Assembly (NCBI RefSeq): GCF_003351045.1
Contig: NZ_QQZY01000002.1
Coordinates: 186,001-250,000 of the forward strand
Source: Gaiella occulta
GTDB taxonomy: Bacteria > Actinomycetota > Thermoleophilia > Gaiellales > Gaiellaceae
DNA: 64,000 nucleotides
Direction of reading: 5' to 3'
In this document: positions 1-64,000 of the stretch, in pieces
Layout of the letters: each line of letters opens with the position of its first letter
Position numbering within the stretch: the stretch's first letter is position 1
The notes under the pieces: generated by a model
The model's input: the letters and a program-made list of their open reading frames with translations, nothing else
Told to the model about the DNA's origin: nothing
The model's database searches: none
Program-made: the position numbers and the translations under genes

Positions 1-1
1 C

Positions 2-862
2 GAGCCGGTCGAGATCCTCGGCTTCGACCGGCCGCCGCCTGCCGGCGAGCTGTGCCGGGTCGTCGAGCACGAGCGCCAGGCGAAGGACCTCGCCCAGAAA
101 CGCGCCGAGCGCCTCCGCCGCGAGCAGCTCGCGCAGCGCCCCAGGCGCGGCGTCTCGCTGGAGGCGTTCTTCTCCCAGCTGCAGGAGGGCGTCGTCCAGG
201 ATCTCAACATCGTGCTCAAGGCGGACGTGCAGGGCTCCGTCGAGGCGCTGCTCGGCGAGCTCGGCAAGATCCACCATTCCGAGGTGCGCGTCAACGTCAT
301 CCACACGGGCGTCGGCGGCATCACCGAGAACGACGTCAACCTCGCGTCGGCCTCGCATGCGCTCGTGATCGGATTCAACGTGCGGCCGAGCGCCGACGCG
401 CGCGCGCTCGCCGAGCGCGAGGGCGTCGACATCCGCACCTACCGCGTCATCTACCAGCTCACGGACGACATCCAGCAGGCGCTCGTCGGCATGCTGTCGC
501 CGGTCGAGAGCGAGGAGACGCTCGGCGAGGCACAGGTGCGGGCGCTGTTCAAGGTCTCGCGGCTCGGCACGATCGCGGGCTGCATGGTCACGAGCGGTGT
601 CGTACGTCGAAACGCGAAGGTGCGCGTCGTGCGCGACGGCACCGAGATCTACGACACGTCGATCGCGCAGCTGAAGCGCTTCAAGGACGACGCGCGCGAG
701 GTGAGCGAGGGCTTCGAGTGCGGCATCCTGCTCGAGGGCTTCAACGACCTCAAGGAAGGCGACGTCCTCGAGGCGTACGAGACGAAGCAGGTCGAGCGCA
801 CCGATCTCGACGAGGCGCCGCCGCCGGCAGCCGCGGCGTCCGCCCCGGCCGACGACGCGTAG
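2..862 (+). CDS. infB: Translation initiation factor IF-2, C-terminal part
   Basis: This is the last 286 residues of IF-2, the GTPase that brings fMet-tRNA to the 30S subunit; the 5' end lies outside the window. The fragment starts inside domain II. A basic linker follows, then domain III (about residues 65-170, with LKADVQGSVEALLGEL and HTGVGGITENDV), then the fMet-tRNA-binding C-terminal domain (VRALFKVSRLGTIAGCMV and a GILLEGFNDLKEGDVLEAYE region). The acidic, alanine-rich tail after the last domain is a lineage extension. It heads a conserved cluster with DUF503, rbfA and nrnA, as in the nusA-infB operon of many bacteria. The identification is secure. Confidence 0.97.
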   Translation, partial: EPVEILGFDRPPPAGELCRVVEHERQAKDLAQKRAERLRREQLAQRPRRGVSLEAFFSQLQEGVVQDLNIVLKADVQGSVEALLGELGKIHHSEVRVNVIHTGVGGITENDVNLASASHALVIGFNVRPSADARALAEREGVDIRTYRVIYQLTDDIQQALVGMLSPVESEETLGEAQVRALFKVSRLGTIAGCMVTSGVVRRNAKVRVVRDGTEIYDTSIAQLKRFKDDAREVSEGFECGILLEGFNDLKEGDVLEAYETKQVERTDLDEAPPPAAAASAPADDA

Positions 863-945
863 GTGCGTTCCGCCGTACTGCGCCGCAGGGCGATCGCTCC
901 CGGCCCGAACGGCATCCGCACGCGCCGGCGCGTTCCCGCTTCAAT

Positions 946-1251
946 ATGCCGGTGCCCAGCGGCTACGTCGGCATCTGCTCGTTCGAGCTCTTCTTCCCCG
1001 AGAGCCACTCGCTCAAGGAGAAGCGGATGCACCTGCGCTCGGTGAAGCAGCAGCTGCAGAACCGCGTCGCGTGCTCGATCGCGGAGGTCGACCACCACGG
1101 CGTCTGGCAGCGCACGCGTCTCACGCTCGCCTGCGTCTCCCGTGAGGCGCGGGAGGCCGAGCGGCTGCTCGACGAGGCGGAGCGCTGGCTCGCCGGACAG
1201 GGATTCGAGCTGCTCTCGCACGAGCGCGAGCTGGTGTGCCTCGATGATTGA
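946..1251 (+). CDS. DUF503 / YlxP-like protein
   Basis: A 101-residue protein of the DUF503 (YlxP) family, which sits between infB and rbfA in many Gram-positive genomes; its molecular function is not established. Family hallmarks are the N-terminal GYVGICSFELFFPESHSLKE and KRMHLRSVKQQLQNR segments, followed by the acidic SIAEVDHHGVWQRT strand. I chose ATG 946, but an in-frame GTG at 952 is possible. An A/T-rich TTCAAT sits immediately upstream of the ATG and there is no Shine-Dalgarno sequence. The longer open frame running in from upstream overlaps infB in another frame and is not the gene. Confidence 0.85.
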   Translation: MPVPSGYVGICSFELFFPESHSLKEKRMHLRSVKQQLQNRVACSIAEVDHHGVWQRTRLTLACVSREAREAERLLDEAERWLAGQGFELLSHERELVCLDD

Positions 1252-1260
1252 GACGCCGGC

Positions 1261-1629
1261 GTGAGCGGCCGCATGCGGCGGGTCGACGAGGCCATCAAGG
1301 CGGTCGTCTCGGAGGCGATTCCGACGCTGAAGGATCCGCGGATCGGGTTCGTCACCGTGACGGGGGTCGAAGCGACGCACGACCTCTCGCAGGCGACGGT
1401 GTGGCTGAGCGTCTTCGGCGCGGAGAAGCAGCGTACGGCGACGATGCGTGCGCTCGAGAGCGCCGCCGGCGTCCTGCAGGCGCGCGTCAACCGCGAGCTT
1501 CACCTGCGCCGCACTCCCGTCCTCGTGTTCGCGTACGATCCGTCGGTCGAGCGGGGCGTGCGCATGACGAAGCTGATCGACGAGCTGGATCCCGGCCCCG
1601 AGACCACGGACGATGACCCAGGCAGCTGA
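1261..1629 (+). CDS. rbfA: Ribosome-binding factor A
   Basis: A 122-residue single-domain KH-like protein that binds immature 30S subunits and helps mature the 5' end of 16S rRNA. The conserved core is visible: RMRRVDEAIKAVVSEAI, then LKDPRIGFVTVTGVEATHDL, and the ARVNRELHLRRTPVLVF strand-helix that carries the KH-like fold. The start is GTG, 9 bases after the DUF503 stop. Length matches the family (110-130 residues). The 3' end overlaps the annotated start of the following nrnA-like gene by 17 bases, suggesting translational coupling. Confidence 0.95.
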   Translation: MSGRMRRVDEAIKAVVSEAIPTLKDPRIGFVTVTGVEATHDLSQATVWLSVFGAEKQRTATMRALESAAGVLQARVNRELHLRRTPVLVFAYDPSVERGVRMTKLIDELDPGPETTDDDPGS

Positions 1630-2626
1630 CATGCAGGCGGTCGCCGAGGCGATCCGCACCCACGAGCGGTTCCTCGTCACCTCGCACGAGAACCCCGACG
1701 GCGATGCGCTCGGGTCGCTGCTCGCCATGCATCTGGCGCTCCAGCAGCTCGGCAAGGACAGCGTGATGGTGCTCGCCGGCCCCGCGCCGCTGCCGGGTGA
1801 GTACCGTTTCCTCGAGCTTCCGGCCCGTGGCCTCGTGCGCGACGTGCCCGGCGACCATGCCGGGCGCGTGCTGGTGGCCGTCGACTGCGCGCAGGCGGCA
1901 AGGCTGACCGATCCGGCCCTGCTCGAGGCGACGCTCGTCGTCGACATCGACCATCACCACGACAACACGCGCTTCGGGGACGTCAACCTCGTCGTCGCCG
2001 ACGTGTCCTCGACGGGGGAGCTGCTGGCGGAGGTCTTCCGCGAGGTCGGCGTCGCGCTCACTCCGCCCATCGCGGAGGCCCTCTACACCGCGCTCGTCAC
2101 CGACACCGGGCGCTTCCAGTACTCGAACACGTCGCCGAAGGCACTGCGGCTCGCCGCCGATCTCGTGGAGGCGGGAGCCGACGTGCGGCGCGTCTTCCAG
2201 GGCGTGTACGAGAGCGTCCAGTTCGCGAAGCTGAAGCTGCTCGCGCGGGCGCTCGAGCGCGCGGAGACGTACGCGGACGGCCGCGTCATCGTCTCGTACC
2301 TGCTGCGCGGCGACTTCGCGGAGGTGGGCGCGGTCGAGCCGTACTCGGAAGGGATCATCGACTACCTGCGCTCCGTCGAGGGAGTGGAGCTTGCCGCCCT
2401 GATTCGCGAGCCGCCCCGGGACGGAAGCCCGGCACGCAAGGTCTCCGTGCGCTCCTCCGTCGCCTCGATCGACGTCTCGGCGATCGCGCGCAAGTCGGGA
2501 GGTGGGGGCCACCCGCAGGCCGCCGGCTTCTCGAGCGACCTCCCGATAGAGGAGATCACCGCGTTCGTCGTGGACGAGTTCCTCGCCGCCGCGGGCGCCG
2601 CGCCGGCGGCGGTTCCGGTCGCCTGA
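1613..2626 (+). CDS. nrnA: DHH-DHHA1 phosphoesterase, NrnA-like (nanoRNase/pAp phosphatase)
   Basis: A 337-residue DHH-family phosphoesterase predicted to degrade short oligonucleotides and dephosphorylate pAp, or cyclic-dinucleotide-derived pNpN. The DHH domain holds metal-binding motifs SHENPDGDALGS (residues 24-35), VAVDCAQ, VVDIDHHHDNT and ALVTDTGRF. The C-terminal DHHA1 domain ends with the GGGGHPQAAGF substrate-binding loop. Start choice is uncertain: ATG 1613 overlaps rbfA by 17 bases, while ATG 1631 (residue 7) would avoid the overlap. Its place between rbfA and truB is the usual one in actinobacteria and firmicutes. Confidence 0.93.
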   Translation: MTQAADMQAVAEAIRTHERFLVTSHENPDGDALGSLLAMHLALQQLGKDSVMVLAGPAPLPGEYRFLELPARGLVRDVPGDHAGRVLVAVDCAQAARLTDPALLEATLVVDIDHHHDNTRFGDVNLVVADVSSTGELLAEVFREVGVALTPPIAEALYTALVTDTGRFQYSNTSPKALRLAADLVEAGADVRRVFQGVYESVQFAKLKLLARALERAETYADGRVIVSYLLRGDFAEVGAVEPYSEGIIDYLRSVEGVELAALIREPPRDGSPARKVSVRSSVASIDVSAIARKSGGGGHPQAAGFSSDLPIEEITAFVVDEFLAAAGAAPAAVPVA

Positions 2627-3393
2627 TGGCGATTCCGCGGGGGCTCGACCCGACGGGCGTGATCCTGGTCGACAAGCCCTGCGGCCCGTCGTCGTTCGCG
2701 CTCGTCGCCCGGGTGCGTGCTCGCACGCGGGCGAGGACAGGCCACGCCGGAACGCTCGATCCGTTCGCCTCGGGACTCCTTCTGCTGTTGTCCGGTCGAG
2801 CAACGAGAATGGCTTCGTGCTTCGTGGGCCTCGACAAGCGCTATCGCACCGAGATCGACCTCTCGCTGCGCACGACGACGGGAGACCGGGAGGGCGCGCC
2901 GCTCGCGGAGGCGCGCGCGCCGCTCGCGGGAGATGCGCTCGACGACGCGCTCGCGCGCCTCCGCGGGGAGATCGAGCTGCCGATCCCCGCCGCCTCGGCG
3001 GTGAAGATCGGCGGCGAGCGCGCCTATCGCCTGCACCGGCGCGGGGTCGAGGTCGAGATGCCTCTGCGCCGCTCCCGCGTGGACGCGCTCGACGTCATCG
3101 CGTATCGAGACGGCATCGTGACGCTCGATCTCCGCGTCGGCTCCGGCACCTACGTGAGGGCGATCGCCGACGCGCTCGGAGGGCACTGCGTGAGCTTGCG
3201 CCGCACGGAGATCGGCCCCTTCCTCGTCGAGGAGGCCGACGAGGAGCGCGTGCTTCCGGTCGACGAGGCGCTCGCCCGGATCGGGCTGACCATCGCGGCG
3301 GCGGAGGCCGCCGCAGGCGGCAGGCCGCTGCGCGCGGCGAGCGGGCCGGTGGGCGAACGCAAGAGCGGCGACAGCGGAGGCATGCCGGCGTGA
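2626..3393 (+). CDS. truB: tRNA pseudouridine-55 synthase
   Basis: A 255-residue TruB that isomerises U55 in the T-loop of tRNAs. The catalytic motif GHAGTLDPFASGLL places the nucleophilic Asp at residue 45. KRYRTEIDLSLRTTTGDREG and the late GTYVRAIADALGG motif are also conserved. The start ATG shares one base with the upstream stop codon (TGATG). The protein is short and has a low-complexity Ala/Gly tail after the domain instead of a clear PUA domain, so target docking may differ from the E. coli enzyme. Confidence 0.95.
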   Translation: MAIPRGLDPTGVILVDKPCGPSSFALVARVRARTRARTGHAGTLDPFASGLLLLLSGRATRMASCFVGLDKRYRTEIDLSLRTTTGDREGAPLAEARAPLAGDALDDALARLRGEIELPIPAASAVKIGGERAYRLHRRGVEVEMPLRRSRVDALDVIAYRDGIVTLDLRVGSGTYVRAIADALGGHCVSLRRTEIGPFLVEEADEERVLPVDEALARIGLTIAAAEAAAGGRPLRAASGPVGERKSGDSGGMPA

Positions 3394-4295
3394 AGATCGC
3401 ACACTCGCCCGCCCAGCTCGAGCGGCAGCCGCGGGCCGTCGCGATCGGCACCTTCGACGGCGTCCACCGGGGGCATCGGGCGGTCGTCCAGGCGGCGATC
3501 GACACGGGTCTCGCGCCGACGGTGATCACGTTCGACCCGCACCCGCGCATCGCGCTCGGGAACCACGTGGAGCTGATCGCGACACTCGAACGGCGGCTCG
3601 AGCTGCTCGCGGAGGTCGGGGTGGAGGCGACGCTCGTCGCCGGGTTCACGCCCGAGCTGATGGCGCTCGAGCCGGAGGACTTCGCGGAGCGCTACCTGCG
3701 CGCGATCGGTGCGGAGGCTGTGGCCGCCGGGGACGACTTCCGCTTCGGCGCCCGCCGGCGTGGCGACCTCGATCTGCTCGAGCGCATGGGCTTCGACGTG
3801 CTGGAGGTGCCGATGGTGCCCGGCGTGTCCTCGTCGGCGATCCGCATCGCGCTCCACGCGGGCGATGTCACCGGCGCCGCGGCGATGCTCGGCCGCCCAT
3901 ACGAGCTCGACGGCACCGTCGTCGCGGGCGACCAGCGCGGCGGCACGCTGGGCTATCCGACGGCGAACCTCGCTCTGGAGCCGCAGCTCGTGTGCCCGCG
4001 CCACGGCATCTACGCGGGCGCCGCGCTCGGGCATCGCGCCGCCGTCTCGATCGGCACGAACCCGCACTACGGCGGTACCGAGCGGCGCATCGAGCCGCAC
4101 CTGCTCGACTTCGAGGGCGATCTCTACGGGCGCCGGCTCCTCGTCGAGCTCTGGGAGCTGCTGCGCGACGAGAAGGCGTTCGAGAACGAGGGCGCGCTGG
4201 TCGAGCAGATCGGCCGCGACGTCGCGGCCGTGCGCGTCGCCAAGCGCCCCCCCTGCGACGCCCGCGACCGCCTGATTCAGCCGCCGCCGGCGTGA
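3390..4295 (+). CDS. ribF: Bifunctional riboflavin kinase / FAD synthetase
   Basis: A 301-residue RibF that converts riboflavin to FMN and then FAD. The N-terminal nucleotidyltransferase domain has GTFDGVHRGH (residues 20-29), TFDPHPR and the PGVSSSAIRIAL motif. The C-terminal riboflavin-kinase domain has RGGTLGYPTANL, GIYAG and a LLDFEGDLYGRRLLVELWE stretch. It starts with GTG in a GTGA overlap with the truB stop. Its 3' end overlaps the convergent membrane-protein gene by 19 bases, so there is no room for a conventional intergenic terminator. Confidence 0.96.
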   Translation: MKIAHSPAQLERQPRAVAIGTFDGVHRGHRAVVQAAIDTGLAPTVITFDPHPRIALGNHVELIATLERRLELLAEVGVEATLVAGFTPELMALEPEDFAERYLRAIGAEAVAAGDDFRFGARRRGDLDLLERMGFDVLEVPMVPGVSSSAIRIALHAGDVTGAAAMLGRPYELDGTVVAGDQRGGTLGYPTANLALEPQLVCPRHGIYAGAALGHRAAVSIGTNPHYGGTERRIEPHLLDFEGDLYGRRLLVELWELLRDEKAFENEGALVEQIGRDVAAVRVAKRPPCDARDRLIQPPPA

Positions 4296-5140
4296 TGGTG
4301 GTGCCCTGCACGCTCGTCGAGCCGCGTGTGCATCGTGTCGTGGATCGCATCGATCTGGAAGAGGCTGACATCGTCCGGACCGCTCCCCGCGGGGCGAAAC
4401 GGCGAGTCCAGCACGTGCAGGAGGCGCACGATGTACAGGAAGATCAGGGCGATGAAACCGAGCATGACGGCGTCCACGAGCGGTGCCCCGATCCGCGTGA
4501 AGAGCAGCAGGACGATCAGGAGGCCGAGCATCGTCTCCACGAGCGTATAGGCGGACGGCAGGAACGAGATCCGCTGGATGTACGAAACGCGCATCAGGTT
4601 CCGGACGATCTGCGCCTGCTCCTGCTTGAGCCGGGCGATGTAGTTCGGCGGCACGCCGAGCGCGTCCATCTCGAGGAAGCTGTCGGTCAGGCGCTCGACG
4701 GTCTCGACCGTGTGCGTCGTGCCGTGGACGAGGTCGTCCCGGAGCGTGTGGGGTACGTGGGCGAGCGTCTCCGCGAGGCGTGCGAGATCGAAGGAGGGAT
4801 GCTGCTCCTTCACGTAGGCGCCCTCGCGGAAGACGCTCTCGAGCGAGGCCGCAATCTCGGTCGGCAGCCGCTCGCTCTCCTTGTAGTCGCTCATCGTCCC
4901 GGTCAGCATCATCCCGACGATGAAGATCGCGCCGCCGACGATGCTGGCGTGGAGGGGGCTCACGTCGATGAACTCCCAGCCAAGCCGCTCCAGGGCGATC
5001 TTCGCCGCGATCACGAGCAGGACGACCGGCAGCGTCCTCGCGAGCAGCACGTAGCGCCGGGCGACCATCGATCTCGCCGCTCGCGATACGGCGGACTGCC
5101 TCCGCTCCGAGCGGCGCTGCCCGTCGACGGTTCGCTCCAC
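4277..5140 (-). CDS. Four-helix membrane protein of unknown function
   Basis: A 287-residue protein I do not recognise by name. Four hydrophobic segments are visible, near residues 33-50 and 62-84 and, after a long soluble middle, near residues 205-225 and 230-252. The order of helix pair, cytoplasmic helical domain, helix pair recalls bestrophin-like/DUF4239 proteins, but this is only a topology argument. The C-terminus is His-rich (GHHHHAGGG). The annotated GTG start lies exactly at the left border of the repeat element at 5142-5302. An internal ATG at residue 25, just before the first helix, is an alternative start. It is convergent with ribF. Confidence 0.7.
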   Translation of the reverse strand: MERTVDGQRRSERRQSAVSRAARSMVARRYVLLARTLPVVLLVIAAKIALERLGWEFIDVSPLHASIVGGAIFIVGMMLTGTMSDYKESERLPTEIAASLESVFREGAYVKEQHPSFDLARLAETLAHVPHTLRDDLVHGTTHTVETVERLTDSFLEMDALGVPPNYIARLKQEQAQIVRNLMRVSYIQRISFLPSAYTLVETMLGLLIVLLLFTRIGAPLVDAVMLGFIALIFLYIVRLLHVLDSPFRPAGSGPDDVSLFQIDAIHDTMHTRLDERAGHHHHAGGG

Positions 5141-5141
5141 T

Positions 5142-5302
5142 AGTGCGGCGTCTCCAAATGTTCGACCCGAAACGGGCGCGCGAGGCGCGCCCCTTCAGGA
5201 GCATGTCGCCCGGCTGCGCAGCAGCCGGGCGACATGCAGCAAGCATCGAGCGCGGCGTCTCGCGACAAGACTTTCCGGTGGAATGGTGCGAGACGCCGCA
5301 CT
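5142..5302 (-). repeat. Palindromic MITE-like element, copy A
   Basis: This 161-bp element has terminal inverted repeats (AGTGCGGCGTCTC / GAGACGCCGCACT) and a CTAG at both borders (5140-5143 and 5301-5304), consistent with a 4-bp target duplication. It contains three hairpins: an 8-bp GC stem near 5174-5192, a perfect 17-bp stem at 5201-5217/5221-5237, and a 12-bp stem at 5252-5263/5288-5299. Read on the minus strand it begins inside the TAG stop codon of the rhodanese gene. A second copy in the opposite chromosomal orientation lies at 8739-8901. No coding sequence is visible, so it would be non-autonomous or a structural 3'-end element. Confidence 0.85.
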
Positions 5303-5702
5303 AGCTGCGCGGGGGCAGAAGCGTGCGGCCCGACTGGGACCAGGCGTCCATGCCGCCGCGAAGCTCGACGATGCGCTCGTACCCGAGCCGGTGCAGCGCC
5401 GTGACGGCGACCGCGCTCATGCGGCCGCTGCGGCAGTAGACGGCGAGCCGCGCCGTCTTCGCGGGCAGGCGCCCTCGCAGCCGGGCGATCCGGTCGAACG
5501 GGATGCGCAGGTCGGTGCCGCGGATCGCTCCGGCGTCGGGCACGTGGACGTTGATCGTGACCGTGCCCGGCGTCGCGACCGCCCTCGCGAACGCGGCGGG
5601 CGAGACGAGCGTGGACGGAGGCGACGCGACGGCGCCGCCGGCCGCGACGCCCGCGAGAAGCGAGGCGGCGGCGAGGATCGGGAGCACGTGACGGAGTCTC
5701 AT
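5301..5702 (-). CDS. Secreted single-domain rhodanese-like protein
   Basis: A 133-residue exported rhodanese-domain protein. It has a signal peptide (MRLRHVLPILAAASLLAGVA, cleavage near AVA-SPP). The rhodanese loop YCRSGRMSA carries the catalytic Cys. The ERIVELRGGMDAWSQSG tail is typical of thiosulfate:cyanide or persulfide sulfurtransferase domains. The start is chosen because TACGAT lies 7 bases before ATG 5702, which suggests a leaderless message; an ATG 9 bases upstream is an alternative. Its TAG stop overlaps the border of the repeat element. The substrate is unknown. Confidence 0.85.
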   Translation of the reverse strand: MRLRHVLPILAAASLLAGVAAGGAVASPPSTLVSPAAFARAVATPGTVTINVHVPDAGAIRGTDLRIPFDRIARLRGRLPAKTARLAVYCRSGRMSAVAVTALHRLGYERIVELRGGMDAWSQSGRTLLPPRS

Positions 5703-5792
5703 GCGCCGCATCGTAGGAGCCGGATGTGGCGTTCCTGTGAAGGTCGCAGGTGCGCCTGCGCCGTCGCGCCGAGCCCGGGGCCGCATCACTGC

Positions 5793-5875
5793 TAGCCTTC
5801 CGGACGACCGCAGTCTCGGCCGGCCGTGTCTTCCTTCACGCCGCGCGGGGACGGCGGAGACGTCGACAGAGGAGG
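5793..5875 (+). promoter_or_regulatory. rpsO promoter -10 and ribosome binding site
   Basis: TAGCCT at 5793-5798 is a plausible -10 hexamer, and a strong Shine-Dalgarno AGAGGAGG at 5868-5875 lies 4 bases before the rpsO ATG. This contrasts with the leaderless neighbours and fits a highly expressed ribosomal protein gene with about 75 bases of 5' leader. Confidence 0.55.
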
Positions 5876-5879
5876 ACGC

Positions 5880-6149
5880 ATGGCCCTCACCAAGGAAGTC
5901 AAGCAGGAGTTGATCGACAAGCACGGGCGCAGCTCGACCGACACGGGCTCGACCGAGGTGCAAGTCGCGATGCTGACCAAGCGCATCAACGACCTCACCG
6001 AGCACCTGCGCACCCACCCGAAGGACCACTACTCGAGGCGCGGGCTGCTGAAGCTCGTCGGTCGCAGGCGCCGCTTCCTCGCGTACATGCAGAAGCACGA
6101 CCTCGAGGGCTATCGCGCCCTCATCAAGGAGCTGGGCCTGCGCCGCTAG
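5880..6149 (+). CDS. rpsO: 30S ribosomal protein S15
   Basis: An 89-residue S15 protein that binds the central domain of 16S rRNA and forms inter-subunit bridge B4. The full-length family pattern is present: [17 protein letters not shown], the [18 protein letters not shown] loop, [16 protein letters not shown] and the basic RRRRFLAYM helix. ATG 5880 is chosen from the Shine-Dalgarno AGAGGAGG and the canonical N-terminus; the longer open frame upstream is not used. The rpsO-pnp order is the classical bacterial arrangement. Confidence 0.98.
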
Positions 6150-6167
6150 GCCTGTCTCCCCCATAGG

Positions 6168-6230
6168 GGAAGGTGGACGTTTGATCGAGTCGCGGCCGAG
6201 ACGCGCGGCTGGCTCAAACCTCCACCTTCC
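6168..6230 (+). promoter_or_regulatory. Long hairpin in the rpsO-pnp intergenic leader
   Basis: GGAAGGTGGACGTTTGA at 6168-6184 pairs with 6214-6230 to give a 17-bp stem with a single C-C mismatch, closing a 29-base GC-rich loop. It lies between the rpsO stop and the pnp ATG. In E. coli a comparable double-stranded leader is cut by RNase III and then used by PNPase to repress its own mRNA. The stem is seen directly; its role as an autoregulatory site is inferred. Confidence 0.7.
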
Positions 6231-6262
6231 GCAAAGCACGGAAGAGTGAAGGGAACGAACAT

Positions 6263-8740
6263 ATGAGCATCGCTACCGGGCGCCGAGCCACGGTATCGGT
6301 CGAGATCGGTGGTCGGGAGATCACGTTCGAGACCGGCAAGCTCGCCAAGCAGGCCGACGGCGCAGTCGTCGTCCGCTCGGGCGACACCATGATCCTCGCG
6401 ACGGCCGTCGGCCGGCAGGAGGTCCGCCCCGACGCGGACTTCTTCCCGCTGACCGTCGATGTCGAGGAGCGGATGTACGCCGCCGGGAAGATCCCGGGCG
6501 GCTTCTTCAAGCGCGAAGGGCGCGCAACCGAGCGCGCCACACTCACTGCGCGCATGATCGACCGGCCGATCCGGCCGCTGTGGCCGAAGGGGTTCAAGAA
6601 CGAGGTGCACGTGGTCTGCACCGTGCTGTCGGCGGACATGCTGAACCCGCACGACGTCCTCTGCATCAACGGCGCCTCCGCGGCGCTCGCCATCTCGCCG
6701 CTGCCGTTCCTCGGCCCGGTGGGGGCGGTGCGGATCGGCCGCATCGACGGTGCGCTCGTCGTCAACCCGGACCTCGTGCAGCAGGACGAGGAGTCCGACC
6801 TCGACCTCATCGTCGTCGGCACCCACGACGGGCTGACGATGATCGAGGCCGGCGCCGACCAGGTTCCGGAGGACACGCTGCTCGAGGCGTTCGAGCTGGC
6901 GCACGGCGAGATCAGGCGCATCTGCGATGCGATCGAGGACCTGCGCACGCAGGTCGGCAAGCCGAAGTGGGTCGACGCCGAGCTCAACGCCGAGCTCGAG
7001 GCCGCCCACGGCGACGCGATCTGGCGGCGTATCCAGGAGCAGGGGCTGCGCGAAGCCGGAGCCATCGTCGACGAGCTCGTCGCCGAGCTGTGCCCCGGCA
7101 TCGGCATGGACTCCACCGAGGAGGACATGGTCAGGGAGGTGCAGGTCAAGGCCGGGCTCGCGAGCCTGCTCGAGCGCCAGCGGCTGACCGCCGTCGAGGG
7201 CCCGGTGCGCGAGCAGTTCGAGGCCGACCTCCGCGTCCTCACCGACGCGGAGCAGGACTCGAAGGAGCTCAAGGCACGCAAGCGCGCCATTCTCTTCGAC
7301 CGCATCCTCGAGGAGGTGCAGCTGCCCTTCCCGGCCGGCGCGCCGGCCGCCGAGGGCGAGGAGCCCGTCGAGGACGCGCTCACCAGGCAGGTCGTGAAGA
7401 AGGCCGCCGAGGCGATCTACAAGGACCTCGTGCGCAAGAAGATCGCGATCGAGAAGCGGCGGCCGGACGGCCGCGGCACCGAGGAGATCCGGCCGATCGA
7501 GTGCGAGGTCACCGTCTCGCCACGCACGCACGGGTCGGCGCTGTTCACACGCGGGCAGACGCAGGTGATGACGCTCTGCACGCTCGGCACGGCGAAGGAG
7601 GGGCAGCGGATCGACGACCTCTCGCTCGAGCAGGATCGCCGCTTCATGCACCACTACAACTTCCCGCCCTTCTCGGTCGGCGAGACCGGGTTCATGCGGG
7701 GGCCGAAGCGGCGTGACATCGGCCACGGCGCGCTCGCACAGAGGGCGCTCGAGGCCGTGATCCCGCCGGCGGACGAGTTCCCGTACACGATCCGGCTCGT
7801 GTCGGAGACGCTCGAGTCGAACGGCTCGTCGTCGATGGCGTCGGTGTGCGGTTCCACGATGTCGCTGATGGACGCCGGCGTGCCGATCTCGGCTCCCGTG
7901 TCGGGCATCGCGATGGGCCTCGTCAAGGAGGGCGACGACTACGTCATCCTCACCGACATCCAGGGCGCCGAGGACCACCTCGGCGACATGGACTTCAAGG
8001 TGGCCGGCACGGCGGAGGGCATCACCGCCCTGCAGATGGACATCAAGATCACCGGGGTGACGCAGGAGATCATGCGCAACGCGCTCGCGCAGGCCAAGCG
8101 TGCGCGCGTGTTCATCCTCGGCAAGATGGCGGAGGCGATCGCCGAGCCGCGCGAGCAGCTCGCAGAGCACGCGCCACGCATCTCGAGCGTGCAGATCAAC
8201 CCCGAGTTCATCGGCATGGTGATCGGCAAGGGCGGCGAGACGATCCGCGGGCTCGAGGCCGACTACGACGTCCAGATCGACATCGGGGAGGACGGCACGA
8301 TCCTCGTCTACGCGACGCAGGGCACGAACGCCGACGCGGCCATCTCGGCGATCACGGCGCTGACGAAGTCGCCCGAAGTGGGCGACACGTACACGGGCAA
8401 GGTCGTGAAGACGACCGAGTTCGGCGCGTTCGTCGAGCTGAAGAAGGGCACCGACGGGCTCCTCCACGTCTCCAACGTGGGCCCGGGCCGGGTCGCGCAC
8501 ATCGAGGACGTGATGGCCCGCGGCGACATCGTCGACGTGATCGTGCAGGAGGTCGACAAGGACAGGGGCCGTATCGGCCTCAAGCTCGTCGCCAAGCACG
8601 AGGACGGCAGGCTCGTCCAGCCCGAGGAGCTGATCGAGCGGGCAAGGAATGCGCCTCCGCGCGAGCCGCGCGAGGAGCGGCCCCGCGGCGGGCGACCCGG
8701 CGGCGACCGCGGTCGCGACCGCGGCCCGCGCCGCGACTAG
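6263..8740 (+). CDS. pnp: Polynucleotide phosphorylase
   Basis: An 825-residue PNPase, the phosphorolytic 3'-5' exoribonuclease of the RNA degradosome. It has two RNase PH core domains joined by a helical linker, a KH domain at about 640-700 (IGMVIGKGGETIRGLE) and an S1 domain at about 708-785 (YTGKVVKTTEFGAFVELKKG). It is longer than the usual 700-750 residues because of an acidic insertion (AEGEEPVEDALT) and an Arg/Gly-rich tail. ATG 6263 has only a weak AAGGGAA upstream. The TAG stop at 8738-8740 is part of the CTAG border of repeat element copy B. The gene follows a long leader hairpin. Confidence 0.97.
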   Translation: MSIATGRRATVSVEIGGREITFETGKLAKQADGAVVVRSGDTMILATAVGRQEVRPDADFFPLTVDVEERMYAAGKIPGGFFKREGRATERATLTARMIDRPIRPLWPKGFKNEVHVVCTVLSADMLNPHDVLCINGASAALAISPLPFLGPVGAVRIGRIDGALVVNPDLVQQDEESDLDLIVVGTHDGLTMIEAGADQVPEDTLLEAFELAHGEIRRICDAIEDLRTQVGKPKWVDAELNAELEAAHGDAIWRRIQEQGLREAGAIVDELVAELCPGIGMDSTEEDMVREVQVKAGLASLLERQRLTAVEGPVREQFEADLRVLTDAEQDSKELKARKRAILFDRILEEVQLPFPAGAPAAEGEEPVEDALTRQVVKKAAEAIYKDLVRKKIAIEKRRPDGRGTEEIRPIECEVTVSPRTHGSALFTRGQTQVMTLCTLGTAKEGQRIDDLSLEQDRRFMHHYNFPPFSVGETGFMRGPKRRDIGHGALAQRALEAVIPPADEFPYTIRLVSETLESNGSSSMASVCGSTMSLMDAGVPISAPVSGIAMGLVKEGDDYVILTDIQGAEDHLGDMDFKVAGTAEGITALQMDIKITGVTQEIMRNALAQAKRARVFILGKMAEAIAEPREQLAEHAPRISSVQINPEFIGMVIGKGGETIRGLEADYDVQIDIGEDGTILVYATQGTNADAAISAITALTKSPEVGDTYTGKVVKTTEFGAFVELKKGTDGLLHVSNVGPGRVAHIEDVMARGDIVDVIVQEVDKDRGRIGLKLVAKHEDGRLVQPEELIERARNAPPREPREERPRGGRPGGDRGRDRGPRRD

Positions 8741-8901
8741 TGCGGCGTCTCGCACCATTGCAGCGGAAAGCCTTGTTGCGAGACGCCGCACTCGATGCTC
8801 GCTGCGTGTCGCCCGGCTGCTGCGCAGCCGGGCGACACGATCCTGAAGGGGCGCGCTTCGCGCGCCCGTTTCGGGTCGAACGTCTGGAGACGGCGCACGA
8901 G
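8739..8901 (+). repeat. Palindromic MITE-like element, copy B
   Basis: About 90% identical to the element at 5142-5302 but in opposite chromosomal orientation. The left border is intact (CTAG followed by TGCGGCGTCTCGCACC, overlapping the pnp stop codon). The right border is degenerate (GAGACGGCGCAC then GAG instead of CTAG). The three hairpins are conserved. In the central stem the outer pair is G-C here and A-T in copy A, a compensatory change. It lies between pnp and the M16 peptidase gene and could act as the pnp 3'-end or terminator structure. Confidence 0.85.
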
Positions 8902-9026
8902 GCGCGCGGCCCGCTCGCAGCCGGCGGCAGCGGGGAGGGGCGGCGCACGCCGCCCCTCCCCCCGTCGTACGCCCGCCGAGGCGTCGCCGCACGCCCGCAG
9001 CGGCATGGGCTGATGCGCGGCGCCGC

Positions 9027-9032
9027 TACGAT
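9027..9032 (+). promoter_or_regulatory. Leaderless -10 of the M16 peptidase gene
   Basis: TACGAT, 7 bases before ATG 9040, is one of the clearest examples of the window-wide -10/start-codon spacing; no Shine-Dalgarno sequence is present. It sits about 130 bases downstream of repeat copy B. Confidence 0.6.
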
Positions 9033-9039
9033 CGCGCGA

Positions 9040-10323
9040 ATGGACGATCACCGTCTCACGACGCTGCCGGGAGGCGAGCGTGTCGTCAGCGAGCGTATCG
9101 ACGGCGTCCGCTCCGCGGCCCTCGGCCTCTTCATCGGCGCCGGCTCGCGCGACGAGCCCCCGGCGAAGGCCGGCGTCTCCCACTTCATCGAGCATCTCCT
9201 GTTCAAGGGCACGGCGCGCTACGACGCCGTCCAGATCGCGGAGCTGTTCGACGCGATGGGCGGAGAGCTCAACGCGGCCACCTCGCGCGAGACGACGGTC
9301 GTCTACACACGGGTGCCGGACGACCATGTCGACGTCGCGCTCGACGTGATGACGGACATGGTGTTCGCGCCGACGTTCGCCGATCTCGACTGCGAGCGCG
9401 AGGTCGTGCTCGAGGAGATCGCCATGGTCGAGGACAACCCGCAGGAGCTCGTCCACGACCTCGCCGCCGAGGCCGTGTTCGGCGGGCACCCGCTCGGACG
9501 GCCGGTGATCGGTCGCGCGGACGTGATCTCGACGGTCTCGAAGCGCTCGCTGCGCGCGTACCATCGTGCCGCGTACGTGGGTGCCAACGTCGTCCTCGCC
9601 GCGGCGGGCAACGTCGACCACGACCGTATCGGGGCGGCGCTGGCGGAGCGCGGCGGCGTGCCCGGCGCGACGCTCGGGCGCGTGCGCAAGCCCGCGCGCG
9701 CGGCGCCGCCCCCGACGCTGCGCTTCCGCCGCAAGAACACGGAGCAGTACCACGTCTGCCTCGCCGCCCCGGGGCTGCGGCGCGACGATCCCCGCCGCTA
9801 CGCGGCGGGACTGCTCGACGCGATCCTCGGAGGATCGGCCTCCTCGCGGCTGTTCCAGGAGATCCGGGAGAAGCGCGGCATGGCGTACTCGATCTACTCG
9901 TACGCGTCCCGGTACGTCGACACGGGCCAGGTGGGGATCTACGTCGGCACGCGCGAGGAGAACCTGAGAGCATGCCTCGAGGTGATCGCAGACGAGCTGC
10001 GGGACATCGGGGCGGGGAACATCCGGCCCGGCGAGCTCGAGCGCGCAAAGGAGAACATGAAGGGACGCATGCTGCTCTCGCTCGAGTCGACGTCGGCGCG
10101 CATGTCGCGCCTCGGCAAGGCCGTCGTGACCGGCACCGAGATCGTCTCGGTGGAGGAGAGCGAGCGACGCATCGACGCGGTCACCCCCGAGGACGTGGCG
10201 GCGCTCGCGCGCGACGTCTATGCGCCCGAACGCCTCTCGGCCGCGGGCATCGGCCCGAGCGCGAGGCGCTTCGAGGCCGCCGTCAAGCTGCTCAACCCGG
10301 CGGCTGCCGCCCGCGCCGCATGA
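9040..10323 (+). CDS. M16 family zinc peptidase (mitochondrial-processing-peptidase-like)
   Basis: A 427-residue one-chain M16B metallopeptidase. The inverted zinc motif HFIEH is at residues 48-52, with the distal glutamate in the EREVVLEEIAMVED segment near residues 120-130. The second M16 half carries the R/Y-type substrate residues in REKRGMAYSIYSY. Such genes (PepR/YmxG type) commonly follow pnp in actinobacteria and firmicutes. The start ATG 9040 is picked from the leaderless -10 (TACGAT) 7 bases upstream; the open frame extending back to about 7846 is read-through in pnp antiframe. It ends in an ATGA overlap with dapB. Confidence 0.93.
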   Translation: MDDHRLTTLPGGERVVSERIDGVRSAALGLFIGAGSRDEPPAKAGVSHFIEHLLFKGTARYDAVQIAELFDAMGGELNAATSRETTVVYTRVPDDHVDVALDVMTDMVFAPTFADLDCEREVVLEEIAMVEDNPQELVHDLAAEAVFGGHPLGRPVIGRADVISTVSKRSLRAYHRAAYVGANVVLAAAGNVDHDRIGAALAERGGVPGATLGRVRKPARAAPPPTLRFRRKNTEQYHVCLAAPGLRRDDPRRYAAGLLDAILGGSASSRLFQEIREKRGMAYSIYSYASRYVDTGQVGIYVGTREENLRACLEVIADELRDIGAGNIRPGELERAKENMKGRMLLSLESTSARMSRLGKAVVTGTEIVSVEESERRIDAVTPEDVAALARDVYAPERLSAAGIGPSARRFEAAVKLLNPAAAARAA

Positions 10324-10958
10324 ACGTGCTGCTGTTCGGGCGCGACGGCAAGGTGGGCTCCGTGCTGATGGAGGCGCTGCGCCGCGCCGGCCACGCCGTG
10401 ACGGGCGTCGAGGCCGGCGACGCCGTCGACCCGGGCGGGCACGACGCCGCCGTCGACTTCACCGCGCCCGCGGCGGTGCTCGCGAACGCGACGCTGGCGC
10501 TCACGGCCGGCGTGCCCTGCGTGATCGGCACCACGGGCCTCGGCGACGACGGCCTCGCCGAGCTCGACGCGCTCGCGCGCTCGCGGGCCACGGCGTGCTT
10601 CATCGCACCGAACTTCGCGCTCGGGGCGGTGCTGATGATGCGCTTCGCCGCCGAGGCGGCCCGCTCGTTCCCGCGTGCCGAGATCGTCGAGCTGCACGCG
10701 GATACCAAGCTCGACGCGCCCTCGGGAACGGCGAAGGCCACCGCCGCGAAGATGGGCGGCAGCGTCCCGATCCACTCGGTGCGGCTGCCGGGCCTCGTCG
10801 CCCACCAGGAGGTGATCCTCGGCGGGCCGGGGGAGATCCTCACGATCCGGCACGACACGACCTCTCGCGAGGCATTCGCGCCGGGCGTGCTGCTCGCGCT
10901 CGAGCGCGTGCGCGGCCTGCCCCCCGGCGTGACCGTCGGCCTCGAGTCCCTTCTCTGA
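10320..10958 (+). CDS. dapB: 4-hydroxy-tetrahydrodipicolinate reductase, short form
   Basis: A 212-residue DapB, which reduces hydroxytetrahydrodipicolinate with NAD(P)H in lysine/DAP synthesis. Motifs: nucleotide-binding GRDGKVG (8-14), IGTTG, APNFALGA and the catalytic ELHADTKLDAPSGTA (about 123-137). The catalytic His and the Lys of the HxxxK pair are kept, but the second His of the usual HH is Ala. It is shorter than the typical 245-270 residues because the segment after the dinucleotide-binding loop is condensed, as in other compact DapBs. ATGA overlap with the M16 gene indicates coupling; dapA follows 113 bases later. Confidence 0.93.
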   Translation: MNVLLFGRDGKVGSVLMEALRRAGHAVTGVEAGDAVDPGGHDAAVDFTAPAAVLANATLALTAGVPCVIGTTGLGDDGLAELDALARSRATACFIAPNFALGAVLMMRFAAEAARSFPRAEIVELHADTKLDAPSGTAKATAAKMGGSVPIHSVRLPGLVAHQEVILGGPGEILTIRHDTTSREAFAPGVLLALERVRGLPPGVTVGLESLL

Positions 10959-11071
10959 GCCTGGATCCGCCGAGGGGCGTGAGCGCCGGGGCGCGTCGGG
11001 ACGTCTCGGGGGCGTCCACGCGCCGGAGCGCAGGCCGCCCCGGGCAGCCGGCGCAGGGATACAATCAGCGC

Positions 11072-11953
11072 GTGCTGGGCGAAGTCCTGACCGCCGTCGT
11101 CACGCCCTTCGCGGCAGACGGCTCCGTCGACCTCGGCCGCTTCCGCGCGCTGCTACGCCATCTCGTCGCGAACGGCTCCGACGGCGTCGTCGTCACCGGC
11201 ACCACGGGCGAGAGCCCGACGCTCGCCGACGGCGAGCGCTTCGCGCTGTACGAGGCCGCCGTCGACGAGCTCGGCGGCGCCCACACCGTGATCGCGGGCA
11301 CGGGCACCTATGCGACGGCCCACTCGGTGCACCTCACCGAGCGGGCGCACGCGATCGGCGTCGACGGCTTCCTCGTCGTCACGCCCTACTACAACAAGCC
11401 GCCCCAGCGGGGCATCGTCGCGCACGTCGAGGCGATCGCTGCCGTCAGCGACCGGCCGGTCGTCTTCTACGACATCCCGAGTCGCGTCGTCGTCGACGCC
11501 GAGCCGGCCACGATCGAGGCGCTCGCGGGCATCGAGAACGTGCGCGCGGTGAAGCAGGCGAAGCCGTCGCTCGCGGCCGCGCGCGCCGTCGTCGCGTGCG
11601 GCCTCGATCTGTACGCCGGCGACGACGATCTCCTCCTCCCGTTCCTCGAGGTCGGGGGCGTCGGCGGCATCTGCGTGCACACCCACGTCGTCGGACCGCG
11701 GGTGCAGGAGATGGTGCGCCGCTTCCGCGACGGCGACCGCGACGGCGCCCGCGCGCTCGACGAGGAGCTGCGTCCCGCGATCGAGCTGCTGCGCGTGCAG
11801 ACGAACCCGATCGCGATCAAGTGCGCCCTCAACCTGCTCGGCCACGAGGTCGGCGGCCTGCGCCTACCGCTCGTGGAGGCGACGCCGGAGGAGGAGGACG
11901 CCGTGCGCGGCTGCCTCGAGCGCCTCGGGCTGCTGCAGCGCGCCGCCGCCTGA
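11072..11953 (+). CDS. dapA: 4-hydroxy-tetrahydrodipicolinate synthase
   Basis: A 293-residue class I aldolase-type DapA that condenses pyruvate with aspartate semialdehyde. Key residues lie at canonical positions: TGTTGESPTL near 43-52, Tyr133 in VVFYDIPSR and Schiff-base Lys161 in RAVKQAKPS. The GTG start at 11072 is supported by a TACAAT -10 at 11060-11065, six bases upstream, so the message should be leaderless. It has its own promoter although dapB is just upstream. The longer open frame in this region overlaps dapB and is not real. Confidence 0.96.
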   Translation: MLGEVLTAVVTPFAADGSVDLGRFRALLRHLVANGSDGVVVTGTTGESPTLADGERFALYEAAVDELGGAHTVIAGTGTYATAHSVHLTERAHAIGVDGFLVVTPYYNKPPQRGIVAHVEAIAAVSDRPVVFYDIPSRVVVDAEPATIEALAGIENVRAVKQAKPSLAAARAVVACGLDLYAGDDDLLLPFLEVGGVGGICVHTHVVGPRVQEMVRRFRDGDRDGARALDEELRPAIELLRVQTNPIAIKCALNLLGHEVGGLRLPLVEATPEEEDAVRGCLERLGLLQRAAA

Positions 11954-12028
11954 GCGCGGCCGTGCGCGCGGGAGGAGCGGCCGCGCGGCCGCTCGTGTGA
12001 TCGGCACGCGCCCGTACACTGCGCCTCG

Positions 12029-13678
12029 ATGAGCGACGCACTCCGCATCATCCCGCTCGGCGGGCTCGGCGAGGTCGGCAAGAACATGACCGTCTACGAG
12101 ATCGGCGACGACCGCATCCTCGTCGACGCCGGCCTGGCGTTCCCGCGCGACGAGCACCTCGGCGTCGACCTCGTGCTCCCCGACTTCTCCTACCTCGCGG
12201 ACCGCCCGCTGCTCGCGATCGTGCTGACGCACGGGCACGAGGACCACGTGGGCGCGCTGCCCTACGTGCTGCGCGAGATCGAGGTCGGCGAGGTGATCGC
12301 GACGCGCCTCACGCTCGCGATGATCACGTCGAAGCTCGACGAGCACAAGCTCGCAGCGGCGACGACCCTGCGCGAGGTGCGGCCCGAGGACGGCGCCGTC
12401 GAGGTCGGGCCGTTCCGGATGGAGTTCGTGCGCATGGCGCATTCGATCCCGGACGCGATGGCGATCCTGTTCGAGACATCCGCGGGCCGCGTGCTCCACA
12501 CGGGTGACTGGAAGCTCGACCACACACCCGTGGACGGGCTCAAGACCGACGTCGGCAAGCTCGCGGAGATCGGCAACCGCGGGGTCGACCTGATGCTGGC
12601 GGACTCGACGAACGCCGAGCGCCCCGGCATGACCGGTTCCGAGCGACTCGTCGGCGAGGCGTTCCGGCACATCATCCCGGCGCGGAGGGGGCGCATCCTC
12701 GTCGCCTCGTTCGCCTCCAACATCCACCGCATGCAGCAGGCCGCCGAGGTCGCGATCGCCAACGGCCGCAAGGTCGCGCTCGTGGGCCGCTCGATGCGCA
12801 AGAACATGAGCATCGCGCGTAGCCTCGGCTACGTCGGCCTCCCCGACGATGCGCTCGTCTCGCCGAAGGAGGCGATGTCGCTCCCGCCGGATCGCGTGCT
12901 CGTGCTCTGCACCGGCAGCCAGGGGGAGCCGATGTCCGCGCTCACGCGGATCGCCTACGGCGACCACCCCAACGTGACGGTCGCGCGCGGCGACACCGTG
13001 ATCATCTCGGCCAAGCCGGTGCCGGGCAACGAGCTCCGTGTGCACGACTCGATCAACCGGCTGACGCGGGCCGGCGCAGAGGTGCTGCACGAGGAGGTCG
13101 CGCTCGTCCACGTCTCCGGGCACGCCTGCTCGGAGGAGATGCGGGCGCTGCTCTCGCTCGTGCGCCCGAAGGCGTTGATGCCGATCCACGGCGAGTACCG
13201 CATGCTCGCCGCGCACGCGCGGCTGGGCCGTGAGGCCGGCATTCCCGCGGCGGGGATCGTGATCGCCGAGAACGGCTCGGTCGTGGAGCTGACGCCGCGC
13301 GGGGTCGAGATCGTCGACCGCATCGAGGCCGGCGTCACCTTCGTGGACGGGCTCGGCGTCGGGGACGTGCAGGACGTCGCGCTGCGCGACCGGCGCCGGC
13401 TCTCGGAGGACGGCGTGCTCATCGTCGTCACCACGGTCGCCCTCTCCGACGGGGGCGAGATCGCCCCGCCGGAGCTGATCGCCCGCGGCTTCGCCGAGGA
13501 CGACGCGCTGCTCGACGACCTGCGCGACGAGGCCGACCGCGTCGCGCTCGAGCTGTCGGCAGACGGCATCACGGAGGTCAAGCTGCTGCAGGAGCACATG
13601 CACGACGCAATCGGACGGCTCGTGTACGACCGTACGCGGCGGCGCCCGATGATCCTGCCAGTCGTGATCGAGGTTTGA
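12029..13678 (+). CDS. rnj: Ribonuclease J
   Basis: A 549-residue beta-CASP metallo-beta-lactamase RNase with 5'-3' exo- and endoribonuclease activity. The zinc motif HGHEDH is at residues 68-73. Other conserved parts are GGLGEVGKNM at the N-terminus, HTGDWKLD, the beta-CASP block MADSTNAERPG-like (here LADSTNAERPGMTGSE) and SGHACSEEM. A TACACT -10 sits 8 bases before ATG 12029. Adjacent dapA-rnj is a frequent actinobacterial arrangement. With pnp and rny in the same window, most of the RNA-decay machinery is represented. Confidence 0.96.
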   Translation: MSDALRIIPLGGLGEVGKNMTVYEIGDDRILVDAGLAFPRDEHLGVDLVLPDFSYLADRPLLAIVLTHGHEDHVGALPYVLREIEVGEVIATRLTLAMITSKLDEHKLAAATTLREVRPEDGAVEVGPFRMEFVRMAHSIPDAMAILFETSAGRVLHTGDWKLDHTPVDGLKTDVGKLAEIGNRGVDLMLADSTNAERPGMTGSERLVGEAFRHIIPARRGRILVASFASNIHRMQQAAEVAIANGRKVALVGRSMRKNMSIARSLGYVGLPDDALVSPKEAMSLPPDRVLVLCTGSQGEPMSALTRIAYGDHPNVTVARGDTVIISAKPVPGNELRVHDSINRLTRAGAEVLHEEVALVHVSGHACSEEMRALLSLVRPKALMPIHGEYRMLAAHARLGREAGIPAAGIVIAENGSVVELTPRGVEIVDRIEAGVTFVDGLGVGDVQDVALRDRRRLSEDGVLIVVTTVALSDGGEIAPPELIARGFAEDDALLDDLRDEADRVALELSADGITEVKLLQEHMHDAIGRLVYDRTRRRPMILPVVIEV

Positions 13679-13688
13679 CGGAGACCCG

Positions 13689-14240
13689 ATGGCGCCGCAG
13701 TCGCTACCGGGGTGGTCGGACGTGCTGCGCGCGCACGCGGCGACCGACCTCAGCGCGCGGAGGGTGACGGCCCAGCTGCGCGCCTGCGAAGCATCGGCGC
13801 TCGCCTTCTGCCGGCTGCTCGAGCGCTGGCACCGCGGCGACGCGCACCCGGCGACGGCGGGCCAGCGCGAGGCGGCGCTGCGACACGCCGCAGACAGGGT
13901 GGAGACGGCGATCGCCGGCCTCGAAGGACCGCTGTCGCAGTACCTGCTCGAGCTCGAGCCGGAGCGCGCCGAGGGGCGCTCCTGGTACCTCGGGCCAGGC
14001 GCCGGTGAGCTCGTCGAATGGCAGCCGGTGCTCGACCGCGCCGGGGTGCGCGCAAGCGCGAATCGCGTCGCCGCCGTCTACCTCGAGCTCGCGATGCTCG
14101 TGCGCGCCCTCGAGGGCCTCGCCGACGCGGCCCGCATCGACAGCGCGCCCGACCGCTCGTCGCTGTGGGCGGGCCTGTTCGACCTGCGCGACACGCTGCT
14201 CGGCTCGACCGTCGACGATCTGCGCGCGCTCGCCGCCTGA
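13689..14240 (+). CDS. Hypothetical alpha-helical protein
   Basis: A 183-residue protein I do not recognise. It is Ala/Leu/Arg-rich and predicted helical, without signal peptide or membrane segment. It carries one notable aromatic patch (GRSWYLGPGAGELVEWQP) around residues 98-115. It starts 10 bases after the rnj stop with a GGAGA just upstream of ATG 13689, so it is probably co-transcribed with rnj. The open frame has the same strong G/C third-position bias as its neighbours, which supports it being coding. No function is proposed. Confidence 0.65.
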   Translation: MAPQSLPGWSDVLRAHAATDLSARRVTAQLRACEASALAFCRLLERWHRGDAHPATAGQREAALRHAADRVETAIAGLEGPLSQYLLELEPERAEGRSWYLGPGAGELVEWQPVLDRAGVRASANRVAAVYLELAMLVRALEGLADAARIDSAPDRSSLWAGLFDLRDTLLGSTVDDLRALAA

Positions 14241-14269
14241 TGCCGGCGGCGCGTCCGTAGGCTGTCGCC

Positions 14270-15088
14270 GTGCCCGCGCCCCGGATCACCGTCGTCGGCT
14301 CTGTCAACCTCGATCTCGTCGCCCGCTGCGAGGTGCTGCCGCGCCCCGGGGAGACGGTCGCGGGCGCGACATTCGAGCGCATTCCCGGCGGCAAGGGAGC
14401 AAACCAGGCCGTCGCCTGCGCCCGCCTCGGCGCCGAGGTGCGCCTGGTCGCCGCCGTCGGCCGCGACCCGTTCGCGGACGAGGCGCTCGCGGGCCTGCGC
14501 GGGGCCGGCGTCGAGCTCGACCTGCAGCTCGTCGACCTGCCGACCGGGGTGGCGCTGGTCACCGTCGACGCGGCGGGCGAGACGACGATCACCGTCGCGC
14601 CCGGCGCGAACGCGGCTCTCGCCGGCTTCGAGCTGCCCCCGTCCGACGCGGTGCTCTGCCAGCAGGAGATCCCCGACGCGGCGGTGATCTCGGCGTGGGA
14701 GCAGGCGGGAGGGTTGTTCTGCCTCAACGCGGCGCCGGCACGGCGTATCGGCGTCGACCCGGATCTCGCAGTCGTCAACCGCTTCGAGCTGGAGTCGCTC
14801 GCGCGTGCCGACGGCCTCGTCGCGCTCACGCTCGGCGCCGAGGGCGCCGTGCTGCTCGAGGACGGGGAGGAGGTCGCCCGCGCCGTGCCGCCCGCGGTCG
14901 AGGCCGTGGACGGGACAGCGGCGGGCGACGCCTTCACCGCCTGCCTGCTCGTCTCGCTGCTCGAGGGCCGCTCGCGCGAGGAGGCGCTGCGGCGCGCATG
15001 CGCGGCAGGAGCGTTTGCGGCCTCGCGCTTCGGCGCGCAGCCGTCGCTGCCGACGGCCGCGGAGGTCGACGCGCTCCTCGGCTCGTGA
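14270..15088 (+). CDS. rbsK: PfkB-family sugar kinase (ribokinase-like)
   Basis: A 272-residue PfkB carbohydrate kinase. The first signature is VGSVNLDLV plus GGKGANQAVACARLG (about 40-55); the second is DGTAAGDAFTACL (about 214-226), with the catalytic Asp in GDAF. The usual DTxGAGD is DGTAAGD, so the first anion-hole Gly is Ala. Ribokinase is the best guess because of the two-glycine GGKGANQ motif and the nucleoside hydrolase gene next door, which would release ribose. A TAGGCT -10 lies six bases before GTG 14270. The substrate is inferred, not shown. Confidence 0.82.
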   Translation: MPAPRITVVGSVNLDLVARCEVLPRPGETVAGATFERIPGGKGANQAVACARLGAEVRLVAAVGRDPFADEALAGLRGAGVELDLQLVDLPTGVALVTVDAAGETTITVAPGANAALAGFELPPSDAVLCQQEIPDAAVISAWEQAGGLFCLNAAPARRIGVDPDLAVVNRFELESLARADGLVALTLGAEGAVLLEDGEEVARAVPPAVEAVDGTAAGDAFTACLLVSLLEGRSREEALRRACAAGAFAASRFGAQPSLPTAAEVDALLGS

Positions 15089-15131
15089 CAGGCTGTCACG
15101 AGCCCGCCGACGCGACCGGGATAATGGCGAC

Positions 15132-16061
15132 GTGAACCGACGCACGCCGATCATCCTCGACTGCGATCCCGGCCACGACGACGCGATCGCGCTGCTGCTC
15201 GCGCTCGCGAGCCCCGAGCTCGACCTGCTCGGCGTCACCACCGTGCACGGAAACCAGACGCTCGAGAAGACGACGGCGAACGCGCTGCGCGTGCTCGACC
15301 TCGCCGGGCGCGAGGACGTCCCGGTCGCGGCCGGCGCCGACCGCCCACTCGTGCGCGAGCTGACGGTCGCCGCGCACGTCCACGGCGACAGCGGCCTCGA
15401 CGGGCCCTCGCTGCCGCCGCCGGGCCGCGGGCCGGCCGCCGGGCATGCCGTCGACTTCATGGCGCGCCGGATCGCCGAGAGCCCCGCTCCGGTGACGCTC
15501 GTTCCCACCGGCCCGCTCACGAACGTCGCGCTGCTGCTCGAGCGCACGGGCGGCGCCAACATCGAGCGCATCGTGCTCATGGGCGGCGCCGTCGCCGAGG
15601 GAAACATGACGCCGGCGGCCGAGTTCAACATCTGGGCCGATCCCGAGGCGGCGGACAGGGTGTTCCACGCGGGGCTCGACGTGACGATGGTCGGCCTCGA
15701 CGTCACCCACCGTGCCGTCACGACGCCCGCGTTGCAGGAGCGCCTGCGCGCCACCGGGACGATCGGGGCGTTCGTCGCCGATCTCGTCGACTTCTTCGCC
15801 GTCTACCACCGCGAGACGTACGGGTGGGACGGAGCCCCCATCCACGACGCCGTCGCCGTCGCGTGCGTCCTGCAGCCGAGCCTCGTCACGACCGTCGAGC
15901 GCAACGTCGAGATCGAGCTCGACTCCGACCTCTGCCGCGGCCGCACGGTCGTCGACCTCTGGAATCGCAGCGGGCGCGCGCCGAACGCCCATGTCGGCGT
16001 CGATCTCGACAGCGACGGCTTCTTCGACCTCCTCGTCGAGCGCATCGCGCGGCTCGGGTAG
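15132..16061 (+). CDS. Inosine-uridine-preferring nucleoside hydrolase
   Basis: A 309-residue IU-type nucleoside hydrolase that splits ribonucleosides to base and ribose. The N-terminal calcium cluster DCDPGHDDAIAL (residues 10-21), the LVPTGPLTNVALLL and LMGGA motifs, AEFNIWADPEAA, and the late HDAVAVA motif are all intact. GTG 15132 is preceded at six bases by GATAAT. It sits directly after the ribokinase-like gene, so the pair can channel nucleosides into ribose-5-phosphate. The BMP-type nucleoside importer at 23-28 kb could supply the substrate. Confidence 0.93.
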   Translation: MNRRTPIILDCDPGHDDAIALLLALASPELDLLGVTTVHGNQTLEKTTANALRVLDLAGREDVPVAAGADRPLVRELTVAAHVHGDSGLDGPSLPPPGRGPAAGHAVDFMARRIAESPAPVTLVPTGPLTNVALLLERTGGANIERIVLMGGAVAEGNMTPAAEFNIWADPEAADRVFHAGLDVTMVGLDVTHRAVTTPALQERLRATGTIGAFVADLVDFFAVYHRETYGWDGAPIHDAVAVACVLQPSLVTTVERNVEIELDSDLCRGRTVVDLWNRSGRAPNAHVGVDLDSDGFFDLLVERIARLG

Positions 16062-16070
16062 GGTCGTCGG

Positions 16071-16556
16071 ATGGCCGACGTGATGGTGTTCGTCGAGGTG
16101 CCGTCCGGGTCGCGGAACAAGTACGAGCTCGATGCCGAGCTCGGCCAGATCGTGCTCGACCGGCGGCTGTTCACGTCGATGAGCTATCCCGCCGACTACG
16201 GCTTCATCGAGGGCACGCTCGGCGCCGACGGCGATCCGCTCGACGCCCTCGTGCTCGTCGGCGAGCCGACGTTCCCCGGCTGCCGCATCCGCGCCCGCGT
16301 CGTCGGCGTCTTCTACATGGAGGACGAGAAGGGGCAGGACGAGAAGATCATCTGCGTCCCCCTCAAGGACACGGCGTTCATGCGCGTGCACGACGTCCAC
16401 GACATCGCGCCGGAGTTCCGGGACGAGATCGAGCATTTCTTCCAGGTCTACAAGGATCTCGAGGAGGGAAAAACCGAGACGCGCGGGTTCGGCAACCGGG
16501 CCGACGCCGAGCTGATCATCGACGAGTCCCGCGCCCGGGCCGCCGCGCACGGCTAG
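16071..16556 (+). CDS. ppa: Inorganic pyrophosphatase, family I
   Basis: A 161-residue soluble family I PPase that hydrolyses PPi and drives biosynthetic reactions. Metal- and PPi-binding residues are seen in KYELD, YPADYGFIEGT, DGDPLDALVL and the EDEKGQDEKII segment. Length matches the short bacterial form. The -10 hexamer TAGGGT at 16059-16064 begins with the TAG stop codon of the nucleoside hydrolase and lies six bases before ATG 16071. Transcription can therefore restart exactly at the gene border. Confidence 0.97.
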   Translation: MADVMVFVEVPSGSRNKYELDAELGQIVLDRRLFTSMSYPADYGFIEGTLGADGDPLDALVLVGEPTFPGCRIRARVVGVFYMEDEKGQDEKIICVPLKDTAFMRVHDVHDIAPEFRDEIEHFFQVYKDLEEGKTETRGFGNRADAELIIDESRARAAAHG

Positions 16557-16585
16557 CGCGGCTGCCCGTCCCCGAGACAGGAACG

Positions 16586-17026
16586 ATGGACACGCCGGAC
16601 GCATCGCCGACGCACATGGTCCTGCGGCCGCGGTCGCGCCTGCGGGAGCGCCTGCTGCTCGCGATCTTCGCGGGCGGTGCGCTCGGGGCGCTCGCCCGCG
16701 CCGCGGTGGAGACGGCGTTTCCCGCGACCGGTCACGGCTGGCCGTGGGCGACGTTCGCCGTCAACATCGCAGGCGCCGGTCTGCTCGCCTACGTCGTCAC
16801 GCGGCTGCAGGAGCGGCTGCCGCCCTCGACATACCCGCGCCCGCTGCTCGGCACCGGCCTGTGCGGCGCGCTGACGACGTTCTCGACGATGCAGATCGAG
16901 GTGATCCGGCTCGTACGCGAAGGCCATGCCGCGCTCGCGGTCGCGTACCTGGCGGCCAGCGTCGCAACGGGAGCGGTCGTCGTCTTCCTCGTGAGCGCCC
17001 TCGTGCGCCGGGTGCCGGCCCGATGA
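16586..17026 (+). CDS. crcB: CrcB/Fluc fluoride channel subunit 1
   Basis: A 146-residue four-helix CrcB (Fluc) protein, a fluoride-selective channel that exports F-. The family blocks GGALGALARAAVE, WATFAVNIAGAGLLAY and GLCGALTTFSTM are present, including the pore Asn (VNIAG) and the phenylalanine-box TTFST. A 25-residue hydrophilic N-terminus precedes helix 1. ACAGGA before ATG 16586 is a weak ribosome site. It overlaps the second crcB gene by 4 bases (ATGA), so the pair probably forms a heterodimer with opposed topology. Confidence 0.92.
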   Translation: MDTPDASPTHMVLRPRSRLRERLLLAIFAGGALGALARAAVETAFPATGHGWPWATFAVNIAGAGLLAYVVTRLQERLPPSTYPRPLLGTGLCGALTTFSTMQIEVIRLVREGHAALAVAYLAASVATGAVVVFLVSALVRRVPAR

Positions 17027-17391
17027 CGACCCTGCTCGTCTGGCTCGGCGTTGCGACCCTCGGCGGCCTCGGCGCGATCCTGCGCTTCGAGCTGGACGGC
17101 TTCGTGCAGCGCCGGCTCGACAGCGAGTTCCCGTTCGGGACCCTCGCCGTCAACGGCCTCGGGTCGCTCCTGCTCGGCACGCTCGTCGGGCTGGACGTCG
17201 CCGGCAACGACCTGCTCATCGCCGGCACGGCGACGCTCGGGTCGTTCACGACCTTCTCGACGTGGATGCTGGAGGCGGAGCGCCTCGCCGAGGACGGGGA
17301 GGGCGGTCTCGCGCTCGCCGATATCGTGGGCAGCATCGCGGTGGGCATCGCAGCCGCCGCGCTGGGCTGGGCGCTGGGAGCCGCGCTGTGA
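17023..17391 (+). CDS. crcB: CrcB/Fluc fluoride channel subunit 2
   Basis: A 122-residue second Fluc subunit with the same signatures: LGGLGAILRFELD, FGTLAVNGLGSLLLG and GTATLGSFTTFSTWMLE. Paired crcB genes encode heterodimeric channels whose subunits insert in opposite directions. The start overlaps crcB1 and the stop overlaps the DUF190 gene (GTGA), giving a tightly coupled three-gene unit. No fluoride-riboswitch consensus was found in the 29 bases before crcB1. Confidence 0.92.
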   Translation: MTTLLVWLGVATLGGLGAILRFELDGFVQRRLDSEFPFGTLAVNGLGSLLLGTLVGLDVAGNDLLIAGTATLGSFTTFSTWMLEAERLAEDGEGGLALADIVGSIAVGIAAAALGWALGAAL

Positions 17392-18464
17392 CCGCCGACT
17401 GCCTGAAATTGACGGTGTACTTCGGCGAGCGCGACCGCCTCGACGGCCATCTCGTCTCCGACGTGCTGCTCGACCTGTACCAGCGCCACGGGCTGCGGGC
17501 GGCGATCCTCGTGCGGGGCGTGGAGGGTTTCGGCATCAAGCACCGGCTGCACACGCAGCGTCTGCTGACGCTCTCGGAGGACATGCCGCTCGTCACCGTC
17601 GCCGTCGATACCCGCGAGCGGATCGAGGCCGTCCTGCCCGACGTGCAGGCCGTCCTCTGCGGCGGGCTCGTGACGCTCGAGCGCGCGCGGCTCGTGACGG
17701 ACATCGACGGTGCGGCGCCGCTTCCCGTCGAGCGGCACGACGCGACGAAGCTCACCCTCACCCTCGGGAGGCAGGAGCGCGTGCGCGGGCGCCCCGCCCA
17801 TCTGTGGGCGGTGGACGTGCTGCGACGGCACGGGGTCGCCGGCGCGACCGTGGTCGTCGGTGTCGACGGCATCGTGCACGGCGCACGGCGGCGCGCCCGC
17901 TTCTTCTCCGCGAACGCGGACGTGCCGCTGATGGTGATCTCCGTCGGGGCCGGCAGCGCGATCGCCGCTGCGCTCGCCGAGCTCGGGGCAAGCCTCGAGC
18001 GGCCGCTCCTCGCGCTCGAGCGCGTCCGCGTCTGCAAGCGCGACGGGATCGTCGTGGGCGCACCCTCGCACCTGCCGGAGACGGACCGGAGCGGCCTCGG
18101 CGTGTGGCAGAAGCTGATGGTCTACGCCGGCGAGCAGGCGCGCGCCGGACGGCATCCGCTCTACATCGAGCTCATCCACCGGCTGCGGCTCGAGGGCGCC
18201 GCCGGCGCCACGGCGGTGCGGGGCACGTGGGGATACTCGGGCGACCACGCGCCGCACGGCGACAGGCTGTTCGCCGTGCGCAGGCGCGTACCGGTGATCG
18301 TCAGCGTCGTCGACAGGCCGGAGGCGGCCCGGCGCTGGTGGGGGGTGATCGACGCGTTGACCACGGAGGCGGGGCTCGTCACGAGCGAGATGGTTCCCGC
18401 CTTCCGCGCCGTCGGCCCCGGCCTCGCGAGCGGCGGCCTGCGCCTCGCGCGGCTCGATCTCTGA
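17388..18464 (+). CDS. Protein with three tandem DUF190 domains
   Basis: A 358-residue protein made of three DUF190 (PII-like) repeats. Repeat 1 spans about residues 5-105 (LKLTVYFGERDRLDGH...LVRGVEGFG), repeat 2 about 118-225 (TKLTLTLGRQERVRG), and repeat 3 about 235-345 (QKLMVYAGEQARAGRHPLY...AVRGTWGYSG). DUF190 proteins are normally single-domain, about 110 residues, trimeric, and sit next to crcB; their function is not established. A covalent trimer fits the PII-like fold. Repeat 2 is the most diverged and lacks the aromatic core of the others. GTG start in GTGA overlap with crcB2. Confidence 0.85.
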   Translation: MTADCLKLTVYFGERDRLDGHLVSDVLLDLYQRHGLRAAILVRGVEGFGIKHRLHTQRLLTLSEDMPLVTVAVDTRERIEAVLPDVQAVLCGGLVTLERARLVTDIDGAAPLPVERHDATKLTLTLGRQERVRGRPAHLWAVDVLRRHGVAGATVVVGVDGIVHGARRRARFFSANADVPLMVISVGAGSAIAAALAELGASLERPLLALERVRVCKRDGIVVGAPSHLPETDRSGLGVWQKLMVYAGEQARAGRHPLYIELIHRLRLEGAAGATAVRGTWGYSGDHAPHGDRLFAVRRRVPVIVSVVDRPEAARRWWGVIDALTTEAGLVTSEMVPAFRAVGPGLASGGLRLARLDL

Positions 18465-18494
18465 GCGGACGCCGGCGAGCGCTACGGTGGTGGT

Positions 18495-18905
18495 GTGCCA
18501 GCCTGGCTGCCGATCGTCGCCGCCGTGGCGGCGGTCGGGCTCACGCTCTACGCCGCCTTCGTGCTCGCGCTCGTCGCCGCGGGACGCCGCGAGGGCGCCC
18601 GCGCGCTCGCGGGCTTCGTACCCGACTGCGCCGTCCTGTGCGCGCGCCTGCTGCGCGATCCGGGCGTGAAGCACCGCCACCGGCTCCTGCTCGCGCTCCT
18701 CGTCGCCTACCTCGCTCTTCCCTTCGATCTCGTGCCGGACGTCATCCCGGTCGCCGGTCAGCTCGACGATGCGATCGTCGTCGCCGTCGTGCTGCGCATC
18801 GTGCTGCGCGGAAGCGGAGTCGAGCGCGTGCGCCGGCACTGGCCGGGCCCCGAGGCATCGCTTCGGCTCGTGCTTCGCCTCGCCGGCGCGCAGCCGGCAC
18901 CGTAG
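18495..18905 (+). CDS. YkvA/DUF1232 family membrane protein
   Basis: A 136-residue protein with an N-terminal membrane helix (residues 4-26) and a DUF1232 core PFDLVPDVIPVAGQLDDAIV (about 76-95), the invariant block of the YkvA family. The family function is unknown. TACGGT at 18483-18488 lies six bases before GTG 18495, another leaderless-type start. It follows the crcB-DUF190 unit by 30 bases and is probably its own transcript. Confidence 0.8.
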   Translation: MPAWLPIVAAVAAVGLTLYAAFVLALVAAGRREGARALAGFVPDCAVLCARLLRDPGVKHRHRLLLALLVAYLALPFDLVPDVIPVAGQLDDAIVVAVVLRIVLRGSGVERVRRHWPGPEASLRLVLRLAGAQPAP

Positions 18906-18963
18906 CGCAGCCGGGCTCCTCGGCCGCGGCCGCGGAGCTATCATGGAAGGTGACGCACGCGCG

Positions 18964-19041
18964 ATGAGGCTCGCGCCCAACCGCCCTCCGGGGCTGATGG
19001 CCTCTACCAACCCAGGCACGACCCTCGGGAGGTGGAGATGA
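18964..19041 (+). CDS. Possible short leader ORF before the antiporter gene
   Basis: A 25-codon open frame (MRLAPNRPPGLMASTNPG...) whose TGA stop overlaps the antiporter ATG in an ATGA arrangement. TATCAT at 18939-18944 is a candidate -10 for the transcript. It may be a translationally coupled leader peptide, or simply a chance frame across the leader. There is no homology argument. Confidence 0.25.
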   Translation: MRLAPNRPPGLMASTNPGTTLGRWR

Positions 19042-20228
19042 GCGAGCTCGCGGTGGCAGCACTCCTGGCAGGCGTGATCCTCCTCGCCGGCACGATCTCG
19101 GTCGAGGCGGGCATCTCGGTGGCGCTGATCGAGCTTGCCGCCGGCGTGGCCGTCGGCAACGCGTTCGACGTGGGCGTGCCGGAGTGGCTCTCGTTCGTCG
19201 GCGGCTTCGCCGGTATCGTGCTCACCTTCCTCGCCGGCGCCGAGGTCGACGTGCCCCAGTTCAGGCGCGAGTGGAGGGCCTCGCTTCTGCTCGGCGGCGC
19301 GAGCTTCGCCGCGCCGTTCGCTCTCGTGGGCCTGTTCGCCTACTACGGGCTCGGCTGGAACCGCGAGCAGGCGGAGATCGCGGGGATCGCGCTCTCGACG
19401 ACGAGCCTCGCCGTCGTCTACGCGGTCCTCGTCGAGACGGGACTGAACCAGACCCTGATCGGCAAGCGTGTGATGTCGGCGACGTTCGTGACCGACCTCG
19501 GCACCGCGGTCGCCCTCTCGATCCTGTTCGTCACGCCGAGCATCTGGGTCGTGCCGTTCGCCGGCGTCACCGTCCTGTTCGTGCTGGGGCTGCCGCGTGC
19601 GGCGCCGTGGTTCTTCCGCCGCTACGGCAACCGCGTCATCGAGCCGGAGATAAAGCTCGTCTTCGCCGCCCTCTTCCTCCTCATGTGGCTCGGCGACCGG
19701 GCACACTCCCATGCCGTGCTGCCGGCGTTCATCCTCGGGCTCGTGCTCTCGTCCCACTACGCCGCGCATCGCAAGGAGCAGGAGCGGCTGCGCGTGGTCG
19801 CGTTCGCCTTCCTGACCCCGTTCTTCTTCCTGAAGGGCGGGATGAACGTGTCGGCGCCGGCGCTGTGGTCGAACCTCGGCCTCCTCGGGCTGCTCTTCCT
19901 CGCCAAGATGACCCCGAAGCTCGCGGCCGTCTACCCGCTTGCGCGGCGCTCCTGCGCGCCCCATGCGGGCTTCACGACGCTGCTGATGTCGACGGGCCTC
20001 ACGTTCGGCACGATCAGCTCCCTCTACGGCCTGCAGGCCGGCATCATCGACGAGACCCAGTTCTCCCTGCTCGTCGCCGTCGTCGTGCTGTCCGCCATCG
20101 TGCCGACGGTGATCGCCCAGCGCTTCCTGCAGCCGGATGCCGCAGCGGAGCGGACGCATGACGAGGCCGTCCCTGCTGCGCCGGCTCCCGCGCGCCCGGC
20201 GCACACGACCGAGGAGGCGACGGCGTAG
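19038..20228 (+). CDS. CPA2-type Na+/H+ (or K+/H+) antiporter
   Basis: A 396-residue multi-pass cation:proton antiporter of the Na+/H+ exchanger fold with about 12 hydrophobic helices. Recognisable parts are ISVALIELAAGVAVG, FLAGAEVDVPQFRREW (helix 3 with the common E/D motif), IALSTTSLAVVYAVL and the FFFLKGGMNVS segment near residue 270. There is no C-terminal TrkA domain, but an Ala/Pro-rich tail. ATG 19038 follows GGGAGGTGGAG, a good Shine-Dalgarno. The UspA gene begins immediately after the stop, suggesting co-expression of stress protein and transporter. Ion specificity cannot be read from sequence. Confidence 0.88.
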   Translation: MSELAVAALLAGVILLAGTISVEAGISVALIELAAGVAVGNAFDVGVPEWLSFVGGFAGIVLTFLAGAEVDVPQFRREWRASLLLGGASFAAPFALVGLFAYYGLGWNREQAEIAGIALSTTSLAVVYAVLVETGLNQTLIGKRVMSATFVTDLGTAVALSILFVTPSIWVVPFAGVTVLFVLGLPRAAPWFFRRYGNRVIEPEIKLVFAALFLLMWLGDRAHSHAVLPAFILGLVLSSHYAAHRKEQERLRVVAFAFLTPFFFLKGGMNVSAPALWSNLGLLGLLFLAKMTPKLAAVYPLARRSCAPHAGFTTLLMSTGLTFGTISSLYGLQAGIIDETQFSLLVAVVVLSAIVPTVIAQRFLQPDAAAERTHDEAVPAAPAPARPAHTTEEATA

Positions 20229-20651
20229 ATGCCGTTCGAACGGATACTCGTGGCCGTCGACGGCTCGGAGAGCTCGAACCGGGCGCTCGCGAAGGCGCTC
20301 GAGCTGGCGTCGCTGACCGGCGCCGAGCTGCACGCCCTCGCGGTCGAGGGGCCGCTGCCCGCCTACGCGGCAACGGTGGGCGAGGTCGACGAGGTGAAGC
20401 GCGAGAAGGACGCGTTCTTCCGCCGCCTCGCGAGCGGCGTGCGCGCCCGTGCCGACGCCGCCGGCGTGCCGATCGCCGTCGACATCCGGCCCGGCCATGC
20501 CGCCGAGCTGATCGTGAGGGTCGCGGCGGAGCGCGGTGCCGACCTGATCGTGCTCGGACGTCGAGGCCACTTCCTGCGCGACCATCTGCTCGGCTCCACG
20601 GCCGACCGCGTCACGGAGAGCGCCGACTGCCCGGTGATGATCGTCAAGTAG
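20229..20651 (+). CDS. Universal stress protein, ATP-binding type
   Basis: A 140-residue single UspA domain. The ATP-binding pattern G-x2-G-x9-G-S/T is present in GRRGHFLRDHLLGST (residues about 112-126), and VAVDGSESSNRALAKAL marks the N-terminal strand-loop-helix. The ATG directly abuts the antiporter stop codon. UspA proteins next to CPA2 antiporters often act as regulatory nucleotide sensors of the transporter; this is inference from position. Confidence 0.92.
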   Translation: MPFERILVAVDGSESSNRALAKALELASLTGAELHALAVEGPLPAYAATVGEVDEVKREKDAFFRRLASGVRARADAAGVPIAVDIRPGHAAELIVRVAAERGADLIVLGRRGHFLRDHLLGSTADRVTESADCPVMIVK

Positions 20652-20732
20652 CCCGACGGGGGACTGCGAGGAGTCCCGGCCGGCGGCGGCCCTCGCAGGA
20701 AGACGCCCGCCGCCGCAGAAGCAGCAGTCCCG

Positions 20733-22940
20733 ATGGCTACGAGAAGGAAGAAGCCCGTCAAGCGGGCGCCGAGGCCGTCCACGCCGTCGCGCGTCAAGAA
20801 GCGGCCGGCCAGGACGCGATCGCACCACCATCCCGAGCTCTGGGGGCTCGGGATGGTCGCGGTCGGCCTCTTCCTCGCGACCGTGATCTGGCTCGGATGG
20901 GACGGAGGCATGGTGGGCGCGAGGATCGCCGACGGCCTCGAGAGCGCGCTCGGCGCCGCCTCCTACGCGCTGCCGCTCGTCCTCGTCGGCCTCGGCTCGC
21001 TCATGCTCGTGCGCAGCGCGCTCGTCGACTTCACGCCGTTCCGCACCGGGCTCGTCGTCGGCTCGGTCGGCCTCATGGTCGCCCTCGGCCGCGACCACGG
21101 AGGCGCCGCGGGCTCCGTGCTCGGCGGCGGGCTCGCTCGTGCCGTCGGCGACACGGGTGCCGCCATCGTCGGCGTCACCCTCTTCCTGGCCGGGGCGCTG
21201 CTCCTGTCGGGCGCCTCTGCCGGCGCGCTCCTGCGCCGCTCGGGCCATGCCGTGCGGCGCGCAGGGTCTGCGGCGCGGCGGTCGTTCGATGGGCTCGACC
21301 TGCCGGAGATTCCGAGCTGGAGCGAGGAGGAGCAGCCGGCGCCGCGTTCCTCGCAGCGGGCGCGCGCCCCGGTCGACGGCGCCGAGCAGTACCCGGACAT
21401 CGTCACGGCGGGGGCCCCGCCGCTCGTACTGCCCGAGCAGCTCGAGACGGCGGCGCCGACGTCGGAGCCCGGCGACGGGGACATCGACTTCGACGCGCCG
21501 CACGCGGGCGAGTATCGGCTGCCGGAGCGCACGCTGCTGAAGGCGTCTCCTGCCGTCAAGGGCGACAACGCCGAGGCGAGCGCCCGCACAGCGCAGCTGC
21601 TCGTGCAGACGCTGGCGCACTTCGGGGTCGACGCGACGATCGTCGGCCAGATAGCCGGGCCGCGTGTCGTCCGCTACGAGCTGCAGCTCGCGCCGGGCAC
21701 GAAGGTGTCGAAGGTGGCGGGTCTCAAGGACGACCTCTCGTACGCGCTCGCAACCACGGAGATCCGCATCCTCGCCCCGATCCCGGGCAAGCAGGCGGTT
21801 GGCGTCGAGGTGCCGAACCTGTCTCCGAGGCTCGTCACGCTCGGCGACATCTTCGGCGACCTGCCGGGCCAGGCGAGCCCGCTGTCGGTGTGGCTCGGCA
21901 AGGACATCTCCGGCAACGCCGTCTGGACCGACCTCGCGCGCATGCCGCACCTGCTCATCGCCGGCACGACCGGTGCGGGCAAGTCCGGCTGCATCAACGC
22001 GCTGCTCACCTCCATCCTGCTGCGCTCGACCCCGGACGAGGTGCGCATGATCCTCATCGACCCGAAGCGCATCGAGCTCAACTACTACGAGTCGATCCCG
22101 CACCTGCTGACGCCGGTCGTCTCCAACCCGAAGGAGGCCTCGGCCGTCCTCCAGAACGTCGTCGCCGAGATGGAGCGCCGCTACGAGCGCCTCTCCATCA
22201 TCCGCGCCCGCAACCTGCCCGAGGCGAACCGCACGTTCAAGGCGCGTGGGGATGACCCGCTGCCCTACCTCCTCGTCGTGATCGACGAGCTCGCCGATCT
22301 CATGATGGTCTCTCCGCAGGCGGTGGAGGACGCGATCATCCGGCTCGCGCAGAAGTCGCGTGCCGTCGGCATCCACCTCGTGCTCGCCACCCAGCGTCCC
22401 TCGGTGGACGTGATCACGGGCATGATCAAGGCGAACGTGCCGTCGCGCATCGCGTTCGCGGTGTCGAGCCAGACGGACTCGCGCGTCATCCTCGACACGT
22501 CGGGAGCCGAGAGCCTGCTCGGCCAGGGGGACATGCTGTTCAAGCCGCTCGGCACGTCGCGCATGCAGCGCGTCCAGGGCGCCTACGTGTCCGAGGAGGA
22601 GGTCGCGATGATCGTCGAGCAGTGCCGCCGCCAGCGCGGACAGCAGCTCGACGAGACGCTGCTCGAGGCTCCCGAGGCGGCCGAGCTCGCGGACGGCGAC
22701 GACGGCGAGTTCGATCCGGACGAGGATCCGCTGCTCGACCGGGCGATCGAGATCGTCGTGCAGACGCAGACCGCCTCCGTCTCGCTCCTGCAGCGACGCC
22801 TCCGCGTCGGCTACACGCGCGCAGGACGCCTCGTCGACATGCTCGAGCGGCGCGGCATCATCTCCGGCTACGAGGGCTCGAAGCCCCGCCGCGTGCTGAT
22901 CGAGGAGGCGCAGCTCGCATCGGTCGTCGCGCGCGACTGA
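20733..22940 (+). CDS. ftsK: FtsK/SpoIIIE DNA translocase
   Basis: A 735-residue FtsK that pumps DNA at the division septum and activates XerCD recombination. After a basic N-terminus, four hydrophobic helices fall within about residues 35-170. A short Pro/Glu linker follows, then the motor: AGTTGAGKSGCINALL (Walker A, about 410-425), VVIDELADLMMV (Walker B, about 514-525) and LATQRPSVDVITG. The C-terminal gamma winged helix (TASVSLLQRRLRVGYTRAGR) reads KOPS sequences. The linker is much shorter than in E. coli, as usual for this lineage. ATG 20733 was chosen as the first start after the upstream stop. It lies just after uspA. Confidence 0.97.
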   Translation: MATRRKKPVKRAPRPSTPSRVKKRPARTRSHHHPELWGLGMVAVGLFLATVIWLGWDGGMVGARIADGLESALGAASYALPLVLVGLGSLMLVRSALVDFTPFRTGLVVGSVGLMVALGRDHGGAAGSVLGGGLARAVGDTGAAIVGVTLFLAGALLLSGASAGALLRRSGHAVRRAGSAARRSFDGLDLPEIPSWSEEEQPAPRSSQRARAPVDGAEQYPDIVTAGAPPLVLPEQLETAAPTSEPGDGDIDFDAPHAGEYRLPERTLLKASPAVKGDNAEASARTAQLLVQTLAHFGVDATIVGQIAGPRVVRYELQLAPGTKVSKVAGLKDDLSYALATTEIRILAPIPGKQAVGVEVPNLSPRLVTLGDIFGDLPGQASPLSVWLGKDISGNAVWTDLARMPHLLIAGTTGAGKSGCINALLTSILLRSTPDEVRMILIDPKRIELNYYESIPHLLTPVVSNPKEASAVLQNVVAEMERRYERLSIIRARNLPEANRTFKARGDDPLPYLLVVIDELADLMMVSPQAVEDAIIRLAQKSRAVGIHLVLATQRPSVDVITGMIKANVPSRIAFAVSSQTDSRVILDTSGAESLLGQGDMLFKPLGTSRMQRVQGAYVSEEEVAMIVEQCRRQRGQQLDETLLEAPEAAELADGDDGEFDPDEDPLLDRAIEIVVQTQTASVSLLQRRLRVGYTRAGRLVDMLERRGIISGYEGSKPRRVLIEEAQLASVVARD

Positions 22941-23103
22941 GCGCCGCGTTCGCGCTCGGTGGGCCGGCGTGCGCAGGCGGCGGAGAGCGGTTAGGCTTCG
23001 CGGCGGTCGTGGCGCGGCTGTGCGCGTGGACGCCGTGCCAACTTCCGCTCGAATCCCCCGTCACAGAACCGGGTACCGAATCATCAGGTCACAAGGAGGG
23101 CAC

Positions 23104-24117
23104 GTGGCAATTCGCAAGAGAACAGTCGGTGTCGCACTGGCGCTCGTCGCCGTGCTCGCACTGTCGCTCGCATCCATCGGGTCGGCGTCGTCTGCCAAAT
23201 CCGAGGCGACCATCAAGGTCGCGCTCATCACCGACATCGGTGGACTCAACGACAAGGGCTTCAACGCCCTCGCCAACGTCGGCCTGCAGACGGCGAAGAA
23301 GAAGCTCAAGGTGCAGGGCCGGGTCTTCATCTCGAAGTCGGCCGCCGACTACGTGCCGAACCTGTCGGCAGCGGCGCGCGGGAACTACGACCTCGTGATC
23401 GCGGTCGGCTTCCTCATGTCGGACTCCCTGTCCGCGGTGGCCAAGAAGTTCCCGAAGACGAAGTTCGCGATCGTGGACGTGAGCGCACCCTTCATGAAGG
23501 GCAAGCCGAAGAACGTTCGCGGCATCGTCTTCGCCGAGCAGGAGGCCGGCTACCTCGCGGGCGTCGCAGCGGCGACCGTGAGCAAGACGGGCACCGTGAG
23601 CACGATCGGCGGCATCAAGATCCCGCCGGTCGACGCCTTCATCGCCGGCTTCCAGGCCGGTGCCAAGGCGACGAAGCCCGGCATCACGCTGCTGAACGAC
23701 TACTCGCAGGACTTCGTCGACCAGGCGAAGTGCAAGGAGCTCGCCCTCAACCAGATCGCCCAGGGCTCGGACGTCGTCTTCCAGGTCGCGGGCGGCTGCG
23801 GCCTCGGCGCTCTCAGCGCCGCACAGGAGAAGGGCGTCTGGGGCATCGGCGTCGACAACGACCAGAGCTTCCTCGGCAAGCACGTGCTGACGAGCGCCCA
23901 GAAGAAGGTCGACCAGGGCGTCTTCCAGACGATCCAGCTCGTGACGACCGGTAAGTTCAAGGGCGGCGTCGACGGCCTCTTCAGCGTGAAGAACGACGGC
24001 GTCGGCTTCGGCAAGGTCAGCCCGGCTGCTCCTCCGACGCTCGCTGCCAAGCTCGCGTCGGTGTCGGCGGCGATCAAGGCCGGCAAGATCAGCAAGATCC
24101 CGCGTCTCGTCAAGTAG
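23104..24117 (+). CDS. BMP-family nucleoside-binding protein of an ABC importer
   Basis: A 337-residue exported basic-membrane-protein (BMP/PnrA-like) solute-binding protein, expected to bind purine nucleosides. It has a signal peptide (MAIRKRTVGVALALVAVLAL then SIGSASSA). The family motifs VALITDIGGLNDKGFNALA, EQEAGYLAGVAAA and VFQVAGGCGLGALSAA are clear. Unlike most BMP proteins it has no lipobox cysteine, so it would be released or held by other means. AAGGAGG at 23093-23099 is a strong Shine-Dalgarno before GTG 23104. A possible -10 (TAGGCT) lies about 110 bases upstream of the start codon. Confidence 0.92.
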   Translation: MAIRKRTVGVALALVAVLALSLASIGSASSAKSEATIKVALITDIGGLNDKGFNALANVGLQTAKKKLKVQGRVFISKSAADYVPNLSAAARGNYDLVIAVGFLMSDSLSAVAKKFPKTKFAIVDVSAPFMKGKPKNVRGIVFAEQEAGYLAGVAAATVSKTGTVSTIGGIKIPPVDAFIAGFQAGAKATKPGITLLNDYSQDFVDQAKCKELALNQIAQGSDVVFQVAGGCGLGALSAAQEKGVWGIGVDNDQSFLGKHVLTSAQKKVDQGVFQTIQLVTTGKFKGGVDGLFSVKNDGVGFGKVSPAAPPTLAAKLASVSAAIKAGKISKIPRLVK

Positions 24118-24137
24118 GGCGACGGCGCAACGCGATC

Positions 24138-24172
24138 GCGCGAGAGGCGGGCCGACGGCCCGCCTCTCGCGC
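24138..24172 (+). terminator. GC hairpin after the BMP gene
   Basis: A perfect 16-bp stem (core GAGAGGCGGGCC / GGCCCGCCTCTC) with a three-base loop, followed by GCTCTCTGG rather than a T-run. It sits between the abundant binding-protein gene and the ATPase gene. It could end most transcripts or protect the binding-protein mRNA, giving the usual excess of binding protein. Confidence 0.6.
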
Positions 24173-24234
24173 TCTCTGGGCAGCGCCGACGCTTGCAGCG
24201 CCGTCCTCCAGCACGAACCGTAGAATCCGCCGAC

Positions 24235-25764
24235 ATGTCCGAGCGCCCTGTCGTCCTCGAGATGTCCCACATCCGCAAGGAGTTCCCGGGGGTGCTCGCC
24301 AACGACGACGTCAGCCTCGATCTGCTCGAGGGCGAGGTGCATGCGCTGCTCGGCGAGAACGGCGCCGGCAAGTCGACGCTGATGAACATCCTCTACGGCC
24401 TCTACCACCCGGACGAGGGCGAGATCCGCATCAACGGGAAGCAGGTGCGCCTCGGCTCGCCGCGCGCCGCCATCGACGCGGGCGTCGGCATGGTGCACCA
24501 GCACTTCATGCTCATCCCGGTGATGACCGTGACCGAGAACATCGTGCTCGCATCCGAGCCCGTGCGCGACGGCGTCTTCCTCGACTACGCGACGGCCGAG
24601 GAGCAGGTGCGCGAGATCTCCGAGCGCTTCGGGCTCGCCGTCGACCCGCGCGCGAAGATCGCGAACATCACCGTCGGCCAGCAGCAGCGCGTCGAGATCC
24701 TGAAGGCCCTGTATCGCAACGCGGACATCCTCGTGCTCGACGAGCCCACCGCCGTGTTGACGCCGCAAGAGGCGCGGGAGTTGTTCGACATCGTGCGCAG
24801 CCTCACCGCGCAGGGGAAGTCGATCATCTTCATCAGCCACAAGCTCAACGAGGTGCTCGAGATCGCCGAGCGCATCTCCGTGCTGCGGCGCGGACGGCTC
24901 GTGCAGACCCTGCCCGCCGCCGGGGCGACGGAGAGCAGCCTGGCGCGGCTGATGGTCGGCCGCGACGTGCTGCTGCGTGTCGAGAAGGGCCATTCGACCC
25001 CGGCCGCGCCGCTACTCGAGGTGAACGGCCTCACCGTGATCGACGACCGTGGCATCGACAAGGTGCGCGACGTCTCCTTCCAGGTGCGGGCGGGGGAGAT
25101 CGTGGGCATCGCCGGCGTCGACGGAAACGGGCAGACCGAGCTCATCGACGCGCTCACCGGGCTGCGCAAGGCGGCCGCCGGCAGCGTCACGGTCGCGGGC
25201 ACGGATGTGAGCGGGGCCTCGCCCCGCGCGGTGCTCGACACGGGGCTCGGCCACGTGCCCGAGGACAGGCAGCGGCGCGGCCTCGTGCTCGAGTTCTCGA
25301 TCGCCGAGAACATCGCCCTGCACGACTACCGCAGGCCGCCCGCCTCGAAGCACGGGTGGCTGTTCCCGGCGCGGCTCGTCGAACGCGCGCAGAGGCTGAT
25401 CGACGCGTTCGACGTGCGCGGCGGCGGCCCGCGTACGCGCGCCGGCGCGCTCTCCGGCGGCAACCAGCAGAAGGTGATCCTCGCACGTGAGATCGAGCGC
25501 AACCCGAAGGCGTTGGTCGCCGCGCAGCCCACGCGCGGGCTCGACGTCGGCGCGATCGAGTTCGTGCACCGCCGGCTCGTGGAGGAGCGCGACGAGGGGC
25601 GCGCGATCCTGCTCGTGTCGCTCGAGCTCGAGGAGGTGCTGTCGCTGTCCGACCGCATCCTCGTGATGTACGAGGGCCGGATCGTGGGCGAGTTCCCGCC
25701 CACCGCCGGCGAGGAGGAGCTCGGCATCGCCATGACCGGCGGGCGCCGCGAGGCGGCAGCGTGA
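24235..25764 (+). CDS. Nucleoside ABC importer, double ATP-binding protein
   Basis: A 509-residue fused dimer of ABC domains, as in YufO/RbsA-type importers. Domain 1 has Walker A GENGAGKST (40-48), a degenerate signature VGQQQRVEILKAL and Walker B ILVLDEPTAVL. Domain 2 has the degenerate Walker A GVDGNGQTEL typical of this class, the signature LSGGNQQKVILARE and ALVAAQPTRGLD in place of the usual Walker B. A TAGAAT -10 lies 8 bases before ATG 24235, so the transporter genes have their own start after the hairpin at 24138. It overlaps permease 1 by 4 bases. Confidence 0.95.
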   Translation: MSERPVVLEMSHIRKEFPGVLANDDVSLDLLEGEVHALLGENGAGKSTLMNILYGLYHPDEGEIRINGKQVRLGSPRAAIDAGVGMVHQHFMLIPVMTVTENIVLASEPVRDGVFLDYATAEEQVREISERFGLAVDPRAKIANITVGQQQRVEILKALYRNADILVLDEPTAVLTPQEARELFDIVRSLTAQGKSIIFISHKLNEVLEIAERISVLRRGRLVQTLPAAGATESSLARLMVGRDVLLRVEKGHSTPAAPLLEVNGLTVIDDRGIDKVRDVSFQVRAGEIVGIAGVDGNGQTELIDALTGLRKAAAGSVTVAGTDVSGASPRAVLDTGLGHVPEDRQRRGLVLEFSIAENIALHDYRRPPASKHGWLFPARLVERAQRLIDAFDVRGGGPRTRAGALSGGNQQKVILAREIERNPKALVAAQPTRGLDVGAIEFVHRRLVEERDEGRAILLVSLELEEVLSLSDRILVMYEGRIVGEFPPTAGEEELGIAMTGGRREAAA

Positions 25765-26996
25765 GCGAGCCGCTGACGCCTCCCGGCGGGGAGGAGCAGG
25801 ACACGGTCGCGCCCGACCCCGAGGCGCGCGCGACCGGGTTGCTCGGGCGGCTCGACGCCGCACACCGCGTGAACGGGATGCTGGCGCCCGTGCTGACCGC
25901 CGTGCTCGCGTTCTTCATCGGCGGGCTCGTCGTGCTCGTGACGACGGGGAAGAACCCGATCACGACCTACCGTGCGATCTTCGACGGCTCCGGTCTCAAC
26001 TGGCTGTTCCCGTGGGTGGGGGGCGACGACCGCGTGCTCGCGGCGGTGAATCTCCAGCAGACGCTGCTCTTGACGACGTCGCTGATCCTCGTCGGGCTGG
26101 CCGTCGCGTTCGCCTTCCGTTGTGGCCTGTTCAACATCGGCGGCCAGGGGCAGTACCTCGTCGGCTCGATCTTCTCCGTCTGGATCGGATCGTCGTTCGC
26201 GTCGATGAACGGCCCGCTCCATATCGCGCTCGCGATCGCGGTCGCCACGCTCGCGGGCGCGGCTTGGGCCGGGATCGCCGGCCTGCTGAAGGCGCTCGTG
26301 GGCGTGAACGAGGTCATCTCGACGATCATGCTCAACTGGGTCGCTGTCTGGACAGGTGTGTTCCTGTTCGGCCAGGGCGGACCGCTGCAGAACGACACGC
26401 AGGTCTCGGTGCCCGTCTCCAACGACATCGTGGAGACCGCGAAGCTGAAGGTGTTCTGGGGCGACCCGCTGCTGCAGGGCCTCCACATCGGCTTCTTCAT
26501 CGCGCTCGCCGCACTCGTCGTCTACTTCGTCGTCCTCAACCGCACCACGCTCGGCTACGGGGTGCGCGCCGTCGGCTTCAACCCGGAAGCGGCCCGCTAC
26601 GGCGGCATCAGCGTCGCCCGCAACTACTTCCTGGCGATGGCGATCTCCGGCGCGTTCGCGGGGCTCGCGGGCGCGATGGACATCCTCGGCTGGCAGTTCC
26701 GCCTCGCCACCGGCGACGTGCTCACGAGCACGATCGGCTTCACCGGCATCGCGGTGGCGCTCCTCGGGCGCAACAGCGCCGTCGGCGTCGGCCTCGGCGC
26801 GCTGCTCTTCGGCGCGCTTCTCAACGGGACGTCGACGCGCAACCTCGATCCCGAGGTGTTCAAGCCGGAGCTCGCGTCCAACCTGACGCAGATCATCGTC
26901 GGGCTGATCGTGCTCTTCGTGGGTGCGGATCTGATCGTGCTGTGGGTGCTGGGCCGCATCCGCCGCGGACGCCGCACCGTGGGGGCGCCGGCGTGA
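25761..26996 (+). CDS. Nucleoside ABC importer permease 1
   Basis: A 411-residue BPD_transp_2-type permease with about 9-10 transmembrane helices. Typical blocks are FRCGLFNIGGQGQYLVGSIF, VGVNEVISTIMLNWVAVW and TIGFTGIAVALLGRNSAVGV. The first 35 residues are hydrophilic and acidic. GTG start overlaps the ATPase stop (GTGA). The combination with a BMP binding protein and a double ATPase points to purine-nucleoside import; exact substrate unknown. Confidence 0.93.
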   Translation: MSEPLTPPGGEEQDTVAPDPEARATGLLGRLDAAHRVNGMLAPVLTAVLAFFIGGLVVLVTTGKNPITTYRAIFDGSGLNWLFPWVGGDDRVLAAVNLQQTLLLTTSLILVGLAVAFAFRCGLFNIGGQGQYLVGSIFSVWIGSSFASMNGPLHIALAIAVATLAGAAWAGIAGLLKALVGVNEVISTIMLNWVAVWTGVFLFGQGGPLQNDTQVSVPVSNDIVETAKLKVFWGDPLLQGLHIGFFIALAALVVYFVVLNRTTLGYGVRAVGFNPEAARYGGISVARNYFLAMAISGAFAGLAGAMDILGWQFRLATGDVLTSTIGFTGIAVALLGRNSAVGVGLGALLFGALLNGTSTRNLDPEVFKPELASNLTQIIVGLIVLFVGADLIVLWVLGRIRRGRRTVGAPA

Positions 26997-28171
26997 GGCG
27001 GCTCCCGACCGGCGCGCGGGCGCTGGGTTGGGGCGCGGTCGCCTTTTCCGCGCTGGCGGCGTGGATCGCGCTGCCGCCCGTCGCGGTGCGCTCGTTCGCC
27101 GTCCCGCTCGCGCTCGGCGTCGTCGCGGCGGCGCTCGGCATCGTGGCCGTGCGCGGGGGCGAGAAGCGGCTCGGCTTCGGCGCCGTCGCCGCCGCCGTGC
27201 TCGGCGCCGGGCTCGGCATCCTCGCCACCCGGTCGGGCGCCGCCAACCTCGAGCAAGCCGTCGTCTGGTCTGCGCTGCTCGCGTCGATGCTCCGCTACGC
27301 GACCCCGCTGACGTTCGCCGCCATCGGCGGTCTCTTCTCGGAGCGCTCGGGCGTCGTCAACATCGGCCTCGAGGGCATGATGCTGACCGGAGCGTTCTTC
27401 GGCATCTGGGGCGCCGACCGTACGAGCTCGTGGGTCCTCGGCCTGCTCATCGCCCTCGCGGCGGGCGCGCTGATGGCGCTCGTGCACGCGTTCTTCGCGA
27501 TCCACCTGCGCGCCGATCAGATCATCGGCGGCACCGCGATCAACTTCCTCGCGCTCGGGGTCACCGGCTACCTGTTCATCGACATCTACGGGCAGGAGGG
27601 AACACCGACCGACATTCCGGCCATTCCCGAGGTGTCGATCCCGCTGCTGCGCGACGTCCCGTTCGTGGGCGACGTCGTCGGCCAGATGAATCTCATGATC
27701 TGGCTCGCTCTCCTCACCGTGCTGCTCGCCTGGGTCGTGATCTTCAAGACGCCGGTCGGCCTGCGCATCCGCGCCGTCGGCGAGCAGCCGCGCGCCGCGG
27801 ATACCGTCGGCATCTCGGTGTTCAAGGTGCGCTACGCCGCGGTGATCGTGTCCGGCATGCTGGCGGCGCTCGGCGGCGCCTACCTCTCGATCGGCTTCGT
27901 CAACTCGTTCGGCGAGAACATGACCGCAGGGCGCGGCTTCATCGCGCTCGCCGCGCTCATCTTCGGCAACTGGCGACCGTTCCCGACGCTCGCCGCCTGC
28001 CTCCTGTTCGGGTTCTCGAGCGCGCTCGCCCAGCGCCTGCCCGTGTACTCCGACTCGGCGGCGGTGCTGTTCCAGGCGCTGCCGTACGTGCTCACGCTCA
28101 TCGCCGTCGCCGGCCTCATCGGCCGCTCGATTCCCCCTGCAGCCGTTGGCCGCCCCTACAAGAAGCAGTAA
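26993..28171 (+). CDS. Nucleoside ABC importer permease 2
   Basis: A 392-residue second permease of the same family, with SERSGVVNIGLEGMMLTGAF, HLRADQIIGGTAINFLALG and GFIALAALIFGNWRPFPT motifs. It has two extra N-terminal hydrophobic segments (about residues 10-80) before the conserved core. GTG start overlaps permease 1 by 4 bases. Together with 23104-26996 this completes a four-gene importer. The nucleoside hydrolase and ribokinase genes at 14-16 kb could use the imported substrate. Confidence 0.93.
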   Translation: MRRLPTGARALGWGAVAFSALAAWIALPPVAVRSFAVPLALGVVAAALGIVAVRGGEKRLGFGAVAAAVLGAGLGILATRSGAANLEQAVVWSALLASMLRYATPLTFAAIGGLFSERSGVVNIGLEGMMLTGAFFGIWGADRTSSWVLGLLIALAAGALMALVHAFFAIHLRADQIIGGTAINFLALGVTGYLFIDIYGQEGTPTDIPAIPEVSIPLLRDVPFVGDVVGQMNLMIWLALLTVLLAWVVIFKTPVGLRIRAVGEQPRAADTVGISVFKVRYAAVIVSGMLAALGGAYLSIGFVNSFGENMTAGRGFIALAALIFGNWRPFPTLAACLLFGFSSALAQRLPVYSDSAAVLFQALPYVLTLIAVAGLIGRSIPPAAVGRPYKKQ

Positions 28172-28508
28172 CGGCCGCGACGGCGCCGGCAACGCGTCCG
28201 CCGTGTGGTCGCTCGCCGCCGGCGTCCTCGCCGTCGCGACCCTGCCGCTCGCGATCTTCGCGACGCGCTACTCCCGCTCGTACGACCTGCTCCAGGCGGG
28301 CTTCGCGATCCCGATCGCCGCCGCGCTCGGTGTCGCCGCCGTCGCGCTCGCCGGGCGTGCGCGGACCCGCGACGCGCTCTCGCTCGGGCGGGCAGGAGGA
28401 CTCGGCGCTGCGCGCGCCGGGCGCATCCTCGGCATCCTCGCTCTCTGCCTCGGCTGCAGCGCCGCGATCTCGCTCGCCGTGTACGGGCTCCTGCTCTCGA
28501 TCGCCTAG
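28146..28508 (+). CDS. Small membrane protein, DUF4190-like
   Basis: A 120-residue protein with three or four hydrophobic helices and the AGRILGILALCLGCSAAISL segment that resembles DUF4190 small membrane proteins. The only long-frame start is TTG 28146, inside the permease 2 gene; an internal GTG near 28203 would remove the overlap. Function unknown. The RodZ-like gene follows with its own promoter. Confidence 0.6.
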   Translation: MAAPTRSSNGRDGAGNASAVWSLAAGVLAVATLPLAIFATRYSRSYDLLQAGFAIPIAAALGVAAVALAGRARTRDALSLGRAGGLGAARAGRILGILALCLGCSAAISLAVYGLLLSIA

Positions 28509-28553
28509 CTCGGCGCGGCCAGGCGTCTCGCGGGCCTCGTCTACACTGGCTGC

Positions 28554-29249
28554 GTGTTCGACATCGGCTCGAGCCTGCGAGAGGCGCGCACGCGCCAGGG
28601 CCTGGACTTCAACGAGATGGAGTTTCGCACCAAGGTGCGGGCGAAGTACCTGCGTGCCCTCGAGGAGGAGCGCTTCGAACAGCTGCCCGCGCACACGTAC
28701 GTCAAGGGCTTCCTGCGCGCGTACGCCGAGGCCCTCGGCATGGACGGTCAGCTCTACGTCGACGAGTACAACTCGCGCTACGTCGCCGGTGACGACGACC
28801 ATCTCGTCCGTACGCGCCGGGTGCCGCCGTCGCGGCAGACACGACGCCGCGGCCGGCGGCGCGAGTCGCGCCTCGTCGCGGTCGCGGTGACCGCGATCGT
28901 GCTCGTGACGGCTCTCGTCATCGCGGCCTGGAAGTTCGGTGGGCCGGATGCACCGCGCGTGCAGGGGGTGAACACCGACGCCACCGTGTCGACGCCGGCC
29001 GCGCAGGCCGCCGGCGTCGTCGTCGAGGCGACTCGCGGTGCGTCGTTCATGGAGGTGCGACTGGGCTCGCGCACGGGCAGGCCGCTCTACCAGGGCACGC
29101 TCGAGCGCGGCCAGTCCAAGTCCTTTGCGGAGGCGAGGGTCTACCTCTCGCTCGCCTCGCCGCGGAACGTCGTGGTGCGCGCCGGCGGCAAGGTCGTGAA
29201 GATCCCGGCCGGCGGCAAGCTCACGATCCGCGTTCGATCTGCCCGGTGA
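28554..29249 (+). CDS. rodZ: RodZ-like transmembrane HTH protein
   Basis: A 231-residue protein with a cytoplasmic HTH_25 helix-turn-helix (residues 1-75: LREARTRQGLDFNEMEFRTK...YVKGFLRAYAEALG), a basic linker, one membrane helix (about 105-127) and an extracellular DUF4115-like beta domain (about 150-230). This is the RodZ architecture, which links the cytoskeleton to wall synthesis in rods; in actinobacteria without MreB its role is less clear. A TACACT -10 lies six bases before GTG 28554. The stop overlaps cinA (GTGA). Confidence 0.85.
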   Translation: MFDIGSSLREARTRQGLDFNEMEFRTKVRAKYLRALEEERFEQLPAHTYVKGFLRAYAEALGMDGQLYVDEYNSRYVAGDDDHLVRTRRVPPSRQTRRRGRRRESRLVAVAVTAIVLVTALVIAAWKFGGPDAPRVQGVNTDATVSTPAAQAAGVVVEATRGASFMEVRLGSRTGRPLYQGTLERGQSKSFAEARVYLSLASPRNVVVRAGGKVVKIPAGGKLTIRVRSAR

Positions 29250-30502
29250 CCCGCCCTCGCGCGGCCATCGTCGTCACCGGCAGCGAGCTCGTGCGCGGCG
29301 AGCGCAGCGACCTCAACGGGCCGTTCTACGCGCGGGAGGCGCTCGCACTGGGTCTGCAGCCTGCACGTCTGATCATCGTCGGCGACGACGCCATGGAGCT
29401 GGAGGACGCGCTGCGGGAAGGCATGGGCGCCGACGTCTGCCTCGTCTCGGGCGGTCTCGGTCCGACCCACGACGACCGCACGGTCGAGCTCGTCGCGCGC
29501 GTGGCCGGCCGCCCGCTCGTCGTCGACGAGGCTCTCGAGGAGCGGATCGAGCACGTCTCGCGTACCGTCGCGGAGCGGCTCGGGCGACCGTACGCCGACT
29601 TCGCAGCGGGTGTGCGCAAGCAGGCGACGATCCCCGAAGGGGCTCTCGTGATCGGCCTTGCCGGCACCGCGCCCGGGCTCGTCGTCGACACCGGGTCGTG
29701 CGTGACCGTGGTGCTGCCGGGACCGCCCGGCGAGCTCCAGCGGCTCTGGCCCGGCGCGGTCGCGTCCGCGCCGCTGCAACGGGTGCTGTCGAGCACGGAG
29801 CGGCCGGGTCGGCGCGTGCTGCGCTTCTACGGCACGAGCGAGTCGGCGGTGGCGCGTGCACTCGCGGAGGCCGGCGGAGACGGCGGCGGGGTGGAGGCGA
29901 CGATCTGCGCTCGCGACTTCGAGATCCACGTCGACCTGATCGTCGAGCCCGGCGCGGAGACACGGGCCGACGTCCTCGCCGATGCGATCGCCGCTCCGAT
30001 CGCGTCGTACCTGTTCGCCCGCGACGAGCGCACGGTGGAGGAGATCGTGCTCGAGCGCTGCCGGGCGCGAGGCCTCACGCTCGCCGTGGCCGAGTCGTGC
30101 ACGGGCGGCCTCGTCGCCGCGCGGCTGACCTCGGTCCCCGGGTCGAGCGACGTCTTCCGCGGCGGCATCGTGGCGTACGGCGACGACGTGAAGGCACGGC
30201 AGCTCGGCGTAGCGGAGGATGTGCTGCGAGCGTGCGGCGCGGTCTCGGCCGAGGTCGCCGCGGCGATGGCGCACGGGGCGCGGGAGCGGCTGCACGCGGA
30301 TCTCGCCGTCGCCGTGACCGGCATCGCCGGGCCCGGCGGCGGATCGGACGAGAAGCCCGTCGGGCTCGTGCACTTCCACGCGGCGGGTCCCGGGGGAGAC
30401 GAGGCGCTGCGGTTCGAGCTGCCGGGCGACCGGGCGTGGATCCGCGCGCGCTCCGCCGTCGCGGCGCTGCATCTCGTGCGGCGCCTGCTCGAGCGCGGCT
30501 GA
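29246..30502 (+). CDS. cinA: CinA: ADP-ribose/NMN pyrophosphatase and NMN amidohydrolase
   Basis: A 418-residue two-domain CinA. The N-terminal MoCF-like domain (about 1-170: VTGSELVRGERSDLNGPF, VSGGLGPTHDDRT) hydrolyses ADP-ribose-type nucleotides. The C-terminal CinA domain (about 262-418: VAESCTGGLVAARLT, VTGIAGPGGGSDEKPVGLV) carries the NMN deamidase Ser/Lys site. GTG start in GTGA overlap with the RodZ gene. It precedes recA, as in Streptococcus and many actinobacteria, but recA here has its own regulated promoter. Confidence 0.95.
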   Translation: MTRPRAAIVVTGSELVRGERSDLNGPFYAREALALGLQPARLIIVGDDAMELEDALREGMGADVCLVSGGLGPTHDDRTVELVARVAGRPLVVDEALEERIEHVSRTVAERLGRPYADFAAGVRKQATIPEGALVIGLAGTAPGLVVDTGSCVTVVLPGPPGELQRLWPGAVASAPLQRVLSSTERPGRRVLRFYGTSESAVARALAEAGGDGGGVEATICARDFEIHVDLIVEPGAETRADVLADAIAAPIASYLFARDERTVEEIVLERCRARGLTLAVAESCTGGLVAARLTSVPGSSDVFRGGIVAYGDDVKARQLGVAEDVLRACGAVSAEVAAAMAHGARERLHADLAVAVTGIAGPGGGSDEKPVGLVHFHAAGPGGDEALRFELPGDRAWIRARSAVAALHLVRRLLERG

Positions 30503-30585
30503 CACGCTTCCGGCACGGAGGCGTCACCAACACGTCACGCGTGCGCCGCTAGCGTCGTCTTCGGCGGGAGCGCGGCACCGGGGGC

Positions 30586-30625
30586 GAACAGACGTTTGCA
30601 TTCCGTCCGACGGGCGTGCTTACCT
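30586..30625 (+). promoter_or_regulatory. recA promoter with LexA-type SOS box
   Basis: GAAC-AGAC-GTTT at 30586-30597 matches the actinobacterial/Gram-positive SOS box GAACnnnnGTTC at 7 of 8 fixed positions. It overlaps TTGCAT at 30596-30601, which is followed after 18 bases by TTACCT at 30620-30625. A LexA dimer here would block the -35 region. Motif seen in sequence; the regulator itself is not in this window. Confidence 0.6.
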
Positions 30626-30667
30626 GTCATCTCCGACGAACATGGCACCGGCGAGGAGGAAGAACGG

Positions 30668-31746
<1,079 letters not shown>

Positions 31747-31747
<1 letters not shown>

Positions 31748-32346
31748 TGGCCGCTGCTCCTCGCGTCACCGGGTTGCGCCGGCGCGGCACCACGCGGGTC
31801 GAGATCGAGCTGGACGGCGAGCCGTGGCGCGCCGTCCCGCTCGAGGCACTCCAGCAGACGGCGCTCGCGGTCGGGTCGACCCTCGACCGCGGCGCCGCCC
31901 GCGAGCTCGGGCGCGCGCTGCGACGGCATCGTGCGCTTTCCGTCGCCGTCGGCGCGCTCCGCGGCCGCGACCACACGACGGCATCGCTCGTGCGCAGGCT
32001 CGCCGCACGCGGCGTCCGCCCCGCCGAGCGCTCCGAGACACTCGCCGTCCTCGGTCGCGCCGGGCTCGTGGACGACACACGCTTCGCCCACGACCGCGCC
32101 GCGTTGCTCGCGCGGCGCGGCGGTGGCGATCGCCGCATCGCCTTCGACCTCGAGCGCCAGGGCGTCGCAGCCGAGCTCGCGGCCGCGGCGATCGCCGCGC
32201 TCGAGCCGGAGCGCGAGCGGGCGCAGCGCATCGTCGGCGAGCGCGGACGAACGGCGAAGACGCTTCGCGCGCTCGCCGCGCAGGGGTTCTCGGAGGAGGC
32301 TCTCGAGGGGCTCGTTGCGGAGGCCGATGCCGGGGCGCTAGGATGA
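31747..32346 (+). CDS. recX: Regulatory protein RecX
   Basis: A 199-residue RecX, which caps and disassembles RecA filaments. It has the RecX three-helix repeats: LGRALRRHRALSVAVGALRG, LVRRLAARGVRPAERSETL with GRAGLVDDTRFAHDRA, and a last FDLERQGVAAELAAAAI. GTG 31747 shares its G with the recA TAG stop, giving coupled translation. The protein has an N-terminal extension of about 40 residues. The rny promoter lies within its last codons. Confidence 0.9.
32315..32344 (+). promoter_or_regulatory. Candidate rny promoter inside the recX 3' end
   Basis: TTGCGG at 32315-32320 and TAGGAT at 32339-32344 are separated by 18 bases. Initiation near 32351 would give an approximately 238-base 5' leader for RNase Y, unusually long for this window. 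The leader holds inverted repeats: ATTTCCGAAAT, GATCACATGATC, the arms 32441-32448/32477-32485 and the perfect palindrome CCGGTACCGG at 32496-32505. Confidence 0.45.
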
Positions 32347-32588
32347 TGGTGCTTCATCTGGTGTTTTTCCTGCACAGAGCGCATTTCCGAAATCGGCTGA
32401 TCACATGATCCCTCTGTCGTCCGTCGTCCTTCTCCGTGGATGGGCCTACTGCGCCGTCCGGGAGGGCCCCCAGGCCTAGAGCCCACGTCGCATCGCCGGT
32501 ACCGGAGCTGCCGCCCTGCGGGTGGAGAGCACGGATGTGAGCACCCGCGGCGCCGCCGCGGACAATCGATCCTTTCGAAGGAGCGGTC

Positions 32589-34121
32589 ATGCTCACGGTC
32601 ATCGCAGCGCTGGTGGGAATCGTCGTCGGGTCGCTCGCGACGTGGGGGTGGCTGCGGACGGCGAGCGCGTCGCGCCTGCGGCTCGCGGAGGACAAGCGCC
32701 GTGCCATCATCGGTGACGCCGAGCGGGAGGTGGAGGCCACTCGTCGCGAAGCGCAGATCGAGTCGCGCGAGCAGGCGGTGAGGCTGCGCGCCGAGATCGA
32801 AGCGGAGGTGCAGCATCGCCGTCTACAGATCGCCAAGGTCGAGGAGCGCGCGGCCCAGCGCGAGGTGGAGCTCGACGCGAAGCTGACCGAGCTGGCGCGG
32901 CGCGAGCAGGGCATCGCCGATCGCGAGGCGCACCTGAAGAGCCTGCAGGAGGAAGTCAAGTCCGCGAAGGACGAAATCCTGAAGGAGCTGCAGCGGATCG
33001 GCAACCTCACACTCGGCGAGGCGAGGCAGCAGCTTCTGGAGCGGTCGGAGGACCTCGTGCGGCACGAGCTCGCGCGCAGCGTGCGCCAGATGGAGGAGGA
33101 GGCGCGCGCCGACGCGAAGCGGAGGGCGCGCGCACTCGTCGCGGACGCCCTGCAGCGTGTCGCCGCGAGCCATACCGCCGAGACGACCGTCAGCGTCGTC
33201 GAGCTCGCCTCCGACGACATGAAGGGACGCATCATCGGACGCGAGGGGCGCAACATCCGGGCGCTCGAGCACCTCACCGGCGTCGACTTCATCATCGACG
33301 ACACGCCGCACGCGGTCGTGCTGTCGTCGTTCGACGGCCTCCGCCGCGAGGTGGCCCGGATGACGCTCGAGAAGCTGATCGAGGACGGCCGCATCCACCC
33401 GGCCCGCATCGAGGAGATGTACTACCAGTCGAAGGCGGAGCTCGAGGAGCACGTGCTGCAGGCCGGACAGCAGGCCGTGTTCGAGGCCAACTGCGGCACG
33501 TTCCACGAGGAGCTCGTCAAGGTGCTGGGCCGGCTGCGCTACCGCACGAGCTACGGGCAAAACGTCCTCAAGCACACGCTCGAGGTGGTGCACCTGGCCG
33601 GTGTGATGGCGTCAGAGCTCGGCGCCTCCGTGAAGACGGCCAAGCGCGCGGCGGTGCTGCACGACGTCGGCAAGGCCATGACGCACGAGGTGGAGGGCTC
33701 GCACGCCGCGGTGTCGGCGCAGCTGGCGCGGCGCTTCGGCGAGAGTGACGGCGTCATCCACGCGATCGAGGCGCACCACTACGAGGTGCAGCCGCAGACG
33801 GTCGAGGCGGTGCTGCTGATCTCGGCCGACGCCATCTCGGCCTCGCGACCGGGCGCGCGCGGCGAGAGCCTCGAGCACTACATCAAGCGCCTGTCGGCGC
33901 TCGAGGAGATCGCGTCGGCCAAGCCCGGCGTCGCCAAGGCCTATGCGCTGCAGGCCGGGCGTGAGATCCGGGTCATCGTCGAGCCGGCGGAGGTCGACGA
34001 CGAAGGAGCGGTGCTGCTGTCGCACGAGATCGCCCGCGAGATCGAGGATCAGCTCGAGTACCCCGGCCAGGTCAAGGTGATCGTCATCCGCGAGTCACGC
34101 GCCGTCGAGGTGGCGAAGTAG
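32589..34121 (+). CDS. rny: Ribonuclease Y
   Basis: A 510-residue membrane-anchored endoribonuclease that starts mRNA decay. It has an N-terminal transmembrane helix (residues 1-20), a long charged coiled coil (about 25-190), a KH domain (KGRIIGREGRNIRALEHLTG, about 213-232) and an HD domain with HDVGKAMTHE (His358-Asp359) and AIEAHHYEVQPQT. Shine-Dalgarno GAAGGAG at 32576-32582 precedes ATG 32589. Next to recA/recX and miaB, the standard actinobacterial neighbourhood. Confidence 0.97.
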   Translation: MLTVIAALVGIVVGSLATWGWLRTASASRLRLAEDKRRAIIGDAEREVEATRREAQIESREQAVRLRAEIEAEVQHRRLQIAKVEERAAQREVELDAKLTELARREQGIADREAHLKSLQEEVKSAKDEILKELQRIGNLTLGEARQQLLERSEDLVRHELARSVRQMEEEARADAKRRARALVADALQRVAASHTAETTVSVVELASDDMKGRIIGREGRNIRALEHLTGVDFIIDDTPHAVVLSSFDGLRREVARMTLEKLIEDGRIHPARIEEMYYQSKAELEEHVLQAGQQAVFEANCGTFHEELVKVLGRLRYRTSYGQNVLKHTLEVVHLAGVMASELGASVKTAKRAAVLHDVGKAMTHEVEGSHAAVSAQLARRFGESDGVIHAIEAHHYEVQPQTVEAVLLISADAISASRPGARGESLEHYIKRLSALEEIASAKPGVAKAYALQAGREIRVIVEPAEVDDEGAVLLSHEIAREIEDQLEYPGQVKVIVIRESRAVEVAK

Positions 34122-34219
34122 GACCGGGCCTCAGCGGCCGCAACCGCGAACACGAGCAGACAGGGTGCAGCCGGGCCGCGCCGGGCGGTACGCCCGGCGC
34201 CCGTACAATTGGCCGCGCG

Positions 34220-35542
34220 ATGCGCCGCTACCACGTCACCACCTTCGGCTGCCAGATGAACAGCCACGACTCCGAGCGCATCAAGGGCATGCTGGAATCG
34301 CTCGGCCTGGGTGAGGCTGCCGCGCCGGACGAGGCCGACATCGTCGTCTTCAACACGTGCACGATCAGGGAGAAGCCGGACACGAAGCTGGCCGCCTACC
34401 TCGGGGACGCCGGCGCGCGCAAGCGCGAGAACCCGGAGCTCGTGATCGCGGTGGGCGGGTGCTACGCCGAGGCCCAGCGGGAGCGCATCTTCGACCTGTA
34501 CCCGCAGGTCGACGTCGCCTTCGGCCCCGGCTCGATCCCGCACCTGGCCGAGTGGGTGGGCGCCGGCGGCGTGGGCGTGGAGCGCGGCCGCTTCGGGACG
34601 CACGAGCATTTCGCCGGCGACCTCCCGCAGCGGCGGGAGCGCCGCGTCCACGCCTGGGTGCAGGTATCGATGGGATGCAACTCGACGTGCTCGTACTGCA
34701 TCGTTCCCGCGGTGCGCGGGCGCGAGCAGAGCCGGCGGGCCGGCGACATCGTCGCCGAGGTTGCGCGGCTGGCTGCCGACGGGGTGCGCGAGATCACGCT
34801 CCTCGGCCAGAACGTCAACTCGTGGGGACGCGATCTGCCGCCCGGGCTGCGCACGGAGTTCGGCGAGCTGCTGCGCGCCTGCGACGCGGTCGACGGCATC
34901 GCGCGGATCCGCTTCACGAGTCCCCACCCGAAGGACTTCCGCGCGCCGGTGATCGCGGCGATCGCCGAGTGCGACGCCGTCTGCGAGCACATCCACCTGC
35001 CGCTGCAGTCGGGCTCCAGCCGCATCCTCAAGGCGATGCGCCGAACCTACTCGCGCGAGCGCTACCTCCAGCTCGTCGAGCGGCTGCGTGCCGCGATCCC
35101 CGATCTCGCGCTCGGCACGGACATCATCGTCGGCTTCCCCGGCGAGAGCGAGGACGACTTCCGGCAGACGCTCGAGGTCGTCGAGGCCGTCCGCTACGAC
35201 AGCGCGTTCACGTTCATCTACTCGCCGCGGCAGGGCACGGACGCGGCGGCGATGGCCGACCAGGTCCCCGATCCCGTCAAGCACGAGCGCCTCGAGCGCC
35301 TCGTCGAGGTGGTGCAGCGCATCGCCCGTGAGCGCAACGCCGAGCGTGTCGGCCGCGTCGAGCAGGTGCTCGTCGAGGGTCCGAGCCGGACCGACGCGTC
35401 GCTGCTGCGGGGACGCACGCGACGCAACACGACCGTGAACTTCAGCGGCGGCGCGCAGATCGGCGAGCTGGTGGACGTCCTCGTCGACGGCGCGACGTCG
35501 ACGACGCTACGCGGGCGCATCGCCACCGCAGTCCCCGCCTGA
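34220..35542 (+). CDS. miaB: tRNA-2-methylthio-N6-dimethylallyladenosine synthase
   Basis: A 440-residue radical-SAM methylthiotransferase modifying A37 of tRNAs. The N-terminal UPF0004 domain has three cluster cysteines (FGCQMN, NTCTIRE, VGGCYAE). The radical SAM core has CNSTCSYC (Cys153, 157, 160). The C-terminal TRAM domain covers about 375-435. TACAAT at 34204-34209 lies 10 bases before ATG 34220, giving a leader of only a few bases. Works together with MiaA, encoded next. Confidence 0.97.
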   Translation: MRRYHVTTFGCQMNSHDSERIKGMLESLGLGEAAAPDEADIVVFNTCTIREKPDTKLAAYLGDAGARKRENPELVIAVGGCYAEAQRERIFDLYPQVDVAFGPGSIPHLAEWVGAGGVGVERGRFGTHEHFAGDLPQRRERRVHAWVQVSMGCNSTCSYCIVPAVRGREQSRRAGDIVAEVARLAADGVREITLLGQNVNSWGRDLPPGLRTEFGELLRACDAVDGIARIRFTSPHPKDFRAPVIAAIAECDAVCEHIHLPLQSGSSRILKAMRRTYSRERYLQLVERLRAAIPDLALGTDIIVGFPGESEDDFRQTLEVVEAVRYDSAFTFIYSPRQGTDAAAMADQVPDPVKHERLERLVEVVQRIARERNAERVGRVEQVLVEGPSRTDASLLRGRTRRNTTVNFSGGAQIGELVDVLVDGATSTTLRGRIATAVPA

Positions 35543-35553
35543 CCGGGCCCCGG

Positions 35554-36432
35554 ATGGTCGCCGTCGTCGCCGTGTTCGGCCCGACCGCCTCGGGCAAGTC
35601 GGCCGTCGCCGAGGCGCTCGCCGCCCGTCTTCGCACCGGCGTCGTGTCGTGCGACGCGCTGCAGGTCTACCGCGGGCTTCCGCTCCTGACCAACCAGCCC
35701 TCGAGCCCCACGGCGCTCGTCGGCATCAGGGAGACGAACGAGGAGATGTCCGTGGCTGCGTTCGCCGCCCTTGCACACGCCGCCGTCGACGACCTCGTCG
35801 CGCGGACGGGCCATGCCGTCGTCGCGGGCGGGACGGGCCTCTACCTGCGCGCGGCGCTCGCGGACCTCGCCGTGCCGCCGCGGCCCGCCGACGCGACCCG
35901 CGAGCGCATCCGCCGTGAGGTCGAGAGCGATCCCGGGGCGGCGCACGCACGACTCCGGGTCGCCGACCCGGCCGCCGCGGCGACCGTGCACCCGAACGAC
36001 CTCCGGCGCGTCGCGCGCGCGCTCGAGCTCGCCGAGAGCGGCGCTTCGCTCGTGCCGGCCGACGACCGCCTGTGGAGCGCGGCCACGCGCCATGAGACGT
36101 TGATCGTCGGCCTCGAGGTGCCCCGCGACGAGCTCGAGCACCGCATCGTCGAGCGCACCGACGCGATGTTCCGCGCCGGCGTCGTCGACGAGGTGAGGCG
36201 CGCTCTCGCCGCCGGCGTCTCGCGCACCGCGGAGAAGGCGCTCGGCCTGCGCGAGATCGCGACGCTTCCCGAGGTGCAGGCCCGCGAGCGCATCGTCGTG
36301 CGCACACGCAGGTACGCCGCCTACCAGCGCAAGTGGATGCGGAGGATCCCCGGCCTCGTTAGCGTTGACGCGACCCGCTCGCCGGAGGAGGTGGTGGATG
36401 CGATTCTCGAAATGGCACGCGCTCGGCAATAG
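35554..36432 (+). CDS. miaA: tRNA dimethylallyltransferase
   Basis: A 292-residue MiaA that adds a dimethylallyl group to A37, the substrate of MiaB. P-loop GPTASGKSAVAEAL (residues 9-22), VVSCDALQVYRGL, AGGTGLYLRAAL and the tRNA-binding RRYAAYQRKWMRRI block are present. Compared with E. coli a few loop residues are missing in the insertion domain. The 3' end overlaps dapF by 35 bases, and the dapF ribosome site lies within it. Confidence 0.97.
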   Translation: MVAVVAVFGPTASGKSAVAEALAARLRTGVVSCDALQVYRGLPLLTNQPSSPTALVGIRETNEEMSVAAFAALAHAAVDDLVARTGHAVVAGGTGLYLRAALADLAVPPRPADATRERIRREVESDPGAAHARLRVADPAAAATVHPNDLRRVARALELAESGASLVPADDRLWSAATRHETLIVGLEVPRDELEHRIVERTDAMFRAGVVDEVRRALAAGVSRTAEKALGLREIATLPEVQARERIVVRTRRYAAYQRKWMRRIPGLVSVDATRSPEEVVDAILEMARARQ

Positions 36433-37162
36433 CTACATCGTCGTCGAGCAGCCGGACGCAGGCACGATGACGCCCGAGCGCGTCCGCCGGCTGTGCGCCC
36501 CGACCACGGGGATCGGCTCCGACGGCGTGCTCGAGGTGCTCGCGCGCGAGGGCGGTCGCGCCGAGATCGTGATCTGGAATCCGGACGGCTCGATCGCGGA
36601 GATGTCCGGCAACGGCGTTCGCATCGCCGCCTGCTGGCTTGCCGCGGAGGCACGGCGGCGCGAGGTCGTGATCGTCACGGCGGGCCGCGAGCTGGCGGCG
36701 CGCATGCTCGACGGCCTCGAGGCGGAGACCGACGTCGGCCCCGTCACGGTCGGCGTTCCCGAGATGCTCGACGTGGGGGAGGCGCTGGAGTTCACGGCAG
36801 CTTCCGTCGGCAACCCGCACGCGGTCATCCGCCTCGAGGCGCCGACCCGTGGCGACCTGCTGCGCCTGGGACCGCTCGTCGAGTCGCATCCGCGCTTTCC
36901 CGAGCGCACGAACGTGCAGCTCGTCCGCGTCGACGGCCGCCACGACGTGACCGTGCTCGTGTGGGAGCGCGGCGCGGGAGAGACGAGCGCCTCGGGATCG
37001 TCGTCGGTCGCGGCCGCGGCCGTCGCCGTCGCGCGGGGCTGGTGCGAGAGCCCGGTGACGGTGCACCTACCCGGCGGCGACCTGCACGTGCGGCTCGCCG
37101 GCGGCAGCGCCTCGCTCGTCGGTCCCGCCGAGGAGGTCGCGCGCGGCTCGACGTCGCTGTAG
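36398..37162 (+). CDS. dapF: DapF-family epimerase lacking both catalytic cysteines
   Basis: A 254-residue protein with full DapF architecture: FSKWHALGNSYIVVE, TGIGSDGVL, WNPDGSIAEMSGNGVR, SVGNPHAVI, FPERTNVQLV, WERGAGETSASGSSS and LPGGDLHV. In E. coli DapF the two acid/base cysteines are Cys73 (QCGNG) and Cys217 (ETQACGSG). Here both positions are serine: Ser70 in MSGNG and Ser199 in SASGSS. The fold and substrate contacts look intact, so this is either a serine-based, slow or altered-specificity enzyme, or non-catalytic. GGAGGAGGTGG just before ATG 36398 is a strong ribosome site. It is convergent with dapD. Confidence 0.85.
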   Translation: MRFSKWHALGNSYIVVEQPDAGTMTPERVRRLCAPTTGIGSDGVLEVLAREGGRAEIVIWNPDGSIAEMSGNGVRIAACWLAAEARRREVVIVTAGRELAARMLDGLEAETDVGPVTVGVPEMLDVGEALEFTAASVGNPHAVIRLEAPTRGDLLRLGPLVESHPRFPERTNVQLVRVDGRHDVTVLVWERGAGETSASGSSSVAAAAVAVARGWCESPVTVHLPGGDLHVRLAGGSASLVGPAEEVARGSTSL

Positions 37163-37209
37163 GGCGGGACGCGCCGGCGCGCAGAACGCCTTGACGCTGG
37201 ACCGGAAAG

Positions 37210-38003
<794 letters not shown>

Positions 38004-38007
<4 letters not shown>

Positions 38008-39155
38008 GCGAACACATCATCCAGGATCTCGACGGCGCGCGCGCACTCGTCCTCGGTGGGCACGAGCGCGAAGCGGACGTATCCCTCACCCGACGGGCCG
38101 AGGAACGACCCGGGGGCGACGAGGACGCCGTGCGCGAGCAGGGTCGTCGCGAACTCCTGCGACGTCTCCCCATGCGGCACGGCGACCCACAGGTACATCG
38201 TCGAAGGGCCACCGGCGTCGCGGAGCCCGACGCGGCGAAACAGCTCGAGGAACAGCGCGCGCTTACGGGCGTACGCCGCGCGCGCCTGCTCCACGTGCTC
38301 CTCGTCGCCCCACGCGACCACCGACGCGCGCTGCACGAACTCCTGCGGCGCGGTGCCGACGTTGGGCCGGAACTGCCTCAGAGCGGCGACGAGCTCGGGA
38401 TCGCCGGCGACGAAGCCGGATCGATAGCCGGTCATGGACGAGCGCTTCGACAGCGTGTTGAAGGAGACGACGTTGCTCCAGTCGGCCAGCTGCAGCGCGG
38501 ACACCGGCGGCTCCTCGAACCACAGCTCGCTGTACGCCTCGTCGCAGGCGAGCACGAACCCGTAGGCGCGGGCAAGATCGGCGAGCCGTGCGTAGAAGGC
38601 GAGTGGAGCCGTGGCGCCCGTCGGGTTGTTCGGGTAGTTGACCCACACGAGCGCCGTGCGCCGCCACGTCTCGGCGGGAACGGCGTCCACGTCCGGGAGG
38701 AAGCCGCCCGCCTCGAGGAGCGGGAGCTCGACGACACGGGCGCCCGCGAACTCGGCGCCGCGCCCCGGCACCGGGTAGCCGGGCTCCGTGACGACCACGG
38801 TGTCGCGTCCGCCCGCGACGTCGAGGACGACCTGGGCGAACGAGAAGATCGCCTCCTTCGAGCCGAGGGTCGGGATCACCTGGCGGTCCGGATCGAGGGC
38901 GACGCCGAAGCGGCGTCCCGCCCACGAGGCGATCGCCTCGCGCAGCTCGGGCAGCCCGGCGGCGGCGGGGTAGCCCATGCGCCGGCGCACGCCGTCGCGG
39001 AGCGCCCGCATGATGCGCGGGTCGGTCGGCTCGCGCGGGTCGCCCATGCCGAAGTCGAGCACCTCGAGGCCGCGCTCCCGGCGCTCGGCGGCCGCCTGGT
39101 TGAGACGCACGAACGGATACGTCGCCTGCGCGCGCAGGATGGGGGAGATGCCCAT
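38004..39155 (-). CDS. dapC: Succinyldiaminopimelate transaminase (DapC-like)
   Basis: A 383-residue class I/II PLP aminotransferase. The Schiff-base Lys is in NTLSKRSSMTGYRSGF (about residue 236); VNYPNNPTGA, CDEAYSELWF and the C-terminal Arg (GYVRFALVP) are typical. Flanked by dapD and dapE, it is best assigned to the DapC step. The start is supported by TAGCTT, six bases before ATG 39155. The first three bases of that hexamer are the stop codon of dapE, so initiation can occur exactly at the gene border. Confidence 0.9.
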
Positions 39156-39164
39156 GCCGGGAAG

Positions 39165-40232
39165 CTACCCCGTGATGAAGCGACGGAGGATCTCGTAGGA
39201 GCGCGCGAGCGCCGCGATCTCCACGAGCTCGTCGCGGCGGTGCGCGTAGCGCGTCGACCCGGGGCCGAAGTTGACGGCGTCGAGGCCGCGGGCCGTGAAG
39301 TCGGCGACGTTCGTCCACGCCTGCTTCGGCGCGAACATGAGATCGCCGGCGTCGCGCAGCGCACGCACGGCGGGCGCGTCCGTGACCACCGCCGCAGGCG
39401 GGGAATCGCCCGTGATCTCGAGCGCCGCACCCGCAGGCGTGAGCGCGCGCAGGTACTCCGCGGCGCTCTGCGGCGAGCGGTCCGGGGCATAGCGGTAGTT
39501 GAGCGTCGCAGTGGCCCTGTCGGGGACGACGTTGTCGGCGATGCCGGCCTCGAGCCTCGTGATCGTGACCACCTCGTAAAACGGAAGCCCGCCGACGACG
39601 GCCTCACGGCGCTCGAGGCGCGCGATCGGCGTCAGGCCGTCGATCGCCTTCGCGATCGCGTTCTCGGCCGTCCAGGGGCGTGCAGAGTGGCCGCTGACGC
39701 CCGTGAACGTGAGCCGGGCGCTCATGTTGCCGAGGCAGCCCGCCTGGATCGTCAGGTCGGTCGGCTCGAGCAGGACGGCGAGCTCGGCCTCGTGGACGAG
39801 CCGCGAGCGCTCGAACAGGTCGGGAAGCGGGCTGTGCTGGGCCGGCAGCTCCTCCTTGCCGAACAGCAGCAGCCCCACGTCGTAGCGGCCCGGCGTCTCC
39901 TGCGCGAGGTCGCGGACGAGCTCGAGCGCGACCGCGACCCCGCCCTTCATGTCGGTCGCGCCGGCGCCGTGCACGGCGCCGCCCTCGATCCGGCCGGGAA
40001 GGTTGCCCTGCGCGGGCACGGTGTCGTAGTGGCCGACGAGGAGGACGAGCCCCACGCCGGGCCTGCGTGGCCGCGCGAACAGGAAGGCGTCCTCACCCGC
40101 ATACTCGATCGCGAACGGCGGCGGCACGAGCCCGAGCAGGTGCTCGCGGATCGCGGCTTCGTGCAGGCTCTCCGACGGGATGTCGACGAGCTCGAGCGTG
40201 CGTGCGGCGAGCCTGTCCGCGAGAGGTGCCAT
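39165..40232 (-). CDS. dapE: Succinyl-diaminopimelate desuccinylase
   Basis: A 355-residue M20 metallopeptidase. Zinc ligands and catalytic residues: VGHYDTVPAQ (about 66-75), GATDMKGGVA (about 91-100), FGKEELPA with the two catalytic glutamates (about 125) and the late His in a RYAHRRDE segment. It uses the actinobacterial DapE layout with a short dimerisation domain. TACGCT at 40239-40244 (minus strand), six bases before the ATG, is its leaderless -10, nearly touching the divergent hflX promoter. Confidence 0.92.
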   Translation of the reverse strand: MAPLADRLAARTLELVDIPSESLHEAAIREHLLGLVPPPFAIEYAGEDAFLFARPRRPGVGLVLLVGHYDTVPAQGNLPGRIEGGAVHGAGATDMKGGVAVALELVRDLAQETPGRYDVGLLLFGKEELPAQHSPLPDLFERSRLVHEAELAVLLEPTDLTIQAGCLGNMSARLTFTGVSGHSARPWTAENAIAKAIDGLTPIARLERREAVVGGLPFYEVVTITRLEAGIADNVVPDRATATLNYRYAPDRSPQSAAEYLRALTPAGAALEITGDSPPAAVVTDAPAVRALRDAGDLMFAPKQAWTNVADFTARGLDAVNFGPGSTRYAHRRDELVEIAALARSYEILRRFITG

Positions 40233-40261
40233 CGCGCGAGCGTACCGGCATACTTGCGCGC
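40233..40261. promoter_or_regulatory. Divergent leaderless promoter pair between dapE and hflX
   Basis: Only 29 bases separate the two start codons. The minus-strand -10 for dapE is TACGCT (40244 to 40239), six bases from its ATG; the plus-strand -10 for hflX is CATACT at 40249-40254, seven bases from its GTG. The two hexamers are four bases apart, so each -35 region falls within the opposite gene and polymerases cannot bind both at once. Confidence 0.6.
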
Positions 40262-41569
40262 GTGACGCTGCATCAGCCGAGCCCGGCGCCCGGTGCCGAG
40301 CCCGAGCACGGGTTCCTCCTCGCCGTGCTCCCGAAGGGCGCCGACGCCGAGTCCGAGCTGGCGGAGCTGCGCGAGCTCGCGCGCACGGCAGGGGTCGTGC
40401 CGGTTGGCGAGATGGTGCAGCACCGCGACCAGCCCGACCGGCGCAGCTACGTCGGCAAGGGCAAGCTCGCCGGGCTCGAGGACGCGTTCGTCGCCTCGGG
40501 CGCCGACGTGCTGCTCGTCGACGGCGAGCTCGAGCCGACGCAGCAGCGCACGCTCGAGAACGCCCTCGACGCGCGCGTCGTCGACCGCACGCTGCTGATC
40601 CTCGACATCTTCGCCCAGCACGCCGTCAGCGCCGAGGGCAAGCTGCAGGTGGAGCTCGCCCAGCTCGAGTACCAGCTGCCGCGCATGCGCGGCATGTGGA
40701 GACATCTCGAGCGCCTCGGCGGCGGTGTCGGCACGCGCGGCCCCGGCGAGTCGCAGCTCGAGACCGACCGTCGCCTCGCCCGCCGGCGGGTGAGCCAGCT
40801 GCGCGAGCGGCTGCGCGCGCTGCGCAGTCAGCGTGCTGTGCGCCGCAAGGAGCGGAGCCGCTCGGAGACGCCGACGGTGGCGCTCGCCGGCTACACGAAC
40901 GTCGGCAAGTCGACGCTCCTGAACGCGCTCACCGGCGCCGACGTCTCGATCGAGAATCGCCTCTTCGAGACGCTCGACCCGACCACGCGCGACTTCGACC
41001 ACGACGGCAAGCGCTACCTCGTCACCGACACCGTCGGCTTCATCCGCCGCCTGCCCACGCAGCTCGTGGAGGGATTCGCGTCGACGCTGGAGGAGACGCT
41101 CGTCGCCGACCTCGTGCTCCACGTCGTCGACGCCTCGCTGCCGGAGGACGCGATGCACGAGCAGATCGCCGCCGTCGACGCGGTGCTGGCGGACATCGGC
41201 GGCGGCGAGCTGCCGGTGGAGCTCGTGCTCAACAAGGCCGACCGTCTCGACCCGCTCGCTCGCCGGCGGCTCGCGAACCGGTTTCCGCAGGCACTGCAGA
41301 TCTCCGCGGCGACCGGGGAGGGGCTCGACGCCCTGCGCGGGCGCATCGCCGACCTGTTCGCCGACCGCTTCGAGGACGTACGTCTGCTCGTGCCCTACGA
41401 CGAGGGGCGGGTGCTCTCCGACCTGTACGCGCTGGGCGCGCCGATCGACGATCGCAGCGACACCGAGCACGGCGTGCTCATCCGGGCGAGGCTCCCTCAT
41501 CGCGAGGTGCGGCGCTTTGCCGCCTATCTCGTCGCAGGCGACGGCCTGGAGACGGCTGCGACGACGTGA
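40262..41569 (+). CDS. hflX: GTPase HflX
   Basis: A 435-residue HflX, a ribosome-splitting GTPase used under stress. The N-terminal HflX domain has RRSYVGKGKLAGLEDAF and QRTLENALDARVVDRTLLIL. The basic coiled linker contains GTRGPGESQLETDRR. The G domain has AGYTNVGKST (209-218), DTVGFIRRLP and NKAD motifs. GTG 40262 is used rather than upstream frames because of the CATACT -10 seven bases away. dut overlaps its stop. Confidence 0.96.
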   Translation: MTLHQPSPAPGAEPEHGFLLAVLPKGADAESELAELRELARTAGVVPVGEMVQHRDQPDRRSYVGKGKLAGLEDAFVASGADVLLVDGELEPTQQRTLENALDARVVDRTLLILDIFAQHAVSAEGKLQVELAQLEYQLPRMRGMWRHLERLGGGVGTRGPGESQLETDRRLARRRVSQLRERLRALRSQRAVRRKERSRSETPTVALAGYTNVGKSTLLNALTGADVSIENRLFETLDPTTRDFDHDGKRYLVTDTVGFIRRLPTQLVEGFASTLEETLVADLVLHVVDASLPEDAMHEQIAAVDAVLADIGGGELPVELVLNKADRLDPLARRRLANRFPQALQISAATGEGLDALRGRIADLFADRFEDVRLLVPYDEGRVLSDLYALGAPIDDRSDTEHGVLIRARLPHREVRRFAAYLVAGDGLETAATT

Positions 41570-42003
41570 TCGAGCTCGAGGTCATCCGCCTGCGCGACGG
41601 CGCGGTGCTCCCGGCGCAGGCATACCCGGGCGACGCCGGGCTCGACCTCGTCTCCTGTGAGCACGTCCGGCTCGATCCCGGGCAGCGGGGAGTGGTGGGG
41701 ACCGGTGTCGCCGTCTCCGTGCCGGCCGGCCATGCCGGCCTCGTGATCCCGCGCTCGGGCCTTGCCGCGCGCAAGGGGATCACGATCGTGAACGCCCCGG
41801 GGCTGATCGACTCGGGCTACCGCGGCGAGCTGCGGGTGATCCTGCTCAACACCGGCACGGAGGAGCCGTTCGACGTCGAACCCGGCATGCGCATCGCGCA
41901 GCTCGTCGTCGTCCCCGCGCCGGCCGTTCGCCTCGTCGAGGTGGGGCATCTCGAGCAGAGCGAGCGGGGCGCTGCCGGCCTCGGCTCCTCGGGCCTGCGG
42001 TGA
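41566..42003 (+). CDS. dut: Deoxyuridine 5'-triphosphate nucleotidohydrolase
   Basis: A 145-residue trimeric dUTPase that removes dUTP and supplies dUMP. All five motifs are recognisable: AYPGDAGLDLVS, PRSGLAARKGI, NAPGLIDSGYRGELRV, GMRIAQLVV and the Gly-rich tail RGAAGLGSSG. The last motif, normally RGxxGFGSTG, has Leu instead of the base-stacking Phe. GTG start in GTGA overlap with hflX; the next gene overlaps the stop. Confidence 0.95.
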   Translation: MIELEVIRLRDGAVLPAQAYPGDAGLDLVSCEHVRLDPGQRGVVGTGVAVSVPAGHAGLVIPRSGLAARKGITIVNAPGLIDSGYRGELRVILLNTGTEEPFDVEPGMRIAQLVVVPAPAVRLVEVGHLEQSERGAAGLGSSGLR

Positions 42004-42464
42004 ACCCCGAGCCGCGCATCCGCGTCTCCGCGATCCTGCGCTGGCACGGGGGCATCCTGCTCTGCCGCCACGAGAAGCGCGGTGCCCAGCGCTGGCTGCT
42101 GCCGGGCGGCGGCGTGCGCGGCGGCGAGACCCTGACACAGGCGTTGCAGCGCGAGCTCGCCGAGGAGACCGGCCTGCTCGAGGGCGGCGACGAGCTGCCG
42201 CTGGAGGGCCCCGTCGCGATCGTCGACTCGATCTCGCCGGAGCGCAGCCTGTGGTCGAAGCACGTCGTGCACGTCGTCTTCGCCGCTGAGCTCGACGGGT
42301 CGCTCGCCGACGTCGTCTCCCACGACGACGCCGTTCGCGGCCACCGCCTGTTCGCGCTCGACGAGCTCGACGGCATCGCCCTGCACCCGCCGATCGCGCG
42401 CTTCCTGCAGCGCTGGCAGCCGGGCGATCCCTGCATCTACCTCGGGTCGCTGTGGGCGCCGTGA
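42000..42464 (+). CDS. Nudix hydrolase
   Basis: A 154-residue Nudix protein. The Nudix box is GGGVRGGETLTQALQRELAE followed by ETGL (about residues 35-58), with the REUxEE metal-binding core intact. Substrate unknown; the position after dut suggests nucleotide clean-up but this is only context. GTG start overlaps dut by 4 bases and the stop overlaps the next gene by 4 bases, so hflX-dut-nudix-phosphatase is one coupled unit. Confidence 0.9.
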   Translation: MNPEPRIRVSAILRWHGGILLCRHEKRGAQRWLLPGGGVRGGETLTQALQRELAEETGLLEGGDELPLEGPVAIVDSISPERSLWSKHVVHVVFAAELDGSLADVVSHDDAVRGHRLFALDELDGIALHPPIARFLQRWQPGDPCIYLGSLWAP

Positions 42465-43204
42465 GTGCCCGTGCGCTGCCCTGGGACGGCTGCCACAACG
42501 TCCGCGACCTGGGAGGGCTGCCGACTGCCTCGGGCGGTCGCACGCGGGCGGGCGTGGTGATACGGGCCGATAGCATCGGGCACCTGACGCCGCGCGGGCG
42601 CGAGCGCGCGCTGGCGGCCGGCGTGAGGCGCGTCGTCGACCTGCGCTTCCCCGGCGAGGAAGGCGGCGAGCCGGGCGCACGCACGGCCGTCGAGGTGGTG
42701 CGCGTCTCGCTCTTCGGCGAGCGCGACGCGGCCCAGGAGGCGGCGTTCGACGAGCGCGTGCGCGACGCCGACGACGTCGCCGCCGCGTTCGCGGACGGCT
42801 ATGTCGCCGCGCTCGAGCGCAATCGCGGGCGCGTCGGCGAGGCCGTCACGGCGGTCGCCGAGGCAGACGGGCCGGTCGTCGTTCACTGCCTCGCGGGCAA
42901 GGATCGCACGGGAATCGTCTCGGCGCTGCTGCTCGCCGCCGCCGGCGTGCCGGACGGCGTCGTCGCCGCCGACTACGCGCTGAGCGAGCCGAACATGCTC
43001 GGGCTGTTCGGGGAGTGGGTGGCGGCGTCTCGCGACGAGGGAGAGCATCGCCTGCGCTCGCGCCTCATCATGGCGCCGGCGGCGGCGATGGCGGCGGTGC
43101 TGCATTGGCTGCGCACGTCGGCGGGCGGGGCGGAGGAGTACCTGCGCTCCGCCGGTGTCGACGACCCGGAGCTTCGACGGCTGCGCGCCCGCCTCGCCGG
43201 CTGA
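42461..43204 (+). CDS. Tyrosine-protein phosphatase-like (DSP) protein
   Basis: A 247-residue PTP-fold phosphatase of the MptpB-like Y_phosphatase3 class. The P-loop VHCLAGKDRTGI carries the CX5R signature (Cys near 143, Lys and Asp included as in phosphoinositide/lipid phosphatases). The N-terminal NVRDLGGLPTASGGRTRAGV block is typical of the family. GTG 42461 in GTGA overlap is preferred to GTG 42452. Target unknown. Confidence 0.88.
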   Translation: MSARALPWDGCHNVRDLGGLPTASGGRTRAGVVIRADSIGHLTPRGRERALAAGVRRVVDLRFPGEEGGEPGARTAVEVVRVSLFGERDAAQEAAFDERVRDADDVAAAFADGYVAALERNRGRVGEAVTAVAEADGPVVVHCLAGKDRTGIVSALLLAAAGVPDGVVAADYALSEPNMLGLFGEWVAASRDEGEHRLRSRLIMAPAAAMAAVLHWLRTSAGGAEEYLRSAGVDDPELRRLRARLAG

Positions 43205-43214
43205 GCGCAGGCGG

Positions 43215-43961
43215 TTACGCCTTGCCGCCGCGCGCGCGCGCGCGCTGCGCCGCGACCGCGTGGGCGGCCCGTTCGAGCTCGTCGGGGAGCGGCTCCAGGG
43301 CCGCGGCGGCGCCCGCGTTCTCGAGGGCGCGGGCGAGCAGCCAGTCGGCGAGCCAGGGGTTCCGCGGCAGCAGCGGGCCGTGCAGGTACGTGCCGATCGC
43401 GGTGCCGACCCTGCAGCCCTCGTAGCCGGAGCGGCCGTCGTTCCCGAAGCCGGCGACGACCCGTCCGAGCGGCTCCGCACCGGGGTCGAGCAGCGTGCGG
43501 CCTGCGTGGTTCTCGAACCCCGCCACCGTCTGCGGCGCTCCGGGGGCGAAGGAGCATTCGATCAGCACGTCGCCGATCATCCGCGTTTCGCCGGCGACCG
43601 TCTCGAGCGGGAACAGCGCCGCGCCGGCGAGCCATGAGCCGTCGCGTCCCCGATAGCCGCGTCCGAGCAGCTGGTAGCCGCCGCACACCGCGAGCAGCGC
43701 GGCGCCGGCAGCGACCGCCGCGCGAATCGCCTCGCCGCGCGCCGCGAGGTCGGGCGCGACGAGCGCCTGCTCGCGATCCTGACCGCCGCCCACGTAGAAG
43801 AGGTCGACGCCGCCGTCCGGGAGCCCGTCGCCGGGGCCGACGCCCGTCACGTCGAGCGTGTGGCCGCGGAGCCGTGCGCGGCGCTCGAGAACCGCGATGT
43901 TGCCGCGATCGGCGTAGATGTTCAGGTAGTCGGGATACAGGTGCGCGACGCGGACCTTCAC
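43215..43961 (-). CDS. gatD: Lipid II isoglutaminyl synthase, glutamine amidotransferase subunit GatD
   Basis: A 248-residue CobB/CobQ-like glutaminase that delivers ammonia to MurT for amidation of D-isoglutamate in lipid II. Catalytic Cys in LLAVCGGYQLLG (about residue 94), catalytic His in TYLHGPLLPRNP, N-terminal VAHLYPDYLNIYADRGN. GTG start overlaps the murT stop (GTGA), so the subunits are translated in step. The gene is convergent with the phosphatase gene 10 bases away. Confidence 0.94.
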   Translation of the reverse strand: MKVRVAHLYPDYLNIYADRGNIAVLERRARLRGHTLDVTGVGPGDGLPDGGVDLFYVGGGQDREQALVAPDLAARGEAIRAAVAAGAALLAVCGGYQLLGRGYRGRDGSWLAGAALFPLETVAGETRMIGDVLIECSFAPGAPQTVAGFENHAGRTLLDPGAEPLGRVVAGFGNDGRSGYEGCRVGTAIGTYLHGPLLPRNPWLADWLLARALENAGAAAALEPLPDELERAAHAVAAQRARARGGKA

Positions 43962-45328
43962 GCGGCTCCTTCCCAGTACGGCTTCACGAGCCCGCGCTCG
44001 GCGGCGATCGCGCGCAGCTGCAGCATCGCCGTGTACGTGGGGAGGACGCCGAGCTCGCCGCCGGGCGGGACGAGCGCGAGCCCGCGGTCGAGTGCCGCCT
44101 CGAGGCCGGGCACGACCTCGAGGCGCCCGGGAGGAAACCCGGCATAGGTGAAGCGCAGCGCGAGCTCGGCGGCACGGTCGCCGGCGGCGACGATGCGCTG
44201 CGCCCGCTCGAGCAACGGCTCGAAGTCGACGTCCCAGATCCACGACACGTCACGCCCGTCGGCGATCGCGTCGTTGAGCGCGACGACGAGCGCCGGCGGG
44301 ACGCCTCCTTCGACGAGCGTGCGCACGGCCTCGTTGGCGCCGGCGGGGTTCTTGATCAGCAGCATCAGGATGCCGCGGCCGCCGCCGTCGATGCGCTCGA
44401 AGCGGCCGAACGCCGCACTGAAGCCCTCGAGGCCGGCGACGACGTCGTCGAGGGAGGCGTCGAGCGCGAGGCAGAGGGACGCGGCGGCGAGCGCGTTGTA
44501 GACGTTGTAGAGGCCGGGCAGAGGCAGGCGCACCCTGCCCGTGCCGGCGGGCGTGACGAGGTCGAAGACGGTCGCGTCGAGCCCCTGCAGCTCGATCGCC
44601 CGAGCCACGACGTCGAGCACGGGCCGGGCGTGGCCGCAGCGCGGGCAGCGGTAGTCGCCGAGATGGCCGACGTAGGCGGCTGCGTAGTCGTAGGGCGTGC
44701 CGCAGCGCACGCAGTACTTCGAATCGGCCGCGTGCTGGAGCGCCGCGCGCGCGACCCGCGCGTCGTCGACACCGAAGCGGAGGGCGGCCGGGCGGCCGTC
44801 GGCGAGCTCCGCGACGAGCGGATCGTCGGCGTTGACGACGAGGGTGGTGGAGCGGGGGAGAGCGGCCACGGCGGCGCGCCAGCGCTCGGCGACGTGCTCC
44901 AGCTCGCCGTAGCGGTCGAGCTGGTCGCGGAACAGGTTCGCGAGCGCGACCGCCCGGGGAGCTGTCCGCCGCATCACCTCGGGCAGGGCGAACTCGTCGA
45001 CCTCGAACAGCCCGAGCTCCGCGCCCTTCGCCTCGAGCAGCGTGGACGCGACGCCGGAGGCGAGATTGGCGCCCGAGTTGTTCCAGGCAAGACGGCGGCG
45101 CCGGCCGAGGATGCCCGCCGCCATCGCGGACGTCGTCGTCTTGCCGTTCGTCGCCGACACGAGCGCGCTGCCGAGAGGAAGCCGCGCTGCGAGCGCGTCG
45201 ATCGCAGTCGGATCGACCTTCCACAGCAGCTTTCCGGGCAGCGTCGTGCCGCCGCCGCACCCCGCGGCGCGCGACAGCCGGCCGACGAGCCGGGCCGCGG
45301 ATCTCTCGAGCGCGAGGCGTGCTCCCAT
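43958..45328 (-). CDS. murT: Lipid II isoglutaminyl synthase subunit MurT
   Basis: A 456-residue Mur-ligase-type ATPase with a C-terminal DUF1727 domain, partner of GatD. P-loop SATNGKTTTS (57-66), the EVDEFALPEV motif, and an inserted Cys4 zinc ribbon (CVRCG ... CPRCG, about residues 205-230) as in staphylococcal and streptococcal MurT. ATG 45328 is chosen because TACCCT lies 8 bases upstream on the minus strand; the longer frame to 45442 would cross the divergent promoter. The presence of MurT-GatD predicts amidated peptidoglycan. Confidence 0.94.
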   Translation of the reverse strand: MGARLALERSAARLVGRLSRAAGCGGGTTLPGKLLWKVDPTAIDALAARLPLGSALVSATNGKTTTSAMAAGILGRRRRLAWNNSGANLASGVASTLLEAKGAELGLFEVDEFALPEVMRRTAPRAVALANLFRDQLDRYGELEHVAERWRAAVAALPRSTTLVVNADDPLVAELADGRPAALRFGVDDARVARAALQHAADSKYCVRCGTPYDYAAAYVGHLGDYRCPRCGHARPVLDVVARAIELQGLDATVFDLVTPAGTGRVRLPLPGLYNVYNALAAASLCLALDASLDDVVAGLEGFSAAFGRFERIDGGGRGILMLLIKNPAGANEAVRTLVEGGVPPALVVALNDAIADGRDVSWIWDVDFEPLLERAQRIVAAGDRAAELALRFTYAGFPPGRLEVVPGLEAALDRGLALVPPGGELGVLPTYTAMLQLRAIAAERGLVKPYWEGAA

Positions 45329-45404
45329 CGCAGCCGAGGGTACCGTGCCCCGTCGCGCGGCGGCCGGCCCAGAGACTGCCGGTGCGTGCCTCGCTCTGCT
45401 CTCC

Positions 45405-45432
45405 TTGCACTTTGCGCATGATGATCTATAGT
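45405..45432 (+). promoter_or_regulatory. Near-consensus promoter of the repeat protein gene
   Basis: TTGCAC at 45405-45410 and TATAGT at 45427-45432 with a 16-base spacer, 8 bases before ATG 45441. It is one of the few promoters here with both hexamers near consensus and lies in an A/T-richer patch. The spacer and flanks contain repeated TTGC/GCAC elements that could be an operator. Confidence 0.6.
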
Positions 45433-45440
45433 GATTGCAC

Positions 45441-46133
45441 ATGGCCAGGCCCCGTCGCCGGCACCCGGCGCTCGCCGGGATCGACGAGGCAGCGCTCGCC
45501 GAGTTCCGCGCGGGGATCAGACGGCGCTACACGGACGAGCAGATCCTCGAGCAGCTCCGCGCGAGCGCGCAGCGGCTCGGGCGCTCGCCGACGATGCGCG
45601 AGTTCGCTGCCGACCCCGGCGCGGGCGTGCACCCGCAGACGGTGATCGAGCACTTCGGCACGTGGAACGCCGCCAAGCGCGCGGCGGGGCTGACGCCGCG
45701 ACGCTTCATCAGCCGCGACGAGCTGCTCGGCCAGCTGCGCGCGCTCGGCGCGCAGCTCGGGCGCACGCCGAGCGCGCGCGACCTCGACGAGAACCGCAGC
45801 CGCGTCGCCTCGAAGTCGCTCGTCTGGCACACGTTCGGATCGCTGGCGGCGGCGCTACGGGAGGCGGGATTCGACGTGCCCGTGGGGGAGGAGCGGCTCG
45901 AGCGCGCCGTCGCCCAGGGCGCGGTGCTCGCGCGCTCGCTCGGCCGGCTGCCCAAGATGGCCGACTGGAAGCAAGCACGGCGCAACGACCCCTCGCTGCC
46001 CTCGGAGTGGCAGGTGTACCGCATGGTCGAGATCGAGACGGGGCCGTGGGCGGCGTTCCAGTTCCTCGTGCGCGAGCGGCTGCGCGAGGAAGGCGTCGAC
46101 GTGCGAGCCGACGGACGCCTCGAGTCTAGGTGA
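45441..46133 (+). CDS. Protein of homing-endonuclease-associated (HNH_repeat) type repeats
   Basis: A 230-residue protein built of tandem repeats of the helical HNH-associated type: ILEQLRASAQRLGRSPTMRE...FGTWNAAKRAAGL, then LLGQLRALGAQLGRTPSARD...FGSLAAALREAGF, and a third diverged copy (ARSLGRLPKMADWKQ). Such repeats normally accompany HNH or homing endonucleases and are thought to bind DNA, but no nuclease motif is present here. It is basic at the N-terminus (MARPRRRHPAL). It could be a DNA-binding regulator; this is inference. Divergent from murT with a well-formed promoter. Confidence 0.7.
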   Translation: MARPRRRHPALAGIDEAALAEFRAGIRRRYTDEQILEQLRASAQRLGRSPTMREFAADPGAGVHPQTVIEHFGTWNAAKRAAGLTPRRFISRDELLGQLRALGAQLGRTPSARDLDENRSRVASKSLVWHTFGSLAAALREAGFDVPVGEERLERAVAQGAVLARSLGRLPKMADWKQARRNDPSLPSEWQVYRMVEIETGPWAAFQFLVRERLREEGVDVRADGRLESR

Positions 46134-46408
46134 GCGAGGCACGACGCGCACGCGAGCAGCGCCTGCGCAGCCTGGGTGCGACCGACGCTCGAGTCGGGGT
46201 CGAGGCTGTATCCCGCTACGCCGCACATGCGCCGATTCGATGACCTCACCTGGACGGATCCGTCGACCACACGAGCGTCGCCGGCGTCGATGCGTGCTCT
46301 CTACGGAGGGTGTTCGGCATCTCCCGCCCACGCCGTGGGCGGCGGCAGCCGCGAGGGAGGTCGCGAAAATGCCTCAAGTGGGGGAGGACAGCGGCCGATA
46401 CGTCCTCC

Positions 46409-47299
46409 GTGGAAGGCAACCTCGCCGAGCCGCTGTTCGACGCCGAGCCGAAACCACCGGACGAGGCGCCGGACTCGGCCACCCAGGATCCGCTCAAGCT
46501 CTACGTGCGCCAGATCGGCGACGGACGGCTGCTCACGCCCGCCGAGGAGCGCGAGCTCGCGCGACGCAAGGACGAGGGCGACGAGGCCGCGAAGCGCCGT
46601 CTGATCGAGTGCAACCTGCGTCTCGTGATGTCGATCACCCGCAACTACACCCGCGCCGGCGTGCCGCTGCTCGACCTCATCCAGGAGGGCAACCTCGGCC
46701 TCATCAGGGCGGTCGAGAAGTTCGACTACACGATGGGCTACAAGCTCTCCACCTACGCGACCTGGTGGATACGGCAGTCGATCTCGCGCGCGCTCGCCGA
46801 GCAGGGACGCACGATCCGCCTTCCCGTCCACGTCGCCGACCAGGTGCGGCGCGTCACCCGTGCCCGCCGCGCGCTCGGCCAGAAGCTCAACCGCGACCCC
46901 TCGCTCGAGGAGATCGCGAAGGAGGCGGACTTCACGCCCCGGCGCGTCCAGGAGCTGCTCGAGCTCGTCCAGGATCACGTCTCCCTCGAGACGCCGGTGG
47001 GCGACGGCGAGAGCACGATGTCCGATCTCATCGAGGACACGAACGCCCTCGCACCGGAGACGGAGACGTCGAACAAGCTGCGGACGTCGGAGATCGGCGA
47101 AGCGATCCGCCTGCTGAAGCCGCGACAGCAGCGCGTGCTGATCGAGCGCTTCGGGCTCTCCGGGGGCAAGCCGAAGACGCTCGAGGAGGTGGGAGCGATC
47201 CTCGGCATCACCCGCGAGCGCGTGCGCCAGCTCGAGACGCGCGCGCTGCGCGAGCTGCGCCAGGCCGCACCGAGCCTCGAGCACTACCTGCGCACGTAG
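46409..47299 (+). CDS. RNA polymerase sigma-70 family factor (group 2, RpoD-like)
   Basis: A 296-residue sigma factor without region 1.1. Region 1.2 [21 protein letters not shown], region 2 [16 protein letters not shown]...[18 protein letters not shown], region 3 and region 4.2 [20 protein letters not shown] are complete. The start is uncertain: GTG 46409 is in frame, while an ATG at 46371 with a good GAGGGAGG site is in another frame. The 275-base gap upstream holds a perfect hairpin (CCGCCCAC/GTGGGCGG, 46324-46342). It is convergent with rpoD. Likely an HrdB-paralogue-type stress or growth-phase factor. Confidence 0.88.
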
Positions 47300-47375
47300 G
47301 CGCGTCCGCGGGCGCGCGCCGGCGTGGAGGTGGAGCCGTATGGACATCGCCGCCCCTCGCGCCCGGCGGCGTGCC

Positions 47376-48425
47376 TCAGGACTGGACGGCCTGCATCTCG
47401 CGGACGCCGGCGAGGTGACGCAGCGAGTCGAGCTCGATCTGGCGCACGCGCTCACGGGTGAGGCCGAGTCGCCGCCCGATCTCCTCCAGCGTCTTCGGCT
47501 CGACGCCGCCGATGCCGTAGCGGAGCACGACGACCTCGCGCTCGCGCGCAGGGAGCGCCGACAACGCGCGCCGCAGCGCCTGGCTGCGCAGCGTCATCTC
47601 GACGCACTCCTCCGGGAGGGGCTCGCTGCCGGCGACGAAGTCGCCGAGCACGGCGTCGTCGCCGTCGCCGACCGGCGCGTCGAGACTCGCGGACGCGCGG
47701 GCCGCGGCACGCACCTCCAGCACCTGCTGCACCGTGAGGGACGCCTCGTCGGCGATCTCCTCGAGTGTCGGCTCGCGTCCGAGCTGCGGCCACAGGGTGC
47801 GCTCGGCGCGGTTCATCTTCTGCAGGCGCTCGACGATGTGGACGGGCATGCGGATCGTGCGTGCCTTGTCGGCGAGCGCCCGCGCGACGGCCTGCCGAAT
47901 CCACCAGGTCGCGTAGGTGGAGAACTTGAAGCCGCGCCGCCAGTCGAACTTCTCGACGGCGCGGATGAGGCCGAGCGTGCCCTCCTGGATGAGGTCGAGG
48001 AACGGAAGCCCCTGGTTGCGGTAGTTCTTCGCGATCGAGACGACGAGCCGCAGGTTGGCCTGGATCATCTGCTGCTTCGCGTCGAGGTCGCCGCGCTCGA
48101 TGCGCTTGGCGAGCTCGACCTCCTGCGCCGCGCTGAGCAGGTGATGCCGTCCCGCCTCGCGCAGGAACAGCTGCAGGGCGTCCGTCGTCGTCTCGGGCGG
48201 CGCCGGTGCGGCCGGTGGCGGCTCCGCCGGCGCGGGGTCGGCGATCTCGATGCCGCGCTTCTCCAGCTCCCGCAGCAGCGCCTCCTGCTCGAGAGGCGAG
48301 AGCTCGTGCGCCTCGACGAGGTCGGCGAGATCTTCGGCGCGGATCGTGCCGGCCTGCTCGCCGGCCTCGAGGAGGACCCGTACCTCTTCCTGCCCGAGCA
48401 GGCTATCGATGTCGATTGTCGTCAT
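47376..48425 (-). CDS. rpoD: Principal RNA polymerase sigma factor
   Basis: A 349-residue sigma-70 with a recognisable region 1.1-like N-terminus ([20 protein letters not shown]), an Ala/Pro linker, region 1.2 [20 protein letters not shown], region 2 ([40 protein letters not shown]), region 3, and region 4.2 [19 protein letters not shown]. The region 1.1 makes it the better candidate for the housekeeping factor of the two. ATG 48425 gives [12 protein letters not shown]; a GTG 13 codons upstream (48464) is also possible. Encoded opposite the group 2 factor, tail to tail, 76 bases apart. Confidence 0.9.
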
Positions 48426-48529
48426 GGGGGAGCTCGTGCGGGCTGCCACTTCTAACTCTCCCACCGCCGTATGGCATTTGTCCAGACCCGGCGCGGAGTC
48501 GGCCTGGACGCCCTGCGGCTCGACGCACG

Positions 48530-48548
48530 ATAACGTGCGTTATGTCAA
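48530..48548 (-). promoter_or_regulatory. Palindrome and TTGACA upstream of rpoD
   Basis: ATAACGTGCGTTAT at 48530-48543 is a perfect inverted repeat with a two-base centre, overlapping a consensus -35 TTGACA (48548 to 48543, minus strand) about 115 bases before the rpoD start. A shifted dyad GCACGATAACGTGC overlaps it. No convincing -10 lies at normal spacing, so this is reported as an operator-like site only. Confidence 0.4.
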
Positions 48549-48599
48549 GTAACAGGAAATCGGAACACGCTGCGCCCTCCCTGCCGGACGCGCCAGGCG

Positions 48600-49538
48600 C
48601 TAGAAGCTCGCGTCCCGTGCGCCGGCCGCGATGAGCAGGAGAATCGCGGCGGCGGCACAGAGCCGGTAGAGCACGAACACGGAGTAGTCGTGGCGGCGCA
48701 CGTAGCCGAGCAGCCACGAGATGGCGAGCAGGCCGCTGCCGGCGGCGGCGATCGTGCCGACGACGAACGGCCCCACCCAGCCGGCCGGCAGATCGCCGAA
48801 GAGGACGTCCTTCACGCCCTTCAGCAGCACCGCGCCGAGCACGATCGGCACGAGGAGGAGGAACGACAGGCGGGCGGCCGCGTCGCGGCTGAGGCCGAGC
48901 AGGCGCCCGGCGGTGATCGTGATGCCCGACCGGGAAACGCCGGGCGCCAGTGCGAGACTCTGCGCGAGGCCGACGAGGAGCCCCTGCCCGAGGCTGAGCT
49001 CGTGCACGTCGCGTCGCTGCGGGCGGCGGTCTGCCCACCAGAGCACGGCCGCGAACACGGCCAGCAGGACGGCGATCTGCCACGGCTCGCCGAGGCGGTC
49101 CTGGATCACGCTCTCGAGCCCGGCGCCGACGATCGCGGCCGGGATGCTCGCGATGACGATGATCCAGCCGATCTTCTCGTCCTCCCCTGCCACGCTACGC
49201 CGTGCGAGGCTGCGCAGCCACGCGACGAGGTAGCGGACGAGATCGCTCCAGAAGTACGCGACGACGGCGACCAGCGTGCCGAGATGCAGGGCGACGTCGA
49301 AGGTCTTGTTGAAGGCTTCGTGATCCTTGAGGTATGTCCAGTCGCCGAGCCAGGGAACGACGATGAGGTGCCCCGACGAGGAGATCGGCAGCAGCTCGGT
49401 GAAGCCCTGTACGAGCCCGAGCACGAGAGCCTGCCAGTTCGGCAGCTTGCCGGGCTCGTCCCCCCAGCCGAGGGCGGTGAGGACGACGCCGAGCGCGAGC
49501 AGCGCGACGGCGGATCCGTAGGCGGCGGCGCGGCGCAC
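48600..49538 (-). CDS. uppP: Undecaprenyl-diphosphatase
   Basis: A 312-residue BacA/UppP integral membrane phosphatase that recycles undecaprenyl pyrophosphate for wall synthesis and can confer bacitracin resistance. Both catalytic motifs are present: GLVQGFTELLPISSSGHLIV (near residues 40-60) and PGVSRSGITITAGRLLGLSR (near 190-210). Start GTG 49538 is supported by TACGAT six bases upstream on the minus strand. The longer frame to 49577 has no such signal. Confidence 0.94.
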   Translation of the reverse strand: MRRAAAYGSAVALLALGVVLTALGWGDEPGKLPNWQALVLGLVQGFTELLPISSSGHLIVVPWLGDWTYLKDHEAFNKTFDVALHLGTLVAVVAYFWSDLVRYLVAWLRSLARRSVAGEDEKIGWIIVIASIPAAIVGAGLESVIQDRLGEPWQIAVLLAVFAAVLWWADRRPQRRDVHELSLGQGLLVGLAQSLALAPGVSRSGITITAGRLLGLSRDAAARLSFLLLVPIVLGAVLLKGVKDVLFGDLPAGWVGPFVVGTIAAAGSGLLAISWLLGYVRRHDYSVFVLYRLCAAAAILLLIAAGARDASF

Positions 49539-49601
49539 CGGCGCATCGTAGTGGAACCGGCGCCGGGGGCAGCGCACACACCCGCACTCTCACGGCCCGA
49601 G

Positions 49602-49629
49602 CGATTTGCTCGCAAATTGCGACAAATCG
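49602..49629. promoter_or_regulatory. Nested 28-bp dyad, operator candidate
   Basis: An outer inverted repeat CGATTTG / CAAATCG encloses an inner perfect palindrome TCGCAAATTGCGA (49610-49622). It is one of the most A/T-rich stretches of the window and lies 13 bases upstream of the TTGACC -35 at 49643. It looks like a dimeric regulator site for the downstream promoter. Confidence 0.6.
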
Positions 49630-49642
49630 GCGCGCGGCCCTC

Positions 49643-49671
49643 TTGACCCTCCCCACTCCGCGCTCTAGCTT
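49643..49671 (+). promoter_or_regulatory. Strong promoter upstream of a non-coding stretch
   Basis: TTGACC (49643-49648), exactly 17 bases, then TAGCTT (49666-49671). It is among the closest matches to a sigma-70 consensus in the window, and it does not end at a start codon: the next coding start is at 49864. Predicted initiation is near 49678. Confidence 0.6.
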
Positions 49672-49677
49672 CTTGCT

Positions 49678-49850
49678 TGCACCGAGCACGGGGCGCGAGT
49701 AGATCGAAGCCTGGCGCGGAGGCCGTACGCGGAAGCGGAAGGTCGACGGGCCGGGTGGACGAAAGCGCTACCGGCTCGGTGAATTGCTGGTCCGGGCGAG
49801 AGCGGCGGTCGGGCAGGCGTCTTCCCGGCTTCCCGGCAAGCGCTTTCGGT
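49678..49850 (+). ncRNA. Candidate structured RNA of unknown class
   Basis: The 325-base gap between uppP and the next gene has no credible ORF but ordered RNA-like structure. CACCGAGC (49680-49687) pairs with GCTCGGTG about 90 bases later, closing a domain. Inside are short hairpins capped by UACG (CCG-UACG-CGG), GGAA (CGC-GGAA-GCG) and a GAAA loop in the CCGG...CCGG stem near 49752. A GC-GAGA-GC hairpin follows near 49797. It could be a free small RNA or a leader that controls the membrane-protein gene at 49864. I could not match it to SRP RNA, 6S, tmRNA, RNase P or a riboswitch consensus I know. Confidence 0.4.
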
Positions 49851-49863
49851 TAGCATCCGGCCC

Positions 49864-50058
49864 GTGCACCTGCGCATGCCGAGCATCGATCGCGGCGTCC
49901 AGTCGTTTCTGTGGGCGGTCGTCTTCTTCCTCGTCCTCTACTTCGGCATGGTGGCCGTCGACGTCTCGAAGGCGACGGCGCTCATCCTCTCGCTCGTGGC
50001 CGCGTTCCTCATCTTCCTGCTCGTCCGCACGCGCGGCGGCGACACGTCCGGCTCGTAG
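49864..50058 (+). CDS. Small two-helix membrane protein
   Basis: A 64-residue protein with two hydrophobic helices (about residues 13-33 and 36-54) and a polar tail GGDTSGS; a hairpin membrane protein of unknown function. TAGCAT at 49851-49856 lies seven bases before GTG 49864, so it can be transcribed as a leaderless message in addition to any read-through from the promoter at 49643. It lacks similarity that I recognise. Confidence 0.65.
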   Translation: MHLRMPSIDRGVQSFLWAVVFFLVLYFGMVAVDVSKATALILSLVAAFLIFLLVRTRGGDTSGS

Positions 50059-50076
50059 CCGCGCCGGTACGGCCCC

Positions 50077-50277
50077 TCAGCGCCGGCTTCCCGCCGTCAG
50101 GCTCGAGACGAGCCTGCGCGCGAGCGCCGGGCCGACGGCCTGCTCGAGCCGGAGGCGGGCGGGCGCGCGCGGCGCCTCGCCTGCGCGCTCGAGCGCGAAG
50201 CAGTGGCGGAGCAGGGTGTCCAGTGCGTCGGGCCTCGCCGCAGGAAAGGTGACGGTGGTGTCCACGTGCTCTCTCAT
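50077..50277 (-). CDS. Possible small hypothetical protein
   Basis: A 66-codon open frame (MREHVDTTVTFPAARPDALD...) 50 bases downstream of the 203-residue gene on the same strand. Composition is soluble and helical with one Cys. A GAGGAG lies about 18 bases before the ATG, which is far for a ribosome site. It may be a genuine second gene of this small operon; there is no recognised domain. Confidence 0.4.
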   Translation of the reverse strand: MREHVDTTVTFPAARPDALDTLLRHCFALERAGEAPRAPARLRLEQAVGPALARRLVSSLTAGSRR

Positions 50278-50327
50278 CGACACCGGCCGCACCGGCTCCT
50301 CATCCCTCCCCCCAGGGAACGGGTGGG

Positions 50328-50939
50328 TCACTGCTCGAGCTCCAGGCGGCGCTCGTCGAACGCGGAGGAGCCGAGCTGCTCGCGGAACGCCTCCACCGTG
50401 GGAAGCGCGTCGGCCGCGTACACGTGCGGCACGACGCCGATGCGGGCGTCGTTGACGAACGGGACGTCCACGTGCGCGCGGGTGCACACGTTGATCGAGA
50501 TCGAACCGCAGCCCGGGCAGGCGACCGCGACGGCAACGCGCGCGGATCCGGCCGCGATGAGCGTGAACGACGACGGCGTCACCGGCCGCGGCCTGTCCTC
50601 GAGGTAGCAGAAGAAGCTCCACGGCCATTCCCCGGCTCCGATGCGCATCCCCGCGATCGCCGTCAGCTCGTCGCGGAGGTCGCCGCCGCGCGAGGTCATC
50701 AGGTTGACGAACGGCTCGTGCGCGATCAGCCCGAGCGGCGCCACGTCGAGGTCCTCCTGCGTCAGCAGCGCCGCGTGCTCTCCCCCGCACGCGCAGCCGA
50801 AGGCGACGCGGTAGACCGCCGGGTGCGCCGTCCCGGCGAGGCGGCCGATCTGCCGGAACGACGAGAGCAGCACGCGCGCCTCGCCGTGCCGCGGACACGA
50901 GAGGCGAAACGTCCCGGTGAGGGCGTTCATCCCGGCCAT
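50328..50939 (-). CDS. Hypothetical protein with metal-binding-like cysteine pairs
   Basis: A 203-residue soluble protein I do not recognise. Cysteines cluster as SCPRHG (about 14-19), FGCACGGEH (about 48-56) and ACPGCGSISINVC (about 140-152), which suggests one or two zinc sites. The start ATG 50939 is preceded by TATCAC at six bases. The gene stands alone, apart from a possible 66-residue gene downstream. No function is proposed. Confidence 0.65.
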   Translation of the reverse strand: MAGMNALTGTFRLSCPRHGEARVLLSSFRQIGRLAGTAHPAVYRVAFGCACGGEHAALLTQEDLDVAPLGLIAHEPFVNLMTSRGGDLRDELTAIAGMRIGAGEWPWSFFCYLEDRPRPVTPSSFTLIAAGSARVAVAVACPGCGSISINVCTRAHVDVPFVNDARIGVVPHVYAADALPTVEAFREQLGSSAFDERRLELEQ

Positions 50940-51049
50940 GTGTCAGTGATAGACGATCGATCGGACGGCGAGTTGGCGGCGACCCTCTCGCGAACGGCTT
51001 CCCACGGCCGTTGCGGGCGGCACGCGAATCCCTCGGTCGAGGGATCTCC

Positions 51050-51571
51050 TCAGACGGCGATGAGCGCGTGCACGTCGTAGCCGGAAAGCCGCTCGCGGCC
51101 GTGCAGGAACGTCAGCTCGATGACGAACAGCGCGCCCACGACGGTGCCGCCGAGCTGCTCGACGAGATCGACCTTGGCCTTCGCCGTCCCTCCCGTGGCG
51201 AGCACGTCGTCGAGCACGATGACGCGCGTGCCCTCCGCGACCGCGTCGGCATGCACCTGCAGGGAGTCGGTGCCGTACTCGAGCGCGTACGTGGCCTCGA
51301 CGGTCTTCCACGGCAGCTTCCCGGGCTTGCGCGCGGCCACGAAGCCGCAGCCGAGCGCGTAGGCGAGGGCGCCGCCGAAGATGAACCCACGCGCCTCCGC
51401 ACCGAGGATGATGTCCGGCGTGCGTGGCCCGGCCCAGGCGGCGAGCCGGTCGATCGTCTCCCGGAACGCAGCGGGGTCGGCGAGCAGCGGCATCACGTCC
51501 TTGAACACGATCCCCGCGGACGGGAAGTCCGGCACGTCGCGGATGAGCTCGGCGAGATCGATCTCGGTCAC
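51050..51571 (-). CDS. apt: Adenine phosphoribosyltransferase
   Basis: A 173-residue type I PRTase that salvages adenine to AMP. The PRPP-binding loop VIVLDDVLATGGTAKA (near residues 118-133), the N-terminal IRDVPDFPSAGIVFKDVMPL and LGAEARGFIFGGALAYALG are canonical. GTG start in GTGA overlap with the MerR gene, making apt the last gene of the rsiG-like/FHA/MerR/apt unit. Adenine from the nucleoside salvage system at 14-28 kb would be a substrate. Confidence 0.96.
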   Translation of the reverse strand: MTEIDLAELIRDVPDFPSAGIVFKDVMPLLADPAAFRETIDRLAAWAGPRTPDIILGAEARGFIFGGALAYALGCGFVAARKPGKLPWKTVEATYALEYGTDSLQVHADAVAEGTRVIVLDDVLATGGTAKAKVDLVEQLGGTVVGALFVIELTFLHGRERLSGYDVHALIAV

Positions 51572-52263
51572 CGCTCGGCCACCTCGCGCAGGTCGCGCGT
51601 GAGCAAGAGCTGCGCGAGCTCCTGCGCGACGCCGGCCAGCATGTCGAGATCGGCGAGCGCCGCCTTGCGCCGCTCGAGATTGCGCGAGCGCAGTCCGGGT
51701 GCGACAACCTGCTCGATGAGGGCGGACTGGCGGCCGGCGGCCGTCCGGAAGGCGCGCAGATGGCGGGCGTCGACGCCGTAGCGGGCGATCTTCGCACACG
51801 CGAGCGCGATGTCCGCTTCGCTCTCGCGGTAAAGGCGCTCGCCGGCTTCGATGCGCGGCGCCAACAGCCCGTACTCCTCGAGCTGGCGCGCGAACTCGAT
51901 GCTGACGCCGGCGCGCCCGCACAGCTCCTGCATGTCGATCTCGTCCTCGACGCCGGCGATGCCGGCTGCGCGGCGCTTCGCGCGGTCGGCGCTCGGCGAG
52001 CGCAGCTCGTCGCGGATCACGCGCAGCGGCAGGAACTCGTCTCGCTGGAGCCGCAGGATCGTGACGAGGCGCTCGACGTCCGCCTCCGAGAAGAGGCGGT
52101 AGCCGGCGCGCGTGCGCTTGGGGGCGAGCAGCCCCTGGTCCTCGAGGTAGCGGATCTTCGAGATCGAGATGTCGGGGAACTCGGCGCGCAGCCGCTCGCA
52201 CACGGCGCCGATCGTGTGCAGTCGCGTGGCGGCGCCCGTGCCGCTCTCCGTCGTCGTCGTCAT
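51568..52263 (-). CDS. ftsR: MerR-family regulator, FtsR-like
   Basis: A 231-residue MerR-type protein. The N-terminal winged helix reads IGAVCERLRAEFPDISISKI then RYLEDQGLLAPKRTRAGYRL. A second, weaker MerR-like helix-turn-helix follows near residues 110-145 (LCGRAGVSIEFARQLEEYGL). In mycobacteria and corynebacteria the orthologue (Rv1828/FtsR) regulates ftsZ and lies beside the GarA FHA gene, as here. There are no metal-binding cysteines of the MerR/CueR type. ATGA overlap with the FHA gene. Confidence 0.85.
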   Translation of the reverse strand: MTTTTESGTGAATRLHTIGAVCERLRAEFPDISISKIRYLEDQGLLAPKRTRAGYRLFSEADVERLVTILRLQRDEFLPLRVIRDELRSPSADRAKRRAAGIAGVEDEIDMQELCGRAGVSIEFARQLEEYGLLAPRIEAGERLYRESEADIALACAKIARYGVDARHLRAFRTAAGRQSALIEQVVAPGLRSRNLERRKAALADLDMLAGVAQELAQLLLTRDLREVAER

Positions 52264-52709
52264 CGGTACAGGAAGGTCATGCGGTACTTGCCGATCTGCA
52301 GCTCGTCGTCGTCCTCGAGCGCTGCAGAGTCGATCCGCCGCCGGTTGACGAAGGTGCCGTTGAGGCTGCCGAGATCGCGGATGATGAAGGTGTCGCCGTC
52401 ACGCACGAGCTCGGCGTGCCTGCGCGAGACGGTCACGTCGTCGAGGAACACGTCGCATGCGGGAGAGCGGCCGATGAGCGTGCGGTCGCCGATCGCCTGG
52501 AAGCTCTCCCCCGCCCTGCCGCCGCCCGAGCGCACGACGAGCGACGGCCCGACGATCGCGTCGCCACCTTGCTCGACCACCTCGTCCGGGCTCAGGCTCA
52601 GCGTCGTCTCGCCGACGGCGTCGCGCACGAGCAGCGCGCCGCAGCGCGAGCAGTAGCTCGCTGCCTCGGGGCTCTGGAAGCCGCACTCCCGGCAGTAGAT
52701 GTGGCTCAT
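52260..52709 (-). CDS. FHA-domain protein with zinc ribbon (GarA-like)
   Basis: A 149-residue protein: an N-terminal zinc ribbon CRECGFQSPEAASYCSRCG (residues 6-24), a linker with GETTLSLSPDE resembling the phospho-threonine ETT motif of GarA, and a C-terminal FHA domain (about 62-145: LIGRSPACDVFLDDVTVSRR, DLGSLNGTFVN). FHA domains bind phosphothreonine from Ser/Thr kinases; GarA controls 2-oxoglutarate metabolism. The zinc ribbon is an addition relative to mycobacterial GarA. ATGA overlaps on both sides, in the order RsiG-like, FHA, MerR, Apt. Confidence 0.88.
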   Translation of the reverse strand: MSHIYCRECGFQSPEAASYCSRCGALLVRDAVGETTLSLSPDEVVEQGGDAIVGPSLVVRSGGGRAGESFQAIGDRTLIGRSPACDVFLDDVTVSRRHAELVRDGDTFIIRDLGSLNGTFVNRRRIDSAALEDDDELQIGKYRMTFLYR

Positions 52710-53173
52710 CGGCCTCCGCCGAGCACCGGGCCGAGGTCGTCCGGACCGATATGCCCGCCGTCGCGCGAGCGGCGCGCACGCTCGGCGCGCACGATGTCGA
52801 TCTGGCCGTGCAGCACGCGGCGGTTGAGGGAGATGTCGTCCTCCTCCTGCTCGAGCCGGCGGATCTCGGCGCGCAGGGCATCGTCGTCGACCTCGGCGAG
52901 GTCGGGCATCGCGCCGAGGGCGCCCTCCTCCTCGGGCAGGTCGCCGCTGCCCGTATAGATCGCGCGCTCGAGCGTCGTCGGGGAGGGCATGTCGAGCGCC
53001 CCCGCTGCGACCTGCGCGCGCAGGCGCGCGGTGCGCTCGCCGCGGAGGATGTCGATGCGCCCGTGGAGCAGCCGCCGTCGTCGCGAGATCGCGTCCTCGG
53101 TGCTCTCGAGCCGCGAGAGCAGGGCGGACAGCTCGTCGTCGGAGAGAAGCGAGAGGTCGGGGAGCATTTCCAC
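52706..53173 (-). CDS. RsiG-like anti-sigma / c-di-GMP-binding family protein
   Basis: A 155-residue helical protein with an internal duplication (residues 4-47 and 89-132). Each half contains E-x3-S-x2-R-x3-H-x3-D: Glu26, Ser30, Arg33, His37, Asp41 and Glu111, Ser115, Arg118, His122, Asp126. Streptomyces RsiG, which sequesters sigma WhiG when bound to c-di-GMP, has E-x3-S-x2-R-x3-Q-x3-D on each of two antiparallel helices; here Gln is His in both. GTG 53173 follows GGAAAGG. Its sigma partner is not evident here. Assignment rests on the motif and layout. Confidence 0.72.
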   Translation of the reverse strand: MEMLPDLSLLSDDELSALLSRLESTEDAISRRRRLLHGRIDILRGERTARLRAQVAAGALDMPSPTTLERAIYTGSGDLPEEEGALGAMPDLAEVDDDALRAEIRRLEQEEDDISLNRRVLHGQIDIVRAERARRSRDGGHIGPDDLGPVLGGGR

Positions 53174-53204
53174 GGTCAGCCTTTCCGTTGCGGGGGCCGG
53201 AGGG

Positions 53205-53234
53205 ATTGAAGCAGCAGCGACCCCGAGGGGTCAA
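53205..53234 (-). promoter_or_regulatory. Promoter of the rsiG-like/FHA/MerR/apt operon
   Basis: On the minus strand TTGACC (53234 to 53229) and TTCAAT (53210 to 53205) are 18 bases apart, leading to a leader of about 25 bases with GGAAAGG before the GTG start. The -35 sits just beyond the stop of the fused nucleotidyltransferase gene. Confidence 0.55.
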
Positions 53235-53236
53235 CC

Positions 53237-55765
53237 TCAGCTTGAGGCTTGTGGCGCCTCCACCCTGTTCGACGCGGCGGCGGTCTCTCCCTGCACGATC
53301 GCCTCGACCGCCGCGGCGAGCTCCTGCGCGAGCGCCTCCGAGCCGGCCCGGGTCGCGCTCTCGGCGAACACGTGCACGACCGGCTCGTCCGGATCGGGCA
53401 GCGCCTGCGCCCAGCCGCGCTCGTCGAATGCCTTGATGCCGTCCATGAGATCGAGGGTGCGCTCCGCGAGCTGCTCGCCGAGCAGGCGCATGACAAGGCC
53501 CCGGCGCGCCCACGGGCACGGGACGGAGACGCGCACGAGCGTCGGCTCGGGCAGCCGCGCGACGAGCTCGGAGACGGGCCGGCCGGCGACGGCCAGCAGC
53601 TCGAGCAGCCGGCACAGGGCGCCGACGCCGTCGTAGCCGGGGACGATGTCGGGGAACACGAAGCCGCCGGTGGGCGCGCCGCCGAAGATCACGCCCTCGG
53701 CCGCTGCGGCACGCGTCAGCGCGCTCAGCGAGTGCGGCGTGCGCACGACCCGCAGGCCGCTGCCTGCGACGATGCGGTCGATAGCGTCGGTCGCCGTGAC
53801 GGGGACGGCGATCGCCCCCGTGCGGCCGGCGGCGGCGAGAAGGTGCACGAACAGCAGCAGCGTCCGCTCGGGCGACACCTCGCGCCCGTGCTCGTCGATG
53901 AGCAGCAGCCGCTCGGCGGCCCGGTCGAGCACCACGCCGAGGTCGGCGCCCACCGCACTGACGAGCCGCTCCGCCGCGGCAGGCACAGGGTCGGCCGCCA
54001 CGCCCGCGCCGGAGAAGAACGCGTTGATCGTGACGGCCTCGACGCCGAGCGGGCCCAGCACGAGCGGCAGCGTGAACGAGGCGGCGGAGTAGCCGACGTC
54101 GAGCGCGATGCGAAACCCGCGGGCGCTGACGACGGCGGCGTCGAGCGTGTCGAGCAGATCGTGGGCGTAGCTCTCGCGCACGCGCGCCGGGTAGGTGGTG
54201 TCCCCCACCTCCGCGAACGCCGCCCGCCGCAGCTCGCGCCGTGTGAAGTGCTTCTCGATCTCCTTCTGCAGCCCCGGCGTGAGCTGGATGCCCGGCGGCT
54301 CGAAGATGCGGATCTCGACGAGCTCGGGGTCGCCGCTGGTCTGTCCGACGTGCACGCCGGCGGCGAGCCCCTGCGTCTTCAGCACGTGCCGCGTCACGGC
54401 TGCCGGAGACACGCGCAGGTCGGCTACATGGACGCCTGTCGACGTGAGGCCCGCGACGAGCGCGCGCTGCACCATGCGGCACGCGTCGGCAGCGTCGCGG
54501 CTGGCGACGACACGCGCTCCCCGGTCGAGTGCCGTTCCGAGGGCGGCGGCGACGCGCACGGCGGTCTCGGGCGTGAGATCGACGTTGACGAGGCCCCTGA
54601 CGCCGTCGTGGGCGAAGAGCCGGTTCGTGGCGCGGCTCTCCCAGACGATGCTCTCGTAGATCTGCGCGCCCGTCTCCACCTCCTTGAACGGGTAGATGCG
54701 CACGCCGGGGAGCACGCTCGCCTCGGCGCCGATCGTCACCTCGTCGCCGATCGCGGCCCCCTCGTGCACGCGCACGTGGTCGCGCACGTCGCAGGCGCGT
54801 CCGACGATCGCGCCCTCGATCACGGCGCTGCGGCCGATATAGGTGGCGGCGTCGATGATGGAGCGCTCGACCCGCGCGTGCTCGCGCACGGTGACGCCGG
54901 GCGCGAGCACCGCGTACGGGCCGACCTGCGCGTCGCCGGCGATGCGGCAGTTGTTGCCGACGAACGCCGGGCCCGCGATGTTCTCCACGGCGTCGACGGC
55001 GACGCCGTCGCCGACCCACACGTTGCCCCGCAGGCGCAGGCCCGGCACGTCGAGGCGCACGCGCTCGTCGAGCGCGTCGAAGTTCGCCTGGCGGAACTGC
55101 TCGATCGTGCCGATGTCCTGCCAGTAGCCGTCGAGCACGTGGCCGTAGATGGGCCGTCCCATCTCGAGCAGCAGCGGGAACAGCTCCTTCGAGAAGTCGA
55201 AGGGACGGTCGCCCGGGATGTGGCGCAGCACCTCCGGCTCGAGCACGTAGATGCCGGTGTTGATCGTGTCCGAGAACACCTGGCCCCAGGAGGGCTTCTC
55301 GAGGAAGCGCTCGACGCGGCCGTCGTCGTCGGTGACGACGATGCCGAACTCGAGCGGGTTGTCGACCGGCTTGAGGCCGATCGTTGCCGCCGCGCCCCGC
55401 CGGCGGTGCGTGTCCACGAGCGCGTCGAGGTCGACGTCGCAGAGGGCGTCGCCGGAGATGACGAGGAAGGTGTCGTCGAGGCGCGCCCCTGCGAGCCGCA
55501 CCGAGCCGGCGGTACCGCGCGGCTGCTCCTCGACGGAGTAGTCGATCTGCAGGCCCAGCGACGCCCCGTCGCCGAAGTAGGCGCGGATCGCCTGCGGCAT
55601 GAACGCGAGCGTGATCACGACCTCCTCGAACCCGTGGAAGCGCAGGAGCTCGAGGACGTGCTCGATGCACGGCTTGCCGACGACCGGCACCATCGGCTTC
55701 GGCTGGTTCGAGGTGAGCGGACGCAGACGCGTGCCCTCGCCGCCCGCCATGACGACGGCCTTCAT
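53237..55765 (-). CDS. Sugar-1-phosphate nucleotidyltransferase fused to a degenerate phosphohexomutase
   Basis: An 842-residue fusion. Residues 1-235 form a nucleotidyltransferase ([31 protein letters not shown]), followed by left-handed helix repeats (about 250-375). The remainder is a phosphoglucomutase/phosphomannomutase-like domain that has lost its chemistry. The active-site ASHNP is TSGDP, the metal loop DGDADR is DRAAER, and the GEXSGH sugar loop is GGAPTGG. It is annotated in relatives as mannose-1-phosphate guanylyltransferase; the true sugar is unknown. ATG 55765 overlaps the upstream phosphatidyltransferase gene (ATGA). Longer frames upstream are excluded by that gene. Confidence 0.88.
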
Positions 55766-56313
55766 GCTCGCGCGACCTCTCGGCGCGCCCTGAGCACGTA
55801 CTGGACGGCGGCGACGACGGCGAGCCCGAGGTTGATCCACAGGTACGCGAGCGCCCACCACGTGCCCTTCTCGGTCACGAGCACGAGACCGAGCGATGCG
55901 TAGAGGCCCCAGGTGGCGATCTTGCCGAGCCGGGAGACGCGGAACTCGTAGCCGCGCGGCACGACGACCCTGTACCCGCCGACGAGCACGAGATCGCGCA
56001 CGAGGATCACGAGCGCGATCCACGGCAGGCGGTCGAGGAGGACGAGCGCGACGACCGCCGTGTCGATCATGAGCCGGTCGGCGAGCGGATCGGCCACCTT
56101 GCCGAAGGCGGACTCCACGCGCCAGCGCCGCGCCAGGTAGCCGTCGAGCTGGTCGGTCAGCCCCGCCAGGCCGAAGACGATCCCCGCCGGCCAGCTCGGG
56201 CCGTCGCGGTCGTCGAGGAGCAGCACGACGAAGAGCGGGATGGCGGCGAATCGCAGCAGCGTGAGCGCGTTGGGGACACGCGTGTACGCCGGCGAGGGAG
56301 TGCCAGAGGTCAT
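55762..56313 (-). CDS. pgsA: CDP-alcohol phosphatidyltransferase (PgsA-like)
   Basis: A 183-residue membrane enzyme with the family signature in [20 protein letters not shown] followed by VADPLADRL (about 53-80), giving D-x2-D-G-x2-A-R-x8-9-G-x3-D-x3-D, and six hydrophobic helices. It likely makes phosphatidylglycerol phosphate or a related phospholipid such as cardiolipin or PI-phosphate; the acceptor cannot be fixed from sequence. TAGGCT nine bases before ATG 56313 (minus strand) is its -10. It is the first gene of a unit with the nucleotidyltransferase fusion. Confidence 0.88.
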
Positions 56314-56348
56314 CTGCGCCTAAGCCTAGTGGTGTAGCGTCGTCATCC
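56314..56348. promoter_or_regulatory. Divergent leaderless promoters between pgsA and the deiminase gene
   Basis: Thirty-five bases separate the start codons. The minus -10 is TAGGCT (56328 to 56323) and the plus -10 is TAGCGT (56335-56340), 9 and 8 bases from their start codons. This is the second compact divergent pair in the window. Confidence 0.55.
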
Positions 56349-57365
56349 GTGACGAGCACGCTCACGCTTCCCGGCTTCGTCAACGCGCACAGCCACGCGT
56401 TCCAGCGTGCGCTGCGCGGGCGTGCGGCCGGCACCGACTTCTGGGACTGGCGCGAAGGGATGCTCGCGGAGGCGGATCGTGCCACGCCCGATTCCGTGCG
56501 GACGGCGTACGCCGGCGTCTACCGGGAGATGCGCGCCGCCGGCTTCACGGCCGTGGGCGAGTTCCACTACCTCGGCGCCGCCGAGGCCCGAGCGGCCGCC
56601 GAGGCGGCGCGCGATGCCGGTATCGCGCTCGTGCTCCTCCACGTCGCCTACGAGCGCGGCGGGCTCGCGCGCATGCGGCAGCCGTCCGTCGCGGCGTACC
56701 TGGACGAGGTCGAGGCGCTGCGCGAGGAGGGCATCGACGTCGGCGTCGCCCCCCACTCCGTGCGCGCCTGCTCGCGTAGCTGGCTCGAGGAGATCGGCCG
56801 CTACGCCGCGCGTGAGGGGATCGTGCTGCACGTCCACGCCGACGAGCAGCCGCGCGAGATCGAGGAGTGCCTCGCCGAGCACGGCTGCCGGCCGATCGAG
56901 CTCCTCGCGCGCGCCGGTTGCCTGACCGAGCGCACGACCGTCGTCCACGCCACGCATGCCGACGACGGCGAGCTCGACCTGATCGCCTCGCACGGGGCGT
57001 CGATCTGCGCCTGTCCGACGACCGAGGCCGATCTCGGCGACGGCTTCCTGCCGGCGCTCCGGATCAGGGAGCGCGGCGTTCCGCTGTGCATCGGCTCGGA
57101 CTCGAACATGCGCATCGACCCGCTCGAGGAGCTGCGCGAGATCGAGGGCATCGCACGCCGCCAGAGCGGCATCCGCGGCGTGTTCGGCACGGACGCGCTG
57201 CTCGAGATGGGGAGCGCGGCCGGCGGCCGCGCGATCGGCCTCGCCGGCTGGAGCGAGATCGAGATCGACCTCGACCATTGCTCGCTCGCCGGTGTCGCCG
57301 CCGAGCATGTCCCTGCGGCCCTCGTCGCCGGTTGTGCCGCCGACGTGGTCGCCTGCTCTCGCTAG
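56349..57365 (+). CDS. hutF: Formimidoylglutamate deiminase-like amidohydrolase
   Basis: A 338-residue amidohydrolase with the HutF signature [19 protein letters not shown] and a FWDWREGML segment. Metal ligands: HSH near residue 14-16, His in LHVHADEQ, His in VVHATHAD and Asp in CIGSDSN. HutF normally has about 450 residues; here the N-terminal beta-sandwich and most of the C-terminal strands are absent, so the protein starts right at the barrel. It may be a trimmed functional barrel or a related deaminase. There are no other hut genes here. TAGCGT lies 8 bases before GTG 56349. Confidence 0.75.
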
Positions 57366-57374
57366 CCTGACACC

Positions 57375-57938
57375 ATGGACGTGACCGAGTCGACTTTCGA
57401 GAGCGACGTCGTGGCGCGCTCGGCGCAGGTGCCCGTCGTCGTCGACTTCTGGGCCGACTGGTGCGGCCCGTGCCATGCGCTCGCCCCGGTGCTCGAGGCC
57501 GCCGTGGCCGAGCGCGCCGGAGCGCTCGAGCTCGCCAAGGTGGACGTCGAGGCCAGCCCCACGCTCGCGCGGGCGTTCGGCGTCAGCGGCATCCCCGCCG
57601 TGAAGGCGTTCCGCGACGGGCGCGTCGTCGCCGAGTTCACCGGGGCGCGCTCGCGCGCGGCCGTGGACGCCTTCCTCGACGAGGTGCTCGCACCGCCCCG
57701 CGCCGACGTGCTGGTCGAGGAGCTGCGGGAGGCGGGCGAGCTTCCTGCCGTCGTGGCGGCACTGGACGCCGGCGACGTGGAGGGGGCGCTTCGCTGGATC
57801 GTCGACGCCGTGCCGGACGCCGAGGGCGGCGAGCGCGACCGTCTGCGCGAGGTTGCCGTGGCGCTGTTCGAGCGGCTCGGTCACGACGACCACCTCGCCT
57901 CCGCCTACCGGCGCCGGCTCGCGGCCGCCCTCTACTGA
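57375..57938 (+). CDS. Thioredoxin-domain protein with C-terminal helical (TPR-like) extension
   Basis: A 187-residue CnoX/YbbN-like protein. The thioredoxin domain (1-105) has active site WADWCGPCHALAP and cis-Pro in GVSGIPAVKAF. A helical C-terminal part (110-187) ends in LASAYRRRLAAALY. CnoX proteins work as holdase chaperones with chaperonin. The -10 TAGCCT at 57363-57368 begins with the TAG stop codon of the preceding gene and lies six bases before ATG 57375. Confidence 0.9.
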   Translation: MDVTESTFESDVVARSAQVPVVVDFWADWCGPCHALAPVLEAAVAERAGALELAKVDVEASPTLARAFGVSGIPAVKAFRDGRVVAEFTGARSRAAVDAFLDEVLAPPRADVLVEELREAGELPAVVAALDAGDVEGALRWIVDAVPDAEGGERDRLREVAVALFERLGHDDHLASAYRRRLAAALY

Positions 57939-57945
57939 GCGCCTG

Positions 57946-58956
57946 TCAGCGGCCGCTGCGCGCGCGGTAGCGCGCCGCCCAGAGCGCCGTGCGGTCGAGG
58001 TAGGCGCGCTCGGCTGCGCGCCCCGTGGCGCCGTACGCGCCGTCGTAGGAGGCATACGGGCCGCCGACGCTGCGTGCAGGCTCGATCTGCGTCCCTTCGT
58101 GCCACTCGTTGTAGCTCGTGATGGTGACGATGTCGGCCGCGGCGCGGATCGCGTCGCGCCACATGCGGTCGTAGGTGGCGCCGTCGGCGCGCGGCCGCAC
58201 CCGCTCGTCGCCGGTGGCGCGGCGGGCGTCGTAGCCGGGGCCGACGGACGGTGCGCAGAGCAGCCCGTTGAGCCGTGCGGACGCGCACACGCGGGGGAAG
58301 GCTGAGCCGTCGTAGACGTAGACGTCGTAGGTGTAGAGACCGGCGAACCCCCCCGCCTTCGCCTTCCCCACGAGTTGCGTGTTCGCGAACAGGCGCACGA
58401 GGCCGCGCAGGCGCGCGTTCAGCTGCGCCCATTCAGCATCGGGGCTGTCGGTCGAGTCGTACACGTAGGCGTCGCTGACCCCCTGTGCGGCGAAGGTGCG
58501 CAGCGCCGGCTCGAGCGACACCGGGCTGCGGTCGCGGTACGGCTCGACGTGCACGGCCACGCGCAGCCCCGCGGCGTGCGCCGCGCGCGCCACGGCCGGG
58601 AAGCGCGCGCTCTCGGGCGATCCTGGGCCCCACCACGAGACGATGACCGTCGAGATGCCCGCGGCGGCGATCTCGTGCATCTGTGCGCGCACGACGGCCG
58701 CGTCGCTCGACGAGTACGCCCCACGGGCCGGGAACCAGCCGGATGCGATCGACGAGGGCGGCGCGTTGCCGTTCTGCTGCCAGTGCGCCCAGCCGCCGTC
58801 GCGCGCCGGCGTCCCGTACCAGGGGTAGTAGAAGATCGCCACGCTGCCGGCGGGGCGCGGCTGCACGTCGGGAGATCCCGGGCGCGCAAAGGCGCTCGCC
58901 GCGACGAGCGCCGCGGCGACGGCCACACCGCACAGGGCCCCCAGAGCTCTCCGCAC
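57946..58956 (-). CDS. Secreted glycoside hydrolase family 99-like protein
   Basis: A 336-residue exported protein with an N-terminal signal peptide (MRRALGALCGVAVAAALVAA, end near AFA-RPG) and a GH99/GH71-like barrel: FYYPWYGTPARDGGWAHW, VSWWGPG, VAVHVEPYRDR, GLYTYDVYVYDG, APSVGPGYDARRAT and ITSYNEWHEGTQIEPA. The last motif carries the Glu pair expected at the active site. GH99 enzymes cleave alpha-mannosides; this subgroup is uncharacterised to my knowledge. GTG 58956 follows TAGAGT at ten bases. It is convergent with the thioredoxin gene and divergent from the EAL gene. Confidence 0.82.
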   Translation of the reverse strand: MRRALGALCGVAVAAALVAASAFARPGSPDVQPRPAGSVAIFYYPWYGTPARDGGWAHWQQNGNAPPSSIASGWFPARGAYSSSDAAVVRAQMHEIAAAGISTVIVSWWGPGSPESARFPAVARAAHAAGLRVAVHVEPYRDRSPVSLEPALRTFAAQGVSDAYVYDSTDSPDAEWAQLNARLRGLVRLFANTQLVGKAKAGGFAGLYTYDVYVYDGSAFPRVCASARLNGLLCAPSVGPGYDARRATGDERVRPRADGATYDRMWRDAIRAAADIVTITSYNEWHEGTQIEPARSVGGPYASYDGAYGATGRAAERAYLDRTALWAARYRARSGR

Positions 58957-59034
58957 GCCGCGCCGGACTCTAGCGCCCGGCGGCCCGTGCAGTTGGATCG
59001 CGCACTCGTCGCGACCCGAAGCGATCTGATTCAC

Positions 59035-59082
59035 GTTTTCCTCTCGGCAGCCGATATCAAGTTTTCCTCTCGGCAGCCGATA
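59035..59082. repeat. Two 22-bp direct repeats with palindromic cores
   Basis: The sequence GTTTTCCTCTCGGCAGCCGA plus TA occurs at 59035-59056 and again at 59061-59082 (period 26 bp). Each copy contains the perfect palindrome TCGGCAGCCGA. They lie between the divergent GH99-like and GAF-EAL genes. Helically phased tandem palindromes suggest a regulator that binds two sites. Confidence 0.7.
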
Positions 59083-59107
59083 GACGAGCAGGTGTCTCCA
59101 TGAGCGC

Positions 59108-60544
59108 ATGCGACCGCTTCGTCGAGCGATGAGCGCGTCTCCTCGCCGCGATCGAGGAAGGCGGGATCAGCGCGAGCCGGAGGGGCTGCATCGCGCGATT
59201 CGGGAGATCGCCGATCCGATGGTCGTCATGCGCCGGGTCGTCGATCAGGCTCTGCTCCTGATTCCCACGGCTGAGGGAGCCGTCGTGGAATTGGAACGAT
59301 CGGGCATCCTCACCTACGTCTGCGGGGCGGGCAGCCTGGCCGCCCACACGGGGACGCGCCTGCGTGCGGAAGCGAGCCTGTCCGGACTGGCCATTCGCGC
59401 CGGCGAGACACTCCGCTGCGACGACTCCGAGAGCGACGACCGGGTCGACCGGGAAGCGTGCCGTCGGGTCGGGGCCATCTCGATGATCTGCGTCCCCCTG
59501 CGCCGTGGCACGGAGGCGGTCGGCGTCCTGAAGGTCGTGGCGTCCCGCCCTCGTGTGTTCGGCGACGGTGAAGTGTCGACGCTGAGAGATCTCGCGGAGT
59601 TCGTCACCGCGGCCATCTCGGCTGCCTCCGACATCGCACATGCCGCCGGGGGCCTGGTCATGGACGGAAGTGATCGACGGGACCGGTCGGCCGGCAGCGA
59701 TCTCGACGTCGGGAGGGCATCTCACCTCACGCCCCACGGCAAGGCCGGTGTGAGCGAGTTCGTGGCCAACGTGCTTCAGCCCGGGATCGTCGAGAGCCTG
59801 GAGACGAGGCAGCGCATCGAACAGGTGCTTGCCACGTCGGCCTTCACGATCGTCTGCCAGCCGATCGTCGACCTGCGAAGCGGAGAGCTCGCCGGCGTGG
59901 AGGCGCTGGCTCGCTTCCGCGGGCCCCCGGAGCAGCCTCCCGATGCATGGTTCGACGAGGCCGAGCGCGTGGGTCTCGGCATCGAGCTGGAGCTGGCGGC
60001 CGTCGGGGAGGCCCTGACCCTGCTCGACCAGCTTCCGGAACAGGCCTATCTCGCCGTCAACGTGGGGCACAAGACGGTCGCCGCACCCGAGCTCGGGACG
60101 TTGTTGGATTCGGCCGGAGCCCACCGCGTCGTCCTGGAGTTGACCGAGCACGTCGAAGTCGAGGACTACCGACGTCTCGGGGATGTCCTCGCAGGCATCC
60201 GCACGAGAGGGACACGGCTCGCCATCGACGACAGTGGTAGTGGCTATTCCGGCCTGACTCGGATCGTCAATCTCGCCCCCGACCTGATCAAGCTCGACCG
60301 TGTCATGACTCGAGGGATCGATCTCGACCCGGTCCGGCGTGCGTTGGCCGGCGCGCTCGTGACGTTCGCGAGCGATACCGGGGCTTCCGTCATCGCCGAG
60401 GGGATCGAGACCGAAGACGAGCTCTCCACCGTCGAGACACTGGGGATCCGCTACGGCCAGGGCTACTTCCTCGGTCGGCCGTCGCCTGTGACCTCCGTGC
60501 CCCGAGTCTTCCCCCGCGCCGTACCCTCCAAAGCTGTCCCCTAG
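59108..60544 (+). CDS. GAF-EAL c-di-GMP phosphodiesterase
   Basis: A 478-residue protein. An N-terminal GAF sensor domain covers about residues 30-185. After a linker of about 45 residues comes an EAL domain (about 235-465). The EAL catalytic set is intact: GVEALARF, AVNVGHKT, LELTEHVE, AIDDSGSGYSGL, LIKLDR, IAEGIETEDE and GQGYFLGRP. It should hydrolyse c-di-GMP to pGpG under GAF control. ATG 59108 or 59129 may be the start. More A/T-ending codons than its neighbours hint at a different history. The tandem palindromes upstream are likely part of its control region. Confidence 0.9.
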   Translation: MRPLRRAMSASPRRDRGRRDQREPEGLHRAIREIADPMVVMRRVVDQALLLIPTAEGAVVELERSGILTYVCGAGSLAAHTGTRLRAEASLSGLAIRAGETLRCDDSESDDRVDREACRRVGAISMICVPLRRGTEAVGVLKVVASRPRVFGDGEVSTLRDLAEFVTAAISAASDIAHAAGGLVMDGSDRRDRSAGSDLDVGRASHLTPHGKAGVSEFVANVLQPGIVESLETRQRIEQVLATSAFTIVCQPIVDLRSGELAGVEALARFRGPPEQPPDAWFDEAERVGLGIELELAAVGEALTLLDQLPEQAYLAVNVGHKTVAAPELGTLLDSAGAHRVVLELTEHVEVEDYRRLGDVLAGIRTRGTRLAIDDSGSGYSGLTRIVNLAPDLIKLDRVMTRGIDLDPVRRALAGALVTFASDTGASVIAEGIETEDELSTVETLGIRYGQGYFLGRPSPVTSVPRVFPRAVPSKAVP

Positions 60545-60954
60545 ACCGGAGAGCTGTCGGACACGCGCGCGAACTGGATGCGGCCGACCGCCGTCAGGCG
60601 ATCGGGCTCGTCCCATGGGGCGATCTCGACGTCGGCGACGGCGAGCGTGCGCCCTGCGCGCAGGCAGCGTGCGACGACCCGGTGCGGGCCGGGTGCGGCG
60701 AGGCGGAGGAAGTCGCAGCGCAGGTCGACGGCGACCCAGGTGCCCGGGCTCGCGTGCGCGACGGCATACCAGCCCGCCGTGTCGACGCAGGTCGCCAGCA
60801 CGCCGCCGTGGAGGAAGGGGCGCGGATCGTCTCCGCCACGCGCCGTGGCGGTGGGGTCGAGCCGCAGCACGACGGCGCCCTCGAGCAGCTCGACCGCGGA
60901 CAGCCCGACGGCGGCGTCGAGCGCAGACGGCGGCTCGGCGAGCAGATCGAGCAC
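60541..60954 (-). CDS. Hotdog-fold thioesterase (PaaI-like)
   Basis: A 137-residue 4HBT-type thioesterase. The family motif FLHGGVLATCVDTAGWYA (near residues 48-65) includes the HGG catalytic loop and Asp. GTG 60954 is chosen because TATGAT lies six bases upstream on the minus strand; the frame to 61002 has no such signal. Its 3' end overlaps the EAL gene by 4 bases tail to tail. The acyl-CoA substrate is unknown. Confidence 0.82.
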   Translation of the reverse strand: MLDLLAEPPSALDAAVGLSAVELLEGAVVLRLDPTATARGGDDPRPFLHGGVLATCVDTAGWYAVAHASPGTWVAVDLRCDFLRLAAPGPHRVVARCLRAGRTLAVADVEIAPWDEPDRLTAVGRIQFARVSDSSPV

Positions 60955-61115
60955 GCGGCGATCATAGCGGCCGCTCCGACCGGGCCTGCGTGGTGGTTGC
61001 ATGCGACGATGTCGCGACGCATGGGAGATCTCCGAGTTCCAGCGCGCCGTCGCCAGCCGCCCTTCCCGGTCGCCGTCGCCGCTTCCGCGTGCACGGCGCG
61101 ACGCCCGCCGGCGGG

Positions 61116-61298
61116 ATGCAGGGCCGCGTGAGCCGCGCGCGCCGCAGCGCCCGCCGCTGGTTCGCCTTCTACAGCGGGCTGCTCGCGACCCTGGCGGTCG
61201 TGACGCTGCTCCTGCGCCAGTGGGCGGTCGCCGCCACGACGCTGGCGCTCACGGTGGCGTTCGCGCTCTACACGCGGCGCGCCTGGCGCAGGCGTTGA
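61116..61298 (+). CDS. Small two-helix membrane protein
   Basis: A 60-residue basic protein (MQGRVSRARRSARRWFAFYS...) with two hydrophobic helices separated by RQWAV and ending in basic residues, consistent with a membrane hairpin with cytoplasmic ends. A GTG at 61128 is an alternative start. No family recognised. Confidence 0.5.
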   Translation: MQGRVSRARRSARRWFAFYSGLLATLAVVTLLLRQWAVAATTLALTVAFALYTRRAWRRR

Positions 61299-61314
61299 CG
61301 GCGAGCCGCGGCTC

Positions 61315-61497
61315 TCAGGAGAGCGCGACGGCGACCGCCGTCAGGCACACCACGGTCTCCGCGAGGATGACGGCCGTCCAGCCGCCTCCGTCCTCGAGAG
61401 AGACGCCGCTGTGCAGCATCGCCCGGCAATGACGGATCACCGCCCAGCCGCTCACCAGGGCGACGAGCGCGGCGATGGGAGCCGTGTGCGCCGCCAT
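61315..61497 (-). CDS. Possible small membrane protein
   Basis: A 60-codon frame (MAAHTAPIAALVALVSGWAV...) with two hydrophobic segments joined by a charged turn (HSGVSLEDGGG). It is convergent with the 60-residue membrane protein gene. No -10 or Shine-Dalgarno is evident, so it could also be a chance frame opposite the histidine kinase leader. Confidence 0.4.
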   Translation of the reverse strand: MAAHTAPIAALVALVSGWAVIRHCRAMLHSGVSLEDGGGWTAVILAETVVCLTAVAVALS

Positions 61498-61645
61498 GGA
61501 GAGCGTTTCGGCCGCGTCCCCCTGCGGCCTGTCCCCTGAACGGGGAATGACCTGACGGCCGAGCGCGGGCATGCCTCGGCAGCGCCCTCCTCGATGCGTG
61601 ATTTCCCCGGATGCGGCAGAGGACCTGCGGCGGCACCATCGGCCC

Positions 61646-62593
61646 ATGAGCAGGGTGTTCGCGGTGCTCGCCCGCCACCGCTCCGCGAGCGTCGGCCTGG
61701 CGGTCCTCGTCGAGTGCGGGGTCCTGGTCCCGCTCGCCTTTGCCGAGCCGTCGGCCGTCGTCGGCCTTCCCGCCGCCGTCGCGGCGGCGATCGCGGGAAC
61801 GGTTGCCGTCGTGTTCGGCCCCCTGGACGGCGCTCTCGTCGCGCTCGTCGGGGCGGCGGTCTTCGGGTCGGCCGGAGGCTGGCAGGCGGGCGAGCCGGCC
61901 GCGCTCGCCGTGTGGCCCGCGGTCGTCGTGGCCGCCGGGCTGTTCGCACGGCGTATCGAACGCCAGCGCAGGGCGCTTGCGCAGCTCGTGGCCTCGCAGG
62001 AGACCGAGCGGCACCGCATCGCGCTCGAGCTCCACGACGAGACGGCGCAGGTGCTTGCCGCGGCGCTCATGGCCCTGCGGCAGGCGGAAGGGGCCGCCAC
62101 CGCGGACGAGGCAGGGGCCGCGAACAGGACGACTCGCGCGCTCATCCAGCAGACGATCAGGAACGTCCGCGAGCTGGCAGTCGACCTGAGGCCGATGGCG
62201 CTCGACGACTTCGGCCTCGCACCCGCGCTCGAGCGGCTCGCGGCGACCTACGCGCAGCGCACGGGAATCGCCGTCGACGTCGATGCCCGGCCCGGCGAGG
62301 AGCGGCTGCCGCCGGAGGCCGAGATCACGATCTACCGCACCGTCCAGGAGGTGCTCGCGCACATCGCGGGCGGCGAAGCCGGGGGGCGCGTGCACGTCGC
62401 CATCGACCGCGCACCCGCGGACGTGCACATCCTCATCGAGCACGACCGCCCCGACCGGCACGGCGCGACGAAGGCCGGCTGGACATCCGAGCTGGCGAGC
62501 CTGCGCGAGCGACTGCGGCTCGCCGGCGGCCGCCTCGATGCCCGCTCCGGTGCCACGGGCACGGTCGTCAAGGCCCATCTGCCGGTTCGCTGA
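61646..62593 (+). CDS. Histidine kinase of the HisKA_3 type with degenerate ATPase domain
   Basis: A 315-residue protein: four or so hydrophobic helices (about 10-105), a HisKA_3 dimerisation helix with ETERHRIALELHDETAQVL (phospho-acceptor His near residue 127-135) and a reduced ATPase-like domain. The N-box (YRTVQEVLAHIAGG) lacks the usual Asn, and the G1 box is replaced by EHDRPDRHG. It may transfer or sense without binding ATP. There is no response-regulator gene beside it. ATG 61646 is preferred to ATG 61571 because it begins just before the first membrane helix. Confidence 0.7.
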   Translation: MSRVFAVLARHRSASVGLAVLVECGVLVPLAFAEPSAVVGLPAAVAAAIAGTVAVVFGPLDGALVALVGAAVFGSAGGWQAGEPAALAVWPAVVVAAGLFARRIERQRRALAQLVASQETERHRIALELHDETAQVLAAALMALRQAEGAATADEAGAANRTTRALIQQTIRNVRELAVDLRPMALDDFGLAPALERLAATYAQRTGIAVDVDARPGEERLPPEAEITIYRTVQEVLAHIAGGEAGGRVHVAIDRAPADVHILIEHDRPDRHGATKAGWTSELASLRERLRLAGGRLDARSGATGTVVKAHLPVR

Positions 62594-62723
62594 CGCCTGC
62601 CGCGCCGACCCACGAGCCCCAGAGCGGGCCTGAAGGTCGCGTGTCCGGGTCGCCAGCTCGCTCGAACGGATCCGGGACGCGCGCCGCCTGGGCGAGGAAC
62701 CGCAGACCGGCCTCGAGTGAGAA

Positions 62724-62743
62724 AGCCCCGTGCCGGCGGGGCT
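62724..62743 (-). terminator. Terminator hairpin downstream of the tRNA fragment
   Basis: AGCCCCG and CGGGGCT form a 7-bp stem with a six-base loop; read on the minus strand it is followed by TTCTC. It sits about ten bases beyond the tRNA 3' end and is the natural terminator of a minus-strand tRNA gene. Confidence 0.65.
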
Positions 62744-62752
62744 CTCTCGCAG

Positions 62753-62783
62753 TCGGGGCGCCGAGATTCGAACTCGGGCCCTC
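62753..62783 (-). other. 3' fragment of a tRNA gene (possible attachment site)
   Basis: On the minus strand this reads variable loop, T-arm CCGAG-TTCGAAT-CTCGG, acceptor strand CGCCCCG and discriminator A. The expected 5' acceptor strand CGGGGCG is not found in the next 100 bases, so the 5' part, including the anticodon, is missing. The acceptor sequence is typical of tRNA-Pro. Integrative elements use exactly this 3' portion as attachment core, so this may be the border of an island that begins here and runs beyond the window. Confidence 0.65.
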
Positions 62784-62881
62784 TAGATGATTGATGCCAC
62801 GGGTTTCGTGGCGGCGAGGGACCGAGGGGAGCGGGTCGAAGTCGGCGTTGCCAAGGCAACGTCGACCATTGGAGGATCGCG

Positions 62882-63688
62882 ATGCGCGCCGACCTCGACC
62901 TGCTCTGTATCAGCGTCTATTGCACGGCGGACGACCTGCTTCCTGCCCGGCCCGGGAACGGGCGGCGGAGGCTGACCGACGCGGAGATCGTGACGTTGTG
63001 TGTCGCGCAGGTGCTGATGGGAATCACGTCGGATCGTCGGTTCCTGCAGGCCGCGAAACGGCAGCTCGGCCCTCTGTTTCCCTGGCTGCCGAGCCAGGAC
63101 GCGCTGCACAAGCGGCGGCAGCGGCTGGCCGACACGGTCGAGTGGCTTTGCGGCGTCGTGGCGGCCCAGTGCCCCGGCGCCGACGACGATCTCGTGTTGC
63201 TCGACTCGACCCCGGTCGAGTGCGGCCGCTCGCTGGAAACGATCCGCCGCTCCGCGCTTGCCGATGTCTGCGGCTACGGCTACTGCAAGAGCCACTCCCG
63301 CTGGTTCTGGGGTCTGAGGCTGCATCTGCTCTGCGCCCCCGACGGCACACCCAGGGCCGCCACGCTCGTCTCGGCCGACCGTCCCGAACGCGAGGTCGCG
63401 CTGCCACTGCTCGCACGCACACTCCGGGGCGGCGAGACGATCATCTGCGACAAGGGCTACGCCGGCCGCGAGTTCGAACAGGCCGTCCGCGAGCTCGGCG
63501 GCCTGATCGTCCGGCCCGCCCGCAAGGACGAACCCCAGCCAGGCGTCCATCTCGCCCCGATCCGACAGCGGATCGAATCCGTCTTCCTCACCTTCAAAGA
63601 CCTGTTGGGCTCGGTACACGTCGCCAACGCCGCGTGGGTGCGAGCGAGGCTACGCAGTGCGCCACCGTCGTCGAGGAGATCGGTGTAG
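62882..63688 (+). CDS. IS982-family transposase, C-terminus replaced
   Basis: A 268-residue DDE transposase. The N-terminus DLDLLCISVYCTADDLLPAR and RRLTDAEIVTLCVAQVLMG are typical of IS982. DDE residues occur in LLDSTPVECGRS, IICDKGYAGREF and RIESVFLTFKDLL. Family members continue about 40-50 residues after the last motif with conserved sequence. Here homology stops near 63610 and the frame runs on through the antisense of a DUF4297-like gene to a chance stop, so the element is probably broken. GGAGG precedes ATG 62882. Inverted ends could not be identified. Confidence 0.85.
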   Translation: MRADLDLLCISVYCTADDLLPARPGNGRRRLTDAEIVTLCVAQVLMGITSDRRFLQAAKRQLGPLFPWLPSQDALHKRRQRLADTVEWLCGVVAAQCPGADDDLVLLDSTPVECGRSLETIRRSALADVCGYGYCKSHSRWFWGLRLHLLCAPDGTPRAATLVSADRPEREVALPLLARTLRGGETIICDKGYAGREFEQAVRELGGLIVRPARKDEPQPGVHLAPIRQRIESVFLTFKDLLGSVHVANAAWVRARLRSAPPSSRRSV

Positions 63689-63915
63689 CGCCACGGGCCG
63701 CGACCGGGATCCCGCGTCTTGATCTGCGTGAAGCGCAGCCGCTCGGCGTACTCGACGAGCAGATCCTCCCAATGCTCGCAATAGACGGCCACCGGGTCGC
63801 CATCGAAGTAGCAGCCGAGGCAGAACAAGAATGCGACGTGCGCCCGGTAGGCAAAGCGTTGGTAGGCGTCGGTTCCCGAGTCGTCGGGCGGCGCTGTCGA
63901 GATGACGTCTGTCAT
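63457..63915 (-). pseudogene. Truncated DUF4297 / Cap4-type nuclease gene, N-terminal part
   Basis: From ATG 63915 the first ~100 residues (to about 63612) resemble the DUF4297 dsDNA-nuclease domain found in Cap4 (CBASS) and other anti-phage proteins: YQRFAYRAHVAFLF, then VYCEHWEDLLVEYAERLRFT and QIKTRDPGRGPW with the E...QxK nuclease core. After about residue 102 the frame enters the antisense of the IS982 transposase, so the gene is truncated or disrupted. TATTAT nine bases before the ATG is a likely -10. The remainder of the protein and any partner genes would lie elsewhere. The domain call rests on motif recognition. Confidence 0.65.
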
Positions 63916-64000
63916 CGTCGGTCGATAATACGCCTGCACCCGGCGAATGAGCGGGTGCCGGCGACGGCCCGTGTAGCGGCCAAACTCGCGGCTGACGCCG

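What the first reader, a model, noticed from the sequence alone, without database searches (positions are those of the whole stretch)
36398..37162. DapF with both catalytic cysteines replaced by serine
The two-base mechanism of diaminopimelate epimerase uses a pair of cysteines (QCGNG and ETxACGxG in E. coli). Codons TCC (residue 70) and TCG (residue 199) put Ser at both sites while surrounding substrate motifs are kept. As the window also encodes dapA, dapB, dapC, dapD and dapE, an epimerase is expected. Either serine can serve, another protein makes meso-DAP, or the wall and lysine pathway are unusual.
Basis: partly seen in the sequence, partly recalled or inferred. Interest (0 to 1): 0.7.

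Follow-up and report, generated by a model that had tools for sequence, protein, structure and literature searches.

The report
Cell-wall epimerase with serine-serine active site
An enzyme that bacteria need for making their cell wall and lysine, and that textbooks say works with a pair of cysteines, carries two serines instead in this genome and in many related bacteria, one of which is known to contain the enzyme's product, so serines can probably do the job.

Summary
Confirmed: window 36398-37162 encodes an ordinary-looking DapF (TIGR00652, 185 bits) with Ser70 and Ser199 exactly where E. coli has Cys73 and Cys217. It is not an error or a displaced cysteine. In 185 distinct DapF sequences (nearly all Actinomycetota) the two sites read Ser/Ser 89, Cys/Cys 71, Cys/Ser 13 and Ser/Cys 12, fixed family by family. 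All other DAP-contacting residues are kept. A single origin of Ser/Ser is rejected (AU p 0.0005). The window genome (98% complete) has no Cys-DapF and no DAP dehydrogenase, but has LysA and a meso-DAP-type MurE (DNPR). One Ser/Ser genome has exactly the published length of Conexibacter woesei ID131577T (6,359,369 bp), whose wall contains meso-DAP; Ser/Ser is its only DapF. AlphaFold2 puts both serines at the helix N-termini where the cysteines sit (pLDDT 97; Z 35 to a DapF with bound inhibitor). Most likely these are working DAP epimerases in which serine hydroxyls replace the thiol/thiolate pair. Activity is inferred, not measured; laboratory Cys-to-Ser mutants of relatives are nearly dead, and an unknown second epimerase is not excluded. 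New variant of a known kind: I found no report of natural Ser/Ser DapF in the open-access library searched.

The parts
36398..37162 (+). dapF, diaminopimelate epimerase, Ser/Ser variant (254 aa; overlaps the end of miaA by 35 bp)
   Evidence: TIGR00652 185 bits; PF01678 144 bits; AlphaFold2 pLDDT 97, Z 35 to 9mro
36605..36607 (+). codon TCC, Ser70, at the position of catalytic Cys73 (E. coli numbering), N-terminus of helix 71-85
36992..36994 (+). codon TCG, Ser199, at the position of catalytic Cys217 (E. coli numbering), N-terminus of helix 200-212
34220..35542 (+). miaB, upstream neighbour; miaB-miaA-dapF order is conserved in Cys and Ser forms
   Evidence: TIGR01574 463 bits; synteny
35554..36432 (+). 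miaA, upstream neighbour
   Evidence: TIGR00174 153 bits; synteny
37210..38007 (-). dapD, tetrahydrodipicolinate N-succinyltransferase
   Evidence: NF008808 322 bits
38004..39155 (-). dapC-like succinyl-DAP aminotransferase
   Evidence: best match TIGR03537 408 bits, below its cut-off of 454
39165..40232 (-). dapE, succinyl-DAP desuccinylase
   Evidence: TIGR01900 324 bits
10320..10958 (+). dapB (start inferred)
   Evidence: TIGR00036 146 bits
11081..11953 (+). dapA (start approximate)
   Evidence: TIGR00674 263 bits

Best explanation
This is the organism's working LL-DAP / meso-DAP epimerase. It is the direct ortholog of Cys/Cys DapF in the same miaB-miaA-dapF slot, in which both proton-transfer cysteines have been replaced by serines. 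Shown: the substitution, its conservation, the intact substrate-binding residues, the single copy, the surrounding pathway and the predicted fold. Inferred: the closed active site holds DAP's reacting alpha-carbon between Ser70 and Ser199, each at the N-terminus of a helix. [quoted passage not shown] Changes around E. coli positions 192 and 159 in most Ser/Ser lineages would then be re-tuning of the pocket. A possible benefit is an enzyme that cannot be shut off by a disulfide between its two catalytic thiols.
For: Across 89 Ser/Ser sequences with median pairwise identity of 42%, only 28 columns are invariant, and both serines are among them. DAP-contact residues N11, N157, N190, E208 and R209 are invariant in Ser/Ser sequences, and N64 is kept in all but one (contacts from PMC12039745). 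Cys/Cys, Ser/Cys, Cys/Ser and Ser/Ser forms are fixed family by family, with at least 8 changes at site 1 and 7 at site 2, and one Ser/Ser clade is rejected. Single copy in near-complete genomes. No DAP dehydrogenase over the cut-off in the own genome or in 29 other Ser-type genomes; LysA present in 27 of those 29. MurE has the DNPR motif. G198 is one contig of 6,359,369 bp, the published size of C. woesei ID131577T, whose peptidoglycan is A1gamma with meso-DAP (PMC3035278); its only DapF is Ser/Ser. Orthologous synteny of Ser and Cys forms. Fold confirmed. Precedent in the same fold: a 4-hydroxyproline epimerase with Ser93/Cys236 (PMC4113996).
Against: No activity has been measured. Engineered single Cys-to-Ser versions of relatives lose nearly all activity: under 0.1% in PddB (PMC8225329), greatly reduced in HisR (PMC11602996). 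Serine's pKa is far above cysteine's. No new acidic or basic residue common to all Ser/Ser forms was found that could activate the serines. The meso-DAP record is for C. woesei and its order; nothing is known of the wall of the window's uncultured family.
Confidence: 0.62

Rival explanations
1. Another, non-homologous enzyme makes meso-DAP, and Ser/Ser DapF has become a binding, regulatory or differently catalytic protein.
For: Engineered Cys-to-Ser mutants are nearly inactive. Four near-complete class genomes have no DapF at all. The window genome has a proline-racemase-family protein with an intact Cys pair.
Against: No candidate is shared: proline racemase is absent from seven Ser/Ser genomes including C. 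woesei, and DAP dehydrogenase is absent throughout. A protein released from catalysing DAP epimerisation would not be expected to keep every DAP-contact residue and both serines invariant. The swap would have to have happened separately in several lineages.
Confidence: 0.18
2. It is a DAP epimerase, but proton transfer is done by another group (a bound water, the His141/Glu190 network, or the substrate's own groups); the serines only position these.
For: Serine is a poor base on pKa grounds. In most Ser/Ser forms Glu192 is replaced by Gln or Ser, and in the Solirubrobacterales-type forms His159 by Gln, so the pocket was reworked.
Against: No replacement base is common to all Ser/Ser forms, and His159 is lost in 29 of them. 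The mixed Ser/Cys and Cys/Ser forms keep the ordinary pocket (25 of 25 with His159 and Glu192), so one serine at least seems able to stand in without rewiring.
Confidence: 0.15
3. The organism does not need meso-DAP: the wall uses LL-DAP or another diamino acid, and lysine is made otherwise.
For: The wall of the window's own lineage has not been analysed.
Against: MurE has the DNPR motif and LysA is over its cut-off. Solirubrobacterales, which are Ser/Ser here, have meso-DAP walls.
Confidence: 0.04
4. Sequencing or assembly error, or catalytic cysteines displaced in the alignment.
For: None found.
Against: The same pair in 89 distinct sequences from many independent assemblies, and no cysteine near either motif.
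Confidence: 0.01

Closest known systems
Diaminopimelate epimerase DapF, Cys/Cys type (TIGR00652; E. coli, H. influenzae, Anabaena, C. glutamicum)
   Same: Fold, length, substrate-contact residues, operon slot, pathway context
   Different: Both catalytic cysteines are serine; Glu192 (E. coli numbering; usual in Actinomycetota Cys forms) is Gln174
Proline racemase superfamily members with Ser/Cys (4-hydroxyproline epimerase B9JQV3) or Ser/Thr (t3-hydroxyproline dehydratase B9K4G4)
   Same: Same fold, serine taking the place of a catalytic cysteine in a natural enzyme (PMC4113996)
   Different: Different family and substrates; the epimerase keeps one cysteine, and the cysteine-free member is a dehydratase, not a two-base epimerase
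PhzF and the histidine racemases CntK/HisR
   Same: Same fold (Z 24-26)
   Different: 18% or less identity; PhzF does a different isomerisation and the histidine racemases keep both cysteines
Engineered H. influenzae DapF C73S (2q9h) and C217S (2q9j)
   Same: Serine at one of the same two positions
   Different: Single laboratory mutants made for crystallography; here both are natural, conserved serines

Membership tests
DapF (TIGR00652 / PF01678) | Score over the curated cut-off | tested here: met
   185 vs 114.65 bits; 144 vs 34.7 bits
DapF (TIGR00652 / PF01678) | Two-domain DapF fold | tested here: met
   pLDDT 97; Z 35.3, rmsd 2.1 over 253 residues to 9mro
DapF (TIGR00652 / PF01678) | DAP-contact residues N11, N64, N157, N190, E208, R209 (E. 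coli numbering) | tested here: met
   all six present in the window protein; one N64 exception among the Ser/Ser sequences
DapF (TIGR00652 / PF01678) | Pair of catalytic cysteines (C73/C217) | tested here: not met
   Ser70/Ser199
DapF (TIGR00652 / PF01678) | PROSITE signature N-x-[DN]-[GS]-[SENGFT]-x(4)-C-[GI]-N-[GA]-x-R | tested here: not met
   NPDGSIAEMSGNGVR fits except Ser for Cys; pattern quoted in PMC8225329; fit read by eye
DapF (TIGR00652 / PF01678) | Lysine/DAP pathway context and single copy | tested here: met
   dapA-E in the window; one DapF in the genome; LysA and MurE
DapF (TIGR00652 / PF01678) | LL-DAP to meso-DAP epimerase activity | not testable with these tools
   needs an enzyme assay or complementation
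Proline racemase family (PF05544) | Family profile match | tested here: not met
   Pfam lists only PF01678 for this protein; only the fold is shared

The most novel reading that the evidence does not exclude
A naturally thiol-free, cofactor-free amino-acid epimerase: a serine pair abstracts and delivers an alpha-proton of pKa about 29. It arose repeatedly from the Cys/Cys enzyme, partly through natural Ser/Cys and Cys/Ser forms, and is paralleled by a Cys-to-Ser change in glutamate racemase of the same order (Solirubrobacterales).
Probability: 0.5. Interest if true: 0.82.

Novelty: new variant of a known kind. Interest (0 to 1): 0.66.

Why it matters
DapF is the standard example of cofactor-free stereoinversion by a thiol/thiolate pair, is usually essential, and is studied as an antibacterial target with inhibitors that bond to those cysteines. 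If Ser/Ser, Ser/Cys and Cys/Ser forms all work in nature, the thiol pair is not a chemical necessity. The natural forms give a ready-made series for asking how much of the rate comes from sulfur and how much from the closed pocket and helix dipoles. Ser/Ser forms should also resist cysteine-bonding inhibitors and oxidation, unlike C. glutamicum DapF, which is switched off by a disulfide between its catalytic cysteines (PMC5296763).

Tried and rejected
Second Cys-DapF in the genome: none. DAP dehydrogenase bypass: none. Proline-racemase-family protein as the general substitute: present in the window genome but absent in seven Ser/Ser genomes. One ancient Ser/Ser paralog spread everywhere: rejected by the AU test for all Ser/Ser (p 0.0005), though a single origin within the class is not rejected (p 0.37). 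A loss of all thiol racemases in the window genome: rejected, its MurI keeps both cysteines. A replacement general base shared by all Ser/Ser forms: none found. Test of correlated change at the two sites: too few independent pairs to decide. Natural Ser DapF in the PDB: no hit with a natural serine was seen; only some alignments were printed, and 2q9h and 2q9j are titled as engineered mutants. Literature: no report of natural Ser/Ser DapF found; subscription papers are not in that library. Plasmid search gave no hit above about 36% identity.

Full report
Observation. The ORF at 36398-37162 encodes a 254-residue protein that matches the DapF equivalog model at 185 bits against a cut-off of 114.65 and Pfam DAP_epimerase. 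Aligned with E. coli DapF and 183 others, Ser70 and Ser199 occupy the columns of catalytic Cys73 and Cys217. The codons are TCC (36605-36607) and TCG (36992-36994). The three cysteines of the protein (33, 79, 216) are elsewhere.

Is it an accident? No. Every DapF sampled from the window's family, and from families f3, f8, f10, f11 and f12 of the class, is Ser/Ser, while families f2, f4, f5, f6, f7 and f9 are Cys/Cys; the one exception is a second, Ser/Ser copy in a family f6 genome (G050). Across a wider sample of the phylum both mixed forms also occur and are constant within families: Ser/Cys in f27, f33, f34, f42 and f48, Cys/Ser in f23, f36, f44 and f50; further Ser/Ser cases are f46, f49 and two Victivallales (Lentisphaerota) genomes. 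In all: Ser/Ser 89, Cys/Cys 71, Cys/Ser 13, Ser/Cys 12 of 185 distinct sequences. The sample is drawn mostly from the window's own phylum and class, so these counts are not frequencies for bacteria at large.

History. A maximum-likelihood tree without the trait columns needs at least 8 changes at site 1 and 7 at site 2. It groups the window's family with a Cys/Cys family (f5) at 96/87 support, apart from the Solirubrobacterales-type Ser/Ser forms. One clade for all Ser/Ser is rejected (p 0.0005); one clade for the Ser/Ser forms of the class is not (p 0.37). Both TCN and AGY serine codons occur at both sites within family f10; a path through Cys (TCC-TGC-AGC) is possible, so this is not by itself proof of selection on serine. 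Cys and Ser forms sit in the same miaB-miaA-dapF order in most genomes inspected, including the Cys/Cys sister family f5, so the Ser form is the ortholog, not an added paralog.

Constraint. Among Ser/Ser sequences (median pairwise identity 42%) only 28 columns are invariant; both serines are among them. DAP contacts N11, N157, N190, E208 and R209 never vary, and N64 has one exception; their role in binding is from the Anabaena DapF structure (PMC12039745). Glu at E. coli position 192 is present in 67 of 71 Cys/Cys and in 25 of 25 mixed forms but in only 6 of 89 Ser/Ser. It is Gln in 54 (with His159) and Ser in 29 (with Gln159). Because this trait follows a few lineages, it counts as a handful of events, not 83.

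Genome context. The window genome (97.9% complete) has one DapF, no DAP dehydrogenase, a LysA over its cut-off, a MurE with the DNPR motif that is usual for meso-DAP-adding enzymes (meaning of the motif from general knowledge) and dapA, dapB, dapC, dapD and dapE in the window. Its glutamate racemase keeps both catalytic cysteines, so the change is specific to DapF here. In 29 other genomes with Ser-containing DapF none has a DAP dehydrogenase over the cut-off, and 27 have a LysA match, 26 over the cut-off.

A natural test. Genome G198 is a single contig of 6,359,369 bp. That is exactly the published size of Conexibacter woesei ID131577T, whose peptidoglycan is type A1gamma with meso-DAP, said to be diagnostic for its whole order (PMC3035278). 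It has a single DapF hit, and that DapF is Ser/Ser (L176). It has LysA, no DAP dehydrogenase over the cut-off and no proline-racemase-family protein. A desert Solirubrobacter was likewise reported with meso-DAP (PMC10722151).

Structure. AlphaFold2 with a 70-sequence alignment gives pLDDT 97 and pTM 0.93; Ser70 and Ser199 immediately precede helices 71-85 and 200-212, the arrangement described for the catalytic cysteines (PMC12039745). The best structural match is a DapF with bound inhibitor (9mro, Z 35.3, rmsd 2.1 over 253 residues).

Mechanism. The simplest reading is the usual two-base mechanism with oxygen in place of sulfur. It is inferred. Against it, engineered single Cys-to-Ser enzymes of this fold keep under 0.1% activity (PMC8225329) or greatly reduced activity (PMC11602996). 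For it, a natural 4-hydroxyproline epimerase uses Ser93 with Cys236 (PMC4113996), and an Asp/Glu racemase works with Cys/Thr (PMC8142540). No additional base common to all Ser/Ser forms was seen.

Verdict. It is a new variant of a known kind. I found no description of it in the open-access library searched. Activity remains to be shown.

Noticed in passing
L249 (C. woesei, G198:C1:1963047-1963796) and L248 (G017:C1:4409901-4410656): Glutamate racemase MurI has Ser for the second catalytic Cys (LGSTHYPL) in two Solirubrobacterales-type genomes that also have Ser/Ser DapF; other MurI checked keep Cys.
   Followed up: partly
L132 (G050:C119:389-1204): A class genome with a Cys/Cys DapF also carries a second, Ser/Ser DapF that groups with Victivallales DapF, suggesting transfer or contamination.
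   Followed up: partly
G016, G028, G064, G089: Four genomes of the class at 96-97% completeness have no DapF hit at all; how they make meso-DAP is open.
   Followed up: no
G000:C6:154341-155497: A second MurE-like stretch in the window genome is split over different frames, perhaps a decayed or frameshifted MurE paralog.
   Followed up: no
L026-L032, L058, L059, L122-L128: A sub-group of the window's family has a short DapF (about 222-232 aa), still Ser/Ser.
   Followed up: no
DapF alignment, E. coli positions 159 and 192: Paired replacements His159/Glu192 to His/Gln or Gln/Ser mark two Ser/Ser subtypes; mixed Ser/Cys forms keep His/Glu.
   Followed up: partly
G103, G130, G139: Three Ser/Ser genomes have no glutamate racemase hit, so D-glutamate probably comes from another route.
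   Followed up: no
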